Source of the DNA: Glaciimonas soli
GTDB lineage: Bacteria > Pseudomonadota > Gammaproteobacteria > Burkholderiales > Burkholderiaceae_D
DNA length: 64,000 nucleotides
Direction of reading: 5' to 3'
Assembly (NCBI RefSeq): GCF_009497155.1
Contig: NZ_WINI01000005.1
Location: forward strand, 62,001 to 126,000
This document shows, one piece after another, positions 1-64,000 of the stretch. A model generated the notes under the pieces. The model was given only the letters and a program-made list of their open reading frames with translations, made no database searches and was not told the origin of the DNA. Position 1 is the first letter of the stretch. Each line of letters opens with the position of its first letter. Both the position numbers and the translations under genes were made by a program.

Positions 1-1304
1 CGTTACCCGCGATGGCGCTTGATATGGGCGAAAGCCCGATTGCGTTAAAACTGGCGATGACTTCTTATCTGGTCAGCCTGGCGATCTTTATTCCGATCAG
101 CGGCTGGATGGCGGATCGTTTCGGTGCCCGCACCATTTTCCGCACCGCCATCGGCGTCTTCATGCTCGGCTCTATCCTGTGCGGCCTATGCTACACACTA
201 GATCAATTTGTCGCCGCCCGCTTTATTCAAGGGGTAGGTGGAGCGATGATGGTACCGGTCGGGCGTTTAGTGATTTTGCGCACTGTATCGAAAGTCGATT
301 TGGTTAAAGCGCTTAGCTATCTGACAATTCCGGCCCTGGTCGGTCCGGTGATCGGGCCGCCGTTAGGTGGTTTCATTACAACCTACTTTCATTGGCGCTG
401 GATATTTTTCATCAACATCCCGATCAGCATACTCGGCATCTATCTGGCGAATCGTTTTATTGAAAATCTGCGCGAAGAACAAGTTGCTCCGCTTGATTGG
501 ATCGGCTTTGTACTCTCTGCAGTTGGCTGTTCGGGCTTGATGTTTGGCTTGGCCAGCGCCGGGCGTCATTTGGTTAACAATGATATTTCAGCAATTTGCG
601 TAGTTGTCGGCGTCCTGTCATTGTCCACTTATGTCTGGCATGCATTTCGGACACCGCACCCTTTATTGAATCTACGCTTGCTATCGATTCCAACATTGCG
701 GATGAATGTTTTTGGTGGCTCGTTATTCCGTATCGGCGTTGGGGCATTACCGTTTTTATTGCCGTTACTATTTCAACTCGGCTTCGGCTTATCGCCATTT
801 CAATCAGGCATGTTGACATGCGCATCTGCGGCGGGGGCAATGTTCGTTAAAACCATTACCAATACGGTCTTAAAACGATATGGCTTCCGCAATGTTCTGG
901 TTTATAACACCTTGCTTGGTGCTGCCTCGATGGCGGCGTTTGGTTTGCTTGCTGCTGATTCACCACACGCCATGGTAATGGCTTTGCTCTTGATCGGCGG
1001 TTGCTTGCGTTCCATGCAATTTACCAGCCTGAACGCCATTGCCTACGCCGACATCGAACAACCGCAAATGAGCCAAGCTACAAGCTTGACCAGCGTCGCA
1101 CAACAATTGGCAATTGGTCTGGGCGTCACCATAGGTGGTTTCGCCTTACAACTGTCGATGCAATTACAAGGTCACAAAAATCTGGTCACAGCCGACTTTT
1201 GGCCAGCATTTTTACTGATCGCCATCATTGCTGCCAGCTCTCTGCCATTTGCCTTGAAATTACGACCAGATGCCGGGTCAGAGATGACGGGACGACGTCG
1301 ATAA
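1..1304 (+). CDS. MFS multidrug transporter, DHA2 (EmrB/QacA) type, 5' end outside window
   Basis: Inner-membrane drug:H+ antiporter of the major facilitator superfamily. The reading frame is open from the first bases of the window, and the residues before the first ATG (LPAMALDMGESP) look like the usual DHA2 start of TM1/TM2, so the true start lies upstream. Visible signatures are the loop 2-3 motif GWMADRFGAR, the helix-4 region ARFIQGVGGAMMVPVGR and the motif C-like GPVIGPPLGGF in TM5. At least ten further hydrophobic segments follow, which fits a 14-TM DHA2 protein. Substrate cannot be told from sequence. It converges on the acyl-CoA dehydrogenase gene and shares a bidirectional terminator with it. 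Confidence 0.9.
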   Translation, partial: LPAMALDMGESPIALKLAMTSYLVSLAIFIPISGWMADRFGARTIFRTAIGVFMLGSILCGLCYTLDQFVAARFIQGVGGAMMVPVGRLVILRTVSKVDLVKALSYLTIPALVGPVIGPPLGGFITTYFHWRWIFFINIPISILGIYLANRFIENLREEQVAPLDWIGFVLSAVGCSGLMFGLASAGRHLVNNDISAICVVVGVLSLSTYVWHAFRTPHPLLNLRLLSIPTLRMNVFGGSLFRIGVGALPFLLPLLFQLGFGLSPFQSGMLTCASAAGAMFVKTITNTVLKRYGFRNVLVYNTLLGAASMAAFGLLAADSPHAMVMALLLIGGCLRSMQFTSLNAIAYADIEQPQMSQATSLTSVAQQLAIGLGVTIGGFALQLSMQLQGHKNLVTADFWPAFLLIAIIAASSLPFALKLRPDAGSEMTGRRR

Positions 1305-1306
1305 AA

Positions 1307-1338
1307 TAAAAAAACGCACACCTCGGTGTGCGTTTTTT
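1307..1338. terminator. bidirectional intrinsic terminator
   Basis: Perfect hairpin ACGCACACC / GGTGTGCGT with a two-base loop, flanked by an A-run on the left and a T-run on the right. It can therefore stop both the rightward MFS transcript and the leftward acyl-CoA dehydrogenase transcript. Confidence 0.9.
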
Positions 1339-1354
1339 ATTGATCACGACTTTA

Positions 1355-3145
1355 TTAAAACTGATCTTCAGTCAGCGCCAGGACGCCTGCACTACCCTCA
1401 ATAATAGCCACGCGATGCGCATCCGCCTGCGCCAATATGTGGTCTGCAAAGAAACGTGCAGTGCCGATTTTGGCGCGATAGAAACTGGCGTCGCCCTGCC
1501 CTGATTGCAACTTCTCTTGTGCAATCAATGCGGCACGCCCTAATTGCCAACCACCCAAAACAATGCCGGCCAATTTCAAATAAAGCACACTACCAGCGAA
1601 CACGCCTTTGATATCGCTTTTGACATTCGCGACAACATAGCCAACTACTTGCTCTAACGCTGTTGCAGCCAGGGCTAGTTGTTTACTGATGGCGATCAGG
1701 TCGGCATTACTGCTGCCCGCCAGTTGCTGATGCGTGTAACGTACTTGCGCGATGATACCGTTGGCAACGGCACCACCATCGCGTGCAGTTTTTCGACCAA
1801 CCAGATCATTGGCCTGGATCGCGGTTGTGCCTTCATAAATCGCCAAAATCCGCGCATCACGATAATACTGCGCCGCACCGGTTTCTTCGATAAAACCCAT
1901 GCCGCCGTGAACCTGCACACCGTTAGACGCAACATCAATCGCCATTTCGGTAGACCAGCCTTTGACGATAGGGACCAGATATTCGTAGAACGCCTGATTC
2001 TCTTTACGCGTTGCTTCATCAGCATGGCTATGCCCGACATCCGACGCTGCCGCTGCAACATAAGCCAGAGCGCGTGCCGCTTCAGTTTGCGACCGCATCG
2101 TCATCAACATACGACGTACATCGGGATGATGAATGATCGTTACCGCGCCAGCAGAGCCGGCCAGATCACGTGATTGCACGCGCTCTTTGGCGAATGCTGC
2201 CGCTTTTTGATAAGCACGTTCGGCAATACCAACACCTTGCATGCCGACGCCAAAACGCGCTGCGTTCATCATGATGAACATATATTCCAGGCCGCGATTT
2301 TCTTCGCCCACCAAAGTACCGATCGCACCGCCATGATCACCGAACTGTAAAACTGCCGTCGGGCTGGCTTTGATACCTAATTTATGTTCGAGCGAAACAC
2401 ATTGCACATCATTGCGTGCACCCAATGTGCCATCGGCATTGATCAAAAATTTTGGAACGATGAAAAGTGAAATTCCTTTGACGCCTTCTGGCGCATCCGG
2501 CGTCCGTGCCAGCACGAGATGGATGATATTCTCAGCCATATCATGCTCACCATAAGTGATGAAAATTTTGGTTCCGAAGATTTTGAAAGTACCGTCGCCC
2601 TGCGATACCGCACGCGTGCGTACCAAGGCCAGATCAGAGCCGGCCTGTGGTTCGGTCAAATTCATGGTGCCGGTCCATTTTCCGGAAATCATATTTTCCA
2701 GATACGTATTCTTTTGCTCCTCAGTCCCGGCAGTCATGAACGCTTCAATCGCACCGTCGGTGAGCAGCGGACATAACGCAAACGACAAGTTGGCAGAATT
2801 GAGCATTTCAATGCAAGGTGTCGCGACGGTTTTCGGTAAACCTTGGCCGCCGAACTCGACAGGATGCGGCAATCCCATCCACCCCGCCTCACCGAATGCT
2901 TTAAAGGCCTCTTTGAAACCTTTACTGGTCGTGACTTGACCGTCATGCCAAAAACTTGGCTCCACATCACCTGAGCGATTTAACGGCGCCAACACTTCAC
3001 TGCAAAATTTTCCATGCTCATGCAATACTGCTTCAACTGTTTCTGCAGTCGCGTCTTCGCAGCCGGGAAGCTGGGCAACCTGCTCCATTCCTGCCAACTC
3101 GTTTAATACGAACAACATATCCTTCAATGGTGCGACGTAAGGCAT
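1355..3145 (-). CDS. acyl-CoA dehydrogenase, long ~600-residue type
   Basis: FAD-dependent alpha,beta-dehydrogenation of an acyl-CoA, handing electrons to ETF, which is encoded just upstream. About 596 residues, matching the long family with an extra C-terminal domain (FadE-like/DmdC-like) rather than the 380-residue type. Visible: N-terminal helical domain, middle beta domain with MNLTEPQAGSDL and GTKIFITYGEHD, and the segment AIYEGTTAIQANDLVGRK holding the expected catalytic Glu. I start it at MPYVAPLKDM, because GGAGA lies seven bases before that ATG; an in-frame ATG ten codons upstream has no such site. Chain-length preference is unknown. The DmdC-type role (3-methylmercaptopropionyl-CoA) is possible, but general fatty-acid use is likelier beside etfBA. 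Confidence 0.9.
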   Translation of the reverse strand: MPYVAPLKDMLFVLNELAGMEQVAQLPGCEDATAETVEAVLHEHGKFCSEVLAPLNRSGDVEPSFWHDGQVTTSKGFKEAFKAFGEAGWMGLPHPVEFGGQGLPKTVATPCIEMLNSANLSFALCPLLTDGAIEAFMTAGTEEQKNTYLENMISGKWTGTMNLTEPQAGSDLALVRTRAVSQGDGTFKIFGTKIFITYGEHDMAENIIHLVLARTPDAPEGVKGISLFIVPKFLINADGTLGARNDVQCVSLEHKLGIKASPTAVLQFGDHGGAIGTLVGEENRGLEYMFIMMNAARFGVGMQGVGIAERAYQKAAAFAKERVQSRDLAGSAGAVTIIHHPDVRRMLMTMRSQTEAARALAYVAAAASDVGHSHADEATRKENQAFYEYLVPIVKGWSTEMAIDVASNGVQVHGGMGFIEETGAAQYYRDARILAIYEGTTAIQANDLVGRKTARDGGAVANGIIAQVRYTHQQLAGSSNADLIAISKQLALAATALEQVVGYVVANVKSDIKGVFAGSVLYLKLAGIVLGGWQLGRAALIAQEKLQSGQGDASFYRAKIGTARFFADHILAQADAHRVAIIEGSAGVLALTEDQF

Positions 3146-3239
3146 TATCTTCTCCAAAAAAATAGGCGGCATCACTTGCGCAATTCCGCCCTGGCATTTC
3201 GCCTTTTATATTTTTAAACGCGTAATATAAGTAAGCCAC

Positions 3240-3266
3240 TCTCGCCTTTATGCAAGGCAGAGAGGG
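3240..3266 (-). terminator. hairpin after etfA
   Basis: CTCTCGCCTT and AAGGCAGAGAG form a roughly ten-pair stem with one bulge, between the etfA stop and the acyl-CoA dehydrogenase start. There is no clear T-run after it on the minus strand, so it may only attenuate readthrough or protect the etfBA 3' end. Confidence 0.45.
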
Positions 3267-3274
3267 ACCAACCA

Positions 3275-4204
3275 TTAGCCTAATTCAGCTACCAGTTGCG
3301 GTACGATCTCAAACAAGTCGCCAACGATGCCGTAATCAGCTACCGAGAAAATCGGTGCTTCTTCATCCTTGTTGATAGCGACGATGACTTTCGAGTCTTT
3401 CATCCCGGCCAAATGCTGAATCGCGCCAGAAATACCAACAGCGATATACAAAGAAGGGGCGACGATTTTCCCGGTTTGGCCAACTTGCCAATCGTTCGGC
3501 ACAAAACCAGCATCCACTGCAGCGCGTGATGCACCCAACGCGGCACCGAGTTTGTCGGCCAATGGATCGAGAATCTTGAAGTTTTCAGCTGAACCTAAAC
3601 CACGACCGCCAGAAACGATGATTTTTGCAGCGGTTAATTCAGGACGATCTGACTTAGCTAATTCACGAGAGACAAAAGTCGATTTGCCAAAATCAGCAGC
3701 AGCGCTGATATTTTCAATCGCGGCAGAACCACCTGCGGCTGCGGCATCAAAGCCGGTCGTACGTACTGTGATTACTTTGATCGCATCGCTGGACTGCACA
3801 GTAGCAATCGCATTACCAGCATAGATAGGACGTTCGAACGTATCAGGGCTATCAACTTTGGTGATTTCTGAAATCTGACCAACATCAAGTTTAGCCGCTA
3901 CGCGTGGCAAAATATTTTTACCGTAAGCGGTTGCCGGTGCCAGGATGTGGCTGTAATTAGCGGCTAATGCCAGCGCTTGCTCAGCGATGTTTTCGGCCAG
4001 GCCATCGGCAAAATAAGCTGCATCGGCAACCAATACTTTAGTCACACCAGCCGCTTGCGCTGCTGCTTGTGCTGCTGCGCCGCAGTCTTTGCCCGCAACT
4101 AGTACATGGACTTCGCCACCGCATTGTGCTGCTGCGGTGATGGTGTTGAGTGTGCTGCCTTTCAGGCTAGCGTTATCGTGTTCTGCAATGACGAGTGCTG
4201 TCAT
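3275..4204 (-). CDS. etfA: electron transfer flavoprotein alpha subunit
   Basis: Large ETF subunit, carrying the redox-active FAD that accepts electrons from acyl-CoA dehydrogenases and passes them to ETF:quinone oxidoreductase. 309 residues from the chosen start [11 protein letters not shown], which has CTGGAG a few bases upstream; the frame runs 16 codons further up without a site. The C-terminal FAD domain is clear: [31 protein letters not shown] and [11 protein letters not shown] with the following [10 protein letters not shown]. It lies 89 bases behind etfB in the standard etfBA order and ahead of an acyl-CoA dehydrogenase gene that is probably co-transcribed. Confidence 0.97.
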
Positions 4205-4293
4205 GGTATCTCCAGATGAATTGTGTTCGCGTCTGCCCGTCATCTTTTGCAATATCTATTGCAATGAGGACAGCCGTAAAAATGTTTATCGAC

Positions 4294-5043
4294 TTAGATT
4301 ACTTTAGCTTCATTGCGCAGTTTGGCCACCAATGTCGCCACATCAGGCACCTTAATACCCGCGCTGCGTTTTGCAGGCTCAACGACTTTTAATGTTTTTA
4401 AACGTGGTGTGACATCAACGCCAAGATCAGCCGGCTTGAAGACATCCAGCGTCTTTTTCTTGGCTTTCATGATGTTAGGCAGTGTCACATAACGCGGTTC
4501 GTTCAAACGCAAATCGGTGGTGATAATCGCTGGCAATGTCAGTGCGATGGTTTCCAGACCACCGTCAACTTCACGTGTGACGCTGACTTTACCGTCTTCC
4601 AGCACGACTTTTGAAGCGAAGGTCGCTTGCGGCCAACCCAATAAGGCTGCCAGCATTTGACCGGTTTGATTGCAATCGTCATCAATCGCTTGCTTGCCGA
4701 GGATGATCAATTGCGGTTGCTCTTTGTCGGCGATTGCCTTCAATAATTTAGCCACTGCAAGCGGTTGCAAATCGACATCCGCCTCTACCAGAATGCCACG
4801 ATCAGCACCAATCGCCATCGCGGTGCGCAGTGTTTCCTGGCATTGCGTCACGCCGCAGGAAATGGCGATTACTTCGGTCACTTTGCCGGCCTCTTTCAAA
4901 CGCATCGCTTCTTCAACTGCGATTTCATCAAAAGGATTCATCGACATTTTAACGTTGGCGATATCCACGCCAGTGCCATCGGTTTTCACCCGCACTTTGA
5001 CGTTGTAATCGACTACACGCTTGACTGGAACTAATACTTTCAT
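4294..5043 (-). CDS. etfB: electron transfer flavoprotein beta subunit
   Basis: Small ETF subunit, which binds AMP and docks dehydrogenases. 249 residues, the usual length, starting [20 protein letters not shown]. The stretch around [19 protein letters not shown] and the dehydrogenase-recognition region [21 protein letters not shown] are both typical of EtfB. First gene of the etfB-etfA-acyl-CoA dehydrogenase unit. Its upstream region holds two perfect palindromes and a long hairpin (separate entries), so control by transcription factors is likely. Confidence 0.97.
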
Positions 5044-5104
5044 CGCTCTGCCTTTTATTAAGTTGAATTAAATAATGAAAAATCAAGAAACCGGGGTGCT
5101 GCGC

Positions 5105-5208
5105 AAGTAATCCCGCGTACCTGTTTAGACTAGACGTCCCGCCGCAGTCAGTACGGTAGTACGGCAAGGCGGAGACAACGACGTATAAACAGAGATACGG
5201 GATTACTT
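5105..5208. repeat. long imperfect inverted-repeat element upstream of etfB
   Basis: Arms of about 26 bases (5105-5130 and 5183-5208) read almost the same on opposite strands; both begin AAGTAATCCCG. Inside sits a second stem, GTCCCGCC against GGCGG(A)GAC, around a small GTAC/GTAC hairpin. On the minus strand the outer arm is followed by GCGCAGCA, the same junction word found in the two elements at 14521 and 20753. If transcribed, it lies in the etfB leader. Confidence 0.7.
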
Positions 5209-5209
5209 A

Positions 5210-5225
5210 TTGACGTTAACGTCAA
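5210..5225. promoter_or_regulatory. palindromic operator, LiuR-like
   Basis: TTGACGTTAACGTCAA is a perfect 16-base palindrome (18 with the flanking A/T). It resembles what I recall of the operator of LiuR, the MerR-family regulator of branched-chain amino acid and acyl-CoA catabolism, of which etfBA is a plausible target. It lies just downstream of the candidate -10 at 5238-5243, where binding would block transcription. The regulator assignment is inference. Confidence 0.6.
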
Positions 5226-5237
5226 TTGAATTAGATG

Positions 5238-5243
5238 ATTATA
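5238..5243 (-). promoter_or_regulatory. etfB: candidate etfB -10 box
   Basis: On the minus strand this reads TATAAT, between the two palindromes and about 195 bases before etfB. No good -35 hexamer lies 17 bases further upstream, which would suit a regulated promoter. Confidence 0.4.
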
Positions 5244-5271
5244 AGAGAGATTTGCTTTCACCAGCGAAATT

Positions 5272-5287
5272 TAGCACGATCGTGCTA
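5272..5287. promoter_or_regulatory. second palindromic operator upstream of etfB
   Basis: TAGCACGATCGTGCTA is a perfect 16-base palindrome. It lies upstream of the candidate -10, close to where the -35 should be. The shape fits a TetR-family repressor such as the fatty-acid regulators of betaproteobacteria (FadP-like), but the specific regulator is a guess. Confidence 0.55.
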
Positions 5288-5352
5288 TTAAAGGATATAA
5301 AAACCCGTTAGAAGGATATGACTAATCGCATTAAATATTGACTAGAATGCAA

Positions 5353-5376
5353 AAACGCACAGAAAACTGTGCGTTT
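5353..5376 (-). terminator. intrinsic terminator of tusA
   Basis: Perfect ten-pair stem AAACGCACAG / CTGTGCGTTT with a four-base loop, ending in a T-run on the minus strand. It lies 108 bases after the tusA stop. Confidence 0.85.
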
Positions 5377-5483
5377 AGAGGAGAAATGAGAAAAAATCAA
5401 GAAAGCTAGAATCGACCAGAGCGACGTTATTAGCTGCATTTACCCGTGCAAAGCACCGATGAAACGACGTATCTCACAACGAG

Positions 5484-5711
5484 TTATTTACGCTTCATAA
5501 AGAAAACAAATTCCTTGTTCTCTTCTGATTGCTCGAGCAAGTCATTGCCGGTTTGTTTGGCAAACGCCTGAAAATCGCGGACAGATCCGGAGTCGGTCGC
5601 CATCACGCGCAAGACCTCACCACTCAGCATGTCCGCCAATGCTTTTTTGGTTTTCAAAATTGGCAGTGGGCAGTGCAAACCACGTGCATCTAGTTCTTTA
5701 TTAAAATTCAT
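5484..5711 (-). CDS. tusA: TusA/SirA-family sulfur carrier protein
   Basis: Small cytoplasmic sulfur-transfer protein of about 75 residues. It has the family's CPxP motif at the start of the first helix (LDARGLHCPLPILKTKKAL), where the Cys carries persulfide. The family relays sulfur from a cysteine desulfurase to acceptors such as tRNA thiolation enzymes; the partner here is unknown. I use the ATG giving MNFNKELDARG; an in-frame GTG two codons earlier is also possible. Single-gene unit with its own terminator. Confidence 0.88.
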   Translation of the reverse strand: MNFNKELDARGLHCPLPILKTKKALADMLSGEVLRVMATDSGSVRDFQAFAKQTGNDLLEQSEENKEFVFFMKRK

Positions 5712-5961
5712 AACCACTTAATTAATCAACAATATTTAACATATGCTGCAATTTTAGGATTCTACTCTAAACGTAAAACATTTGGTGCATCGCACCAACG
5801 CGCCTCATTTTTACAACAGATACATTGTTGCACTGCATTGCTACATTATGAGGCATTCCATCTAGCAATGTTCATTACTTCGGAATGTAAAGCAGCAAAT
5901 ACAACAGTACCAATTACGCTGTCCTACACGATGTGCAATTAGTGATGATGAAATTGCTGAT

Positions 5962-6501
5962 TCAATCCGACAAAATCGGCCTGTCAACATACGCTACTTC
6001 CAAACCCTTACCGCGCATCCAATCGGCCACCGCGTGGCCAGTACCTGCGCGCCACGGCTTCAGCGCGGCAGGAGCCATTAACCGATATTCCAGCAGTTCC
6101 GGTGACAGTTTTATGGTTCCTGATGCTTGCACGTGATAGGCGATGATGAGTTCATTTTTACGCATGAATTCATAGACGCCGATCAGCGAGATATGATCTG
6201 CATCCAGATTTGTTTCTTCTTTCAATTCGCGCCGGATGCCTTGCTCAGGCGTTTCATCACGTTCCATGAAGCCAGTGATCAAGGCGAACATTTTTTCTTC
6301 CCATGCCGCATTTCTCGCCAACAGGATTTGGCCGTCGATTTCTACCAAAGCAGCCAGCACAGGCAATGGGTTATCCCAATGTGTCCAATGTCCTTCGGGA
6401 CAAGCCAGGCGTATTTTCACACTGTCGCTCTCATCAGCGCGCAACACCAAAGATGCCGCACATACCGGACAAAATTTAAAATTGCTCGTGTGTTCAGTCA
6501 T
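5962..6501 (-). CDS. Nudix hydrolase with N-terminal zinc ribbon
   Basis: Predicted hydrolase of a nucleoside diphosphate linked to another moiety. 179 residues. CPVCAASL near the N-terminus and ACPEGHWTHWDNP form a zinc-ribbon-like region as in NudC-type enzymes. The Nudix box follows (GFMERDETPEQGIRRELKEE), with the GX5EX7REUXEE pattern intact but Asn where the last Gly is usual. It is too short for a full NudC and lacks the SQPWPFP signature, so NADH pyrophosphatase activity is not supported. GGAG lies about nine bases before the ATG. It sits alone downstream of the alaS terminator. Confidence 0.88.
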   Translation of the reverse strand: MTEHTSNFKFCPVCAASLVLRADESDSVKIRLACPEGHWTHWDNPLPVLAALVEIDGQILLARNAAWEEKMFALITGFMERDETPEQGIRRELKEETNLDADHISLIGVYEFMRKNELIIAYHVQASGTIKLSPELLEYRLMAPAALKPWRAGTGHAVADWMRGKGLEVAYVDRPILSD

Positions 6502-6548
6502 TCGTCACTGCTCCAAAATCGCTCAGTAAAGCCGCATATTACGCAAAA

Positions 6549-6582
6549 CGGAGTCAGCAAAATGTGCATTCTGCTGACTCCG
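6549..6582 (-). terminator. intrinsic terminator of alaS
   Basis: Eleven-pair perfect stem CGGAGTCAGCA / TGCTGACTCCG, followed by TTTTG on the minus strand, 75 bases after the alaS stop. Confidence 0.88.
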
Positions 6583-6655
6583 CTTATTCGCCATTTGCTA
6601 TAGCTGCTTGCTATTGGTGTTTGTTATATCCACTAACAATACATCACCAAATATT

Positions 6656-9280
6656 TTACGCCCGCTCAGCCACCCAGGCTGCCACGCCTTGCAACGCAGC
6701 AGGCAAACCGCTGGCATCAGTACCGCCAGCTTGTGCCATATCAGGACGACCACCGCCTTTGCCGCCGACTTGCAGCGCGACGAAGTTAACCAATTCGCCT
6801 GCTTTGACCTTGGCAGTCGCATCCGCAGTAACGCCAGCAATCAGACTGACTTTGCCATCTTTGACGGTTGCCAGCACGATAGCCGCGGTTTTGAGCTTGT
6901 CTTTAAGCTTATCCATGGTTTCGCGCAAGGTCGCACTGTCGGCGCCATCTAAAGTCGCTGCCAACACTTTGATGCCGTTGACATCGACCGCCTGATTGAC
7001 CAGTTCATCACCTTGATTGGCCGCCATTTTAGACTTCAATGCCGACAGTTCTTTTTCCAGTGCTTTTACCTGATCCTGCACCTGAGCGATACGTTGCGTC
7101 AGTTCTTCCGGCGTTGCTTTCAATGCAGCAGCAGCTTCGGCAACTTTACTGCTGAGATTTTGCACCAGTGTCAGCGCACCTTCACCAGTGACCGCTTCGA
7201 TCCGGCGAATACCTGCCGCAACGCCGCCTTCAGCGATAATCTTGAACAAGCCGATATCCCCGGTACGATGCACGTGCGTACCACCACATAATTCAGTAGA
7301 AGAGCCAATCGACAATACGCGTACTTCATCGCCGTATTTTTCACCGAACAATGCCATCGCGCCATTAGCTACTGCATCATCGAAGGACATCAATTTGGCC
7401 GACGTAGCCACGTTAGTCAGTATTTCACGATTGACGATATCTTCGATACGGCGAATTTCATCAGCGCTAACTGGCGCATTGTGGCTAAAGTCAAAACGGG
7501 TTTTATCAGCATCAACCAATGACCCTCTTTGCACCACATGCGTACCTAACACTTCACGCAACGCTTTGTGCATCAAATGCGTGGCAGAGTGATTGCGCAT
7601 CGAGCGCGCACGGACTGCTGTGTCGATTTTGGCGTTAACGTTATCACCAACGCTGAGTGCTCCTTTTTCAAGGCGGCCATGATGACCAAATACATCCGCT
7701 TGAATTTTTTGTGTGTCGTTGACCGCAAATAATGACGTTGCTGATTCCAGTACGCCAACGTCGCCCACCTGACCGCCAGACTCGGCATAAAACGGCGTGG
7801 TATCCAACACCACAATCGCATCTTGACCTGCTTCGATTTTTTGTACGGCGCTACCGGCTACATACAATGCCAATACCTTGGCCTCGTGCGCCGACTCGGC
7901 ATAGCCGACAAAGTGCGTTTTGTCGCCGTTATATTCAACACCGGCTGCCATTTTGAACTTACCACCAGCACGACTGGCGTCTTGCTGACGCTTCATCGCC
8001 ACATCAAAACCGGCTTCGTCTAACTCGACTTCGCGTTCGCGGCAAATATCTGCAGTCAAATCGAGCGGGAAACCAAACGTGTCGTACAACGTAAATGCGG
8101 TATCGCCATCGAGCTTTTTCGGATTCTTGGCCAACGCTGTTTCCAGTATTTTCATACCGTTTTCCAAAGTCTCGCCAAAACGCTCTTCTTCCTGTTTCAA
8201 CACTTGCTCGACACGATCCGCTGCTTCTGGCAATTCAGGATAGGCAACGCCCATCTCTTGCACCAAATCTTTGACCAGTCGGTAAAAGAATGGCTTAGTT
8301 TGACCGAGTTTATGACCATGACGCAGCGCACGGCGAATGATACGACGCAGCACATAACCGCGACCTTCATTGCCAGGAATAACACCATCGACAATCAGGA
8401 AAGAACACGCACGAATATGATCCGCGATCACTTTCAGCGAATTATTTGTCAGATCGGTGGTGTTAGTTTCACGCGCTGCCGCTTTAATCAGGCTCTGGAA
8501 CAAATCGATTTCATAGTTGCTATGCACGTGCTGCAAGACCGCTGCCAAACGCTCCAGACCCATACCGGTATCGACGCATTGACGCGGCAATGGTGTCAGG
8601 GTTGCCTCCCCTGTTTTCGCATCGACTTGACGATCAAACTGCATAAACACGTTGTTCCAGATTTCGATGTAACGATCGCCATCTTGGTCCGGGCTACCCG
8701 GAGGGCCGCCCCAGACGTCAGGACCATGATCATAGAAAATTTCGGAACAAGGACCGCATGGACCAGTATCTGCCATTTGCCAGAAGTTATCGGACGCAAA
8801 CGGTGCGCCTTTGTTGTCGCCAATGCGCACTACACGCTCTTTTGGCAAACCGATTTCATTGACCCAAATATCGTAGGCTTCGTCATCCGTTTCGTAAACT
8901 GTCGCCCATAATTTGTCGGCAGGTAAGCCATACACTTGCGTCAACAGTTCCCACGCCCACTTCAACGAATCGCGTTTGAAATAGTCGCCGAACGACCAGT
9001 TACCCAACATTTCGAAAAATGTATGGTGACGCGCGGTATAGCCGACGTTTTCCAAATCATTATGTTTACCACCCGCGCGCAAACAACGCTGCACCGACGT
9101 GGCACGCACGTAATTGCGCTTTTCGGTACCGAGGAAAACGTCCTTGAACTGCACCATCCCGGAGTTGGTAAATAATAACGTCGGGTCATTGCCCGGCACC
9201 AGACTGGACGAACGCACAACGGTGTGGTCTTTAGATTCAAAGAATTTGAGAAACTTTTCGCGGATTTCGGCTGAGTTCAT
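6656..9280 (-). CDS. alaS: alanine--tRNA ligase
   Basis: Charges tRNA-Ala; class II synthetase with editing and C-Ala domains. About 874 residues, the normal length, from start [19 protein letters not shown]; the frame extends 14 codons upstream without a better start. Visible: the class II motif region with [28 protein letters not shown], the editing-site zinc ligands HSATHL and CGGTHV, and the C-terminal coiled coil plus [15 protein letters not shown]. Single-gene unit between two hairpin terminators. Confidence 0.98.
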
Positions 9281-9373
9281 AGTCTTTAGTAAATGCGTGT
9301 TAAATGACAACGTTCGTTGCAAACTTTCGATTATACGTGATACACAGCCTGTATTTCATCTCCTGCGCAATGC

Positions 9374-9409
9374 AAAAAGCCTGGCAAGATTTCTCTTAAC
9401 AGGCTTTTT
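9374..9409. terminator. terminator between the His-rich protein gene and alaS
   Basis: AAAAAGCCTG / CAGGCTTTTT stem of ten pairs with A- and T-runs built into the arms, so it can work in either direction. It lies about 70 bases after the stop of the His-rich protein gene. Confidence 0.8.
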
Positions 9410-9477
9410 ATGGCGTCTAAGTAAATGTTTTAGCGCTTTTTAACTACATCGCCAAAATATTCACAAAGTGTTGCAAA

Positions 9478-10125
9478 TCATGCACCATTGTAGATATCTC
9501 TTAAATAGTAGTGATGCCGAACTTCAGGCTGAACGATATATGGATCCAAAACTGGATGTCCTTCGATGAATTTCGTTGTTTCTCTTTGTTCATAAACGGG
9601 TTGCACCGGTGCCACTGGCACCACCGCCATTACAGGTTCCGCAACCACCGCTTGATGCACTACTGGGTGATAGTGGGCATGATAGGCAGTATGCGTATGT
9701 TGTTTGTAATGTTTTTTACCGTGGTGAGTCGGTTTACAGCTGTAGCGATAAACAGGTTTCCCATGATATTTACCGCAATATCTCTTTTTACCCTTCGCGT
9801 GATGTGCGCCATGCATGCCAGAGCTTGTCTTCCCAGTGGCGACAGGTTTCATGGTGTCTGATGCTGCCGGAGCAGCTGAGGACATGTCGCCAGTATCAGC
9901 TTGGGTGGCCTGAACAGTTGTCGTCGTCTGACTGGTAACGTGATTACTCATCGCATTAGTCGCGCCCTGCTTCACATTATCTACCGCGGTACCGACAGCC
10001 GCCTTACCTGTTGTGACTGCATTGCCAGTGGCAGCACCGACTGCATTAGTAACCGTATTTTGCGCGATGGCTGGCAGAGCGAATGCAGCGACAACGGCAG
10101 TAGCTAACAATTGATTGATTTTCAT
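9478..10125 (-). CDS. exported His/Tyr-rich protein of unknown function
   Basis: 215 residues from MKINQLLATAVV, preceded by AAGGGA. An in-frame extension of 12 codons upstream has no ribosome site. Residues 1-22 are a signal peptide ending ALPAIAQ. The mature part has an Ala/Thr/Val-rich low-complexity section, then a basic His-rich core (HGAHHAKGKKRYCGKYHGKP, then HHGKKHYKQHTHTAYHAHYH) and a Pro/Val segment. Two Cys lie in the core. I do not recognise a family. The His clusters suggest metal binding in the periplasm, which is inference only. Confidence 0.75.
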   Translation of the reverse strand: MKINQLLATAVVAAFALPAIAQNTVTNAVGAATGNAVTTGKAAVGTAVDNVKQGATNAMSNHVTSQTTTTVQATQADTGDMSSAAPAASDTMKPVATGKTSSGMHGAHHAKGKKRYCGKYHGKPVYRYSCKPTHHGKKHYKQHTHTAYHAHYHPVVHQAVVAEPVMAVVPVAPVQPVYEQRETTKFIEGHPVLDPYIVQPEVRHHYYLRDIYNGA

Positions 10126-10521
10126 GTTTGATTCCCTTTTCATCATCGTTAATAAAGACACGCTTTACTCTTGAACTCACATCCAGCACACACAACGGTA
10201 AATTAGTGATGCGATGAATACAGCCAGATACTTGCTTCTTTATGCACTTAACGTAGGGCTTCGGTCAGAATGGGATAGGTGAAAAAATGGCGTTCTATCA
10301 ACCGAATTGTTTCCTGATTTAAATCAACTAGCGTTGTTTCAGGACTATCAAAGACACATATTGCATGGTAGACGCTTACCAATATCTACCTTGTGTAAAA
10401 AAAAGGAAAGGTCATTACGAAAAATCAACGGTAAATATTTTCTAGCGGTTGTCTCTATACAACATTTACTGCAAGGCTACATCAAAATCAAAAAATGCGG
10501 TTTTAGACGGCAAATTTCCTA
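10126..10521. other. gene-free gap between ugpQ and the His-rich protein gene
   Basis: About 400 bases, AT-rich, with no convincing reading frame, repeat or strong hairpin. The right half is the 3' flank of the leftward glycerophosphodiesterase gene, and the left part must hold the promoter of the His-rich protein gene. I cannot place either signal with confidence. Confidence 0.5.
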
Positions 10522-11313
10522 TTACATGATTTTATTATTTTCCTTGAATAAATCAATCCGGTCGGTACAAAAGCCGTCTACACCCCACCGCTGTATCTCG
10601 CTGCCACGCTCTAATGTATTTACCGTGTAACAAAACAAACCATATCCAGCTTGTTTTATCGCATCAACTTGCGCTGGCGATAAATGTTTGTGATTCGTAT
10701 GCAGCGTGATCGCATCCAACTCTTCCAGTTTGGGTTTCAAGTTTGACCAACCTTCGTCGGCAATATCATCCACTAAATATCCACGTGGAATAGCCGCAGC
10801 AGCAACCTGCGCAGCGCGTAATGCATCTATCGAAAAAGATGAAAACAACGGCAAATTGGCAAACGTTGTTGCGTCGGGGCGTTCAATATGGGCGGCGATC
10901 TCGGCCGAAAAAAACGCCAGGGTCTCTTGTGCCACAACATGACCGGTTTCTATCTCAAAACCTTCCACAGGTTTGATTTCAACATTCATCCAGATACCAT
11001 GCTGGCGGCAAAATTCCATCGCTTGTTGATAGGTACAAATCGGCTCACCAACAAATTCGGCACCAAACCATGCCCCTGCATCCATCGCTTTCAATTGCGC
11101 CGCGGTATATTCATTGATCTTGCCAACACCGCGTACAGTGCGTCCCAATATCGGATCGTGCATCAACATCGGCACGCCATCAGAGGACAGCATGACATCG
11201 AATTCCACCGCATGATATCCATACGACCAACCGCAACGCAAACCAGCCAAAGTATTTTCCGGCGCCAAAATACCACCACCTCGATGCGCAACGAATTTAG
11301 GATAGGGCCACAT
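10522..11313 (-). CDS. ugpQ: glycerophosphodiester phosphodiesterase
   Basis: Splits glycerophosphodiesters to glycerol-3-phosphate and an alcohol. 263 residues in the GDPD TIM-barrel fold: FVAHRGGGILAPENTLAG holds the catalytic His-Arg and metal Glu, VEFDVMLSSDGVPMLMHDP holds the next metal ligands and second catalytic His, and MNVEIKP the third strand. No signal peptide, so cytosolic like UgpQ. AGAGGTG precedes the ATG. The upstream serine hydrolase is 40 bases away on the same strand and may be co-transcribed. Confidence 0.93.
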   Translation of the reverse strand: MWPYPKFVAHRGGGILAPENTLAGLRCGWSYGYHAVEFDVMLSSDGVPMLMHDPILGRTVRGVGKINEYTAAQLKAMDAGAWFGAEFVGEPICTYQQAMEFCRQHGIWMNVEIKPVEGFEIETGHVVAQETLAFFSAEIAAHIERPDATTFANLPLFSSFSIDALRAAQVAAAAIPRGYLVDDIADEGWSNLKPKLEELDAITLHTNHKHLSPAQVDAIKQAGYGLFCYTVNTLERGSEIQRWGVDGFCTDRIDLFKENNKIM

Positions 11314-11352
11314 TTTTTCACCTCTGTTTACTTTGTTTTTTCAGCTTATTTC

Positions 11353-12315
11353 TTAGCTCAGATTCTGATCAAAAAACGCCACTACTTGCTGCTCTAACTT
11401 TAGCAAATAAGCGCCGCGATCAAAGCCCGGAGGATTCTCAGCCGCATCGCCAGCATCAGATGGCAACGTTGTTGCAGGTTGCGCCATGAAAGCAAAATGG
11501 CCAGCATTGCTGACCTCTTCAAAATGCGCTTGCGGCAAATGAGCACGTAACCAGGACGCATGATATTGCGCTGGCAGAACGCTATCTTTTTCGGCAGTGA
11601 CGATCTGTATTGCCGCGATCATCCGCTGCATAGACGCTGCTGTAAATAGTATCCCGTTCGGTGCCATTGCAAATACCGCTTTGATACGCCCGTCCATCAC
11701 ATCAACTGGCGCACTGTGTGTCATCGCCTCATCTGGATTCGCAACCAGCGTGCAAAATAATTGATCGTCATTAACGGCCTCACAATGCTGCTGCGCCAAT
11801 TGCCGGTCAGCGATACCGCCAGCCAGCGATAACACACTAAAACCACCGGCGGAATGGCCCAGGGCACCGATCCGCTCCAAAGGAATGTGATCTCGCCATT
11901 GCGGATCGGCCAACACAACATCGAGTAAGCGCGACAACTGAAGAGCGCGCTCAGAAAAATAATTCGGCGATAGTACCAGCGACCTGTCATTCCAGTTGTC
12001 GCCCGAATGTTGTAACGCGGCGACCAGATAACCATGCTGCGCCAAACGTTGCGCCAGGTTGTAATGTGCCATCAAGCTGCCGCCCGTTCCGTGCGATAGC
12101 AAGATCAAACCCTTTAATCCATTAGGTGGCAAATCGGGGACCCCATTAAACGCCACCACTGGTGAAAAAGGCCCCATCGTCATCAACCTTGTTGGTGAAC
12201 GTGTCGGATAAAATAAGACGGCGGGCATCGCTTGATGAGCAACATCATTATGATGATCGCTATCACGTACGGTCATTGTCCGCATTCCAGCTTGTAATGT
12301 GAGTTCTGCTACCAT
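11353..12315 (-). CDS. alpha/beta hydrolase, predicted dienelactone-hydrolase family
   Basis: 320 residues. The oxyanion strand LKGLILLSHGTGGS and the nucleophile elbow IGALGHSAGGFSVL mark a serine hydrolase. The acid is probably in TAEKDSVLP and the base His in VSNAGHFAFM. The N-terminal section, AGMRTMTVRDS followed by AVLFYPT, matches the predicted dienelactone hydrolase group (COG4188-like), whose members also include platelet-activating-factor acetylhydrolase-like esterases. There is no clear signal peptide. The substrate is unknown. Start chosen at the first ATG because the family core begins close to it. Confidence 0.82.
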   Translation of the reverse strand: MVAELTLQAGMRTMTVRDSDHHNDVAHQAMPAVLFYPTRSPTRLMTMGPFSPVVAFNGVPDLPPNGLKGLILLSHGTGGSLMAHYNLAQRLAQHGYLVAALQHSGDNWNDRSLVLSPNYFSERALQLSRLLDVVLADPQWRDHIPLERIGALGHSAGGFSVLSLAGGIADRQLAQQHCEAVNDDQLFCTLVANPDEAMTHSAPVDVMDGRIKAVFAMAPNGILFTAASMQRMIAAIQIVTAEKDSVLPAQYHASWLRAHLPQAHFEEVSNAGHFAFMAQPATTLPSDAGDAAENPPGFDRGAYLLKLEQQVVAFFDQNLS

Positions 12316-12386
12316 GTGGCGTCGTGTTCCTGATTATGACCCCGCATTCAATACCGCATTCAATACGTTAGATACGAGGTTTTTCT

Positions 12387-12692
12387 ATGTCATGCCAACA
12401 TTGTAACCAGTATGAACATTTAGCCCATAGCCAACAGATCAAAACTAGCAAAGGTCTGGATCGGGTGATCAAAAATATACGTATTGCCATGGACGATGGC
12501 ACGTTAGGAGATGTCGAAGCAACGTCTCCCTGCACAGCAAAAATGGTTTTCGATAACGATTGCGCAAGTGATTTTCTGGATTTGCGCTTCCGCTGCAACC
12601 ATTGCAGCCAGGATTTTGTGCTCAGTTGGCAAGCGTATGAAGACGAACGTGGCGAGGGAGAATGGAAGATAGAGGATCGCGAAGCTGAATAA
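12387..12692 (+). CDS. small conserved-looking protein with two CxxC pairs
   Basis: 101 residues, with ACGAGG seven bases before the ATG. CQHC at the N-terminus and CNHC at about residue 70 could form one zinc site. The tail is acidic (EDERGEGEWKIEDREAE). I do not recognise a family. It is on the opposite strand from its neighbours and ends about 60 bases before the hutH terminator hairpin. Composition and codon use look like the neighbours, so I take it as a real gene. Confidence 0.65.
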   Translation: MSCQHCNQYEHLAHSQQIKTSKGLDRVIKNIRIAMDDGTLGDVEATSPCTAKMVFDNDCASDFLDLRFRCNHCSQDFVLSWQAYEDERGEGEWKIEDREAE

Positions 12693-12752
12693 TGCGCATG
12701 CTGGAAAGCATGGCACTTTGCCATTTACTTCATTCATCTTACCAAAAAAACA

Positions 12753-12780
12753 CCCCTTTTCCGCATAACGGGGAAAGGGG
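12753..12780 (-). terminator. intrinsic terminator after the ammonia-lyase gene
   Basis: CCCCTTTTCC pairs with GGGGAAAGGGG (ten pairs, one G-T), followed on the minus strand by a run of seven T. It lies 60 bases after the ammonia-lyase stop. Confidence 0.85.
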
Positions 12781-12839
12781 CATAAAACATCCAACGAACA
12801 AGCAAAAAACAATTACGGGTACAACATTACTGCATTACA

Positions 12840-14474
12840 TCAAACAAACTGTCCAATCTTTGCGACTACGGCATCACGTACCGAACCACTGACCACAAAC
12901 GATTTTGCCATGACGATATCATTATGGAACCAGCGATCACCATCCAGGCAAGCTGGAATCTGACGACGAATCTCTTGATACGCAGCTTGCGTACCTTGTC
13001 CCAATACAAAACCTGGCAATAAATCCTCTGTCATCGTCAATGCCTGCGCTGCCAGCAACATTTCGACACCGATGATGTACTGAGTATTATCCAAAACCGT
13101 CGCCGCTTTACGCGCACACCAGGTTGAATTGGAAACGTGATCTTCGCTGTTACCTTTAGCCGGAATGCTGTCTACGCTACCAGGCATACACAAAGTTCGA
13201 TTTTCCATTACCAAAGAACTCAACGAACATTGCACCACTGGATAGCCAGTGTTAACACCGCGCACGCCGCTCATTAAATTGCGTGGCAAACCCCATGACA
13301 AAGTTGGATCTATCAAACGCGCAACGCGACGTTCGCAAATGCTGCCCAGATCAGTGATCGCCATCGCCATCAGATCCATCGCTTGTGCCAAATACTGGCC
13401 GTGGAAATTACCGCCAGAGATGATCTCAAAACCGCCACCATCTTTACCGAAAATCAAAGGATTGTCGGTTGCAGAATTAATTTCTTTATCAACGATGTTG
13501 TCGATGTAATCTAAAGCGTCAAATACCGGACCATACACTTGCGGCGAGCAACGCAGCGAGTAAACATCCTGAATCCGCGATGAGTAAGGAATATCGGTGC
13601 GACGTGATTCTTCCGGGAATTGCACAGCGCGTGCTTCATGCGTAGTGCGCGTCGAACCCTTCAATAATTTACGTACCACTGCTGCCGTTTTGATCTGACC
13701 TGCATGCGGGCGTGCTTGTTGAATCCGTGGATCAAACGCGGCCATCTCGGCCCGCATTGCTTCCAGGGTCAAGCCTAAAGACAAACAAGCATCTGATAAT
13801 AGATTGCGTGCGTCATGCGCGACTAATACGGCCACAGCCAATGAAGCGGTACAACCGTTGATCAACGCTGAAGCATCTTTCGCTTTCAGGTCGAATTTAA
13901 CTGGACCAACATTGGCTTTCGTAATCGCTTCCGGTGCGCTCATGCGCTGACCTTGATACATTACTTCGGCTTCGTCGAAACCAGCAATTGCCGCAGCCAG
14001 ATAAGACAAAGGTGCCAGATCGCCGGATGCGCCTACCGATCCTTTTTGCGGCATGATCGGGTGAATGCCTGCATTCAGGAAAGCCAGCAAACGGTCAACA
14101 ACTTCAACCCGCGGTGCTGAATAGTTACTTGCAAAAGCATTGGCACGCAACAGCATCGTAGCGCGGCTGACTTCTTCTGAAAACGGCTCGCCCATACCGG
14201 CGCAATGCGCTTTGATCAGTTGTGTCTGAAACAGCTCGATACTATCAACTTTGATGCGCGTGTCTTTCAACAAACCAACACCAGTGTTGAAGCTGTACAT
14301 CATCGGCGCTTCATCGTGCATCCATGTCGATTCGATATAGTCGCGGCTTTCTTTCAATGCATCGCGTGAAGACTGCGCCAATGTCACCTGCAAATGCGGT
14401 GCACGCGCAACGCTCATCACTTGCGCTGCAGTGAGGGTGAAACCGTCGATGCTGACGCTGTTGTTATTGCTCAT
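12840..14474 (-). CDS. hutH: aromatic amino acid ammonia-lyase, histidine ammonia-lyase-like
   Basis: Lyase of the HAL/PAL/TAL family. 544 residues, slightly longer than usual HutH (~510). The MIO prosthetic group forms from A149-S150-G151 in KGSVGASGDLAPLSY. Tyr60 (MYSFNTGVG) matches the catalytic Tyr, and His90 (KAHCAGMGEP) sits where HAL has its substrate-recognising His. The SVDSIPAKGNSEDHVS segment keeps the Glu but differs from the usual HutH text (SANQEDHV). None of hutU, hutI or hutG is here; it lies 179 bases behind puuD, separated by a structured element. The substrate may be histidine or a related compound. GGAG precedes the ATG. Confidence 0.85.
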   Translation of the reverse strand: MSNNNSVSIDGFTLTAAQVMSVARAPHLQVTLAQSSRDALKESRDYIESTWMHDEAPMMYSFNTGVGLLKDTRIKVDSIELFQTQLIKAHCAGMGEPFSEEVSRATMLLRANAFASNYSAPRVEVVDRLLAFLNAGIHPIMPQKGSVGASGDLAPLSYLAAAIAGFDEAEVMYQGQRMSAPEAITKANVGPVKFDLKAKDASALINGCTASLAVAVLVAHDARNLLSDACLSLGLTLEAMRAEMAAFDPRIQQARPHAGQIKTAAVVRKLLKGSTRTTHEARAVQFPEESRRTDIPYSSRIQDVYSLRCSPQVYGPVFDALDYIDNIVDKEINSATDNPLIFGKDGGGFEIISGGNFHGQYLAQAMDLMAMAITDLGSICERRVARLIDPTLSWGLPRNLMSGVRGVNTGYPVVQCSLSSLVMENRTLCMPGSVDSIPAKGNSEDHVSNSTWCARKAATVLDNTQYIIGVEMLLAAQALTMTEDLLPGFVLGQGTQAAYQEIRRQIPACLDGDRWFHNDIVMAKSFVVSGSVRDAVVAKIGQFV

Positions 14475-14520
14475 AATAGGTGCTCCAAAAATTCTGTTAA
14501 TTCATTTATGGTATTTCGAT

Positions 14521-14648
14521 ACCTCGATAAACCCTAGCCTCAGCTAAAGCTGACTTGATCCATTTATCGTTCCGAGAAGCGCAGCCGTACGCAGGTACGG
14601 TGAGCATCACAGGGACGATAATGGATTGCGCAGTAGGTTTATCGAGGT
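14521..14648. repeat. structured intergenic element, copy 1 (GAGAAGCGCA internal loop)
   Basis: Outer arms of 13 perfect pairs (14521-14533 with 14636-14648). A small hairpin CAGCTAAAGCTG lies inside. The main stem (14559-14573 with 14612-14625) is interrupted by the internal loop GAGAAGCGCA / GAGCATCACA and capped by GCCGTAC-GCAG-GTACGGT. The junction reads GATTGCGCAGTAGGTTT. The second copy at 20753 has the same loop with different stems. It is antisense-oriented to puuD and hutH if the plus-strand reading is the functional one. Confidence 0.8.
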
Positions 14649-14653
14649 GACCT

Positions 14654-15925
14654 TTACTTCGCGCCGGCCTGATACCACGTGCCAATCAACGCACGCTCGT
14701 CATCGGTGATATGCGTCATATTACCTAACGGCATAGCCTTCAACTGAACTGCTTGCTGATAAATTTTGTCAGCATTCTGATGAATCTGTGCTGGCGTATC
14801 GAACATGATACCTGCCGGTGCAGAAGCAAAACCAGGTTGGGTAGGTTGCGCTGAGTGGCAAGTTGCGCAACGTTGCGACAGTACTGCCTGCACGTGCGTA
14901 AAGTCCGCTGCTGGCGCAACCGCTGCTGCTGCAGAATTCACTGCACCATCCGTTGCTGCCGGCGCTGCTGCAGTAGCTGCAACTGGTGCCGGTGCCGGCA
15001 TTGGTTTCGGTGCAATCGCAATCGCTACTGCCAGCAACAAAGCAACGCCGGCGATAGGATAACCAATAGATACTTTACCTGCATGACGCAAGTTGAAGAA
15101 GTGACGGATCAACGCGCCAGCAGCAATAATCGCAGCCAGAATCAACCAGTTATAAGAATGGTTGTAAGTCATGCCATAGTGATTGCTGATCATGATGAAC
15201 AGCACTGGCAACGTGAAATAGTTATTGTGAACGCTACGTTGCTTGGCGCGTTTTCCGTAGATAGGATCTGGCGATTTACCGACTTTCATCGCATCGACTA
15301 ATTTGCGTTGTCCAGGAATGATCACCATCAACACGTTACCCACCATCATGGTACCGATCATGGCGCCAACGTGGATATACGCAGCACGACCACTCAACAA
15401 ATGCGTCAACACATAAGCTGCTGCGACAATGAACACATACATGACGATCCCGAGCAAACCTTCCCGCTTACCTAACGGCGAACGGCACAGTAAGTCATAC
15501 ACGGTCCAACCAATCACCAAAGTGCCGAGACCCACGCCGATTGCTTGCCATGTTGATAAATCAGCGACATCTTTGTTGATCATCATCGCCGAAGCGTTGA
15601 AGTAATACACGATGAACAACATCGCAAATCCGCTCATCCAGGTCGCATAGGCTTCCCACTTGAACCAATGCAAATCTGCTGGTAATTCAGCTGGGGCAAC
15701 CAGATATTTTTGTGGATTGTAGAAGCCACCGCCATGGACTGCCCATAATTCGCCGGACACACCTTTTTTGGCCAGATCTGATCCTGGCGCAGGTGGGCGA
15801 ATAGAGTTATCCAGCCATACGAAATAGAACGATGCGCCAATCCAGGCGATCCCTGTGATCAAGTGCAACCAACGCACCAATAAATTGAGCCAATCGACTC
15901 CGTACGACACCAGTAATGCGTCCAT
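14654..15925 (-). CDS. puuD: urate hydroxylase PuuD with C-terminal cytochrome c
   Basis: Membrane urate oxidase that converts urate to 5-hydroxyisourate, passing electrons to the respiratory chain rather than to oxygen. 423 residues from MDALLVSYGVDWL, with GGTGGAGA ahead of that ATG. The N-terminal ~320 residues hold about eight membrane helices (RWLHLITGIAWIGASFYFVW is the first) with conserved His. An Ala/Pro linker then leads to a cytochrome c domain with CATCH at residues 353-357 and the axial Met in KAMPLGNMTH. Divergent from the LysR gene. Confidence 0.93.
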   Translation of the reverse strand: MDALLVSYGVDWLNLLVRWLHLITGIAWIGASFYFVWLDNSIRPPAPGSDLAKKGVSGELWAVHGGGFYNPQKYLVAPAELPADLHWFKWEAYATWMSGFAMLFIVYYFNASAMMINKDVADLSTWQAIGVGLGTLVIGWTVYDLLCRSPLGKREGLLGIVMYVFIVAAAYVLTHLLSGRAAYIHVGAMIGTMMVGNVLMVIIPGQRKLVDAMKVGKSPDPIYGKRAKQRSVHNNYFTLPVLFIMISNHYGMTYNHSYNWLILAAIIAAGALIRHFFNLRHAGKVSIGYPIAGVALLLAVAIAIAPKPMPAPAPVAATAAAPAATDGAVNSAAAAVAPAADFTHVQAVLSQRCATCHSAQPTQPGFASAPAGIMFDTPAQIHQNADKIYQQAVQLKAMPLGNMTHITDDERALIGTWYQAGAK

Positions 15926-16330
15926 GTCTTCTCCACCTTCAACCAATTTTACGTTCGTCCGCCACTGCGGGCACTGCAGACGAGAGAGGCTTTTTTCCTC
16001 TCAACTCGGTCGCGAACTTTTTGAATTAACTAAGCTGACAGCTCCGCTGCGACCATTATTTTTTAATTCCGATGCATTTTTAAAAACAAGTGCTGCAAAC
16101 ACACAACACTTAAAAAATAAAAAGCTTCGGTTTTACGAAAGATAAACGTGTTACCCAATAAAAATATTGAAGATCACGTATATTTAACATACGCATATTG
16201 ATATACAAAATAATTTGAGCTAATCATACTTGCCACTGGAACAACCTGGTTTAACCTCAAAACACCAAGCTATCCATTCCAATCCGCATATACCAGCCTT
16301 ACATAATAAAAATCACAGAGACAAAACGCC
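15926..16330. other. divergent puuD/LysR control region
   Basis: About 400 bases without a gene. The half near puuD is GC-balanced; the half near the LysR gene is AT-rich and holds a clear dyad at 16177-16193. Promoters for both directions must lie here. Confidence 0.6.
16177..16193. promoter_or_regulatory. candidate LysR-type binding site
   Basis: CGTAT-N7-ATACG dyad in the AT-rich part of the divergent region, about 250 bases before puuD and 140 before the regulator gene. This is the spacing class expected of LysR-type boxes, so the adjacent regulator is the natural candidate. Confidence 0.5.
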
Positions 16331-17266
16331 ATGTCAAAATTACCAGACCATCTCGATATCCACCTTATACGCATACTGTACTTGTTGTTGTGCGAAAAAA
16401 ACGTTTCGCGGGTTGCCCTTAAACTGAATCAGCCACAACCCTCAATTTCCGCTTCCCTGCGTAAATTGCGCGAGCTGACGGGCGATCCATTATTAGTGCG
16501 TGGTGCACGTGGCATGGTGCCGACTCAGCATGGCGAGAGTTTATTGAAGCCTGCCAAGCGCATTCTGGATGAAACCGAACGCTTGTTCGTCCACAAAACC
16601 GCTTTCGTGCCGCAAGATGCTTCACGCACCTTCCATATCGCCGCGCCAGATTATATGAATACGCCATTTTTTCTGGAGCTCGTGTCCAGAATGCGGCGCG
16701 AATCACCAAAAAGTCGCATCGTGATTCATGCACTGGGGCCTGAAACTGATTACGTACGCCTGTTGTCCGATGGTGAATTAGATCTGGTTATCGCTAACTG
16801 GGACGAGCCGCCGCAACATTTGCATCTATCAAAGTTGTTTGACGACCCTATCGTCTGCCTGATGCGTGCTGACAGCGCCTATGCCAAACGCACTGCATCG
16901 GATGCCATGACGGTGGAAGACTATTTAAGCCTGCCGCACGTCGCCCCATGGCAAGTGCTGCCGGGTTATCACGGCATCATTGAAGCCTATCTGGATCGTC
17001 AAAACATGCGCCGCAATGTTGTCGTTGAATCAGCCTATTTCGGCATGTTGCCGTATATGGCCGCACAAACCGATCTGGTACTAACCACCGGCCGACAATT
17101 TGCGCTTTTTTATGAAAAAACCCTGGCATTGAAAAGCTTCACGCTACCAATTAAATTCCCGCCTATGCGTTTTTATCAACTCTGGCATGAACGCGTGCAC
17201 CAGGCTACGGAACACAAATGGTTACGTGAGCAAGTAGGCCTGGTAGCGAAGGCTATGGTGAAGTAA
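16331..17266 (+). CDS. LysR-family transcriptional regulator of the purine locus
   Basis: 311 residues. The N-terminal winged helix (HLIRILYLLLCEKNVSRVALKLNQPQPSISASLRKLRELTGDPLLVR) is typical, followed by a periplasmic-binding-protein-like effector domain with RTFHIAAPDYMNTPFFLELVSRMR. Divergent from puuD and 211 bases ahead of the permease gene, so it probably controls both arms in response to a purine intermediate. The effector is inferred, not seen. Confidence 0.9.
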   Translation: MSKLPDHLDIHLIRILYLLLCEKNVSRVALKLNQPQPSISASLRKLRELTGDPLLVRGARGMVPTQHGESLLKPAKRILDETERLFVHKTAFVPQDASRTFHIAAPDYMNTPFFLELVSRMRRESPKSRIVIHALGPETDYVRLLSDGELDLVIANWDEPPQHLHLSKLFDDPIVCLMRADSAYAKRTASDAMTVEDYLSLPHVAPWQVLPGYHGIIEAYLDRQNMRRNVVVESAYFGMLPYMAAQTDLVLTTGRQFALFYEKTLALKSFTLPIKFPPMRFYQLWHERVHQATEHKWLREQVGLVAKAMVK

Positions 17267-17362
17267 TTCTGCTGAAACAATGCTGCAAAAATGATCAGCA
17301 ATACAATCTTTTCAACTAACAAGGATATATCGACGCACCAAAATCCACTATCAACATGTGCG

Positions 17363-17392
17363 TATAGTTATGGGAATGGTTCCCTATAGTAT
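17363..17392. promoter_or_regulatory. imperfect dyad in the permease promoter region
   Basis: TATGGGAA and TTCCCTATA face each other across a two- to three-base centre, with looser similarity in the flanks. It lies about 90 bases upstream of the permease start. It may be an operator, but the symmetry is imperfect. Confidence 0.3.
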
Positions 17393-17477
17393 CGGATTAC
17401 ACAAACAGTACTGCCAACTAATAGGCATAGTTTGTGCATAAAAATATAACATTTAAATCCGAAAACTGGAGACACTC

Positions 17478-18878
17478 ATGACCACCACCACAGCTACTGA
17501 TCCAGTAGATGAAAAACTCCCTATGGGAAAACTCGCTGCACTCGGCATGCAGCACGTACTAGTGATGTATGCCGGCGCAATTGCCGTACCGCTGATCGTT
17601 GGCGGCGCATTAAATTTAGCCCGAAGCGATCTCGCTTTTTTAATTAGTGCGGACTTGTTTTGCTGTGGTTTGGTAACGTTAATTCAAAGTCTGGGTTTCT
17701 GGAAATTCGGTATCAAAATGCCTGTCATGATGGGCGTCACTTTTGCAGCGGTGGGACCTATGGTCGCCATGGCGGGCAATACTGATCTGACCATCGTGCA
17801 TATCTATGGAGCGGTGATCGTTTCCGGTATTTTCGGCGTCGTCATTGCGCCATATATGAGCCGCATGATGCGCTTCTTTCCTCCCGTGGTTACCGGCACG
17901 GTCATTACGGTGATCGGTGTTTCATTGATGGGGGTCGGTATCAATTGGGCAGCAGGTGGTCAACCAGTGATTGGCACATTGGTCAACGGTGTATTCACTA
18001 AAATCCCTAATCCCGAATATGGTGCGCCAATCAGCCTGGGCATTTCTGCGATCGTGCTGGTGTCTATTTTACTCATCACCAAATATGTCAAAGGTTTCAT
18101 TGCCAATATCTCCGTCTTGATGGGCATGATTATTGGTTTTGCGATTGCTCTGGCAATGGGGAAAGTTGATTTTTTTGGTTTGGAACAAGCAGACTGGTTT
18201 GCCATGATCCGTCCATTCCATTACGGCTGGCCGAAGTTTGATCTTGGTTCTTGTCTCAGCTTGTGCCTGGTCATGATTGTGACGATGATTGAATCAACCG
18301 GGATGTTTATCGCTCTTGGCGCCATTGTTGATAAAGAAGTCGATGACAAAACGCTGGCGCGTGGTTTGCGTACAGATGGTTTGGGTACCATCATCGGCGG
18401 GATTTTCAATACGTTTCCTTATACATCGTTCTCGCAAAACATCGGCCTGGTTGGTGTCACCGGCGTCCGCAGCCGCTTTGTTTGCGCTGCGGCAGGTTTA
18501 ATTTTGATACTGTTTGGTTTATTTCCGAAAATGGCAACAGTTGCTGCCTGCATTCCACAATTTGTATTAGGTGGCGCCGGCCTGGTGATGTTTGGCATGG
18601 TCGCAGCAACCGGCATCAAAATACTTTCTGGCGTCGATTTCAACGGTAATCGGAATAATCTTTTCATCGTCGCCGTCAGTATTGGTGCCGGCATGATACC
18701 TATCGTTGCACCAACTTTCTTCGACAGAATGCCACATTTCTTATCTACTATATTACATAGCGGCATACTGTTGGCATCCACCATGGCGGTATTATTGAAC
18801 CTGTTCTTTAATGGCAGCGGTAAAAATCAAGATTCCCGCGCCTATGCACTGGCAGCAGCGCAAAGTTCTGATCACTAG
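17478..18878 (+). CDS. xanthine/urate permease, NCS2 (NAT) family
   Basis: Inner-membrane proton symporter for a purine base, most likely urate or xanthine given the neighbours. 466 residues with 12-14 helices. The NAT signature is visible as SQNIGLVGVTGVRSRF, and ESTGMFIALGAI matches the TM8 substrate-site region. TGGAGA lies seven bases before the ATG. First gene of the rightward purine arm, 85 bases ahead of the uraD-allC fusion. Confidence 0.93.
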   Translation: MTTTTATDPVDEKLPMGKLAALGMQHVLVMYAGAIAVPLIVGGALNLARSDLAFLISADLFCCGLVTLIQSLGFWKFGIKMPVMMGVTFAAVGPMVAMAGNTDLTIVHIYGAVIVSGIFGVVIAPYMSRMMRFFPPVVTGTVITVIGVSLMGVGINWAAGGQPVIGTLVNGVFTKIPNPEYGAPISLGISAIVLVSILLITKYVKGFIANISVLMGMIIGFAIALAMGKVDFFGLEQADWFAMIRPFHYGWPKFDLGSCLSLCLVMIVTMIESTGMFIALGAIVDKEVDDKTLARGLRTDGLGTIIGGIFNTFPYTSFSQNIGLVGVTGVRSRFVCAAAGLILILFGLFPKMATVAACIPQFVLGGAGLVMFGMVAATGIKILSGVDFNGNRNNLFIVAVSIGAGMIPIVAPTFFDRMPHFLSTILHSGILLASTMAVLLNLFFNGSGKNQDSRAYALAAAQSSDH

Positions 18879-18963
18879 TTTCTGGTTATATGGCGGGCTC
18901 ACCCGCATATTACATAAAAAATATCGGCGAGTGAGCTTCGCCGGCAGCAGATGGTTAAGCAAA

Positions 18964-20724
18964 ATGACGACTTTAGAACAACTAAATAACAGCGACATCA
19001 ACACTTTCGTAGCCACCCTCCACGGTATTTATGAGCATTCGCCATGGATACCGGAACGTGCGGCCAAGCTGCGTCCTTTTGCCAACATCACTGCATTGAA
19101 ACTAGCGATGCAAGACATCGTTCGACACGCCACCAACGATGAACAACTCGGTTTGATTCGTGCCCACCCGGAGTTGGCTGGCAAAGCAGCGGTTTCTGGC
19201 GAGTTAACCGCAGAATCGACCGATGAACAATCTAAAGCCGGACTGCATCTATGCAGCCCGGAAGAATTCGCCACACTACAAAAACTCAATAGCGATTACA
19301 ACAACAAATTTGGCTTCCCCTTCATCATTGCGGTCAAAGGCGCTGATGGTAAAGGTTTGACGCGCGAAACGATTATTAAAATGTTTACCCGCCGCTTGAG
19401 AAATCAAGTCGCCGATGAACAAGCCGAAGGTTTACGCCAAATCGGCCGTATCGCAGAAATGCGGGTTAACGCGTTGCTCGGTTACACACCAAAATTAGGT
19501 GAGTTGATCATGCAATGGTCGGAAGTGATCGGCGCATGGAGCGATGATGAAACCGGTTTGACTTGTGCTTACATGACCGATGCCCACCAACGCACTGCCA
19601 AGCAAATCGCCGTCTGGATGCGTGAAGCGGGCATGGAAGCACATATCGATGATGCCGGTAACGTGGTTGGTCGCTATTTGTCCGACAACCCGAATGCCAA
19701 AACCTTGCTGACAGGTTCCCATTACGACACCGTACGCAATGGTGGGAAATACGATGGCCGCGAGGGGATTTTGCTACCTATCGCCATCGTTAAACACTTA
19801 CATGAACGCGGCGAAAAACTGCCGTTCCATTTTGAAATTGTCGGTTTCTCGGAAGAAGAAGGCGTACGTTTCAAAAGCACATTCTTGGGCAGCAATGCCG
19901 TCACTGGCCGATTCGACATGGCTTTGTTAGACAAGCTCGACAACGACGGCATTAGCATGCGCGATGCTTTGCAAAAAGCCGGCCACACCCCTGAAAACAT
20001 CCCTGCATTAGCACGCAATCCGACCGACCTGCTCGGTTTCGTTGAGGTGCATATCGAACAAGGTCCAGTGTTATTGGGACGCGATCTGCCGGTGGGTATT
20101 GTCACGTCTATCGCAGGCAGTTGCCGCTACATGGTGCAATTGAAAGGTGTCGCCAGCCATTCCGGCACGACCCCGATGAACATGCGCAAAGATGCCGCCA
20201 CTGCCGCTGCCGAAATCGTGCTCTACGTCGAACAACGTTGCGCGCAAGATCAACATGCATCACTGGTCGGCACCGTCGGTCAATTGCAAGTACCAAACGG
20301 TTCCACTAATGTAATTCCCGGCGCTTGCGTGTTTTCTTTGGATATTCGCGCCGAAGTGGACACCATCCGCGACGCTGCCGTCAACGATGTGTTGAAGTTC
20401 ATTGAAACAACTTGTCAACGTCGTTTTGTTGAAAGCAGCGTAGAAAAAATGGTATCCGAGCCAGCGGCACCATGTGCACCGTGGTTGATGGAACAACTGA
20501 GCGCTGCGACGAAACGCGCTGGCGTCAAGCCATTCAAATTGGCTTCCGGTGCGGGTCATGATGCGATGGCGATTGCACACATCACCGATGTAGCAATGTT
20601 GTTTACGCGTTGTGGCAATGGTGGAATCAGTCACAATCCATTGGAAACCATGACTGCCGACGATGCTGAAGTATCGGCGCAAATCTTGTTGGATTTTTTG
20701 CGTAATTTTAAAGCTAAGGCGTAA
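18964..20724 (+). CDS. uraD/allC: fusion of OHCU decarboxylase and allantoate amidohydrolase
   Basis: Two purine-ring-opening enzymes in one 586-residue chain. Residues ~1-165 are OHCU decarboxylase (UraD), with IRAHPELAGKAAVSGELTAE carrying the catalytic His. Residues ~175-586 are an M20-family amidohydrolase: GSHYDTVRNGGKYDGREG binds the dimetal centre, FSEEEGVRF has the catalytic Glu, and VEHIEQGP-type text (VHIEQGPVL) and GVASHSGTTPM follow. Together they would yield allantoin and, after an allantoinase encoded elsewhere, degrade allantoate. I start at MTTLEQLNNSDINTF because UraD homology begins there; the frame is open 51 codons further upstream. No strong ribosome site. Confidence 0.92.
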   Translation: MTTLEQLNNSDINTFVATLHGIYEHSPWIPERAAKLRPFANITALKLAMQDIVRHATNDEQLGLIRAHPELAGKAAVSGELTAESTDEQSKAGLHLCSPEEFATLQKLNSDYNNKFGFPFIIAVKGADGKGLTRETIIKMFTRRLRNQVADEQAEGLRQIGRIAEMRVNALLGYTPKLGELIMQWSEVIGAWSDDETGLTCAYMTDAHQRTAKQIAVWMREAGMEAHIDDAGNVVGRYLSDNPNAKTLLTGSHYDTVRNGGKYDGREGILLPIAIVKHLHERGEKLPFHFEIVGFSEEEGVRFKSTFLGSNAVTGRFDMALLDKLDNDGISMRDALQKAGHTPENIPALARNPTDLLGFVEVHIEQGPVLLGRDLPVGIVTSIAGSCRYMVQLKGVASHSGTTPMNMRKDAATAAAEIVLYVEQRCAQDQHASLVGTVGQLQVPNGSTNVIPGACVFSLDIRAEVDTIRDAAVNDVLKFIETTCQRRFVESSVEKMVSEPAAPCAPWLMEQLSAATKRAGVKPFKLASGAGHDAMAIAHITDVAMLFTRCGNGGISHNPLETMTADDAEVSAQILLDFLRNFKAKA

Positions 20725-20752
20725 TAAAACTTTCATTCCGAATCAGTTATTG

Positions 20753-20874
20753 GACTTCTTTCAGAGTCGTAGCGAGCGGATCAGAATTGTGCCGAGAAGC
20801 GCAACCGTCCCCAACAAGGGCGGTGAGTATCACAGGCGCAATCCCGATTGGCGCAGCAGGTTCTGAATGAAGTC
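20753..20874. repeat. structured intergenic element, copy 2 (GAGAAGCGCA internal loop)
   Basis: Outer arms of 13 bases (20753-20765 with 20862-20874, one mismatch). Inner helix ATTGTGCC / GGCGCAAT (20786-20793 with 20835-20842), then the internal loop GAGAAGCGCA / GAGTATCACA, capped by ACCGTCC / GGGCGGT. The junction is GATTGGCGCAGCAGGTT. Loop and junction match copy 1 at 14521, while the stems differ in sequence but still pair. It lies in the leader of the 8-oxoguanine deaminase gene, in the sense orientation. Confidence 0.8.
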
Positions 20875-20933
20875 TTTCTTGGGTTTAAACAGATAGACGT
20901 ATCAAGATACATATCTTCGGTCTTGGCAAACAC

Positions 20934-20974
20934 CCTCACTCCTGCCCTTCTTCCGTTTGCGGGAGTTGGGCTCC
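20934..20974. repeat. short hairpin repeat related to the prfB-lysS gap
   Basis: GCCCTTCTTCC and GCGGGAGTTGGGC form a stem after the words GGTCTTGGCAAAC. The same lead words and a similar hairpin occur at 52373-52426, so this is a dispersed repeat. It lies directly upstream of the 8-oxoguanine deaminase start. Confidence 0.55.
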
Positions 20975-20995
20975 AAGCAAAGAAGGTAGGTAAAT

Positions 20996-22357
20996 ATGTC
21001 AAAAACTCTCTTAATCAAAAATGCCCGCGTTGTCGTCACCATGGACGAACAACGCCGTGAAATTGCCAACGGTGCTGTTTTCATTCGCGATAACGTCATC
21101 GAACAAGTTGGCAGCAGCGCCGATTTGCCGCACATCGCTGACGAAGTGATTGATGCCAGCAACCACGTTGTGATTCCCGGCCTGGTCAACACCCATCACC
21201 ATATGTACCAAAGCCTGACGCGCGTGATTCCTGCAGCGCAAAATGGTGAACTGTTCAACTGGCTGACTAACCTCTATCCAATCTGGGCCAACTTGACGCC
21301 GGAAATGATTCAGGTTTCTACACTGACAGCGATGGCGGAATTGATACTGTCTGGCTGCACTACCAGCAGTGATCATCTGTATATTTATCCGAACGGTTGC
21401 AAACTCGATGACAGCATAGAAGCCGCGCAAAAAATCGGTATGCGCTTCCATGCTGCACGCGGCTCGATGAGTGTCGGTCAGTCCAAAGGTGGGCTGCCAC
21501 CGGATTGCGTGGTCGAAGATGAAAAAGCCATTTTGAAAGATACACAACGCCTGATCGAGACCTATCACGATGCCAGTCGTCATGCGATGCAACGCATCGT
21601 GGTGGCACCGTGCTCTCCGTTTTCAGTATCACGTGATTTGATGAAAGAAGCCGCTGTACTGGCTCGTCATCACGGCGTTTCACTGCATACGCATTTGGCA
21701 GAAAACGTCAACGATATTGCCTACAGCCGCGAAAAATTCAACATGACGCCGGCCGAATACGCCGAAGATTGCGGCTGGGTTGGTCACGATGTCTGGCATG
21801 CGCATTGCGTGCAACTCGACGACGAAGGTATTTACATGTTTGCCCGCACCGGCACTGGCATTGCTCACTGCCCTTGTTCAAATATGCGCTTAGCGTCCGG
21901 CATCGCCCCGATTCGCAAAATGATCGATGCTGGCGTATCAGTTGGCCTTGGTGTTGATGGTTCGGCATCCAACGACGGCGCGCACATGCTGGGCGAGACA
22001 CGCCAGGCTATGCTGCTGCAGCGCGTCGGCTTTGGCCCTGATGCGATGACCGCACGCCAAGCGCTGGAAATCGCCACGTTAGGCGGTGCAAAAGTGCTCA
22101 ACCGCGACGACATCGGTGCTCTCAAACCGGGCATGTCGGCTGACTTGGTGCTATTTGATTTGAATCAGGTAGGTTTTGCCGGCGGCTGGCACGATCCGGT
22201 TGCCGCATTGGTGTTCTGCACGCCGTCTGACGTCGCTTACAGCGTGATCAACGGGCAAGTTGTGGTGCGCAATGGGCAATTGACGACAGTCGATTTGGGA
22301 AATGTATTGGAGCGTCATAATAAATTGGCAATAACTTTGGCAGAAGCCGCACGCTAA
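20996..22357 (+). CDS. 8-oxoguanine deaminase family amidohydrolase
   Basis: Predicted to deaminate 8-oxoguanine to urate, feeding PuuD. 453 residues in the amidohydrolase superfamily. Metal ligands: NTHHHMYQSLTR, HTHLAEN, WHAHCVQL and GVDGSASNDGAHM. The last motif, with LYPIWANLTPEM, fits the 8-oxoguanine deaminase/hydroxydechloroatrazine ethylaminohydrolase branch better than plain guanine deaminase. AAGGTAGG precedes the ATG. Last gene of the rightward purine arm, behind a structured intergenic element. Confidence 0.88.
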   Translation: MSKTLLIKNARVVVTMDEQRREIANGAVFIRDNVIEQVGSSADLPHIADEVIDASNHVVIPGLVNTHHHMYQSLTRVIPAAQNGELFNWLTNLYPIWANLTPEMIQVSTLTAMAELILSGCTTSSDHLYIYPNGCKLDDSIEAAQKIGMRFHAARGSMSVGQSKGGLPPDCVVEDEKAILKDTQRLIETYHDASRHAMQRIVVAPCSPFSVSRDLMKEAAVLARHHGVSLHTHLAENVNDIAYSREKFNMTPAEYAEDCGWVGHDVWHAHCVQLDDEGIYMFARTGTGIAHCPCSNMRLASGIAPIRKMIDAGVSVGLGVDGSASNDGAHMLGETRQAMLLQRVGFGPDAMTARQALEIATLGGAKVLNRDDIGALKPGMSADLVLFDLNQVGFAGGWHDPVAALVFCTPSDVAYSVINGQVVVRNGQLTTVDLGNVLERHNKLAITLAEAAR

Positions 22358-22427
22358 AATCCACATTCGGTATTGCGCAATAAATTCTTTTGTTCGCCTA
22401 ACCTGAACTAAAGACATCGCTTCAAAA

Positions 22428-22456
22428 TGGGGAAATGTTTCCTTACCATTTCCCCA
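22428..22456. terminator. hairpin between the deaminase and the condensin operon
   Basis: Perfect ten-pair stem TGGGGAAATG / CATTTCCCCA with a nine-base loop. No T-run follows on the plus strand, so it could end the purine transcript weakly or act as an operator for the next operon, whose start is 28 bases away. Confidence 0.5.
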
Positions 22457-22483
22457 TACCCCAGAGTGCCTTAAAATAGCGGC

Positions 22484-23839
22484 ATGCAAAATATCACCAA
22501 TACCGTTCCAGCCGCTAATGACGAACCGCAAACCAGCCTGCAAGCCTACTTCAAGCCAGAAATCTCCCCTGATGACATAGAGCAAGTTTTTCGTTTAAAA
22601 CGCGCGCAACCGCTATTAGAGTCATTCACTGCCCTATTCCACGGTGGTTTTGATGGCGTTATCGTCCGTTTGCTGGTGCTACGTGAGTTGGCGGCAGACA
22701 CACAATCGTCAACGGTGACCCGCGCCGAAATCAACGCCAAACTCGGTTATCTGGAACCTGAGAGCCTGGAAACCGTATTGAGCCGCCTGCGCTCCTATCA
22801 GTTATTGGCATGGGATGCCGGTCAAAGCGTGTATCGCATTACACCGACTGCGCGGAATGTATTGGCAGCTTTAGATAGTTTATTGACAATAGAGCAAAAT
22901 GACGATGCCGCCGACATGGGATTTCTGATGTCGCAAGTTGCTGGTGCGCAAGCTGTAGGCGGTGTCAGCATTGAACAATTGCAGCATTTGTTGGGACGTC
23001 TGGTCGAGTTGAAAGAAGAATTCAGCGACGCCATCGCCTCCGGTTCTGAATTCCTTTTAAGATCGGCCCAAACCAAGTGGAACAGAGCCTGCGATTGGGT
23101 CGAACAAGGCACTAAAATCATTCATGCGATCACCACTGACAGCCGCGCTGATGCCGCAACGCATCGCGCAGCGCAAGCGATTGGTCGAGCGCAAAGCGCC
23201 TTGCTTAATATGCAGGGTATGTTTTCGCGCACACTCAATCAAATCGAACGCCAGCGCGTGCATCTGGGCCAGTCGGGACTTTCCACTACGGATATCAAGA
23301 GCTGGCTGTTACAGCATGACGATCTGGCAGCACTGGCAATTGACGCCATTGCCTTGCCACTGACACCATTATTTATCACGCCTGCTGAAATGATTGACGT
23401 GGCCGAATCCGAGTTGTTTGCAGCCCGTCTTGCCAGCATCAATTCGGTATTGCCATCTGGTGAAAATGCGCTGATCTCGCAAAGTCAAGATACCAGCATG
23501 CCGCAAGAATTGAATGCCTGGCTGACGCATTTGGCGCAATTTGCCACGGTCAACGCCAGCGATACTTCAGTTACGACAGCACCCACACCGATAGAACAAG
23601 TGCTGCTGCCGGCAAACTTTGCGGTAGCCTCTTATCGCGCTTCTCTGTTACCGCTGATCGGTGATGAAAGCGAAGCCGCACTACAAGGCGGCACCGCCAC
23701 CATGGCGCGTCTGCCACTGGTCTTTATCACTGGTGACGGCATGGTGACCCTGGACGATGAGCACGTTGCGGCGATCTCGGTTGGTACACTCGGTACCAAA
23801 ACAAACACAAGTGAAACTTCAACAGAAATAACAAAATGA
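22484..23839 (+). CDS. mksF: MksF/JetA-like kleisin subunit of a condensin-like complex
   Basis: 451 residues. The N-terminal part looks like a winged helix (DGVIVRLLVLRELAADTQSSTVTRAEINAKL begins it), followed by a long helical region (EQLQHLLGRLVELKEEFSD, then NMQGMFSRTLNQIERQR) as expected of a kleisin that bridges an SMC dimer. Assignment rests mainly on position and size: it overlaps a KITE-sized gene by four bases (ATGA), which in turn overlaps an SMC ATPase gene. Weak ribosome site. Direct homology should be confirmed by profile search. Confidence 0.75.
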   Translation: MQNITNTVPAANDEPQTSLQAYFKPEISPDDIEQVFRLKRAQPLLESFTALFHGGFDGVIVRLLVLRELAADTQSSTVTRAEINAKLGYLEPESLETVLSRLRSYQLLAWDAGQSVYRITPTARNVLAALDSLLTIEQNDDAADMGFLMSQVAGAQAVGGVSIEQLQHLLGRLVELKEEFSDAIASGSEFLLRSAQTKWNRACDWVEQGTKIIHAITTDSRADAATHRAAQAIGRAQSALLNMQGMFSRTLNQIERQRVHLGQSGLSTTDIKSWLLQHDDLAALAIDAIALPLTPLFITPAEMIDVAESELFAARLASINSVLPSGENALISQSQDTSMPQELNAWLTHLAQFATVNASDTSVTTAPTPIEQVLLPANFAVASYRASLLPLIGDESEAALQGGTATMARLPLVFITGDGMVTLDDEHVAAISVGTLGTKTNTSETSTEITK

Positions 23840-24555
23840 TCGATGATGCACAAATCCTGATTGCGCGATTAATGACGCATCAAACCTTGAAGCGCGATGA
23901 AAAATTGGTGAAACGCGCATTGTCCGATGAAGTGTTTCGGGCAGAAATCGATACACGTCTGGCCAACTGCGGTCTGAAATTTCTGGATAATGTCTACGCA
24001 GATCATGTGACGCTGGCACTGCAACGTACTGTAGAGCCTGCAATTTTCGGTTCCAATTCAGTCTGGCAAAACAATAATTTCGGTTTGGCACGCGATGGAG
24101 TCGCCTTGCTAGTCGTGTTGTGGGCGCAAATTATTTTGCCTAAACGCGAACGCCAGGAAGCACACCAACTGGCCGATGACGATCAAAACGATATGTTCGG
24201 CAAAGACAAACCAATGCCTCGTGCAGAAAATTCCTCTATCGGCATTTCTTACAAAGCGCTGTTGACCGATTTCGGCGACAAGCTCGGTAAAAAAACGCGC
24301 ATGGATATGAATCTTGGACAGCTTGCCAAACTCGGTTTCATCGAACGTCGCAACGACATGATTACAGAAGGCCCATTACTGGACTTGATGATGGATACCG
24401 ACACGCTGAAAGAACGCATCATCAATGGCGCACTGGCCGACGTATTCAAAACTTCACCGGTCACTATTGTCGAAACCGCGGTAGAAACTGCGATAGAAAC
24501 ACCAGCAGGAACCACCCTTCCAGTAGCAGAACAGGACACACATGTTTCACATTAA
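23836..24555 (+). CDS. mksE: MksE/JetB-like KITE subunit
   Basis: 239 residues, start codon overlapping the previous stop (ATGA). Helix-rich with winged-helix-like portions: GLARDGVALLVVLWAQIILPKRE and the C-terminal part with LGQLAKLGFIERRNDMITEGPLLDLM, which reads like a wing. The tail is a low-complexity ETAVETAIETPAG-type segment. MksE and JetB proteins are of this size and lie between kleisin and SMC genes. Role inferred from the gene order. Confidence 0.75.
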   Translation: MIDDAQILIARLMTHQTLKRDEKLVKRALSDEVFRAEIDTRLANCGLKFLDNVYADHVTLALQRTVEPAIFGSNSVWQNNNFGLARDGVALLVVLWAQIILPKRERQEAHQLADDDQNDMFGKDKPMPRAENSSIGISYKALLTDFGDKLGKKTRMDMNLGQLAKLGFIERRNDMITEGPLLDLMMDTDTLKERIINGALADVFKTSPVTIVETAVETAIETPAGTTLPVAEQDTHVSH

Positions 24556-27361
24556 ATCGCTAGAACTGGTCCATTGGGATTACTGGCAACGCATCAAAAA
24601 TATTCCGCTAGACGCTAAAATCATCACCATCGCCGGTCAGAACGGCTCCGGCAAAACCACCTTGCTCGATGCATTGCGTACCTTGTTCGGGCTGGATTGC
24701 TCTAACGGTCGTTCGTATAAACATTACGCTCGTCACTCTGGTGAGCAAACCGCGTGGTTGCGCGCCGTGGTCGATAACCGTCCGCTCGGCAAACAGCTGT
24801 CGAATCGCCCTTTCCGCTCATCCGGTTTTTTTAGTGAAGATGACGTCACGCTGTTTTGCCAGATCGAAAAAAATGGTGGCGATTGGAAGCGCAGCTATTT
24901 GATGCGTCCCGGTGTCGTCGAAATTGAAGAGGTACAAGATGCCAGCGATTGGCTAGGTCCCGATACTTATCGCAAACGTTTAGCCAATGCGGGGTTGTCG
25001 CCCGCTATGGCAAAAGTGCTGGCGTTAGAACAAGGTGAAACCGACAAACTCTGCGAATATGCGCCGCGCCAGTTGTTGGACCTGGTGTTTCAGGTATTTG
25101 GCGATAAAGAGGTACTGGATGATTACGATCATGCCAAACACCATCAGCGCGAAACTGAAGTCGAACTGCAGCGTTTTGAAACAGAATTGGAAGCTTCAAA
25201 AACCAATCTGGAAGGCTTGCGCCTGCGGGTCGCCAATTATCACTCTTGGGAACATCTCAACAAAGAAAAACAAAATCTCCAGGCCGAAATTCTGCCGATT
25301 TTGCAGTATCACGAAGCACGCGAAAAAGCCGCAGATATCAGTCAGAAGTTGCGCAATGAGAGAAAAAATTTAGTTACACAGGAAGAGCAACTGTCAACCA
25401 CCCGCGCGACTTTATCGAAATTGGCCGATGCCCTCAGCAACGCCAATAATCACGAAGCTGCGCTGGAAAAAGAAGAATCATCACTGCTCAAGCAACTGAG
25501 CGAATGTAATAGCAAATTAAAGCCGCTGGAAAATTTACTCGGCCAGAAAGAACGATTACAAAAACTTGCGGCGGACGCTGGTTCCGATATCGCCGATGCT
25601 GCTGCACAACTGGAAACCAAAGAAGCTGAAAATTTAGTCTTGCGCCAAAAACGCGCAACGCTGGCCGAACGTATCAGCGGCGATAAAGCCACTATCAGCG
25701 CATTGGAAAGCAAGGCTGCATTACCAGAGCCAGATGACGTGCGCAGCATGCGCCGTGCCTTACGTGACGCAGGTTTGGATCACGTCATGTTGAGTGACAT
25801 CGTGGAAGTCAGCGATACGCGCTGGCAAGGCGCGGTCGAGGGCGTATTGCGCAGCTATACGTCCGTGATTTTGCTGGAAGATGCCAGCAAAGCGGGGGCA
25901 GCGTATCGTTTAGCCGAGCAGCAACGCTACAAGCATTTCATCGTCCCTGAACGCAGCATCGCACCAGTAACAAAGGACCAAAGCTTATTGTCGGTATTAC
26001 GTTTTAGTGCGCCGGTTCCAGCGTGGTTAATCGAGCAATTGGCACGCATCACACGCGTGGACTCAGTTGATATCGGCATGCATTTATCCAACAAAGAAGA
26101 ATGGATTACGCCCGAGGCTTACCACCATGAACGACGCGGCGGCCGATCATTATCGGTGGAGGTATCACGCTATCGCTTCGGTCAGGCTGGCCGTACGCAA
26201 CGCCTGGAAGCCTTGCAAAAAAACATGCAAAAGCTGGAGAGCGAAGAAGATCAACTGACGTTAAGCATAAGCAAGCTGGCGACCGAATGCAGCACATTAA
26301 AATCGCGTCTCGCTGGCGTTGATGCAGCCAAAGAACTGAGTGCTCGCCAAGCCGAATTCGATGAAGCCGCGCACAATGCTACGCCATTAAAAACCTCGCG
26401 CACCAGTATCGGCACGCGTCTGGCGGAAATCGGTCCAGAAAAGAAAAAAGCAACGGAAGCCCGTACCCGCGCCGACACCGTATGGAATAACACTAAAGCG
26501 TCTTTATCGGACAGCGAAGCCCAGCTACGTCACGCTGGCAAGCGTCACACCCTTGATCGCAGCACACATGCGCAAGCTTTAGTAGAGACCCACAAAACAT
26601 GGCATCACCTGCCGTTTAACTGGCGTAGCCCAGCGCGGCGCGCAGCCTTGGTTACAGAACATCAAAATGCGCATCAAGTCGATTTGCGTCTGAATAATCT
26701 GATTGCCGATCTGGCGCGAGATGATTGGGAAACCGACAGCACAGTGGTGGATCAACATGTGCGTCTGCGTCATCAATTGCAAGAACGTGAAAGCGAAACC
26801 GACGAACGTCGCTATCAAAATAATCGCGCCATTGAAGCCACGACCAATGCGCGCGGCGTTTACATAGAACGCTTGCGTTACACCATCAAAACCTATGGTC
26901 GCAATATTAAAGAATTGGGTGAGCTTGCCGGTATCGAAGTTCATACCGATGCAGTGCGATTGGAAAACGATGACATTCAGCTAGCGCAAGCCGGTTTGCA
27001 TGTCCGCTTTAAATTCGACGGCAAAGGCATCATCGGCATGAACGACGGCGAAGCATCGGGCGGCCAGCAAGTAATGAAATCCCTGATTCTACTAATCGGT
27101 TTATTGAAATCCGATGATGGTGCTGGCGGCTTCGTTTTCATCGACGAACCATTCGCTCATCTGGATATTCGCAATATTCAATTGGTAGGAGAATTTCTTA
27201 AGAATACCGATGCGCAGTATTTGATGACAACACCGTTGACGCATAATACCGATGTCTATGATCCGTCTGAACTGACCTTAATCACCAAGAAAAAAGACAA
27301 GAATACGGCGTGGGCACAACCGATTACGGTGTTGCAGCGAAGGATGGCGAAAGTGGCATAA
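24542..27361 (+). CDS. mksB: MksB/JetC-like SMC ATPase
   Basis: 939-residue SMC-type motor protein. Walker A GQNGSGKT at residues 32-39, long coiled coil at ~200-390, a hinge-like region at ~400-560 (DTRWQGAVEGVLRSYTSVILLED is in the style of JetC/MukB hinges), a second coiled coil to ~790, signature motif SGGQ at ~839 and Walker B FVFIDEPFAHLD at ~864. Shorter than typical JetC (~1100). It would form a DNA-extruding complex with the two upstream products. Overlaps mksE by 14 bases. No JetD nuclease follows. Confidence 0.85.
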   Translation: MFHIKSLELVHWDYWQRIKNIPLDAKIITIAGQNGSGKTTLLDALRTLFGLDCSNGRSYKHYARHSGEQTAWLRAVVDNRPLGKQLSNRPFRSSGFFSEDDVTLFCQIEKNGGDWKRSYLMRPGVVEIEEVQDASDWLGPDTYRKRLANAGLSPAMAKVLALEQGETDKLCEYAPRQLLDLVFQVFGDKEVLDDYDHAKHHQRETEVELQRFETELEASKTNLEGLRLRVANYHSWEHLNKEKQNLQAEILPILQYHEAREKAADISQKLRNERKNLVTQEEQLSTTRATLSKLADALSNANNHEAALEKEESSLLKQLSECNSKLKPLENLLGQKERLQKLAADAGSDIADAAAQLETKEAENLVLRQKRATLAERISGDKATISALESKAALPEPDDVRSMRRALRDAGLDHVMLSDIVEVSDTRWQGAVEGVLRSYTSVILLEDASKAGAAYRLAEQQRYKHFIVPERSIAPVTKDQSLLSVLRFSAPVPAWLIEQLARITRVDSVDIGMHLSNKEEWITPEAYHHERRGGRSLSVEVSRYRFGQAGRTQRLEALQKNMQKLESEEDQLTLSISKLATECSTLKSRLAGVDAAKELSARQAEFDEAAHNATPLKTSRTSIGTRLAEIGPEKKKATEARTRADTVWNNTKASLSDSEAQLRHAGKRHTLDRSTHAQALVETHKTWHHLPFNWRSPARRAALVTEHQNAHQVDLRLNNLIADLARDDWETDSTVVDQHVRLRHQLQERESETDERRYQNNRAIEATTNARGVYIERLRYTIKTYGRNIKELGELAGIEVHTDAVRLENDDIQLAQAGLHVRFKFDGKGIIGMNDGEASGGQQVMKSLILLIGLLKSDDGAGGFVFIDEPFAHLDIRNIQLVGEFLKNTDAQYLMTTPLTHNTDVYDPSELTLITKKKDKNTAWAQPITVLQRRMAKVA

Positions 27362-27395
27362 GGATAAGACTCTATCAATCCGCTATTGTCAGTAA

Positions 27396-27470
27396 CTTGA
27401 TAAGTAATACCAAATAATGGATTTGAAAAATACCACCGTCATCCTCGCGAACGCGGGAATGACGATGGTT
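27396..27470. repeat. REP/MITE-like element, half copy
   Basis: Begins AAGTAATACCAAATAA, continues with ATTTGAAAAATACCACC and ends in the palindrome CGCGAACGCGGGAATGAC. It matches the left half of the full elements at 32990 and 57896. It lies just behind the condensin operon. Confidence 0.75.
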
Positions 27471-27523
27471 AGAATATGGCTCTGCGTAACATCAATTAAT
27501 TTTACTTTCATTGTTCATACAAA

Positions 27524-27552
27524 AAAAAAGCGCCTATCATCAGCGCTTTTTT
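27524..27552. terminator. bidirectional terminator
   Basis: AAAAAAGCGC / GCGCTTTTTT stem with a nine-base loop between the converging mksB and DUF1185 genes. Confidence 0.8.
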
Positions 27553-27581
27553 ATTTACTGCGATTGTTTTTCTCAAAACAA

Positions 27582-28187
27582 TTAATTCAAACCGTTCTGC
27601 CCACCAATTTCACTCGCCTTCAAACCGCCCAGACGTGCATGCAGACGACCGCGCGTCGCTACTGCAAATGCGACTACGATTTCATCAGGATTTGGCGCAT
27701 CGAAGAATTGCGTTGTCACCGTGTCATAGTGTGATGGAACATAGAGTGCATTTTTGTGTGCCAACGGAATATCGATTTCGGCGCCGAGTGCGCCGCGTTT
27801 TCCCGATGACGGAATCCATGCTTTTCCACCACCGAGTGCTTCGCGGATTGGCATTACCATTGCCGGCGTCAAGAAAGCGTTGCCGTGTTCATATTCGCCA
27901 TTGGTGCCGACGATGCAGGATTTTCCGTAGCTTTCAAACTCTTCACCTGCAAGTGCGGCGACCAGACGGCGACCGAATTCGTGGCCCAATGCAGGTGAGT
28001 TGTTGAGTATCAGTTCCAGATTTTCGCTGAATTTACCGGCATACGGATTGTGGATGGCGGCGGCGATGACGATCTTGCGTAGCACTGCGCCGTCGGCCAG
28101 TACGCCATTTTCATTGGCTAAGGTGTCGTCAATCTGGGTGTACCACTTGCGGATATGGTAGTTCTCAAAGTTTGCTGGTTTGGTCAT
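27582..28187 (-). CDS. DUF1185 (amino acid synthesis family) protein
   Basis: About 201 residues from MTKPANFENYHIRKWY, where AAGAGA lies upstream; seven more in-frame codons precede it. Text such as LRKIVIAAAIHNPYAGKF, GHEFGRRLVAAL, EHGNAFLTPAMVMPIREALGGG and GAEIDIPLAHK is typical of the PF06684 family, whose biochemical role is not settled. It sits behind pyruvate kinase in the same direction, so it may belong to the glyoxylate/glycerate unit. Confidence 0.85.
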   Translation of the reverse strand: MTKPANFENYHIRKWYTQIDDTLANENGVLADGAVLRKIVIAAAIHNPYAGKFSENLELILNNSPALGHEFGRRLVAALAGEEFESYGKSCIVGTNGEYEHGNAFLTPAMVMPIREALGGGKAWIPSSGKRGALGAEIDIPLAHKNALYVPSHYDTVTTQFFDAPNPDEIVVAFAVATRGRLHARLGGLKASEIGGQNGLN

Positions 28188-28229
28188 GTTGGTCTCTTTT
28201 TTAGTCAATAGGATTAAATGCGACTTTTA

Positions 28230-29654
28230 TTATTTAGTTGGCCAGATTTCTGCCAGGCGCAATAAATTCGTACTACCCGGCTGGCCAAACGGCATACCGG
28301 CAGTAATCGCAATTTGATCGCCAGCTTCAGCAAAACCTTCGTCGAATGCAGTCTGGCAAGCGGCTGCCACCATTGCGCTTTCATTGTGAACCTGGTCGCT
28401 GATGGTTGAGTGCACGCCCCATACCAATGCCAAACGACGCGCTGTTCCGAGTTTTGGTGTGATACTGATGATCGGCGCTGATGGCCGTTCACGCGCGGCA
28501 CGCAGGCTGGTGTGGCCCGAACTGGTGTAAGTTACGGTTGCTTTTGCGCCAACGATGCTGGTGACATCGCGCAAGGCTGAACAGATGGCATCGCCGCGAT
28601 TTGGTAATGGTGTTTCGTGCTGCGCATCCAGCATGTTGCGGTACAAAGGATCTTTTTCCACTTCTGTGATAATGCGATTCATCATCTCGACCGCTTCGAT
28701 TGGATACGCGCCGCTGGCTGATTCTGCTGACAGCATGACGGCATCGGAGCCATCATAAATTGCGCTGGCAACGTCGGATGCTTCAGCGCGTGTTGGTACC
28801 GGCATGGTGATCATCGACTCCAGCATTTGAGTGGCAATCACGATTGGCTTACCGTGTTGGCGGCAGACGCGCAGAATACGCTTTTGTACGCCTGGCACGC
28901 GTTCTGGTGGCAGCTCCACACCCAGATCACCACGGGCGACCATGATGGCATCAGATGCTTGTACGATGGCGTCCAACTGATCCAATGCGGCCGGTTTTTC
29001 CAATTTGGACAAAACACCAGCACGATTGCCTATAATTTCTTTGGCTTCCAATACATCTTCCGGACGCTGTACAAACGATAGCGCAACCCAGTCAACACCA
29101 AGCTCTAATGCAAATGCCAGATCGGCCTTGTCTTTTTCGGTCAATGCCGGAATCGGCAATACTGCGTCCGGAACGTTGACGCCTTTACGATTGGATAATT
29201 CGCCACCGTTCACTACCCGTGTGCGAATTCTCTTCTTGTCACTATCTAATACTTCCAGACGAATTTTGCCATCGTCGAGCAGCAACGATTGACCGCCAGC
29301 GATCACTTCAAACAGTTCCGGATGCGGCAGACAAACACGTACGTTGGTGCCCGGAGTCGGATCGCGGTCTAGCGTAAACTCTTGTCCGGCAATCAGTGTT
29401 ACTTTACCTTCGGCGAAAGTACTTACCCGCAATTTTGGGCCTTGCAAATCGGCCAGAATCGCAATCGGACGGCCGACACTACGCTCAACCGCACGCACGA
29501 TCCGGTAGCGTTCCTGGTGGTCGGCATGAGTGCCGTGACTGAAGTTAAAACGGAATACATCGGCACCTGCCTCGAACAATGCTTGAATCGTTTCTTGAGT
29601 AGCGCTGGCAGGACCAAGCGTGGCGACGATTTTAGCTTTACGTAGACGTCTCAT
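28230..29654 (-). CDS. pyk: pyruvate kinase
   Basis: PEP + ADP to pyruvate + ATP. About 474 residues from MRRLRKAKIVATLGPAS; the frame extends 24 codons upstream without support. Substrate and metal residues: FRFNFSHG, LQGPKLRVS, LSKLEKPAALDQLD, DAIMVARGDLGVELP (the signature region) and TQMLESM with AEASDVASAIYDGSDAVMLS. The C-terminal allosteric domain is present. Next to glycerate kinase it would complete conversion of 2-phosphoglycerate (through enolase, not in the window) to pyruvate. Confidence 0.97.
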   Translation of the reverse strand: MRRLRKAKIVATLGPASATQETIQALFEAGADVFRFNFSHGTHADHQERYRIVRAVERSVGRPIAILADLQGPKLRVSTFAEGKVTLIAGQEFTLDRDPTPGTNVRVCLPHPELFEVIAGGQSLLLDDGKIRLEVLDSDKKRIRTRVVNGGELSNRKGVNVPDAVLPIPALTEKDKADLAFALELGVDWVALSFVQRPEDVLEAKEIIGNRAGVLSKLEKPAALDQLDAIVQASDAIMVARGDLGVELPPERVPGVQKRILRVCRQHGKPIVIATQMLESMITMPVPTRAEASDVASAIYDGSDAVMLSAESASGAYPIEAVEMMNRIITEVEKDPLYRNMLDAQHETPLPNRGDAICSALRDVTSIVGAKATVTYTSSGHTSLRAARERPSAPIISITPKLGTARRLALVWGVHSTISDQVHNESAMVAAACQTAFDEGFAEAGDQIAITAGMPFGQPGSTNLLRLAEIWPTK

Positions 29655-29726
29655 GGAATTCTTTCGGTATTGATGAATGGGGAGCACATAGAACAAGGAG
29701 ACGGCGCACCGTCTCCTCACAAACAA

Positions 29727-31025
29727 TTACAAAATCACGATTGCGCGGAAATCATTGACGTTGGTGCGGGTTGGGCCGCTGACCACCAAATCGCCCAAGG
29801 CATTAAAAAATCCGTAACCGTCATTATTTGCCAGCATCGCTTTTGGATTTAATCCGAGTTCTTCGGCATGACGTATCGAGTGCGGTTGACAAATCGCACC
29901 GGCATTGTCTTCAGAGCCATCGATACCATCCGTGTCGCAAGCAATTGCATGAATATTTTCATGACCATTCAAGGCAATCGCCAGGCTCAGCAAAAATTCT
30001 GCATTACGCCCGCCATGGCCATTACCTTTTACCGTAACCGTCGTTTCTCCGCCAGAGATCACTACGCAAGGTTTGCTAAATGGTTGGCCACGATCGGCGA
30101 TTTGTTCTGCTATCGCTGCGTGGGCAAGAGCGATATCACTTGCCTCACCTTCCATCCGATCCGACAAAATATAGGCAGGAAGACCTGCTGTCTGCGCGGT
30201 TGCTGCTGCTGCATCCAACGCATCTTGCGCATTGGCGATCACAAAATGCTGGTTGCGCTCTAAACGAGGATCGCCTGGTTTGGCGCTTTCGCCTTTACCT
30301 GATTCCAAATGGTGCAACACTGCATCTGGAATAGCGATGTCATATTTTTTCAAAACAGCCAAGGCATCCGCACACGTAGTCGGATCGGCTAAAGTCGGGC
30401 CGCTGGCAATGATGCCAGGATCGTCGCCGGGAATGTCGGAAATCAAAAAGGTAACCACGCGCGCCGGCGCACATGCCAGAGCCAGGCGGCCGCCTTTGAT
30501 TGCCGATAAATGTTTACGGACGCAATTCATTTCAAAAATTGTCGCGCCACTTTTCAACAGTGCTTTATTAATTGCTTGTTTTTGTTCCAGGCTAATGCCT
30601 TCGGCGGGTAACGCCAACAAGGACGATCCACCACCCGAAATCAAGCAGAGCACCAAATCGTCTTCAGTCAGACCTTGCACCATATTCAAAATGCGACTAG
30701 CTGCCTGGCGGCCAGCTTCATCCGGCACCGGATGGGACGCTTCCACCACTTCGATTTTTTTGCAATCTGCGCCGTGATCGTAACGCGTTACTACCAAGCC
30801 AGAAATTTTACCTTGCCAGTGATCTTCTACTGTCTTCGCCATCGCTGCCGCACCTTTGCCGGCGCCGATCACCAGAGTGCGCCCCTTACCAGTCGGCGCT
30901 GGAATTTTTGCCAGGTATTCAGGCAGACATTTTTCAGCACTCACCGCATCAACTGCACTGTTGTACATATCGAGCAAGAGTTCGCGGGGATTGATTTTGC
31001 CGAGGGAGGTGTTCGCGGTGGCCAT
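29727..31025 (-). CDS. ttuD: glycerate 2-kinase (MOFRL family)
   Basis: Phosphorylates glycerate at C2, giving 2-phosphoglycerate. 432 residues. N-terminal Rossmann-like domain with VIGAGKGAAAMAKTVE, the active-site loop SGGGSSLLALP and the MNCVRKHLSAIKGGRLA segment; the C-terminal MOFRL domain has SGGETTVTVKGNGHGGRNAEF. AAGGTAGA precedes the ATG. Lies between glxR, whose product it would use, and pyk. Confidence 0.95.
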   Translation of the reverse strand: MATANTSLGKINPRELLLDMYNSAVDAVSAEKCLPEYLAKIPAPTGKGRTLVIGAGKGAAAMAKTVEDHWQGKISGLVVTRYDHGADCKKIEVVEASHPVPDEAGRQAASRILNMVQGLTEDDLVLCLISGGGSSLLALPAEGISLEQKQAINKALLKSGATIFEMNCVRKHLSAIKGGRLALACAPARVVTFLISDIPGDDPGIIASGPTLADPTTCADALAVLKKYDIAIPDAVLHHLESGKGESAKPGDPRLERNQHFVIANAQDALDAAAATAQTAGLPAYILSDRMEGEASDIALAHAAIAEQIADRGQPFSKPCVVISGGETTVTVKGNGHGGRNAEFLLSLAIALNGHENIHAIACDTDGIDGSEDNAGAICQPHSIRHAEELGLNPKAMLANNDGYGFFNALGDLVVSGPTRTNVNDFRAIVIL

Positions 31026-31065
31026 GCAGTTCTACCTTGATCGTGACGACTAATTCATGTAAATC

Positions 31066-31115
31066 GCAGGATGGGTCGTGGTTGCGCCACTCACGTGGCG
31101 ATTCCCATCCTACTT
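31066..31115. repeat. palindromic hairpin between ttuD and glxR
   Basis: AGGATGGG / CCCATCCT outer stem and GCGCCAC / GTGGCG inner stem, with an internal loop between them. This looks like the GGATGGG-type extragenic palindromes common in proteobacteria. Confidence 0.6.
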
Positions 31116-31166
31116 CACTTTGCTTTTTTACAAACCGCAATAAAATATCACGGCCATGCAAAACAA

Positions 31167-32057
31167 TTATTGTGCTTTTGCAATCTCATGATTTGACATG
31201 ATTTCAATCGCACGGCACAGTGCCGAGTGATCCAAACCGCTTAAACCATGGGCTGCGCACGAATTCATCAATTCTTGTGCAGTTGCAGTGTTCGGCAATG
31301 AAACGCCTAAAGCTTTTGCGCCTTGCAATGCCAGGTTCAAATCCTTTTGATGCAATTCAATACGGAAGCCTGGGTTGAATGTACGTTTTACCATCCGTTC
31401 GCCATGCACTTCCAGAATACGCGATGCAGCAAAACCACCCATCAATGCTTGGCGTACACGCGCTGGATCAGCACCTGCCTTAGAAGCAAATAACAGTGCT
31501 TCAGCAACCGCTTGAATGTTCAATGCAACGATAATTTGGTTGGCAACTTTAGTCGTTTGACCATCGCCGTTACCACCAACCAGCGTGATGTTTTTACCCA
31601 TCAATTCAAACAATGGTTTGACATCGTTGAATGCTGTCTCCGAACCGCCGACCATGATGGTCAACGATGCGGCTTTAGCACCAACTTCGCCACCTGATAC
31701 CGGTGCATCCAGATATTCACACTTTAATGCGTTGATTTTAGTTGCAAAACCTTTAGTAGCAATCGGTGAAATCGAGCTCATGTCGACCACGATCTTGCCT
31801 TCTGTCAGGCCGGATGCGACACCGCCTTTATCAAACAATACCGCTTCTACGTGCGGTGTGTCTGGCACCATGATGATGATGACATCAGCGCGCTTAGCAA
31901 CTTCTTCGCCAGATGTACAAACCGTTGCACCGCCGTCGATCAGGCTTGCTGGTGGATTTTTAAAGTCATGCAGATAGAGTTTATGGCCGCCCTTTTGCAG
32001 ATTCTCTGCCATTGGCGCGCCCATGATACCTAAACCGATAAAACCTACTTTTGCCAT
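31167..32057 (-). CDS. glxR: 2-hydroxy-3-oxopropionate (tartronate semialdehyde) reductase
   Basis: Reduces tartronate semialdehyde to glycerate with NAD(P)H. 296 residues of the beta-hydroxyacid dehydrogenase family: GFIGLGIMGAPMAENL nucleotide site, DAPVSGGEVGA substrate loop, catalytic Lys in GDGQTTKVANQIIVALN, and the C-terminal HQKDLNLALQ. AGGAGC precedes the ATG. Lies between hyi and ttuD in pathway order. Confidence 0.96.
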   Translation of the reverse strand: MAKVGFIGLGIMGAPMAENLQKGGHKLYLHDFKNPPASLIDGGATVCTSGEEVAKRADVIIIMVPDTPHVEAVLFDKGGVASGLTEGKIVVDMSSISPIATKGFATKINALKCEYLDAPVSGGEVGAKAASLTIMVGGSETAFNDVKPLFELMGKNITLVGGNGDGQTTKVANQIIVALNIQAVAEALLFASKAGADPARVRQALMGGFAASRILEVHGERMVKRTFNPGFRIELHQKDLNLALQGAKALGVSLPNTATAQELMNSCAAHGLSGLDHSALCRAIEIMSNHEIAKAQ

Positions 32058-32130
32058 GATGATGCTCCTAAATTGAAATGAATTTTTTCTATACCCTACT
32101 TCTCTGCCACAAGCGGACGAGGAGAGATAA

Positions 32131-32910
32131 TCAAATACCGTGCGCTTTGATCCAGCCCAAACCTTCTACGGTTCCAGCTTTCGGTTTGTACTCACAACCG
32201 ATCCAGCCGTCGTAGCCGATTTCATTCAGGAATGCAAAAATGTAGTGGTAATTGATTTCGCCGGTACCCGGTTCAAAACGACCTGGGTTGTCAGCCAATT
32301 GCAAATGCTTGATCAATGGCAGATTTGCTTTGATCGTGTTAGCCAACTCACCTTCCATGCGTTGCATGTGGTAGATGTCGTATTGCACAAAAATATTGCT
32401 GGAACCAGTGGCTTTGATGATGTCGATTGCCTGCTGGGTATTGTGTAAGAAGAAGCCTTTGATATCGAATGTATTGATAGGCTCAATCAGTAAAATAATG
32501 CCGGCAGCTTGCAATTTATCAGCGGCGAATTTCAGGTTGCTGACTAAAGTGGCGGTCGCTACTTCATCGCTGATATCAGCAGGTTTGATACCTGCCAGAC
32601 AGTTGATCTGCTTTACGCCCAACACTTTGGCATATTTCAACGCATCATCCACACCTTGTTGGAATTCGCTGACGCGATCTGGATGGCAAGCGATACCGCG
32701 CTCACCGGCTTCCCAATTGCCAGCTGGCAGATTGTGCAAAACCAGCTTCAAATCGTTCGCACTCAGTTTTTCACTAATGTCTTCTGCTTTAAAAGCGTAA
32801 GGAAACAAAAATTCCACGCCTTTGAATCCCGCTTTGGCGGCTGCGTCGAAACGCTCCAGGAACGGTAATTCTGTGAACAGCATCGTTAGGTTGGCTGCTA
32901 ATTTTGTCAT
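32131..32910 (-). CDS. hyi: hydroxypyruvate isomerase
   Basis: Interconverts hydroxypyruvate and tartronate semialdehyde. 259 residues, TIM-barrel of the xylose isomerase-like family: FLERFDAAAKAGFKGVEFLFPY at the start, LLIEPINTFDIKGFFL with a metal Glu, and GEINYHYIFAFLNEIGYDGWIGCEYKP near the end. GAAGGAGA precedes the ATG. Gene order gcl-hyi-glxR matches that in enterobacteria. Confidence 0.95.
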   Translation of the reverse strand: MTKLAANLTMLFTELPFLERFDAAAKAGFKGVEFLFPYAFKAEDISEKLSANDLKLVLHNLPAGNWEAGERGIACHPDRVSEFQQGVDDALKYAKVLGVKQINCLAGIKPADISDEVATATLVSNLKFAADKLQAAGIILLIEPINTFDIKGFFLHNTQQAIDIIKATGSSNIFVQYDIYHMQRMEGELANTIKANLPLIKHLQLADNPGRFEPGTGEINYHYIFAFLNEIGYDGWIGCEYKPKAGTVEGLGWIKAHGI

Positions 32911-32989
32911 GTCATCTCCTTCAATCTCACATTACTCTGATTGTCCTGCTCACCCATCTCTGGGAGAGAAGAGCAAAACCTATTAAGTA

Positions 32990-33124
32990 ATAAGTAACGC
33001 CAAATAATCGATTTATAAACTACCGCTGTCATCTTCGCGAACGCGGAGATCCAAATTACCTAAGATGGATTCCCGCGTTCGCGGGAATGACGACGGTATT
33101 TTAAAAATGTTAGATTGGCCTTGC
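32990..33124. repeat. REP/MITE-like element, full copy, ending at the gcl stop
   Basis: About 135 bases with terminal inverted repeats: the left end reads AAGTAACGCCAAATAATC and the right end, on the other strand, AAGCAAGGCCAATC. Each arm carries a CGCGAACGCGG palindrome facing GTCAT words. The gcl stop codon TAA touches its right tip. Confidence 0.8.
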
Positions 33125-34900
33125 TTAATCCAACAAACTAATCGCAGTCGGTGCATCTGCACCGGATTTTGCCAAGTCTTCAAATTCGTTGATGTTATCA
33201 ATTTCCGTCCCCATCGCCACGTTAGTGACACGTTCCAGAATGATTTCCACGACCACTGGTACACGGAATTGTTTCATCAAACGTTTCGCTTCAGCGAAAG
33301 CATCTTGGATCGCGTTAGGATCGGAAACACGGATTGCTTTACAACCCAAACCTTCAACCACCGCAACGTGATCAACGCCGTAACCGTTCAACTCCGGTGC
33401 ATTGATGTTTTCAAATGCTAACTGTACACAGTAATCCATTTCGAAACCGCGTTGTGCCTGACGGATCAAACCGAGGTACGAGTTGTTAACCACGACATGA
33501 ATATAAGGCAAGTTGAATTGTGCACCAACAGCCAATTCTTCGATCATGAACTGGAAATCATAGTCACCTGAAAGCGCCACCACTTCACGCTTTGGATCTG
33601 CAACACAAACACCCAATGCTGCGGGAATCGTCCAACCCAATGGGCCAGCTTGACCGCAGTTAATCCAGTGACGCTCTTTGTACACGTGCAAGAATTGTGC
33701 GCCCGCGATTTGCGACAAACCGATGGTGCTGACGTAGCAAGTATCGCGACCAAATGCCTTGTTCATTTCTTCATAGACGCGCTGCGGTTTCACTGGCACG
33801 TTGTCAAAATGCGTTTTACGTTGCATTGTGCGTTTGCGTTCCTGGCACTCACCCAACCATGCTGAACGATTTGGCAATTTGCCGGCTGCTTTCAATTCTT
33901 TGGCGACTTCAACGAATAAAGTCAATGCTGCTTTGGCGTCAGAAACGATACCTAAATCCGGGCCGAATACACGACCGATTTGTGTAGGCTCAATGTCGAC
34001 GTGAACAAACTTGCGACCTTTGGTAAATACGTCGATAGAGCCGGTGTGACGATTCGCCCAACGGTTACCGATACCAAGCACAAAGTCCGATGCCAACATC
34101 GTCGCGTTGCCGTAACGGTGGCTGGTTTGCAAGCCGACCATACCCGCCATCTGTGGATGATCATCAGGAATCGCACCCCATGCCATCAATGTAGGGATCA
34201 CTGGTACGCCAGTCAATTCAGCAAATTCCACTGCCAAGGCAGAAGCATCTGCGTTGATAACGCCACCGCCGAGTGTCAACAATGGACGCTCTGCTGCGTT
34301 CAACATTTCCAACGCTTTGACGATTTGCGCACGTGTTGCTGATGGCTTGTATGCACCTAATGATTCGTAAGTGTCGATATCGAATTCGATCTCAGCAACT
34401 TGCACATCAAATGGAAGGTCGATCAGCACTGGACCCGGACGACCAGAGCGCATGAGGTTGAACGCCTGTTGAAACACGCGCGGTACCAACGCTGGCTCAC
34501 GTACAGTGACCGACCATTTTGTCACCGGTTTAGCGATAGATTCGATATCAACCGCTTGGAAATCCTCTTTGTATAGACGTGCGCGTGGCGCTTGACCAGT
34601 GATACACAAAATAGGAATTGAGTCAGCTTGCGCTGAATACAAACCGGTGATCATGTCAGTACCAGCTGGGCCGGAAGTACCGATACACACACCGATGTTG
34701 CCTGGGTTAGCACGTGTGTAACCTTCGGCCATATGTGATGCGCCTTCAACGTGACGTGCCAATACGTGTTGAATGCCGCCGTGTTTTTTCAATGCAGAAT
34801 ACAGTGGGTTAATCGCTGCGCCCGGTACGCCGAATGCTTGCGACACGCCTTCTTTTTCCATCACTAAAACTGCTGCGTCGATTGCTCTCATCTTTGCCAT
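33125..34900 (-). CDS. gcl: glyoxylate carboligase
   Basis: ThDP enzyme joining two glyoxylate molecules into tartronate semialdehyde plus CO2. 591 residues from [18 protein letters not shown], with GGAGA before that [18 protein letters not shown] shows Val where other ThDP enzymes have the catalytic Glu, the known mark of Gcl. The ThDP/Mg site is [17 protein letters not shown]...NN, and the FAD-region [15 protein letters not shown] is present. First gene of the leftward glyoxylate unit, divergent from a LysR gene. Confidence 0.97.
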
Positions 34901-34992
34901 TATTTTCTCCAGTGCCTTGATTAAATTAAACTTATTAGTAAAAATTTCTCTTGAGGCACATCCTATAAGCAAACTTTAAGTTTGATAAGAAC

Positions 34993-35009
34993 ATAAAATA
35001 TCGTTTTAT
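34993..35009. promoter_or_regulatory. candidate LysR-type operator upstream of gcl
   Basis: ATAAAATATCGTTTTAT: perfect six-base arms around a five-base centre, in the gcl/LysR divergent region about 95 bases before gcl. Confidence 0.5.
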
Positions 35010-35020
35010 TCCATATTTAA

Positions 35021-35033
35021 AGTATGCAATACT
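35021..35033. promoter_or_regulatory. second dyad in the gcl/LysR region
   Basis: AGTATGCAATACT: five-base arms around GCA, 11 bases from the first dyad. The pair could be a recognition and an activation half of one LysR-type control site. Confidence 0.45.
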
Positions 35034-35171
35034 CTTAAAAGTATCTAATACCGGGCGAATTTAATGGTATTAGGACTTATCAAGGCGAGATATCAGTTTG
35101 GACAAATATGGGGTATCAATTACTGCTATATAGCTCGGCTTGCTCAAACATCAATATCAGGCAAAGAGAAC

Positions 35172-36080
35172 ATGGACAAACTTAAGCAAATTGAAGCATT
35201 CGTCAGCGTGGTGGAAAAAGGTAGTCTGGCCAGCGCGGCATTGGAGCAAGACATTACCCCCGTTATGCTGGGACGAAGGATTGATGCTTTGGAAAAGCGG
35301 CTTGGCAGCAAGTTGATGCATAGGTCTACGCGCCATTTAACCTTGACTGAACAAGGAACGGTGTTTCTCGATCATTGCCGTAAATTACTGGCGGATTTGG
35401 ATGTCGCCGAAAAAATTATTTCGGAAGGCCGTCATAAAGCCACTGGCCATTTAGTGGTATCTGCGCCGGCAGCGTTTGGACGCAAGCACGTCGCACCGCA
35501 TGCGCCAAAATTTATCGCCGCCAATCCTGAAGTGAAAATTTCATTCAATCTGACCGATCGCGTAGTGGATCTGGTACGTGAAGGTTACGACATCAGCATC
35601 CGCATCGGCGGAGCGATTGAACCAAACTTTGTGGCGATCAAATTGGCAACCAATCGCCGCGTGGTGTGTGCAACACCGGAATACTTTCATCGCAATGGTT
35701 TGCCTAAGACACTGAACGATATTGCTGACCACAATTGTCTGTCTTTTAATCTGCAGGGCGGCCAGCAACGCGGCTGGTATTTTCAGCAAGGTGGCAAGCC
35801 AGTCATTATTAAAGCCGATGGCAATCTGGATTGTAACGATGGTGAATTACTGCATCGATGGGTCAGTGAGGGTCTGGGTTTAGCCTGGCGTTCAACCTGG
35901 GAGATTCAGTCACAATTGGCTTCCGGCGAGTTAATCACGGTGCTTGATGATTTCGCACTACCGCATTACGACATCATGGCTGTGTATCCACAACAACGAC
36001 ATTTACCTGCAAAGACGCGCTTCTTTATTAATCATCTGAAAGAGATTTATTCCCAACCTGGATATTGGACCCAGACTTAA
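35172..36080 (+). CDS. LysR-family regulator divergent from gcl
   Basis: 302 residues from MDKLKQIEAFVSVVEKGSLA, with AAAGAGA upstream; 36 more codons are open in frame but begin without a site. N-terminal winged helix, then a CrgA-like effector domain (RKATGHLVVSAPAAFGRKHVAP-type text, YDISIRIGG, PHYDIMAVYPQQRHLPAKTRFFINHLKE). Probably controls the gcl-hyi-glxR-ttuD-pyk unit; the effector is not evident. Confidence 0.9.
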   Translation: MDKLKQIEAFVSVVEKGSLASAALEQDITPVMLGRRIDALEKRLGSKLMHRSTRHLTLTEQGTVFLDHCRKLLADLDVAEKIISEGRHKATGHLVVSAPAAFGRKHVAPHAPKFIAANPEVKISFNLTDRVVDLVREGYDISIRIGGAIEPNFVAIKLATNRRVVCATPEYFHRNGLPKTLNDIADHNCLSFNLQGGQQRGWYFQQGGKPVIIKADGNLDCNDGELLHRWVSEGLGLAWRSTWEIQSQLASGELITVLDDFALPHYDIMAVYPQQRHLPAKTRFFINHLKEIYSQPGYWTQT

Positions 36081-36147
36081 TTGATCACGCATTTGAGTTA
36101 GGTAGCGTAGTCAGTTTAATAAAAATTATCTCAATCCAATCTGCGTC

Positions 36148-36175
36148 GTCCCGGCGACCACGGGAATGACGGATT
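36148..36175. repeat. REP-like palindrome, degenerate
   Basis: CGTCCCGGCGACCACGGGAATGACG is a degenerate version of the GTCATTCCCGCG palindrome found elsewhere in the window; it follows the LysR gene. Confidence 0.55.
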
Positions 36176-36259
36176 TTTAAAATTGATTAAGCTGGATCAC
36201 TTAGCAAACAATTCACTTCATTTAAATTGCCATTTAAACCATTAAACAATTTCTATTAA

Positions 36260-36284
36260 AAATACGTAAATAATTTGCGTATTT
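36260..36284. repeat. dyad AAATACG-N11-CGTATTT
   Basis: Seven-base perfect arms separated by 11 AT-rich bases, 16 bases before the large palindrome at 36301. Confidence 0.5.
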
Positions 36285-36300
36285 ATTTAAATATCAACTT

Positions 36301-36332
36301 AGATATTTATTTAGCATGTTAAATAAATATCT
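36301..36332. promoter_or_regulatory. 32-base near-perfect AT palindrome
   Basis: Thirteen-base perfect arms (AGATATTTATTTA and its complement) plus a G-T pair around a central CATG. Far longer than a normal operator half-site and set 285 bases before the diguanylate cyclase gene. It could be a cruciform, a protein site or the scar of a mobile element. Confidence 0.6.
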
Positions 36333-36616
36333 ATTCAATAAATATTCGATAAAACAATCCAAAAAGGAAAAACTCGGCATGCTTTTAAGACTTTACTGAT
36401 GGAAGTCTGGGGGCATCTGTTCTATTGTCATGCCAGTTAAATCTGCTTATCCATCATTTAGGCAGAGCACAAGCTTATTGCAAATAATACAAAGCAGTTT
36501 TATATGGCGCCAAACAACAATTGATGTCTAACGGCGGTTACAGCAGTAACTCGTCCGCATGATGCAATCAGTAGTGATCACAAGGTGTACATAAAGCAGT
36601 CGTCAAGGAACATAAA

Positions 36617-37636
36617 ATGAAATCCCCGCCAGACATCACCGGTCTCAGTAAATTCAACTCTGCCGATGACGCCATCATCAAGGTTCTACTCGTGGATGAT
36701 CATGTCGTTGTGGCGGGAATCATCCGACATTTGCTGGCTATTGAAACCAGCATTGAATTCCATTATTGCGCGACCGCGCAGCATGCGTTGTCAGCGGCTA
36801 TCGATATTCTTCCAAATGTGATTTTGCAAGATCTGATTATGCCGGGTATAGATGGCTTCACCTTGGTACAGCAATATCGCAGCAACCCGGCAACCCGCGA
36901 TATTCCGATCATCGTTTTATCATCCGAAGACGATCCTGCGGTCAAAAGCGTCGCCTTCGCAATGGATGTTAGCGACTATTTAGTCAAACCCCCTGACAGC
37001 ATAGAATTAATCGCGCGAATTCGCCATCACGCTCGTTCTTATATGAATTTGCAACAGCGTAATGCCGCCTACCGCGCCTTACGCGAAAAACAGCAACAAC
37101 TAGTTAGCGCCAATATGGAGTTACAGCGATTATCCAAGTCGGATGGTTTGACCGGATTGGCCAATCGTCGTTATTTTGATGAATATTTGGGCATCGAATG
37201 GAAGCGCGCTATTCGAGATCAAAGCGAACTATCCTTTTTGATGATCGATATTGATGACTTCAAACGTTACAACGACGCCTATGGCCACGTTGCGGGTGAC
37301 GGCGTCTTAAAACGCGTGGCCGACATAGTCCAGACCCATGCCCGCCGTCCCACTGACCTGGCCGCACGTTTAGGTGGAGAAGAATTCGTCATCATCCTGC
37401 CAAACACGACCCGCGCCAGCGGCAACGGCATTGCACAAGCCTTGCAACAAGCCATTTATGATTTGCACATCACGCACTGCTGCTCTGCCAACAGTGATCG
37501 CGTCACCGTCAGTATCGGTTGTGCCAGCATCACTCCACAACAAATGGATGAAATGGTGACGCTGGTAGAAACTGCGGATCAAGCCTTGTATGTTGCTAAA
37601 CGGACGGGGAAAAATCGGGTAGAAGTCGCACAGTGA
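36617..37636 (+). CDS. response regulator with GGDEF domain (diguanylate cyclase)
   Basis: Makes c-di-GMP when its receiver is phosphorylated. 339 residues: REC domain with D27/D28, phospho-acceptor D72 (QDLIMPGIDG) and K124 (YLVKPPD); a helical linker at ~135-170; GGDEF domain with GGEEF at 253-257. The inhibitory site RPTD (R244, D247) sits exactly five residues before GGEEF, so product feedback is expected. WspR/PleD-like layout. AAGGA precedes the ATG. No histidine kinase gene is adjacent, so the partner is unknown. Confidence 0.95.
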   Translation: MKSPPDITGLSKFNSADDAIIKVLLVDDHVVVAGIIRHLLAIETSIEFHYCATAQHALSAAIDILPNVILQDLIMPGIDGFTLVQQYRSNPATRDIPIIVLSSEDDPAVKSVAFAMDVSDYLVKPPDSIELIARIRHHARSYMNLQQRNAAYRALREKQQQLVSANMELQRLSKSDGLTGLANRRYFDEYLGIEWKRAIRDQSELSFLMIDIDDFKRYNDAYGHVAGDGVLKRVADIVQTHARRPTDLAARLGGEEFVIILPNTTRASGNGIAQALQQAIYDLHITHCCSANSDRVTVSIGCASITPQQMDEMVTLVETADQALYVAKRTGKNRVEVAQ

Positions 37637-37683
37637 GCGCAAGTGAATCTGGGCGTTTCAAAATGCAATAACGAATTTGCCGG

Positions 37684-37705
37684 GGGCACGATAAATCGTG
37701 TCCCT
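37684..37705. repeat. GGGCACGA hairpin repeat
   Basis: GGGCACGA-TAAA-TCGTGTCCC hairpin between two converging genes. It resembles a common dispersed extragenic palindrome and has no T-run, so it is not a standard terminator. Confidence 0.55.
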
Positions 37706-37722
37706 ACAATACGTCACATCAG

Positions 37723-40500
37723 TTAATTACTCACCTTAACCTGATAAGTCACCATCGTCTGCGCAGTTGGCGCCAGCGATCCGGTAAAAGTCCATTGCAC
37801 TGCACCTTGTCCGCCGACCGCTGGTTGGGTCGAGACTGTGCATGCAGTTAAGCCCGTTGGCAGCGTAGTTGGGCAATTCGCAATGACATAATTTGTAAAT
37901 GACGGTGTGGTATCACTAACGACAACGTTGTTGAGAGCGGCGCTGCCTTGGTTGGTAGCAGTGAGTTGATATTGCAATGTATCGCCCGGCAAGGCATTGC
38001 TAGCCGTGCCGTAGTTTGTGTTTTGCGTGATATTGCGCACTTGCTTTAACAATGTCAATGCAGCTGGCGTTCCCACTGTCGTGACGTCATTATGGGTAAC
38101 TACACTGGTCAGTGCCGGACTGGCATTGGTGTAATTGAAATTGGCCGACACCGTCACGGCATTGGTCGCATTCAATGGCGCTGTAGCAGGAATAAATTCT
38201 TTGACGATCAGGCAGATTGTTTGTCCCGCCGTGACAGTGGTGCTGGTCGTCGGTAGTAATATCGGATCGGCGCTGACGACGGTAGCGCTGCATGCAGTGT
38301 CGTTATAAATCGTTTCCACCCAGCCTGTGTTGGCTGCATTAACCGGATTCGCTAATGCAGTACTGGAAAAGGTTACCGTCCCACCGCTACCGGCAACAAA
38401 GGTATGGGTATAAAACACAGTAGTACCAGCCTGGGAGGTTTGCGCACCATCCGTGCTGAAAGTATTCACCGGCACGTTGGCAAAGTTGACGCCACTATAT
38501 ATGCCGCCGCTGGCATAGGTGAAACTGGTGCCGTTGGTAATGCCCGTAGTGCCACGCGTATACGTGCCGCCAGTCGTGCCGGCACTACCGCCGGTAGCAA
38601 TATAACCGGCAGGGAATACTTCATTGATGGTGACCGGGTTAGTCACTGCGGTGGTTGGAAAGACCAAGGTATAACTACCATTGCCAGCCGTGGTGGTGGT
38701 CGCAATCACGGTACTCCCAGACATCGCATTGATGGTGACATTCGCGATTCCCGCTTCGCTGCCATTTTGTACTCCATCATTAGCAGTGCCGCCGCCGATA
38801 CCAGTATCGGCGAACACCGTGCCACTCAATCCGGCGATGCTATATAAGCCGAAATTTTGTACTGGCGGTGCAGTCGTACCTATCGTCAGTTGTCGAATGC
38901 CTGTCAACGACTCGCTCACAGCCCAACCGGAAGGAATGGTGGCGGTCGTGTTGGGCAGCGTGCTTTTATTGGTCAAGATCAAACAGTAACTGCCTTGCGG
39001 AACCAACGGCAAAGAATACGTGCCATTGGTTGCGCTGACTGCAGCCACTGCTGCAGGTGCAACACTGCTGCTTTGACATACGCCGCTCACTGATGGCGTC
39101 AACGTCACGTATAGACCACTCAATCCGGTACCGACTTCGTTGCTGTCCATCTGCGCATTGCGGTTGAGGTCGTTATAGACAGTCCCCGTGACATTTGCCA
39201 CCACTGTCGTGCTCACGCTTGAAGTGTTATTGGCAGGCGTAACATCCACAAAACCGGTCGGAGGAGTCACTTTCGCCGTATTCGTAATCGTCGTACCGAC
39301 GGCGGTAGCAGCGGCAATAGTGCCCTTCACCGTATAGGTGACAACCGCGCCGGAATTTAAATTTGCCGTGGTACTGATGTTATTGCCGCTGCCACTGGCA
39401 GCACCGCAGGTAGCGCCAGACGTCGTCGCCGCGCATGTCCAGGTGACGCCGGTGATATTACTAGGCACCACATCAGTGACGGCTGCGCCGGTCGCCGTGA
39501 TACCACCGTTGTTGGTCAATGTCAGGGTGTAAGTTATCTGATCCCCGGGCATGCCCTTGGCGCCAGTGGGATCGCTAGTCGTTGCCGCCGTTTTAACCAT
39601 GCCCAGATCACCATTGACCATGGTTACCACCAGATTGCGTATTTCATGCACATTGGTTGAGCCACCTGTAGATCCCGCAAAACCAACCATGGCATTGGCT
39701 GGCAAGGTCAAATTGACAGTCTGGCTTATCAATTGCGAGAGTGTGCCGCCAGTACTGGTCATCCAACTGACGGTAATTAAATATTGATTGGCAGTCGTTT
39801 GCGGTGCAATCACGACGTGAACGTGCCGATAATAGGAGTTAGTACTTGGTCGCGTGGTTGTGCTGTTTTTGTAGTCAATATTGGTGCCGGTAGTTGAGCC
39901 GCCCAGATAACCCCAACTAGTACTGGCCGGTCCACGAAGCACCACCGATTCCGGCTTTTGGCCGGGGCCACCACCAGCTGTACCGCAATTATCATTCGGA
40001 TTGCTGAAATTGCCGTACTCATCAAGCCCCACGCCAATCATCGCATTCGATAAATTACAATAACCAAGGCCGCCACCATAACTGGCGTTGTTAGCAAATG
40101 GTTGCGATGCGTCCACCATAAACATGGTCATCCCATCGGCACCACTGCCGCCCCAACTCATATAGTCAAAGTCAGCGACGATACCGTTATTGGTGGCGAA
40201 GCCTTGATTGTAATAAGCATATCCTTGCTTATTACCTACCGCGTCGGTCAAGCGCAAATAGCCACTACCGGAAGCATCGGTACCGCTGGTACCGGTATTA
40301 TTATTTGCGGCACCAGCCGTCAAACGCGCACTACCACCCAATACCCAACCGGGTGCAGAGCTGGTCGTAAAAGGTTGATTGAGTGAGATGAAAGCGGCGT
40401 TAGCAGAGCCAGCCACAAACAACGACGTCAGCAGAAAGAAACTACATAAACGAAGCAAGACTGCTACCACTTGCGTCAATCTGAATGTATCCAACCGCAT
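37723..40500 (-). CDS. exported lectin-like/DUF11/SdrD-B surface protein
   Basis: 925 residues with a signal peptide ending FVAGSANA. Residues ~38-295 look like an L-type (legume) lectin fold: GADGMTMFMVDASQPF and VGLDEYGNFSNPNDNC are typical. Then comes a DUF11 repeat (VKTAATTSDPTGAKGMPGDQITYTLTLTNNG begins it), two SdrD-B/SpaA-like domains (GTVYNDLNRNAQMDSNE, GTVFADTGIGGGTANDG) and a C-terminal DUF11 repeat (LLKQVRNITQNTNYG, VSDTTPSFTNY). No LPXTG or barrel anchor is visible. Its ATG shares one base with the stop of the 2042-residue protein gene (TGATG), so translation is coupled. Confidence 0.85.
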   Translation of the reverse strand: MRLDTFRLTQVVAVLLRLCSFFLLTSLFVAGSANAAFISLNQPFTTSSAPGWVLGGSARLTAGAANNNTGTSGTDASGSGYLRLTDAVGNKQGYAYYNQGFATNNGIVADFDYMSWGGSGADGMTMFMVDASQPFANNASYGGGLGYCNLSNAMIGVGLDEYGNFSNPNDNCGTAGGGPGQKPESVVLRGPASTSWGYLGGSTTGTNIDYKNSTTTRPSTNSYYRHVHVVIAPQTTANQYLITVSWMTSTGGTLSQLISQTVNLTLPANAMVGFAGSTGGSTNVHEIRNLVVTMVNGDLGMVKTAATTSDPTGAKGMPGDQITYTLTLTNNGGITATGAAVTDVVPSNITGVTWTCAATTSGATCGAASGSGNNISTTANLNSGAVVTYTVKGTIAAATAVGTTITNTAKVTPPTGFVDVTPANNTSSVSTTVVANVTGTVYNDLNRNAQMDSNEVGTGLSGLYVTLTPSVSGVCQSSSVAPAAVAAVSATNGTYSLPLVPQGSYCLILTNKSTLPNTTATIPSGWAVSESLTGIRQLTIGTTAPPVQNFGLYSIAGLSGTVFADTGIGGGTANDGVQNGSEAGIANVTINAMSGSTVIATTTTAGNGSYTLVFPTTAVTNPVTINEVFPAGYIATGGSAGTTGGTYTRGTTGITNGTSFTYASGGIYSGVNFANVPVNTFSTDGAQTSQAGTTVFYTHTFVAGSGGTVTFSSTALANPVNAANTGWVETIYNDTACSATVVSADPILLPTTSTTVTAGQTICLIVKEFIPATAPLNATNAVTVSANFNYTNASPALTSVVTHNDVTTVGTPAALTLLKQVRNITQNTNYGTASNALPGDTLQYQLTATNQGSAALNNVVVSDTTPSFTNYVIANCPTTLPTGLTACTVSTQPAVGGQGAVQWTFTGSLAPTAQTMVTYQVKVSN

Positions 40501-43500
40501 CAATTACTCCCAAGCGTAGCCAGCGGCGCTTCAGCACCACGCTTCGCTTTAAATAAATTTTCATCAAACTTAAAGCGCAAGCGTAAGAAGATACCGCGTT
40601 GCGTATAGTCAGAACCAGCCAGATCTTTGTCAGTGAATCCAAGTACGTTGTAACCAACCGATGCCCACATATTTTGCGTCACCAGATAACCGACTTCACC
40701 ACCAATGGCATTTTGACGTGATGTCGAACCATTACCAAACATGGTGAACGCAGCAACACCAGCATCCCAGCGCTGATTAACATCCCAGATCGCTCTGCCG
40801 CCCACGATTTGTGTAGTACCACGACTTTGCAAACCGTTGGAATTATCAACCACGTATTTGATGCCATAACGTCCTGACAAAATCAGACTACGACTAGCCT
40901 GATAATTGATATTGGTCGATAAAATATCGGCCGTTTCATCTACGTCGAGCCCTGGACCCAATGTATTGTCCTGGTCGCGTTTTAACTCCATCCGAAACAG
41001 CGCATTCCACGCATCGTGTCCGACCGGCCGGAAAGCAAATCCGAGCTGCGCGCGGGCGATGCGATGGTCGCCCGGTGTCGTCCCATCTTGTGCCAGATTC
41101 TGCTGCAGACTGACCAGTCCCTTGCTTAAAAATGTCCAGCTGTCATCCAGCTTGAAAGCCGCACCGACTGTGCCGAGATAACTATCGGTGGAAGTTGACT
41201 GACGCCATTCTGTACGTGCGGAGCCCTTCCAATTGGGATTGGCAGTGTAATCAATCGCCGCGGTAAGCGCCGTCGATTTGTCTGTATCAGCACCGGCAAT
41301 CGGCTTGATATTTTCTGCGGTAGTGGTGACGCGAACACCAGGTGCGATGCGCCACAGATTGCGCAAGCCTACTGCCGTTTCGGCAGTACGACCATCGATC
41401 GCATCGGCAACCCGATATTCATTGAAGACGTGGCCGTCTTTCATATAATCGGTATCAATCCCGAATACCGTGGTGTTATTGCGTTCAGTCGATGACAGAT
41501 CGATCGCACTGGCTTCATTGGCTAAAAACTCGTGGCGGAAATACAGGCGACCACCCACTGGTAAATTGTAGCTACCGCCGACAGCGACAATTTCCCGACC
41601 ACTGTCATCAATCGCGTGTTCATATTCACCGTAAATAATGGCCGTTGGCAAAAACGGTACTGGCATCGACAATTTGGCACGCAAGCTGGTGTAATGCACA
41701 TTGCCGTCGATGGCACTGCCTAAGTTGGTCGTGGTACTGGCTAAAGTCGGCAAACCAGCCGCTAACGTTTCCGATGATTCGCTACCATTTTTGATGCCGG
41801 CTTCCAATTTCATATTGTTGGGCAAACTGTGTTCCAGCGTCAAATTGCCACTTTGCTGTACCGTTTGCGTAGCCGCATCTTCACTGCGGATTGCATCAAG
41901 CACGATGCGATTGTTTTCATCGATGCGAAACGCCGCCTTGGCACCATATTCAGCACGACCACTATTTAATAAGGCATCAGTATTGGTAAAGTCGACATCG
42001 GTTTTGCCTTCATATACACGTACCTGCAGTTGCTGGCTTTCATGCTTGAATTCCACTCTCTGCGCACTACCAGTACCTTCAACATCCGCATCGGTCTTGG
42101 CTACCTCACCAGTTACCGCAGTTTTTTCTGAGAACTTATAGGTAAAGTTAGTCGCGCTAAGGACCTTACGATCTTGCGGGTTCGCATCGTGAATATATAC
42201 CGCACCGACAGTTAACCCGTGTGTCAGCTGATAGCTGGCGGCACCACCACCAACCCAGAATTTTGGACCACCGTTATCGACTTCATAAATAATCTTGATT
42301 GAGATCGGATTCAGATTGGCATCAAGACTAGGTACGGGTGCTTTGAACAAAATCTGACCAGTCAAAGGCTCGATCTCATAGTCAACAAAGCGCGTCAACA
42401 TCACATCGCTGATGATGATTGCGGTTTGATATCGGTCACGCGTCAAGATATGTACTTGTTCGCTGTTGACCAAGCCGTTGCTGCTGCTGAGTTGATACGG
42501 GCCGGAAGTACCGTTACCTGGAATTTCATCGGTGACTTGAGTAGAACTGGTGTAGCTGGCAAAAGCATCAGCCTTGAATGGTCCTAACTCAGCATGACCG
42601 CGAATCCCGTTTAATGCGCGATTGTATTGGCTCAAAGTACGTGCCGGATCACTGCTTTGTGTACTGAAATCACCATACATTGCATACGACATGCCGTTAT
42701 CTAACCGTGCGTATAAACGACTGGTCGATTGGGCGTCAAAAGCGCGCTCGGATGAGTCGCCATACACCGGATAAAAATCCTCTGGCTGGATATCGCGGAA
42801 CAAGGTTTGATTGCCTGGCTTATCAGAATCGAAGGATAAGGTCAGCAATGTGTTGTCATCGATTTTCCCTTTGAGGTACATGGCACCACGTGCGGCGGCG
42901 TTGGCTTTACCATCATCAAAGCTTTGTGAAGTCGATTGAATTTCGCGCTCAAAGGTCTCGCCGGTTTGGGTTGGCGATAAGGCATTCGGGTTCAGATTTC
43001 GTAAATTCAGCACGCCTTCCAATACCCCAGCCGCCAGCATAGGGCGCAGTTCCGGCATGAAATCCAGCTTAGCTTCATTGTGTACCATGTCACTGCTGAT
43101 TTTAATTTCCGCACTACCGGCAACGCTAGGCGGCACCAAAGTGAAACTGGCTTGACCGCCTTCGACCATCACGTTCATCAGCTGTAAAAGCTGCGGCGAA
43201 TTGGTATTTTTGGTAGCCAATATTGCGTCTTCTTTTGCTTGCCACTGACCCAACGTACTTGCCAGTTTCACCTCTGTGCGAGCAGTCACTGGCGTGCCAT
43301 CCTTATCAGTCAGACTGATGTGTACCAACACAGGACTACGTCCGTCAGCACTGGCTGTCTTCGGCATATCAATATTAATGTGCGCCAAATTTCCCGGTGC
43401 CATGACATGCACGCTGGCGCTGCCGCGTTGATTGCCAAAATTGTCGGTGGCAGTTAGCGATAAAGTGTTGGTTCCGGCTCGCAAATTAACACCAATGTAT

Positions 43501-46500
43501 TCCCATGCAGTGACACCAGGATGTTCTGCACTTGCAGGTAACGAGCTTTGCTGCCCGACTTGCTTCATCTCCACCGCCACACCATTGACACTCAAATGTA
43601 ATTGCGCGCCCAGTGCACCTTTGACTCGCACCATGGTTTGCGCAACAGGCAATACTTGCCCTTCTTGCAAATTGACAAAGGCAACGCTGGAATCAAGTTG
43701 TGGCAACAGGCTTTCTAATGACGCTACTGGCTCAACCGTAGCCAATGTTTTAGTTGGTGTAGTTGCCGCAATTTGCGCAACTCGCTCTGCTGATAGTGGA
43801 GCGACCTGATTCACCGGTACCGCATCATTATCTGTGGAGGTATTGTTAGCAGGTGCTCCAGTAGCAATTCCTTTTGCATCAAGTCTGCCCGATGCTGGTA
43901 AAGTCCGCGGATCGGCAGTCGTTGTCGCGGTGGTTGTCAGCAATGCGCGTGCAGCGGAAGCAGTTTCTGTCAGCAGATTTGCGTTCTTGATCGCAGCGCG
44001 GCGATTGTTAATTTCTGCTCGGATACCGTCGGTACAATTGGATAAAGCAAAATCGGCCTTATGCATCTCACCGTTTTTCAGATCGACAAAACGACTGCCC
44101 GGATCTCCGGCATTCCGGTTGGCTAATACCTCCAATACGGCACCTGCAGGCAAAGTGACAGGGTCTACTTTAGCGACGTGGGTGCGGGCCAGCAAACCAT
44201 ATAAACTGTATTTACCTTCTTCGTCGGTAGTAGCGCTGGTGCCATCTTCTAACAACACACGGACGCCGGGAATGCCCGGCTCGTCATCGTCTTGTTGCTG
44301 ATTTCCGTTGCAGTCGGCATACACTTTACCGATCAAATATGCCCGATCTGAAAACACACCGCCTTGAGAAATTTGTACCTTGACGCTGGCTTGATTCGAT
44401 TTGATCGTGTTTGCGCCGATACCTGCACTGGCTTGTGCCCGGTTGACGCCATCCCCCTGTTGTGCGCCGGGGCCAACGCGCAAACGGTAAGTCAGCACCA
44501 CTTGCGTATTGCTGCCTACTGGTCCCACTACAAAATTCAAAGCAGAATTCGAACCGCCGCCGTAGCTAACCGGATTAGCCATTGCCGCACCATTCAACCG
44601 TGCGGTTCCGCGCTGATAGCTAAATCCGGCTGGCAAGTTATCTGCCACCTGCACATTCGCCAAAGGGCCAGTTCCGGTATTTTTAATGGTGATGCTGTAA
44701 TCCACAAAATCACCGATTTCAACCTGACTTTTTGACGCGATTTTTTCAATAAACAAACTATTCGTCGCCGCAGCTGCATTAAGATCCAGCGGCACATCGA
44801 AGACTTGCGGCGTTTGCGCATTCACTTGAAAATCGCTACCAAATGATGCAGTTGGGCTGATGACGCGCGATGGCGGCAAGGTGCTGATCGCAACTTTGGA
44901 CGGAAATGAATATCCGGCTGGTGGCGTCACTACCACTTTGAAAATCGCGCCAGCGCTATAAGCTGCCGCCAATTGCGGAAAATAAAAACTCCCGTCAGTA
45001 CCGGTCACTACACTGTTCGGCGCGGGAGCCCCATTAATCATGATGGCACTTGCTGATACGGCAGCGACACCATTAGTCGGGCTGCTAATATCAATCAATT
45101 GAACCGTTGCACCGGAAATCGGCAGATTGGTTTTGCTATCGAAAATCACGCCAGAAGGCTGCACCAGAATCGTTGCACTGATTTTGTTCCCGCAACCAGT
45201 CACGGTCGCGGTTACAGTGTCGTTCTTCACCGTTTCCAGAATACCGTCGCCAGCAATAATAGGATGGGTAGCGCCATCAGCGGTGGGCACATTGGGCAAA
45301 ATCCGATATATGCCAGTATTGAGCCCTGTTTCCGTAGCGGTAAAATCTTCAATATCACCAGTCAGCTTGCTATTCAATTGCACCATTGCAGTGTTAATTG
45401 CATTGGGAACAATATTGCACTGCGGTGCCGTTACTTGCACAAACAGGGGAACGCCAAGCGCAGTTTGCGGTAGCGTACTGTTGTAATTGGGATTGTAGAA
45501 ATTTATCGATGAAGGCAACGCTGGCAAAGGCAGCTGCACCGCGTTCGATGCAATGCTTTCGATGGCATTGGGGCCGCCACTGGTATCAACATAGGCCGTA
45601 TTGTTGATGGAGCCGCTGGCGCTGGGCATGACTGTGACACTGAAACTGCCGCTTAACTTTACACCGCTGGCTAAACTCGGCACTGCCCAAGCTACGCCAT
45701 CTATGTTGGCGGGCGCCGGCGCAACCGTCACGTATTGGCCGCCCGGATCACCCAGCTTGTGATATAGCACCGTCGCGGTGCCACTGCTGCCATTGGCTAC
45801 GATACTGGAAAAAATTGTATTCGATGGAATATTGTCACGCAATAAAACCAGAGGCACGCTATTGCCATTAACTGTAACGGTTGCCGGTGCGGCCGCCATA
45901 TTGCCGTTGTTAATGACTTGCAGGTTGTAAGTGATACTGCCACCGGGCAGCGGGGTTGCGGTGGACGCGCTTTTATTGACTACCAACGATGCACCATTAG
46001 CGACGGTGACCGTATCCGTATTGCTGACGGTGACGTTTTGCGTTTGACTGGTGGCTGTCAGTTGCAACTGTGTCGCCATACCCAGCGCGAGATTCGTGGC
46101 GGGCACATTGCTACTGATGAGTATCGAGATACTAGCTCCCGGAGCCAACGTTACCGTACCGCCATTGGCGATCACGGCTTCACCCGGTTCAGGAACGCCA
46201 GAGCCGTCTTGATCGTTGATCAGGTTCAGATTAATCAAGGAAAAGCTGCTACCGGCAACAGTACTTAATTTTATGGTGTAACTACTGGTAAAGTTGCCGT
46301 TATTAGTCAGGCGATGCGCCAATACCACTGGTGAGCCAACGGTACGAAACACACTTTGATTGTTGGTTAAACTAAGCGCTTCTTGCGGCTGCACCACTGT
46401 ATGCAGACGTTGTGAGGTTAATGTTACTGGCAACTTGCTAGTGCTATCGACATAAAAAGATTTGGCGATATTGTCGATCGCAGTGCCAGCCGGTACAGGC

Positions 46501-46628
46501 GCTGCCGATGCATCCGACATGCCCGCACACCAGCACCACAGCATCAACAAAATCATCAATAGTGTCATTGATGACAATGTCAATCTATGTGCAGTGTTAC
46601 GCAACATTGGATGACGTGACAGCTTCAT
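40500..46628 (-). CDS. giant DUF11/SdrD-B protein with C-terminal outer-membrane barrel
   Basis: 2042 residues. Signal peptide to ~42 (GMSDASAA). DUF11-like repeats at ~214-330 and ~626-735, an SdrD-B/carboxypeptidase-like domain at ~766-830 (KVYADCNGNQQQDDDEPGIPG), a variable Thr/Ala linker, Ig-like domains at ~960-1180 (including a Big-1-like VLVHISLTDKDGTPVTARTE), then ~800 residues of amphipathic beta strands ending GIFLRLRFKFDENLF, an outer-membrane-type last strand followed by a 16-residue tail. It would anchor extracellular or periplasmic repeats in the outer membrane. Function unknown; adhesion or export of the sister proteins is inference. GAAGAGA lies ahead of the ATG. Confidence 0.85.
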   Translation of the reverse strand: MKLSRHPMLRNTAHRLTLSSMTLLMILLMLWCWCAGMSDASAAPVPAGTAIDNIAKSFYVDSTSKLPVTLTSQRLHTVVQPQEALSLTNNQSVFRTVGSPVVLAHRLTNNGNFTSSYTIKLSTVAGSSFSLINLNLINDQDGSGVPEPGEAVIANGGTVTLAPGASISILISSNVPATNLALGMATQLQLTATSQTQNVTVSNTDTVTVANGASLVVNKSASTATPLPGGSITYNLQVINNGNMAAAPATVTVNGNSVPLVLLRDNIPSNTIFSSIVANGSSGTATVLYHKLGDPGGQYVTVAPAPANIDGVAWAVPSLASGVKLSGSFSVTVMPSASGSINNTAYVDTSGGPNAIESIASNAVQLPLPALPSSINFYNPNYNSTLPQTALGVPLFVQVTAPQCNIVPNAINTAMVQLNSKLTGDIEDFTATETGLNTGIYRILPNVPTADGATHPIIAGDGILETVKNDTVTATVTGCGNKISATILVQPSGVIFDSKTNLPISGATVQLIDISSPTNGVAAVSASAIMINGAPAPNSVVTGTDGSFYFPQLAAAYSAGAIFKVVVTPPAGYSFPSKVAISTLPPSRVISPTASFGSDFQVNAQTPQVFDVPLDLNAAAATNSLFIEKIASKSQVEIGDFVDYSITIKNTGTGPLANVQVADNLPAGFSYQRGTARLNGAAMANPVSYGGGSNSALNFVVGPVGSNTQVVLTYRLRVGPGAQQGDGVNRAQASAGIGANTIKSNQASVKVQISQGGVFSDRAYLIGKVYADCNGNQQQDDDEPGIPGVRVLLEDGTSATTDEEGKYSLYGLLARTHVAKVDPVTLPAGAVLEVLANRNAGDPGSRFVDLKNGEMHKADFALSNCTDGIRAEINNRRAAIKNANLLTETASAARALLTTTATTTADPRTLPASGRLDAKGIATGAPANNTSTDNDAVPVNQVAPLSAERVAQIAATTPTKTLATVEPVASLESLLPQLDSSVAFVNLQEGQVLPVAQTMVRVKGALGAQLHLSVNGVAVEMKQVGQQSSLPASAEHPGVTAWEYIGVNLRAGTNTLSLTATDNFGNQRGSASVHVMAPGNLAHINIDMPKTASADGRSPVLVHISLTDKDGTPVTARTEVKLASTLGQWQAKEDAILATKNTNSPQLLQLMNVMVEGGQASFTLVPPSVAGSAEIKISSDMVHNEAKLDFMPELRPMLAAGVLEGVLNLRNLNPNALSPTQTGETFEREIQSTSQSFDDGKANAAARGAMYLKGKIDDNTLLTLSFDSDKPGNQTLFRDIQPEDFYPVYGDSSERAFDAQSTSRLYARLDNGMSYAMYGDFSTQSSDPARTLSQYNRALNGIRGHAELGPFKADAFASYTSSTQVTDEIPGNGTSGPYQLSSSNGLVNSEQVHILTRDRYQTAIIISDVMLTRFVDYEIEPLTGQILFKAPVPSLDANLNPISIKIIYEVDNGGPKFWVGGGAASYQLTHGLTVGAVYIHDANPQDRKVLSATNFTYKFSEKTAVTGEVAKTDADVEGTGSAQRVEFKHESQQLQVRVYEGKTDVDFTNTDALLNSGRAEYGAKAAFRIDENNRIVLDAIRSEDAATQTVQQSGNLTLEHSLPNNMKLEAGIKNGSESSETLAAGLPTLASTTTNLGSAIDGNVHYTSLRAKLSMPVPFLPTAIIYGEYEHAIDDSGREIVAVGGSYNLPVGGRLYFRHEFLANEASAIDLSSTERNNTTVFGIDTDYMKDGHVFNEYRVADAIDGRTAETAVGLRNLWRIAPGVRVTTTAENIKPIAGADTDKSTALTAAIDYTANPNWKGSARTEWRQSTSTDSYLGTVGAAFKLDDSWTFLSKGLVSLQQNLAQDGTTPGDHRIARAQLGFAFRPVGHDAWNALFRMELKRDQDNTLGPGLDVDETADILSTNINYQASRSLILSGRYGIKYVVDNSNGLQSRGTTQIVGGRAIWDVNQRWDAGVAAFTMFGNGSTSRQNAIGGEVGYLVTQNMWASVGYNVLGFTDKDLAGSDYTQRGIFLRLRFKFDENLFKAKRGAEAPLATLGSN

Positions 46629-46756
46629 TCTAGAGTCTCTTCAGAAAATGAAACACATGGTTGTGTTAGCTCTTACAAAAAAAACCTTTGAAGGAATTTT
46701 TGGTAAAAGGAAACCCCCGACAGTAAAGTCGTGGCAAAAATCATGGCTATAAAATC

Positions 46757-46779
46757 GGGGCAGCACGAATGGCTGCCCC
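46757..46779 (-). terminator. hairpin after the 893-residue DUF11 gene
   Basis: GGGGCAGC / GCTGCCCC stem followed on the minus strand by GATTTTA. It ends or attenuates the transcript of the upstream surface-protein gene 44 bases after its stop. Confidence 0.7.
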
Positions 46780-46822
46780 TGTGCGACTTAAATCAGAATC
46801 AGGATCGATTTCACATCAATAT

Positions 46823-49504
46823 TTACTGACCGATCTTGACTTCAAACGTCACCACTGCTGCTGCACCCGGAATCAAGGTGCCAATAGTGGCGGTGACGGT
46901 GCCAGCCGAACCCACGGTTGGCGCAGTCACGGTACCGACCGTGGTTGCTGCACCGCCTTGATACGTGGTGTATGCCGGAGTGGAGTCCGATACCACAACG
47001 CTGGTGGCTGCAGCAGAACCAATGTTGGTTACAGTGATCTGATAACCGATACATGCACCTGGCACTGCACCAGTAGCCAGGGTAGCTGCGCTATATGTCA
47101 TGGCAGGACTGGTACAAGCAGCATCCAATGCTTGCTGCTTCACGATCGTGACGTTACCGGCGATTACGCTGGTCGAATCAGTTGCCGTCGCTACCGCTGG
47201 TACAGTGGTAGTGTAGGTGCCGTTGTTGGTTGTAACAGTCACGGTAGTTGCATTAATACTGCCAGGCGCCGCGCCCGATGGTGCGTAGACCACTTCCAAG
47301 ATCTTGATCGACTGACCTGGTGCCAGACCTGCGGCCAATGCGGCGATACTGTTAATACCTGAAGCTGGAACCACTGGATCGTTAGCAGCTACCACACCAG
47401 TACCGTTGACATCGTAATACTGTACCGAAGTCCAGTTTGTCTGGTTATTAGCGCTAGCCAATACAATTGTACTGGCTGTGCCGTTACCTTCGGTAACGTT
47501 ACCGGTATTGGTCAATGTGTGCGAGTACACAACTGAACCACCCGGATACGCCTGTGCAGAATTGTTAGGTGTGAAAGTCAATGAACGCACTGCATTGATA
47601 GTCACATTATCGTGAATGACATCTTTAGCGCCTGTTGAAGGTGATACCACGCTGAAGTAAAGATCATTCTTACCAGCAGCAGCACCGGCACCCGTTGCTG
47701 GAATCGTCACCACCGCACAATAGGCGAAATTAGCGCCACTAACGACTACGCCGGTATTAGTAATGGTGGTGCCTGTAGTTGAACAGCTACCTGCAGTAAA
47801 AGTGACAGTCCAACCGGTTGGCAAGCTAGAACTGCCGTAGGTTGACGAAGTACTAGCCACCAAGTTGTAAGTATCCGCAATACCGCTGGTGTTGTTAGCA
47901 TACAGCGTGAAAGAGCTAGTTGTTCCAGGGTTCACCGTGTTAGTTACTACTGCCGACGCTTCTGGACCTTGACCAACACCCAGCACGCCGGTGCCACCAA
48001 TAGCCGCATTATTAGTAACGTCCACTGTCACTGCTGCGATAGCAGTCAACGTATCGGCACCTGTATTACTCTTAGTCGCATCAAACACAGATGTTGCTGT
48101 TTTATTGACGGCGAACGGACCAGCACCAGAAGCATTGGTTGGCAAAGTCGCTTTTAAGATCACGTTGTAAGTGGCACCTGCTGCCAATGGGCCAGTATCA
48201 GGAACGCCATCGCCATTGGTATCGACCAACGGTGTGACGCCATCTGATTTGAACAATTGGAAAGTAGTACCGGTTGGAAATCCACCAGTAGTCGGATTGG
48301 CAAAAGTAATATTGAAAGTATCTGTGCCTGTTCCGGTATTTTTAATCACGTTTGTGAAACTGATGGTTGCACCCGGATTAGCCGATGCCACCGCTGCCGG
48401 AGGTGTCAATGTAACGCCACCAACTTGTGCTACTGTGAATGGAACGGTGTTGGTACCACCGGTAATCGTGGTGCCAGAACCATCGTTGTACGACACAGTA
48501 GCGGTGTTATTGATTACGCCTGGTCCTGTCGAAGCTCCCACAGTCACTTTGAATGTCAACGTACCAGATTGGCCCGGTGCGACTTGCGCCAGGATAGCGG
48601 TGATAGTCGTGCCCGTGACGCTGTAGTCAATAGTATTAGGCGATGTACCTTGTAAATCGCCAGTGGCGTCAGTCAATACGGTCGCTCCCGTTACCGACCA
48701 CAAACCAGAACCTGCAACGTAAGTCATACCAGTCGGAATCGCATCGATTAATTTGACAGCAGTGGCTGTGTTATTACCGGTGTTGGTATAGCTCAAGGTG
48801 TAAGTGTAAGGACCGCTGCCGGCTGCACCGCTAGCGGCGCTAACCGACTTGGTGACGTTAATCACCGCATTGATCGACACCGTCGTCACGTCGGTAACTG
48901 AAGCCGTTATTGATGCATTAAACGAACTTGTGCCACTGACAGTCAAGGTGTTAGTAGTGCCCGTTGTTGCCGATGCTGGCACGGTACCTGCCACCACGAA
49001 CTTGAACGCCGCACCTGCTGCCAGAACACCAGTTGAAGTCAACGCCGCACCGGTTGGCTGACCCGAACCGTTATCGGCAAAAAACTGCACATTGGCCAAA
49101 GTGACTGCGCCGCTGTTGACGTAGTTCAAGTTGAATGTGTCGCTACCGTTACCTGTATTCGTCAAGGTTTGCGGATAGTAAACCGTGCTGCCTGGTGCAG
49201 ATGTTTTTGCGCCATTAGCGGTTAAGGTCAAACTGGCAACCTGTTGAACGATGGTTTGTACGGTGTTCGAAGTCACTGTACGTGTAGTACCGGAACCATC
49301 GGTGTACGAAGCGGAAGCCTGGTTACCGATGGAGGTACCGGCTGCCGGTGGTGTTGCATGTGCCAGATTCGGCAATGCAAATGTCAATGTCGCCAACGAT
49401 GCTATCGCGGCGACTCGAAGTATGCGCTTAGCTTTGGCGACACTTGGGCGCCAAAAAGCCATGTTCGCGCTGAAACTGCGGCTGGTATCAGGGTTTGTTT
49501 TCAT
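46823..49504 (-). CDS. exported DUF11 repeat protein
   Basis: 893 residues. A long N-terminal region precedes a signal-peptide core (LRVAAIASLATLTFALPNLAHA, cleaved near residue 50). The mature protein is a chain of DUF11/isopeptide-like repeats, each with a theme such as GNQASASYTDGSGTTRTVTSNTV-like openings, TLTNTGNGSDTFNL and GTVTATIGTLIPGAAAVVTF. Very Thr/Gly/Ala-rich and almost without Cys or Lys. It ends without an anchor. Probably a surface or matrix fibre component. No strong ribosome site before the ATG; an internal ATG at residue 15 is an alternative. Confidence 0.85.
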   Translation of the reverse strand: MKTNPDTSRSFSANMAFWRPSVAKAKRILRVAAIASLATLTFALPNLAHATPPAAGTSIGNQASASYTDGSGTTRTVTSNTVQTIVQQVASLTLTANGAKTSAPGSTVYYPQTLTNTGNGSDTFNLNYVNSGAVTLANVQFFADNGSGQPTGAALTSTGVLAAGAAFKFVVAGTVPASATTGTTNTLTVSGTSSFNASITASVTDVTTVSINAVINVTKSVSAASGAAGSGPYTYTLSYTNTGNNTATAVKLIDAIPTGMTYVAGSGLWSVTGATVLTDATGDLQGTSPNTIDYSVTGTTITAILAQVAPGQSGTLTFKVTVGASTGPGVINNTATVSYNDGSGTTITGGTNTVPFTVAQVGGVTLTPPAAVASANPGATISFTNVIKNTGTGTDTFNITFANPTTGGFPTGTTFQLFKSDGVTPLVDTNGDGVPDTGPLAAGATYNVILKATLPTNASGAGPFAVNKTATSVFDATKSNTGADTLTAIAAVTVDVTNNAAIGGTGVLGVGQGPEASAVVTNTVNPGTTSSFTLYANNTSGIADTYNLVASTSSTYGSSSLPTGWTVTFTAGSCSTTGTTITNTGVVVSGANFAYCAVVTIPATGAGAAAGKNDLYFSVVSPSTGAKDVIHDNVTINAVRSLTFTPNNSAQAYPGGSVVYSHTLTNTGNVTEGNGTASTIVLASANNQTNWTSVQYYDVNGTGVVAANDPVVPASGINSIAALAAGLAPGQSIKILEVVYAPSGAAPGSINATTVTVTTNNGTYTTTVPAVATATDSTSVIAGNVTIVKQQALDAACTSPAMTYSAATLATGAVPGACIGYQITVTNIGSAAATSVVVSDSTPAYTTYQGGAATTVGTVTAPTVGSAGTVTATIGTLIPGAAAVVTFEVKIGQ

Positions 49505-49791
49505 AGTAGTGATGAAAAATAAATAGTTGAAATGCGAAGGTAATGCGACTCTTGATTTTTATTGCTGTTTTTAACTTTGCGTCGCACCTAACACATGACA
49601 AATACATCGCATCAGACGAACACCCACAACAGCACACGCCACTGAAGCCATTAATGACTAGTGATTGAGACTATTTTGGATATTGCGAAGAATGATTTGC
49701 AGTTAAGGTGCGAGACTAAATTTCAAACCGGCGAGCGATGACTAGCACCAGCCGTAAAGGCCAGGCGATTGTCGGCTCTACTTGAGTTTGT
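49505..49791. other. leader between the two first DUF11 genes
   Basis: 287 bases without a gene. Minus-strand direction: a GC-richer stretch near the small DUF11 gene, then AT-rich leader. I see no firm promoter, terminator or riboswitch; a GACGCAAAG word occurs but the rest of a c-di-GMP aptamer does not. Confidence 0.45.
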
Positions 49792-50382
49792 TTATTTAGT
49801 CGCCAGCGACGCGTCGGCCTTGCTCTGCGTTTGCGCCTGCGTTTGCACGACAGGATTGATGCGCACCCGCAAACTCACCAACGCCTCTTTACCTGCTGCT
49901 AGTTGTCCCAGATTCCAACGCAGAGCACGATATTCTGCGTAAGGCACCAGTTCCTGCTTCTCTTTACCGTCGGCAGCTTTTATCACTCGCTTTAACGGCA
50001 TTGCAGCAAAACTAACGCCATCCAAAGATGCTTGGGGAGTACCGGCATTAGTCGACTTTGCAGTGCCATCCAGATAGGTGGCACCGACAGGGATAGGCAA
50101 TACGGCGACGAGGCTGTTAACCCCACTATTGCCCTTGTTGACGTAACGGGCACGATATTCGACCACGTCACCAGGACCGGCTTTGTCAGCCGATTTTAGT
50201 TGTTCACCATTCGCGCTGGCTTCAATACGATTAGCGCTTAATTGTGACTCGATTTGAGATTGAGAAGCAGACGAAGAAGCCGCTGCTGCAGTATTTAACG
50301 CCATTGCTGGTGTGACAAATACAGACAAAATTAATGTCAGTATTAATACAGACCACGCATTCAAGTTCTTTACATTACCCAC
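49792..50382 (-). CDS. small exported DUF11-like protein
   Basis: 196 residues from a GTG start (MGNVKNLNAWSVLILTLIL), preceded five bases away by AAGGGGAG; the frame is open 21 codons further up without a ribosome site. Signal peptide ends VTPAMALN. The rest resembles a single DUF11 domain: GDVVEYRARYVNKGNSGVNSL and ALRWNLGQLAAGKEALVSLRVRIN, with a Gln/Thr-rich tail. First of four surface-protein genes read in the same direction. Confidence 0.8.
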   Translation of the reverse strand: MGNVKNLNAWSVLILTLILSVFVTPAMALNTAAAASSSASQSQIESQLSANRIEASANGEQLKSADKAGPGDVVEYRARYVNKGNSGVNSLVAVLPIPVGATYLDGTAKSTNAGTPQASLDGVSFAAMPLKRVIKAADGKEKQELVPYAEYRALRWNLGQLAAGKEALVSLRVRINPVVQTQAQTQSKADASLATK

Positions 50383-50728
50383 AAAAACTCCCCTTTTTGC
50401 TTTTTGTTTACCTAGCTTTAAGAACTTATTTTTTATATTTTTCACATGCTCACAGCAAAGAAAATGCTGCGCCAGGAAGTAACTAGAGGAGAAACTTTAG
50501 TTCCAATAATAAATGTTTTCCTAGCGGAACGGATTTTACCTGAGGAAAAACACAAATCTTTCTATGTATCAGCTATTTAACAATATTTAACAGCATTTTT
50601 GTGCCATTTGAACCACATTTTTCGCCTTTTGGGGGATTTTATTTCCCATGGAAAACATTTTTTTCCATTTTTACAATATTTAACTTGTTAAAATTTATGA
50701 CAACCCATTTCTTTTCCTTCATCGAATT

Positions 50729-50770
50729 TTAATATTTTTTTAATATTTTTTTAATATTTTTATTAATTTA
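50729..50770. repeat. short tandem TTTTTTTAATA tract
   Basis: Three consecutive copies of a 12-base TAATATTTTTTT unit. Phased T-tracts of this kind often bend DNA. Confidence 0.6.
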
Positions 50771-50819
50771 AGAATAATTTTATAGCTTGGCATTTTTCTC
50801 ATTTTATAAATTGCATTTC

Positions 50820-50970
50820 TAATGCATGATTATATTTATAGCTTACTTTTCCTTTGAATGATTATATTAATAATATGTATTTTAAATGCATGATTATATT
50901 GATATTATGCATTTAAAATACATTATTATATTTATAATATTGCATTACTAATGCATAATTTTATTTGATA
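50820..50970. repeat. degenerate ~32-base AT repeats
   Basis: Four to five units built on ATGCATGATTATATT followed by ATAATATG-like text. Parts are self-complementary (ATGCAT, TAATATTA), so the array is full of small dyads. Confidence 0.6.
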
Positions 50971-50973
50971 AAG

Positions 50974-51079
50974 CTTGAAGAAATTATTTAATGCGACTGA
51001 CAAATTGAGTTGATAAGATTGAAAAATTTATTTAATGAAATTGAAAAATCAATTTAATGGAATTGAAAAATTGACACAT
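50974..51079. repeat. 22-base tandem repeat array
   Basis: About 4.8 head-to-tail units of exactly 22 bases, starting at 50974, 50996, 51018, 51040 and 51062. The theme is ATTGAAAAATTNATTTAATG; units 3 and 4 are most alike. It ends about 60 bases before the prfB -10 box. Confidence 0.85.
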
Positions 51080-51140
51080 ATTCGTGTGCCGGTTAAGTCA
51101 CAGGCGCACTTATTCTTCAATAGTATGTAGCTTGCTGGCG

Positions 51141-51146
51141 TATAAT
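51141..51146 (+). promoter_or_regulatory. prfB: candidate prfB -10 box
   Basis: TATAAT, 35 bases before the prfB ATG. The -35 region (around 51116-51121, TTCAAT) is weak and the spacing long. Confidence 0.5.
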
Positions 51147-51180
51147 GATGGGTTTACTCAAAACCGCAAAAGACATCATC

Positions 51181-52285
51181 ATGGAAGCCGAACGCTTAAA
51201 TTCCCTGCAAGCCCTACTCGCCGATTTGACTTCACGCGAAGTTGAATTACGGAGGTATCTTTGACTTCGATGTAAAGTTAGAGAAACTCGAACAAGTCAA
51301 TGGCGAACTCGAAGATCCGACCGTCTGGAACGACCAGAAGCGCGCCCAGGATCTCGGCAAAGAAAAAAAATCCTTAGAAGCCATCGTTCATACCTTGACC
51401 AAAATTGAAGCAGAGTTGCGTGACACCTACGACCTGTTTCAAATGGCAAAAGAAGAAGACGATGAAGAGACCATGCAGGCAGTGGAAGCCGACACCGAAG
51501 AGTTGAAAAAACTGGTCGAAGGTATGGAATTCCGTCGCATGTTCAATACACCGATGGACCCGAACAACTGCTTTATCGACATTCAGGCTGGCGCTGGCGG
51601 CACCGAAGCGCAAGACTGGGCATCCATGTTGTTGCGCCAATATTTGCGCTATTGTGAACGCAAAGGCTTCAAGGTCGAAATCCTCGAACAGTCTGACGGC
51701 GAAGTTGCCGGAATTAAAACGGCAACATTGAAAGTTGAGGGCGATTACGCTTATGGTTTCTTGCGTACCGAAACCGGCGTCCATCGTTTAGTGCGTAAAT
51801 CGCCATTCGATTCTGCGAATGGTCGTCACACGTCGTTTTCCAGTTTGTTCGTTTACCCGGAAGTCGATGATTCGATCGAAATCGACATCAATCCGGCAGA
51901 CGTCCGTATTGACACTTATCGCGCATCCGGTGCCGGTGGTCAGCATATTAATAAAACCGATTCTGCGGTACGTCTAACTCACGGTCCCTCCGGTATCGTA
52001 GTGCAATGTCAGAATGACCGCAGCCAGCATCGCAACAAGGCCGAGGCCTGGGATATGTTGAAGGCGAAATTGTACGAACTGGAAATGCGCAATCGTATGA
52101 GTGAACAGCAAAAACTGGAAGACTCCAAAACCGATGTCGGCTGGGGTCATCAGATTCGTTCTTATGTTTTAGATCAATCGCGCATTAAAGATTTACGTAC
52201 CAACTTCGAGACCGGTAACACCAAGGCAGTACTCGATGGTGAGCTGGACGATTTTATTGCTGCATCGTTAAAGCAAGGCGTTTAA
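51181..52285 (+). CDS. prfB: peptide chain release factor 2, programmed +1 frameshift
   Basis: Releases peptides at UGA and UAA. The gene is split: [27 protein letters not shown] is encoded at 51181-51261, then in-frame TGA at 51262; after a +1 shift reading continues from 51263 as [11 protein letters not shown]... to 52285, giving about 367 residues. The SPF tripeptide that reads the stop codon is in [12 protein letters not shown], and the catalytic GGQ in [15 protein letters not shown]. Ala in YRASG is at the position that is Thr in E. coli K-12. The second part alone would lack a sensible start. Confidence 0.97.
51251..51265 (+). other. prfB: prfB programmed frameshift site
   Basis: GGAGGTATCTTTGAC: a Shine-Dalgarno-like GGAGG three bases before CTT-TGA-C, the canonical slip site. 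When RF2 is low the ribosome pauses at TGA and slips +1, so RF2 controls its own synthesis. Confidence 0.95.
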
Positions 52286-52302
52286 TATTTTTGCAAACAC
52301 TA

Positions 52303-52426
52303 TGCCCTCCCCCACAAGCGGGAGAGGGTTAGGGTGAGAGCAGACGCAAACCTCGGCTGTTATTAGAAACCAAGGTCTTGGCAAACGCTGTCATCCCAAC
52401 CCTTCTCTCGCCTGCGGGAGAAGGGC
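52303..52426. repeat. paired hairpin repeats between prfB and lysS
   Basis: Two hairpins: CCCTCCCCC / GCGGGAGAGGG near 52303-52328 and CCCTTCTC / GGAGAAGGG near 52399-52426. The words GGTTAGGGTGAGAG and GGTCTTGGCAAAC accompany them. This is a dispersed repeat type, also seen at 20934. They lie in the lysS leader. Confidence 0.65.
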
Positions 52427-52454
52427 TTAAAACAATATCTCTTAAGCCCATATC

Positions 52455-53981
52455 ATGACCACAGATAATCAAGAGCCAATCGCGCCACAAGACGAAAACA
52501 AACTGATCGCCGAACGCCGTGCCAAGCTCAACGCGATCCGCGCCAAAGGCGTCGCCTTCCCTAACGATTTTCGCCCTACTCATAAAGCTGCCGACTTGCA
52601 CGCGCAATATGATGCGCTGGAAAAGGAAGCACTGGAAGCGGCCAACGTAACTGTGGTAGTAGCTGGCCGTATGCTGTTGAAACGCGGTATGGGCAAAGCT
52701 TCCTTTGCAACCGTGCAAGACGCGTCCGGCGCCAAAGCCGATGGCCGTATCCAGCTGTATATCGCCAAAGAACAAGTCGGTGAGGAAAGCTACGAAGCAT
52801 TTGGCACTTTCGACTTAGGCGACATTTTGGGCGCGGAAGGCCTGCTGTTCAAAACCAAAACCAATGAATTATCGATCAAAGTCACAAGCTTACGTTTGCT
52901 GACTAAATCGTTGCGTCCTTTGCCGGATAAATTCCACGGCTTGTCCGATCAGGAAACCAAGTATCGTCAACGCTATGTTGATTTGATCATGAACGAAGAA
53001 ACCCGCCGCACGTTTAAAGTACGTACTGCAGCGATGTCGTCGATTCGTCGTTTCATGGAAAAAAATGAATTCATGGAAGTTGAAACGCCAATGTTGCACA
53101 CCATCCCCGGTGGTGCAGCAGCCAAGCCTTTCATCACGCACCACAATGCATTGGACATGCAAATGTTTTTGCGCATTGCGCCCGAGCTGTATTTAAAACG
53201 TTTGGTGGTCGGTGGTTTTGAACGTGTGTTCGAAATCAATCGTAACTTCCGTAACGAAGGCGTATCACCACGCCATAATCCAGAATTCACGATGATGGAA
53301 TTCTATGCCGCGTACGTCGATTATCAATGGTTGATGACGTTCACTGAGCAAGTGATACGTCAAACTGCAATTGATGCGCTCGGCACCGATGTATTGACTT
53401 ATCAAGGTCGCGAACTGGATTTGAGCAAACCTTTTGAACGTCTGACCATCGTTGGCGCGATCAACAAATATGCACCGCATTATCAGGATGCACAATTACA
53501 AGATGCCGAATTCATCAAAGCAGAATTGAAAAAATTCGGCGTTCTGCCTTTTGCTACCGCTGGTTTAGGCGCTCTCCAATTGGCATTGTTCGAAGAAACC
53601 GCTGAAGCACAATTGTGGAACCCGACTTACATCATCGACTACCCGGTCGAAGTGTCACCGTTGGCACGTGCATCCGATACAGTTCCTGGCATTACGGAAC
53701 GTTTCGAGCTATTCATGACAGGCCGCGAAATCGCCAATGGCTTCTCAGAGTTAAACGACGCCGAAGATCAGGCTGCCCGCTTCCAGGCGCAAGTGGCTGC
53801 CAAAGACGCTGGCGATGAAGAAGCCATGTATTACGACGCCGATTATATTCGCGCTTTGGAATACGGCTTGCCACCGACTGGCGGCTGCGGTATCGGGATA
53901 GATCGCTTGATGATGTTGATTACCGACTCGCCTAATATTCGTGATGTACTGCTGTTCCCGCATTTACGACGCGAAGATTAA
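52455..53981 (+). CDS. lysS: lysine--tRNA ligase, class II
   Basis: Charges tRNA-Lys. 508 residues: OB-fold anticodon domain at ~60-170, then the class II core with motif 1 around [21 protein letters not shown], motif 2 [20 protein letters not shown] and motif 3 [22 protein letters not shown]. Follows prfB, the order also known in E. coli. The ribosome site is poor (AAGCC). Intrinsic terminator behind. Confidence 0.98.
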
Positions 53982-54008
53982 ATTCTTTGTAAAAATAGTA
54001 TTTACAAG

Positions 54009-54038
54009 AACGGCCGCTAAATTTTAGTGGCCGTTTTT
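54009..54038 (+). terminator. intrinsic terminator of lysS
   Basis: AACGGCCGCTAA / TTAGTGGCCGTT stem (12 pairs, one G-T) followed by TTTT, 28 bases after the lysS stop. Confidence 0.9.
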
Positions 54039-54065
54039 ATTTAACCTTCATAAAGAAATCAACTG

Positions 54066-54572
54066 ATGACTTCCATACCGGACGATGCCGCAATAGATGG
54101 CGATTTTAAAACACAGGAACCACGCTTATGGTGCGATAGCGGCTGGACCGCGCGCGTCATTAAAAATCAAGATGATGATGGCTGGGCGGTGGAAATGGTG
54201 AAAGATGGAGAGCCAGAACCAGCTTTAGTTGGCCCATGGACGATGGGACGCGACAAGAAAAATCCGAAACCATTGGATGATGTCGCCTTCAGGACTCTGG
54301 TCAAAACTGCCTCAGAATTTGTGCGCCGGCACGAACAACAATTGCACGCGCAACTGCATAAAAATGTCGTTGTGACTACCGAAACTGGAATGATCAACGT
54401 TGCATTGGATATTATCCCTGACGATGATTTTCCTTATGCCTTATTAAGCGCACAAGATGAAGCAGGCGCTCAATTGGCGAAAATACAGGTAGCAGTGAAT
54501 TTCAAACTAAGCAAAAGCAGTGCGAGCGCTTGGATAGACAATGGTTTTAACAAACCCGCAGATCGGTCTTAA
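54066..54572 (+). CDS. conserved hypothetical protein
   Basis: 168 residues, no signal peptide or membrane segment, acidic. Text such as LWCDSGWTARVIKNQDDDGWAVEMVKDGE-type openings, then LVGPWTMGRDKKNPKPLDDVAFRTLVKTASEFVRRHEQQLHAQLHK, suggests a compact cytoplasmic protein. I do not recognise a named family. It lies between the lysS terminator and a REP palindrome, so it is a single-gene unit. Confidence 0.75.
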   Translation: MTSIPDDAAIDGDFKTQEPRLWCDSGWTARVIKNQDDDGWAVEMVKDGEPEPALVGPWTMGRDKKNPKPLDDVAFRTLVKTASEFVRRHEQQLHAQLHKNVVVTTETGMINVALDIIPDDDFPYALLSAQDEAGAQLAKIQVAVNFKLSKSSASAWIDNGFNKPADRS

Positions 54573-54600
54573 GCTATCCAACGTTAAGCATTTGAAAATT

Positions 54601-54635
54601 TCCCTGTCATTCCCGCGAACGCGGGAATGACAAAG
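54601..54635. repeat. REP palindrome, core only
   Basis: GTCATTCCCGCG-AA-CGCGGGAATGAC, a perfect 26-base palindrome: the core of the larger elements at 32990 and 57896. Confidence 0.85.
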
Positions 54636-54800
54636 ATGAGGCTTTTTGACTGCGAATAGTTCATATCCACTACAGCACTTTACTCACTCCCGCACCGTCG
54701 TTACAACTGATTACGTTTGACACAAGATAGCAACTTCAATTTACATACGAAACGCCTGATAATTGGGTATCCGCAATTAATATACTATTCAGGAGTTATC

Positions 54801-55487
54801 GTGTCAGACGCAAAATCCAGTAACCGCATTCATCCTTTGGTCGCAGTGGCTGCCGTCGCCGTCACGTTAATCAGCCTCACCGGCGTTGCAGCCATCACCG
54901 GCCTGATTCCTTCTTCCAACAGTGCGACACCGGCACAAATAGCGCAACAGGCAGCACCTGAAAACAATCCTGCAACTGAGGGTTATAACAATCAGGCTAA
55001 TCAGCCCGCAACTATGGCTCCTGCTAGTGCTAACAATGGCAATTACGCGCCTCAAAACATGCAGCAAGATCCGCACTATGCGCAACAAGCTCCACAGCAG
55101 GAACAAGGCCAAGGTGCGCAATACGCCGGCCAACAGCAGCAACCCGCGATCTGCAAGAGCTGTGGTCACGTTGAATCTGTACAAGCTGTGCAGCATGCAG
55201 CCCAAAGTAGTGTAGGCGTAGGCACTGCTGCAGGCGCGTTGCTTGGCGGTGTTTTAGGACATCAGGTTGGCCATGGTAACGGCAATACTTTGGCAACGAT
55301 TGCCGGCGCAGTCGGCGGTGGTTTTGCCGGTACTGAAGTGGAACGTCGTGCGCGCAGCACAACCACTTATGAAGTCCGTGTACGCATGGAAAACGGCCAA
55401 TTACGCACCTTCCCGCAATCATCTCAACAGTGGCAAGCAGGCGATGCCGTCAGAGTGGAGCATGGCCATTTGGTGGGTCGCTCATAG
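54801..55487 (+). CDS. glycine-zipper 2TM-domain envelope protein
   Basis: 228 residues from a GTG start with AGGAG five bases ahead (MSDAKSSNRIHPLVAVAAVAV). An ATG 28 codons upstream lacks a site. One N-terminal hydrophobic anchor (~11-33), a Gln/Asn/Ala/Pro-rich linker, a Cys pair in AICKSCGHVESVQAV, then the glycine zipper GVGTAAGALLGGVLGHQVGHGNG...AGAVGGGFAGTEVE and a C-terminal domain with YEVRVRMENGQLRTF. Similar to the Rickettsia 17-kDa antigen/SlyB group. Role in envelope integrity is inferred. Confidence 0.85.
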   Translation: MSDAKSSNRIHPLVAVAAVAVTLISLTGVAAITGLIPSSNSATPAQIAQQAAPENNPATEGYNNQANQPATMAPASANNGNYAPQNMQQDPHYAQQAPQQEQGQGAQYAGQQQQPAICKSCGHVESVQAVQHAAQSSVGVGTAAGALLGGVLGHQVGHGNGNTLATIAGAVGGGFAGTEVERRARSTTTYEVRVRMENGQLRTFPQSSQQWQAGDAVRVEHGHLVGRS

Positions 55488-55501
55488 GCACATGGCGCCA
55501 A

Positions 55502-56260
55502 TCAATCCTGCTTGGCTGCGGCAGCATTCCAGCCAAGCAGGTTATATACGTAATATTGCGCGCCCCCAACGTATTCATGCAGTGCCAGATCAGTCATTAA
55601 CAAATTGTATGAAGGAAACCAGAAACGCTTTGCGGCAACGTAATCAGCTCGCACCGGCAACGCATGCACTCCCGCATGCGAAAAATACGCCAGGCTTCTG
55701 TTCATATGCATTGCTGATGTGACCAACAATATGGTGTCCATATGCCGCGGTTTCAATAATGCGGCTGTGAACTGAGCGTTTTGCCAGGTGTTCAAACTCT
55801 TTTCCTCAAGCAGCAAATCACTTTTTTCCACTCCCAATAGCTGCAAATATTTACCATAAATAGAAGCTTCAGAAGCACCGTGATGCTGAGGATCGCCGCC
55901 GCTAACGACGACGCTGCACTGCGCTCCATTTTTCTTGCAGGCGCTGTAAAGCTGAGCCGCTCGGGCAACACGGCCATAAGCCAATATCTCTACCTCAAGC
56001 CTGTCAGCTGACGTATCCGGTATTTTTGCGCTGCCACCACCCAATAAAATAATCGCATTTTTCTGTCCCCAACCAGGCGGTGTTTCTAGCGCATATGGCG
56101 CTTGCAAACGCGTCAGCAACATATTGGGCACAACACCATAAGCGATGGCAATAAAAAGGAAAAAAGTTGCAGCGTAAAGCATGAGACTCAATCGTCGCCA
56201 TTGAAAATATCTGAGAGCAGTCGCGATGACCAAACAAACAAAGAGAATGAAGAATGTCAT
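55502..56260 (-). CDS. YdcF/ElyC-family (DUF218) membrane protein
   Basis: 252 residues. Two N-terminal membrane helices (FILFVCLVIATALRYF, LMLYAATFFLFIAIAYGVV), then the DUF218 domain: NAIILLGGGSAKIP, SVVVSGGDPQHHGASEASIYGKYL, LEEKSLNTWQNAQFT and ILLVTSAMHMNRSLAYF. This fits the ElyC/SanA type, linked in enterobacteria to envelope and peptidoglycan homeostasis. Activity unknown. Converges with the glycine-zipper gene. Confidence 0.88.
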   Translation of the reverse strand: MTFFILFVCLVIATALRYFQWRRLSLMLYAATFFLFIAIAYGVVPNMLLTRLQAPYALETPPGWGQKNAIILLGGGSAKIPDTSADRLEVEILAYGRVARAAQLYSACKKNGAQCSVVVSGGDPQHHGASEASIYGKYLQLLGVEKSDLLLEEKSLNTWQNAQFTAALLKPRHMDTILLVTSAMHMNRSLAYFSHAGVHALPVRADYVAAKRFWFPSYNLLMTDLALHEYVGGAQYYVYNLLGWNAAAAKQD

Positions 56261-56329
56261 TTTGTGGAAAGTTGTGCAGGTGTCTAATCGTTATTAAAAT
56301 AATAGGCTGTCGAATGTTATTATAAAAAG

Positions 56330-57004
56330 ATGAACAGTCTAAACAAAAAAGCTATCGTCGAGCTTGTTCGTATGCCACTTATATTGGCTGCGGCACTATT
56401 TATTCCAGTATGGACTTTTGATTATTGGCAAGCCTGGGTTTTGCTGATCGTGTTTTCACTATCGGCAATTGTCATTAGCGTCTATCTGATGAAGCATGAT
56501 CCTGCGTTGCTGGCGCGGCGCATTAAAGGTCTTGGTTCTGAAAACGAAGCCAGTCAAAAAATCATTCAGATTGTAGCGGCAGTGATCTTCATTTCCTTGT
56601 TCATCATTCCCTCCATCGACCATCGTTTCGGATGGTCAACCGTGCCAATGGCTATCGTCATCGTCGGCAATATTTTTGTATTGCTGGGCTTTTTCATTGT
56701 CTATTTGGTGTTCAAAGAAAATACCTACACCTCAGCAATCATAGAAATCGCCGCTGAGCAAAAAGTGATATCAACCGGGCCTTATGCGCTGGTGCGTCAT
56801 CCAATGTACGGCGGCGCGTTGATCATGCTATTTGGCATTCCCCTCGCGCTTGGCTCGTGGTGGGGCTTATTTGCGTTTTACCCGATGCTGTTAGTGATCG
56901 TCTGGCGTTTGCTGGATGAGGAGATTTTTTTGGCAAAAAATTTGCCCGGCTACGAAGAGTACACTGAGAAAGTGAAGTATCACTTAATTCCGCACGTTTG
57001 GTAA
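56330..57004 (+). CDS. isoprenylcysteine carboxyl methyltransferase-like membrane protein
   Basis: 224 residues with about five membrane helices. The C-terminal GPYALVRHPMYGGALIMLFGIPLALGS... then RLLDEEIFLAKNLPGYEEYTEKVKYHLIP is the hallmark of the ICMT/PEMT (NnrU/DUF1295-like) methyltransferase group, where the RHPxY and E-E motifs bind S-adenosylmethionine. Substrate is unknown; phospholipid or isoprenoid-linked acceptors are possible. Followed closely by a small membrane-protein gene. Confidence 0.85.
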   Translation: MNSLNKKAIVELVRMPLILAAALFIPVWTFDYWQAWVLLIVFSLSAIVISVYLMKHDPALLARRIKGLGSENEASQKIIQIVAAVIFISLFIIPSIDHRFGWSTVPMAIVIVGNIFVLLGFFIVYLVFKENTYTSAIIEIAAEQKVISTGPYALVRHPMYGGALIMLFGIPLALGSWWGLFAFYPMLLVIVWRLLDEEIFLAKNLPGYEEYTEKVKYHLIPHVW

Positions 57005-57071
57005 TTTGACAGCCAGCCCAGCTGAATTAATGGTTATAAATTCAATTGAGCTAACTTCCAGGAGGTGTGCC

Positions 57072-57314
57072 GTGGATATCCATCTGCTTAAAGAGATACT
57101 GCTCTGGTGCGCGATTATCAATTATGCGCTACTGCTGATGTGGGCCGGCATCTTCATTTTTGCGCATGACTGGTTATTTCGCTGGCATAAATGGTGGTTC
57201 ACGTTCTCAGTCGAAACGTTTGATGCATTGCATTATGCCGGCATGGGAATCTACAAAATTGCCATCTGGCTGTTTCTTTTGGTGCCTTTGATAGTTCTTT
57301 GTTTTACGACATAG
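57072..57314 (+). CDS. small membrane protein, DUF6868-like
   Basis: 80 residues from a GTG start (MDIHLLKEILLWCAI) with a perfect AGGAGG seven bases ahead. An ATG 22 codons upstream, right behind the previous stop, has no site. Two membrane helices (IINYALLLMWAGIFIFA and IAIWLFLLVPLIVLCF) and a middle segment FRWHKWWFTFSVETFDALHY. Function unknown; probably co-transcribed with the methyltransferase-like gene. Confidence 0.75.
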   Translation: MDIHLLKEILLWCAIINYALLLMWAGIFIFAHDWLFRWHKWWFTFSVETFDALHYAGMGIYKIAIWLFLLVPLIVLCFTT

Positions 57315-57316
57315 AA

Positions 57317-57511
57317 CTATCGCGCCTCATCAATCCAAGCCTGTTGAATCGCCTCAAGAATTTTCTCACCAGAGCGGTTTTTGTCATCATCAAACCCATC
57401 CAGCTCCAGCACCCAGTTATGCAAATCCGTGAAGCGGATTTTTTCTGGATCTACATCCGGAAATTTATCGTATAGCGCTTCTGCAATGTGCAGCGTGTCG
57501 GTCCATTTCAT
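57317..57511 (-). CDS. iscX: Fe-S assembly protein IscX
   Basis: 64-residue acidic protein, the usual size. MKWTDTLHIAEALYDKFPDVDPEKIRFTDLHNWV and FDDDKNRSGEKILEAIQQAWIDEA are diagnostic. Modulates IscS and may donate iron. GAGGAC precedes the ATG. Last gene of the isc operon, 15 bases behind fdx. Confidence 0.95.
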   Translation of the reverse strand: MKWTDTLHIAEALYDKFPDVDPEKIRFTDLHNWVLELDGFDDDKNRSGEKILEAIQQAWIDEAR

Positions 57512-57526
57512 ATTATTCGTCCTCTA

Positions 57527-57871
57527 TTATTTTGGATGATTTTCGCTGGCATGATTGATGGTGTATTTCGGAATTTCAACCACCAGATCTTCCTCGCCAA
57601 CAATCGCCTGACACGACAAACGTGATTGCGCTTCCAAGCCCCACGCCATATCCAGTAAATCTTCTTCTTTATCGTCTATTTCACCCAACGAAGCAAAGCC
57701 TTCACGCACAATCACGTGGCATGTAGTGCAAGCGCAGGATTTTTCACAGGCGTGTTCGATATCGATGTCATGCTCAAGCAAGGCATCGCATACCGATACC
57801 CCTTTAGTAACATCAAGCACGGCGCCGTCAGGGCAATAAGTAGGATGGGGAAGTACGACAATTTGAGTCAC
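57527..57871 (-). CDS. fdx: ISC-type [2Fe-2S] ferredoxin
   Basis: 114 residues; electron donor for cluster assembly. Cluster Cys lie in HACEKSCACTTCHVIV and LSCQ (C-x5-C-x2-C ... C), adrenodoxin type. GTG start (MTQIVVLPHPTYCPDG) with AGAGGT seven bases before it. Between hscA and iscX, separated from hscA by a full REP/MITE element. Confidence 0.96.
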   Translation of the reverse strand: MTQIVVLPHPTYCPDGAVLDVTKGVSVCDALLEHDIDIEHACEKSCACTTCHVIVREGFASLGEIDDKEEDLLDMAWGLEAQSRLSCQAIVGEEDLVVEIPKYTINHASENHPK

Positions 57872-57895
57872 TGAAATTACCTCTGAAATGGGTGT

Positions 57896-58035
57896 TTAAG
57901 TAATGCCAAATAAGCAATTTGAAAAATACCACCGTCATCCTCGCGAACGCGAGGATCCAAATTGCGCAATATGGATTCCCGCGTTCGCGGGAATGACGAA
58001 GTCATTTTCAAAATAATTGTTTGGCCTTATTCATA
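57896..58035. repeat. REP/MITE-like element, full copy, inside the isc operon
   Basis: About 140 bases. Left end AAGTAATGCCAAATAAGC, right end on the other strand AATAAGGCCAAACAATT; each arm carries ATTTGAAAA or TTTTGAAAA and a GTCATCC/GTCATTCC plus CGCGAACGCG palindrome. It fills the gap between hscA and fdx. Confidence 0.85.
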
Positions 58036-58053
58036 TTTAAAATTATGCGCTAA

Positions 58054-59919
58054 TCAAGAAATCTGATTCAACGTCTTACCAGTCAATGCATCATGCACGC
58101 TTCTATCCATACGACGGGCAGCAAAATCTTCGGTGCCTCGCGCGAGTGCTTCGACTGCGGCTTTAATCACCAGATGATCATCGCCTTGCGCCTTAGCTCG
58201 AACATCTGCGATCAGCAAGGCAATCGCGTCACGTTCTTGCTGGGACAATAATGCGTCATCACTGTTCAATGCCGACTCCGTCGCCAACACAATCCGTTCA
58301 GCTTCGACTTGCTCTTCTCGCAATGCGCGCAATTTCATGTCAACATCGGCGGATGTAAACGAATCCTGCAGCATTTTGGCGACTTCATCATCACTCAAAC
58401 CATAGGATGGTTTAACAGTAATCGAAGCTTCCACGCCGGAGCGTAACTCACGCGCTGAAACCGATAACAAGCCATCGGCATCGACTTGATACGTCACGCG
58501 TATCCTCGCAGCGCCAGCCGCCATTGGCGGTATGCCACGCAACTCAAAGCGCGCCAATGATCGACAATCGCTGACTAACTCACGCTCACCCTGCAACACA
58601 TGCACGGCCATCGCGGTCTGACCATCTTTGAAAGTGGTGAATTCTTGCGCACGTGCGCAAGGGATCGTTGAATTACGCGGGATGACTTTTTCTGCCAGCC
58701 CTCCCATGGTTTCGATACCGAGCGATAAAGGAATCACATCCAACAATAACCAGTCATCGCCCGCCGCACGATTGCCAGCCAATAAATTTGCTTGAATCGC
58801 CGCGCCCAATGCCACCACTTTATCCGGGTCAATATTGGCTAACGGCGTCGTCTGAAAGAAATCACCGACGGCTTTGCGCACGGTAGGCATGCGGGTTGCG
58901 CCACCGACCAGCACCACTCCATCAACATCATCGACAGTGATATCGGCATCGCGCAACGCTTTTCTGGTTGGCGTCAGGGTTTTGCCGATGAGGTGGTCGG
59001 TTAATTCAGCAAACTCACCGGCGGTTAATGTCAGATGTACTTGTTCGCCCGAATTGAGAACCATATCAATCGTGGTTTCTTCCTTCGTCGACAACAATTC
59101 CTTAGCCTCACGCGCCTTGACCAATAAGGCGCGCGTATCGCTGTCAGACAATGGCGCTAACTGCGCTTGCTGGCTGATCCAGCACAGCAGCCTATGATCA
59201 AAGTCATCCCCACCAAGCGCAGAATCGCCGCCGGTGGCCAATACTTCAAACACACCTTTAGTCAATTTCAAAATCGAAATATCAAACGTGCCGCCACCCA
59301 GATCGTAGACCACATACACGCCTTCCGATGCACTATCCAAGCCATAGGCAATCGCCGCGGCGGTAGGTTCGTTCAACAGACGTAATACATTTAACCCAGC
59401 CAGCTGCGCAGCATCTTTGGTAGCCTGGCGTTGTGCGTCGTCAAAATAGGCAGGCACCGTGATCACCGCACCGACCAGATCGTCACCCAGTGCATCTTCT
59501 GCCTGTTGGCGCAATGTCGCTAAAATCTGTGCTGAAATTTCGACAGGACTTTTAACACCAGCCACCGTTTTCAGCTGCACCATGCCGGGCGCATCTTGAA
59601 AATCGTAAGGAAGATTTTCGGCGTAAGCGATATCTTTCAGGCCACGGCCCATGAAACGCTTCACCGACAAAATCGTATTCTTAGGATCGGTAATCTGTGC
59701 TGCTTGCGCTTTGTAGCCAATGTGCGCATGGCCGTTGGGCAAATAACGCACTATGGATGGCATCAATGGACGCCCCTGCTCGTCGTTCAACACTTCGGGA
59801 ATACTGTTACGCACCGTCGCCACCAGGGAATTGGTGGTACCCAGATCAATCCCGACTGCCAACCGATGTTGGTGTGGCGCGGTGGACATGCCTGGTTCTG
59901 AAATTTGGAGAAGAGCCAT
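58054..59919 (-). CDS. hscA: Fe-S assembly chaperone HscA
   Basis: Hsp70-type ATPase that moves clusters off IscU. 621 residues: [17 protein letters not shown] phosphate-1 loop, [35 protein letters not shown] and [16 protein letters not shown] of the ATPase domain, then the beta-sandwich and helical lid. The start [19 protein letters not shown] fits HscA of related bacteria. Weak ribosome site. It is separated from hscB by an exporter gene. Confidence 0.97.
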
Positions 59920-59964
59920 AGAAATCGTCTACTTTTTTATTGAGGTAATGCGCGACATTATTGT

Positions 59965-60579
59965 CTATTGTGGCAACGCGATGCGGATGCCGAGAGCAAT
60001 AAATGCTGAGCCTGCCAAGCGATTCAGATAAGTGGCGGCGGATGCCTTGCGCTGAAAATAGGCGCCCACCATGCCGGAGAAACACGCGATGACACTAAAA
60101 ATTGCCAGCGCCTGCAAAATAAAAACGCCGGCGAGTAACAACATCTGCGCCGGAATATGCCCTGCCCCGGCATTCACAAATTGCGGCAAAAAGGCGATGA
60201 AAAATAGAGTGACTTTAGGATTGAGCATATTGGCGATCACGCTTTGCCAATAAATCCGCGACAATTTGACGTTCTTTGCAACGCCATCCAAATGGATGGC
60301 TGAGGTAGAAAGCAGAGTGCGAATCCCAAGATAGATCAGATAACCCGCACCTGCGTAACGTAGCAATGCATAGGCTGTCGGCGAAGCTTTGATTAATGCA
60401 GCAAAACCCAAAACTGCCAACATGGTATGAAAAACCAAACCTGAACTAAAACCTAGCGCAGCCACCAAGCCAGCTTTCTTTCCTTGGGAAATACCGCGTG
60501 TCAGCACATAAATATTGTCAGGTCCCGGCGCTAAAGTAAGCGTCATCGCGGCAAGTAAAAATAACCAGACTTCAGGCAT
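59965..60579 (-). CDS. LysE/RhtB-family amino acid exporter
   Basis: 204 residues, six membrane helices. LTLAPGPDNIYVLTRGISQGKKAGLVAALG is the family's N-terminal signature and NPKVTLFFIAFLPQFV the second. Exports an amino acid or homoserine lactone-like compound; the substrate is unknown. AGAGATC precedes the ATG. It lies in the same direction between hscB and hscA, an unusual place, with a half REP element on its upstream side. Confidence 0.92.
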   Translation of the reverse strand: MPEVWLFLLAAMTLTLAPGPDNIYVLTRGISQGKKAGLVAALGFSSGLVFHTMLAVLGFAALIKASPTAYALLRYAGAGYLIYLGIRTLLSTSAIHLDGVAKNVKLSRIYWQSVIANMLNPKVTLFFIAFLPQFVNAGAGHIPAQMLLLAGVFILQALAIFSVIACFSGMVGAYFQRKASAATYLNRLAGSAFIALGIRIALPQ

Positions 60580-60610
60580 GTTGATCTCTGCTTAGTTAAT
60601 ATTTTAATGA

Positions 60611-60680
60611 ATATTTTCGTCGATTCCCGCCAACGCGAGAATGGCGGTGGTACTTTCAAATCGATTGTTTGGTATTACTT
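60611..60680. repeat. REP/MITE-like element, half copy, inverted
   Basis: On the minus strand it reads AAGTAATACCAAACAATC, then ATTTGAAAGTACCACC and a degenerate CTCGCGTTGGCGGG palindrome. It lies between hscB and the exporter gene. Confidence 0.7.
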
Positions 60681-60683
60681 GCA

Positions 60684-61199
60684 TCACGATTCAAGGATAG
60701 AAAAAGTACTACTGATTTCTTCGCCAAATTTTTCTAAAAACATGAGTTGTCGTACCAGTCCGGCTGCTTTTTCGAAATCACGTGCATCCAACAACGTCGC
60801 AATTTGCAACAAATCTTTTTTACGTGCGGTTCGCAACGCATGATCAAGTCGTTCCAATGCTTCGATATCTTTTGCATCACGCGCATCATCCAGCGCTTCG
60901 CGCCACTCCATTTGCTGCATCAAAAAACTGCCGGGCATGGACGTATTCGACTCTGCCTGCAAATCGGCACCGTTGATTTCGCACAGATATGCCGCACGTT
61001 TATAGGGATTCTTCAGCGTTTGATATGCTTCATTCGCGCGTGTAGTCCATTGCATGGCGACACGTTTTTCTGCACCGGTTGCATTCGCAAAACGGTCAGG
61101 ATGGGTGCGATTTTGCACCTCATGATACGCCCGCTCTAACGCAGACAAATCAATTGAAAAATGCTGCGGCAGATGGAATAAATCGAAATGGTTTTGCAT
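60684..61199 (-). CDS. hscB: Fe-S assembly co-chaperone HscB
   Basis: 171-residue J-domain protein that brings IscU to HscA. The J domain has the HPD motif in NRTHPDRFANATG; the C-terminal helical domain (MEWREALDDARDAKDIEALERL onward) binds IscU. Ribosome site is weak. A hairpin at 61215-61239 separates it from iscA. Confidence 0.95.
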   Translation of the reverse strand: MQNHFDLFHLPQHFSIDLSALERAYHEVQNRTHPDRFANATGAEKRVAMQWTTRANEAYQTLKNPYKRAAYLCEINGADLQAESNTSMPGSFLMQQMEWREALDDARDAKDIEALERLDHALRTARKKDLLQIATLLDARDFEKAAGLVRQLMFLEKFGEEISSTFSILES

Positions 61200-61214
61200 A
61201 TGCGTTTACAACAA

Positions 61215-61239
61215 AAGCCTGTTCTACTGCAACAGGCTT
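61215..61239 (-). terminator. attenuator-like hairpin between iscA and hscB
   Basis: AAGCCTGTT / AACAGGCTT stem of nine pairs followed on the minus strand by TTTTG, 16 bases before the hscB start. The T-run is short, so it is more likely a partial terminator that lowers hscBA-fdx-iscX relative to iscRSUA. Confidence 0.55.
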
Positions 61240-61297
61240 AAATGGGGCGTAATTAAATCACGCTCGAGGGACATCAGATGCGCATTAAATCGGAATA

Positions 61298-61621
61298 CTA
61301 GATAGTAAAACTCTCGCCGCAACCACACTCATCCTTAACATTCGGATTGTAGAATTTAAAACCTTCGTTCAAGCCTTCGCGCGCGAAATCCAGTTCTGTG
61401 CCATCGATATAAGGCAGACTTTTAGGATCGACAAAAACCTGTATCCCATGCGATTCAAACACCGCATCTTCGCCTGTCTTTTCGTCGACATATTCCAGCT
61501 TATAAGCCAGACCCGAACAGCCTGTCGTACGCACGCCAAAGCGCAGGCCTATGCCTTTGCCGCGACGTTCGATGTAACGCGTAATGTGCTTCGCTGCTTT
61601 TTCCGTGAGTGTGATTGCCAT
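61298..61621 (-). CDS. iscA: iron-sulfur assembly protein IscA
   Basis: 107-residue A-type carrier of [4Fe-4S] clusters. The three conserved Cys are visible in [14 protein letters not shown] and [13 protein letters not shown] precedes the ATG; 14 bases behind iscU. Confidence 0.97.
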
Positions 61622-61635
61622 AATGCTTGCCTTCT

Positions 61636-62043
61636 TTAAGCTGCTTGCTGCTCGCCAGTCGTAACGCCGTGCTTGGCTTTGTAATCTTCTACCGCCGCTT
61701 TGATCGCATCTTCCGCCAAAATCGAACAGTGAATTTTTACTGGTGGCAGTGCCAGTTCTTCCGCAATTTGCGTATTCTTGATAGCCATCGCCTGATCCAA
61801 AGTTTTACCTTTGACCCACTCTGTCACCAGCGAAGACGACGCAATCGCTGAACCGCAGCCGTAAGTTTTGAACTTGGCATCTTCAATCACGCCATTTGCG
61901 CCGACCTTGATTTGCAATTTCATCACGTCGCCACAAGCTGGCGCACCAACCATACCGGTACCAACGGTTTCGTCGCCTTTAGCAAAAGCACCAACGTTGC
62001 GCGGGTTTTCGTAATGGTCTAAAACTTTTTCTGAATAAGACAT
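61636..62043 (-). CDS. iscU: Fe-S cluster scaffold IscU
   Basis: 135-residue scaffold on which clusters are built. Ligands: Cys and Asp in [12 protein letters not shown], Cys in [13 protein letters not shown] and Cys in [10 protein letters not shown]; the HscA-recognition motif (LPPVK) is present. AAGGAGC precedes the ATG. Confidence 0.98.
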
Positions 62044-62096
62044 GGTGTTGCTCCTTGTTTAATCTCTGCACAGTGCACAGAAAAATAATTTAATAA

Positions 62097-63350
62097 TTAA
62101 TGTGCTGCCCACTGAATGGTACTAATGTCGATTCCGTCTTTATACATATCCCACAGTGGCGACAATTCGCGCAATTTTTCGACTTTTGATTTGATCAAAT
62201 TAATGGTGAAATCAATTTCTTCTTCGGTGGTAAAACGACCGATAGTGAAACGAATCGAGCTATGCGCCAACTCATCGTTACGCCCCAAAGCGCGCAATAC
62301 ATAGGAAGGTTCCAGACTTGCTGAAGTACAGGCTGAACCGGACGATACCGCAATATCTTTAATCGCCATCACCAGAGATTCACCTTCAACATAGTTGAAG
62401 CTGACGTTGAGGTTGTGCGGCACGCGATGATCCATATCACCGTTGATATACACCTCTTCCATGGTCGTCAAACCGGCCGCCAAACGATCACGCAAGGCGC
62501 GAATGCGAACGATTTCTTCATTCATTTCATCTTTAGCGATTTGGAACGCTTCACCCATACCGACGATTTGGTGGGTTGGCAAAGTACCAGAACGCAGACC
62601 GCGCTCATGACCGCCGCCATGCATTTGCGCTTCGAGACGCACACGCGGTTTACGGCGTACATATAAAGCACCAATGCCTTTAGGGCCGTAGGTCTTGTGC
62701 GCTGTGAAAGTCATCAAATCGACTTTCCATTTTTCCAAATCAATCTCAACTTTACCGGTGGCTTGCGCAGCGTCACAATGGAAAATCACGCCTTTTTCAC
62801 GGCACAGTTCGCCGATTTCCGGAATCGGTTGAATCACGCCGATTTCATTATTGACCAGCATGACCGATACCAAAATCGTATCTGGGCGAATTGCTTCAGC
62901 AATTTGTTCTACCGTCACCAAGCCATTATCTTGCGGCTGTAAATAGGTCGCTTCAAAGCCTTGACGCTCCAACTCGCGCACCACGTCCAGCACCGCTTTA
63001 TGTTCGGTCTTGACTGTGATGATGTGCTTGCCTTTGGTTTTGTAAAAATTAGCCGCGCCTTTAATTGCCAGGTTATTACCTTCAGTCGCACCAGAAGTCC
63101 AAATAATTTCACGCGAATCAGCATGTACCAGCGCCGCAACTTGTTCGCGTGCGTCTTCTACTGCTTTTTCTGCCGACCAGCCATACATATGGCTGCGCGA
63201 AGCCGGATTGCCGAACTGCTCACGCAGGTAAGGAATCATTTTGTCAGCAACACGTGGGTCAATTGGCGTAGTCGCCGAATAATCCATGTAGATAGGGAAA
63301 TGCGGCGCTTTCAGCGTATCGATCAGACTTTTTTCCAGAGGTGCGTTCAT
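62097..63350 (-). CDS. iscS: cysteine desulfurase IscS
   Basis: PLP enzyme giving sulfur to IscU. About 417 residues: [19 protein letters not shown] holds the PLP Lys, [18 protein letters not shown] the mobile active Cys loop. I use the ATG of [14 protein letters not shown], with GGAG 11 bases upstream. The ATG three codons earlier overlaps the iscR stop by four bases (ATGA) and may start translation by coupling instead. Confidence 0.96.
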
Positions 63351-63355
63351 AATTT

Positions 63356-63853
63356 TCATAACTCCAAGCTAGCAATTTGATGGCTGCGATGCATTACCAC
63401 CACGTTTTGTTCATGTTGCTTATTCTTTAGTAGCGCATGTTGCTGATCGACTAAATCTTTCAGCGATACTGAATCCAGATATTCCACCATCTTGGCATTC
63501 AGGGTTGACCATAAATCATGCGTCATACAACGACCGCCACCGGCATGTTCCGCGCTGTGGCAATTTTCCTTACCACCGCATTGCGTTGCATCCAGCGGCT
63601 CATCGACAGCAATAATAATGTCGGCAACGGTGACATCTTCAGCTCGACGCGCCAGATGATAACCACCACCCGGACCGCGCACCGACTCAACAATTTGATG
63701 ACGACGCAATTTGCCAAACAACTGTTCCAAATAGGATAATGAAATTTCTTGTCGCTCACTGATGCCAGACAGAGTCACCGGACCTTTATCCTGGCGCAAC
63801 GCCAGATCAATCATCGCAGTTACCGCAAACCGGCCCTTCGTAGTCAGACGCAT
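63356..63853 (-). CDS. iscR: Fe-S-dependent regulator IscR
   Basis: Rrf2-family repressor of the isc operon when it holds a [2Fe-2S] cluster. 165 residues from [19 protein letters not shown], with GGAGATACC before the ATG; 22 codons are open upstream without a site. Cluster ligands are C92, C98 and C109 with H112; the third spacing is five residues longer than in E. coli (C104/H107) because of an AEHAGGG-like insertion. The stop overlaps an iscS ATG. Confidence 0.96.
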
Positions 63854-63909
63854 GGTATCTCCGCTTGCAAAATTTTCTTTATCCCAATAATTCCTGATTC
63901 GATTAGTAC

Positions 63910-63915
63910 AGTATA
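63910..63915 (-). promoter_or_regulatory. iscR: iscR -10 box
   Basis: TATACT on the minus strand, 57 bases before the iscR ATG. The -35 region would fall inside the IscR box. Confidence 0.6.
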
Positions 63916-63919
63916 ACAA

Positions 63920-63942
63920 ACTTGACTGAATTAATCAGGTAT
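63920..63942 (-). promoter_or_regulatory. iscR: IscR type 1 binding site
   Basis: The 23-base minus-strand sequence begins ATACCTGATTAATT and ends CAGTCAAGT, matching the known type 1 consensus (ATASYYGACTRWWWYAGTCRRST) at all positions but one. It covers the expected -35, so holo-IscR would repress its own operon. Confidence 0.85.
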
Positions 63943-64000
63943 TACCCTACTCTGAATAATGGCTTTCTGTCCGATACACGACATTTGAATGGCAAAAAAG

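Follow-up and report, generated by a model that had tools for sequence, protein, structure and literature searches.

Two hairpins in a purine catabolism locus of Glaciimonas soli are probably copies of a mobile palindromic repeat found at stop codons

The two hairpins of the purine locus

The window analyzed here, a stretch of 64,000 nucleotides from Glaciimonas soli, carries a purine catabolism locus with a xanthine permease, a fusion of OHCU decarboxylase and allantoate amidohydrolase, and an 8-oxoguanine deaminase. Two long hairpins lie in this locus, and both, with all the parts named below, are given on the plus strand. Copy 1, including its 13-bp outer arms, spans 14521-14648 (model match 14535-14651, 61.5 bits, E 3.7e-14), and copy 2, likewise with its outer arms, spans 20753-20874 (94 bits, E 5.8e-23). 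The arms of copy 1, ACCTCGATAAACC on the 5' side (14521-14533) and GGTTTATCGAGGT on the 3' side (14636-14648), show perfect 13-bp complementarity, and 12 of 13 pairs form between the arms of copy 2. Folding and pair alignment place a capping hairpin of 7 bp with a 4-nt loop at 14584-14601 in copy 1. It is flanked by the two strands of a conserved internal loop located by pattern match, GAGAAGCGCA at 14574-14583, which is invariant in our alignment A1 although that pattern was also the selection criterion for A1, and GAGCATCACA at 14602-14611. Copy 2 has the same loop, matched by pattern as GAGAAGCGCA at 20794-20803 and GAGTATCACA at 20825-20834, around a capping hairpin located by folding at 20804-20824. 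Its conserved junctions, identified from the sequence and A1, are CGTAGCGAGCGG on the 5' side (20768-20779) and GCGCAGCAG on the 3' side (20851-20859).

The pattern GAGAAGCGCA ... GAG(C/T)ATCACA matches exactly twice in the window, against a mean of 0.00 in 100 shuffles. Plus-strand folding gave z-scores of -7.64 for copy 1 and -5.71 for copy 2, with equally good folds in 0 of 200 shuffles. The initial annotation had described two elements at these positions with paired outer arms and a common internal loop, and both descriptions hold. Copy 1 is a derived form in which the usual 5' junction CGTAGCGAGCG has been exchanged for CTAGCCTCAGCTAAAGCTGACTTG, adding a small side hairpin; a junction change of this kind is also present in three other copies of the same genome (L147, L148, L149). 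Five nucleotides past the outer arm of copy 1 is the stop codon (14654-14656, minus strand; locus L144, offset -3) of the minus-strand gene at 14654-15946. This placement, antisense to a gene and abutting its stop codon, is the usual one for the repeat family to which copy 1 belongs.

Covariation and the fold of one strand

The repeat is non-coding and about 118-150 nt long, and its model has 118 positions and 44 base pairs. It folds into one long hairpin in which two helices of variable sequence, the outer and the middle one, are separated by the conserved junction CGTAGCGAGC/GCGCAGYAG; further in follow a conserved internal loop, made up of GAGAAGCGCA and GAGCATCACA, and then a capping helix whose loop is usually 4 nt. 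Short spacing was fitted by 92 pattern matches, of which eight were dropped for having no inner helix; length, junction-motif and 88% identity filters then kept 56 of the remaining 84 copies for A1. In these 56 non-redundant copies, 92.6% of the paired cells are paired and 35 of the 44 pairs have changed on both sides, so that the compensated stems first noted between the two window copies prove to be general. The covariation score is 0.617, compared with 0.176 after shuffling and at most 0.129 when the partner is slid, and G·U wobbles outnumber A·C mismatches by 180 to 32. These values support the earlier suggestion of selection on structure. Moreover, this imbalance between G·U and A·C indicates that the fold of one strand appears to be selected, and together with the fixed loops it suggests that one strand's fold is kept. 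Of 188 copies, 177 fold more stably on the structured strand, and the two strands differ by -8.7 kcal/mol on average; the same comparison in flanking windows gave 108 versus 74.

Copies at the same site show a similar asymmetry. In 28 same-site pairs, 71 one-sided changes produced G·U and 23 produced A·C. These pairs were hand-picked from 41, dropping most one-flank matches and the three pairs of Zetaproteobacteria type, and they are not independent, since a single group of four loci supplies six of them. Among the 12 closest pairs (identity ≥0.94) the ratio was only 13 to 6, a point against the reading favored below.

Outer arms differ between copies of one genome, and conservation of the repeat is lowest at its termini. 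Copies found by the model in the window's own genome show GAGCATCGCA and other core variants. Retrieval by the exact core pattern is biased toward intact cores, and therefore the invariance of the loop in A1 is partly a product of selection by that pattern. The inner loop is common to another lineage in which the outer part is different, and the outer junction also occurs with different inner loops. Some copies are perfected palindromes (L141, L138, L139, L042), and the halves of the inner part of L141 are exact complements. Template switching within palindromes could also account for some of the complementarity between arms, with no selection involved.

Distribution, placement and occupied sites

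How widely is the repeat distributed? The window's own genome gave 23 model matches and has 18-19 credible copies; two reverse-strand duplicates (L146, L150) and three weak matches (L151-L153) were left out of the follow-on analysis. L152 may be a decayed copy, and L151 and L153 may be another repeat. Two genomes of genus g6 hold 47 and 49 copies, and four other genomes hold 30, 26, 3 and 1. Within the bacterial family, a model search detected the repeat in 60 of the 116 genomes sampled and in 33 of 44 sampled genera. Across the phylum, 39 of 398 genomes were positive at E≤1e-4, and outside the order all matches were at or below 54 bits. We inspected 27 of the loci from this search: nine have a core with 19-20 of 20 matching bases, eight of them in family f39, and the others have a different inner loop or are hairpins unrelated to the repeat. 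The repeat family occurs mostly in Betaproteobacteria.

Plasmids gave no match at E≤1e-5. At E≤1, a setting at which 175 of 188 known copies would be detectable in a search of that size, there were four weak partial matches, which extended along 40% of the probe at most, and no convincing copy. No copy was found in phages at E≤0.01, and all 10 pattern matches in viral contigs lacked the inner helix (4-5 of 11 pairs). The lack of a convincing plasmid copy and of any phage copy is unusual for an active mobile element and counts against mobility. Strand bias looked strong on some contigs of the own genome. The single-contig genome G048 is balanced, with 10+/14- versus 10+/13- when the origin is assumed to lie at coordinate 1, and has no replication-strand bias.

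The placement of the repeat relative to genes, which we called with a home-made codon model rather than a published gene finder, is far from uniform. Of 105 copies followed by a gene on the opposite strand, 81 have that gene's stop codon no more than about 20 nt from the end of the outer stem; the stop codon of the other neighbor abuts in 7 of 63. Uniform placement in the free space would give 31.9 stop-codon placements where 72 of 90 were observed. The structured strand is usually antisense to the neighboring gene. The neighbors themselves are diverse and unrelated, and from their sequences we take them to include ahcY, sucB, ahpC, rplL, pstB and a riboflavin gene. In genus g6, the roughly 16 nt preceding the arm show no sequence conservation. 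The initial annotation had reasoned that hundreds of copies scattered at random gene ends in relatives, with no strand preference, would indicate a plain extragenic repeat; tens of copies do lie at gene ends, but their strand preference is strong.

Occupied sites differ between congeners. In genus g6, the hairpin is absent from site A in 4/4 aligned congeners. At site B, where the insert sits between a TGA stop and the AAAGGA of the next gene, it is again absent in 4/4 congeners, one of which (G072) has a different insert, and at site C it is absent in 2/3, the third having a reduced hairpin. At the purine locus, both window copies are absent from the syntenic sites in 4/4 congeners. We queried 20 sites for further filled/empty comparisons and aligned 12 of them, which yielded 18 comparisons: the hairpin was absent in 10, reduced by internal deletion to a relic with its arms kept in two, and present in six. 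Sites differ by loss, documented by the two relics, and probably also by gain. No consistent or constant target-site duplication was seen at the aligned filled/empty sites, where short direct repeats were found only at L168 and, imperfect, at L154. Some occupied sites are common to different genera, which keeps a host function in place among the possible explanations. These genus-shared sites and the six comparisons in which the congener is filled would fit old, retained copies, a point against mobility.

Known repeats and competing explanations

Topic and sequence-letter literature searches (the latter reach only papers in which the letters themselves appear) yielded no published account that we recognized as this family. 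The nearest known repeat is BRE, the Betaproteobacterial repeat element of Bordetella, Polaromonas, Delftia and others, to which the family may be related, judging by the description published in 2011 (PMC3110155). By that description BRE is also betaproteobacterial, confined to chromosomes, mostly intergenic, not oriented with replication and present in up to 29 copies, and it may overlap the ends of ORFs by a few bases; however, it measures 75-91 bp, is often tandem (VNTR), and sometimes lies wholly inside genes. ERIC (IRU, RU-1), a 127-bp repeat of enterobacteria, is similar in size and is likewise a dispersed, non-coding, long stem-loop. An orientation-dependent effect of ERIC on upstream mRNA has been reported, and ERIC is listed with a 7-bp terminal inverted repeat, a target-site duplication and a terminal TA (PMC2229807). 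Unlike ERIC, our repeat has outer arms that vary with compensation, shows no TA signature, and is conserved in internal loops with G·U asymmetry. The Correia/NEMIS elements of Neisseria (~107 or 155 bp) are also non-coding, mobile and hairpin-forming, but have 24-bp terminal repeats and a target-site duplication (PMC2229807), whereas the termini here are the least conserved part. REP and GTAG-tagged repeats are palindromic, lie mostly downstream of coding regions (PMC3733652) and, like our repeat, carry GTAG at a hairpin foot; at 20-40 bp with GTAG at one end, they differ from a repeat of 44 pairs with sequence-fixed internal loops, a GTAG inside the outer arm, and RAYT-like matches that occur irrespective of its copy number.

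In our view, both segments are likely to belong to a dispersed family of non-autonomous, mobile palindromic repeats of the ERIC/REP/MITE kind, set apart by a strand-specific, loop-conserved fold and by placement at stop codons. The repeat is non-coding, shorter than 200 bp, dispersed, and variably present between close relatives, as ERIC- and MITE-type elements are; constant terminal inverted repeats and a constant target-site duplication are lacking. A mobile palindromic unit was an alternative raised in the initial annotation, and the dispersed copies and differing site occupancy support it. Such a repeat could be recognized by a trans-acting protein as a single-stranded, loop-bearing hairpin (RNA or ssDNA) and then copied or moved. 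Insertion or retention might be favored just after a stop codon, where the gene and the start signals of the next gene would be undamaged, and once there the hairpin may influence termination or the stability of the 3' end, effects that have been reported for ERIC and REP. Against mobility, there is no consistent target-site duplication, and no transposase was found to track copy number in the 116 family genomes. A bolder version, in which insertion of a mobile RNA/ssDNA element is coupled to translation termination, behind in-frame stops and antisense, guided by the strand-specific fold with exchangeable loop modules, strikes us as rather improbable.

Alternatively, the hairpin could be a transcribed RNA that acts in place as a terminator, antisense insulator, stabilizer or protein-binding RNA and is kept for that reason. 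Same-site copies stay paired by two-sided changes across species and genera, several genus-shared sites lie behind core genes, and a plus-strand small RNA of ~80 nt seen by Northern blot was assigned to a copy of BRE, a putative relative, between two minus-strand genes of Bordetella (PMC3110155). However, the strand whose fold is kept usually runs antisense to the abutting gene and thus is not that gene's 3' UTR, the ~16 nt before the arm are unconserved in genus g6, and the hairpin is missing in 10 of 18 close-relative comparisons. We regard this explanation as possible but hold it to be the minority case.

Could the repeat be a giant REP that is mobilized as single-stranded DNA by a RAYT/Y1 (HUH) transposase? 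We find this doubtful. Y1-type proteins, a point in its favor, occur in nearly all genomes, but RAYT-like matches (NF047646) are present in 113/116 genomes, 54 of them above the curated cut-off, with or without the repeat, and this distribution is uninformative about RAYT as a partner. Nor does the strength of the RAYT matches follow copy number: three genomes with ≥31 copies have weak matches only. In G048, G018 and G095, whose listed coordinates were compared by eye, no match comes closer to a copy than about 6 kb. IS605-type insertion is lagging-strand biased, but G048 shows no replichore bias. Of seven stretches retrieved, L214 and L215 were studied; in the one stretch read between copies, the 1.1 kb separating two opposed G048 copies, we found no transposase but what appears by sequence to be a riboflavin gene. 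The strand-specific fold would fit a giant REP, and so would the GTAG with which the inner hairpin begins at its foot and the copies near stop codons, where a share of REPs lie (PMC12306157, PMC3733652). The distance to a stop codon is at most 15 nt for 446 of 4,072 REPs predicted in E. coli and for 260 of the 496 in a previous set (PMC12306157). REPs themselves are 20-40 bp (PMC3733652).

Neutral maintenance, in which quasi-palindrome template switching keeps the arms complementary in the absence of selection on the fold, is very unlikely: perfected palindromes such as L141 and L042 exist, but template switching alone would not produce the 180:32 ratio and would erase non-complementary loops (which pattern-fetched copies retain by construction). 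The purine- or urate-sensing RNA raised in the initial annotation is scarcely credible, and we reject it on its dispersed distribution and empty syntenic sites: both window copies sit within the purine locus, but other copies flank unrelated genes, and copies lie behind genes, mostly antisense, rather than in sense upstream of purine genes. No Rfam 15 family falls on the repeat in the window at the gathering cut-off, in 14400-21000 at E≤5, or at ten related loci at E≤0.5, and the proposed NMT1/xanthine comparison found no matching covariance model, NMT1 presumably being among the 4227 Rfam models. An integron attC-like site folded from the bottom strand is equally far-fetched: a position directly behind a stop codon with the gene-antisense strand folded fits attC logic, but sequence-conserved loops are not, to our knowledge, an attC feature, and the integrase (TIGR02249, E≤1e-60), found in 13/116 genomes, is missing from the own genome and six other high-copy genomes (G000, G005, G018, G040, G048, G092 and G109 in all).

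Altogether, our work adds a structured repeat family with very strong covariation and no Rfam 15 match. Copies of such repeats can be mistaken for riboswitches, which calls for caution in annotation. Two features are unusual: the strand opposite the abutting gene keeps the fold, and the stop codon of that gene borders the hairpin. This leaves two options: stop codons are read by a mobile element, or some host function depends on a hairpin at exactly that place.

The purine locus and its two copies

The two hairpins with a two-part internal loop that the initial annotation described are both present, copy 1 at 14521-14648 and copy 2 at 20753-20874. The loop pattern occurs at these two places only within the window and in none of 100 shuffles, and both copies fold far better than shuffled sequence (z of -7.64 for copy 1 and -5.71 for copy 2). 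The genes beside copy 1 run antisense to it. One of them, the minus-strand gene at 14654-15946, has its stop codon 5 nt from the end of the copy's outer arm and no NCBIfam match. The gene at 18811-20724 ends 28 nt before copy 2, which has the same sense. NCBIfam typing of the window genes gave a LysR regulator, a xanthine permease, an 8-oxoguanine deaminase, a fusion of OHCU decarboxylase and allantoate amidohydrolase, and a HutH-type ammonia-lyase that falls below that model's cut-off.

The same annotation had called a purine-sensing RNA attractive, with a mobile palindromic unit or a DNA-level role fitting equally well; the purine idea fails on three counts. First, the syntenic sites carry no copy in any of four congeners: a covariance model of the repeat (R1) found 0 matches in the eight intergenic regions fetched from their purine locus. 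The second gap of the locus is ~85-117 nt in congeners versus ~285 nt in Glaciimonas soli; the congeners' first gap is not shorter than that of the window. Second, a search of Rfam 15 returned no family matching the repeat. Third, no common substrate was seen among the genes beside the repeat, which by reading of their C-terminal sequences include S-adenosylhomocysteine hydrolase, 2-oxoglutarate dehydrogenase E2, AhpC, ribosomal protein L7/L12, PstB, a riboflavin enzyme, a secretin and others. With regard to the purine idea the repeat is ordinary; it is unusual in its strand and placement.

A dispersed family and its anatomy

Scanning the genome collection for the exact core, the two-part loop pattern, gave at least 117 stretches. 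Among the matches listed, most that show the correct spacing together with an inner helix belong to Betaproteobacteria (Janthinobacterium, Massilia, Herbaspirillum, Ralstonia, Azoarcus/Aromatoleum, Thauera, Chromobacterium, Undibacterium and others); Solimonas, Zetaproteobacteria and one Legionellaceae bin contribute a few. R1 was built from an alignment (A1) of 56 non-redundant copies, and searching with it, a step the initial annotation had proposed, revealed a dispersed family. The own genome (G000) has 23 matches at E<=1; two of these hit already matched hairpins again on the reverse strand, and three are weak, two of the weak ones being a different repeat. Other genomes have 47 (G048), 49 (G092), 26 (G018), 30 (G040), 1 (G026) and 3 (G028). 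Within the bacterial family, strict filters gave the repeat in 60 of 116 genomes, representing 33 of 44 genera; because of these filters, and because at most 31 candidates were scored per genome, high per-genome counts in this survey are lower bounds. Weak R1 matches at G000:C23:328565 and C29:221650 (L151, L153) are another, MITE-looking inverted-repeat element with ends like AGGACTTACGCAAAATTG.

The consensus comprises an outer helix of about 15-18 bp, an outer junction (C[GTA]GC[GA]GCGG opposite CCGC[GCA]GY[A]G), a middle helix containing a small mismatch pair, an internal loop (C[GA]GA A GC[GCA] opposite [GA]GC A TC[ACA]G) and a capping helix (RCCGTAC-NNNN-GTACGGY). In our reading, the unpaired parts are one theme repeated, a 2-nt GA against a 3-nt RCA beside an isolated 2-bp step. 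The compensated stems noticed in the window extend to the family: RNAalifold gives two-sided changes in 33 of 42 pairs, the named structure is paired in 92.6% of cells, and the covariation score is 0.617, versus 0.176 after shuffling and no more than 0.129 with the partner slid. In copy 1 (14535-14558), L147, L148, L149 and the decayed L152, an extra small hairpin of the TCAGCTAAAGCTGA type replaces the CGTAGCGAGCG junction; these own-genome copies are a three-way-junction subtype. A similar motif adjoins L025.

A wider search found the same outer junction with other inner loops in L349 and L350 (GAGGACCGGA/GAGGACCGCA) and in L354, L355 and L372. Conversely, copies in bacterial family f39 combine the inner loop of the repeat with a different outer part (L356, L359, L365). 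These combinations hint that the repeat may belong to a modular superfamily, and their variation across lineages suggests that modules could have been exchanged.

Strand and placement

Helix cells hold 180 G·U versus 32 A·C (140 and 30 without a short helix in which G·U is the commonest pair). A G·U pair becomes an A·C mismatch on the complementary strand, so foldability is maintained on the strand as drawn. This strand also folds more stably in 177 of 188 copies; in flanking windows the split is 108 versus 74. Among same-site copies, 28 pairs were picked by hand. Their one-sided departures from Watson-Crick pairing ended in G·U 71 times, in A·C 23 times and in other mismatches 59 times, and 167 cells (both directions tallied) changed on both sides and remained Watson-Crick. 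For the 12 closest pairs, G·U and A·C stand at only 13 and 6. Template-switch correction could account for some of the two-sided changes, since perfected palindromes with a lost loop exist (L141, L042). At L141 (G000:C29:232482-232597) the inner part is now a perfect palindrome without the asymmetric loop, likely a template-switch event. The copies found by R1 mostly retain their non-complementary loops, which speaks for selection on these loops; pattern-fetched copies have intact cores by construction.

Codon-model gene calls around 159 copies placed 63 antisense within tandem gene pairs, 27 in sense within such pairs, 33 between convergent and 15 between divergent genes, with 21 incomplete. 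The initial annotation had held that hundreds of copies at random gene ends with no strand preference would mark a plain extragenic repeat, and the answer is divided: copies at gene ends number in the tens, and their preference for lying antisense to a stop-abutting gene is strong. With a reference point set 45 nt from the core, 81 of 105 right-hand genes on the opposite strand have their stop codon at -19 to +2, against 7 of 63 left-hand genes on the same strand (Fisher p about 1e-17, the copies not all being independent). Dropping same-site relatives leaves 68/92 and 6/57. Stop-abutting copies number 72 of 90, versus 31.9 expected under uniform placement in free space. Most G048 copies without a called abutting gene have TGA, TAA or TAG near the arm, by reading and as an uncontrolled count.

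Probable mobility and relation to known elements

Filled and empty sites were compared in g6, another genus. Site A is empty in 4/4 congeners, site B in 4/4 (one, G072, with a different insert) and site C in 2/3, G005 having a reduced hairpin. The site B element sits between a TGA stop and the next gene's AAAGGA, where three relatives have 0-4 nt. In 18 further comparisons at 12 sites, the hairpin was absent in 10 (L163, L164, L167, L168, L169, L171, L174 twice, L180, L182), had lost its interior but kept its arms in two (L156 and L169 in G092) and was present in six (L156, L164, L166, L171, L182, L183), although single absences cannot always be distinguished from deletions. In G092, L154 is either missing or excised. 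Some sites are common to different genera (L057/L171, L016/L154, L092/L102, and L034 with L089). L168 is bordered by short direct repeats (GGACGT), L154 by imperfect ones, and none was recognisable at the other sites; thus no target duplication is established. Another, GTAG-type palindrome, GTAGGTCGGCTTAGCGCAGCGTAAGCCGACA, and its relatives occur at or beside several of these intergenic sites in g6 (L173, L346 at the L182 site, and L283 at site B of G072).

An integron integrase is absent from the high-copy genomes. RAYT-like proteins (candidate REP transposases) are near-universal, matching in 113/116 genomes and over the cut-off in 54, and match strength is unrelated to copy number. G048 has no replichore bias (20 plus, 27 minus; halves 10/14 and 10/13). 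Plasmids, phages and viral contigs yielded no convincing copy. A control for the plasmid search, run at its size, would detect 175/188 known copies at E<=1, of which 144 reach >=60 bits, the probe resembling the control set.

In mode of working, the repeat resembles the small mobile palindromes ERIC, Correia and RUP (PMC2229807). A share of REPs likewise lies near stop codons (PMC12306157, PMC3733652). The repeat is not of REP size, and it falls outside a definition by constant terminal repeats and TA duplication. The Beta-proteobacterial repeat element (BRE) of Bordetella, a possible relative, spans a comparable range and has been assigned an RNA product from the strand opposite its neighbours, but it is shorter and often tandem (PMC3110155). 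Two copies in G040 (C12:447395-447512 and 447516-447633) form a direct tandem 3 nt apart that recalls the tandem BRE. We conclude that the repeat is probably a small mobile palindrome of a familiar sort, with an unusual strand and placement.
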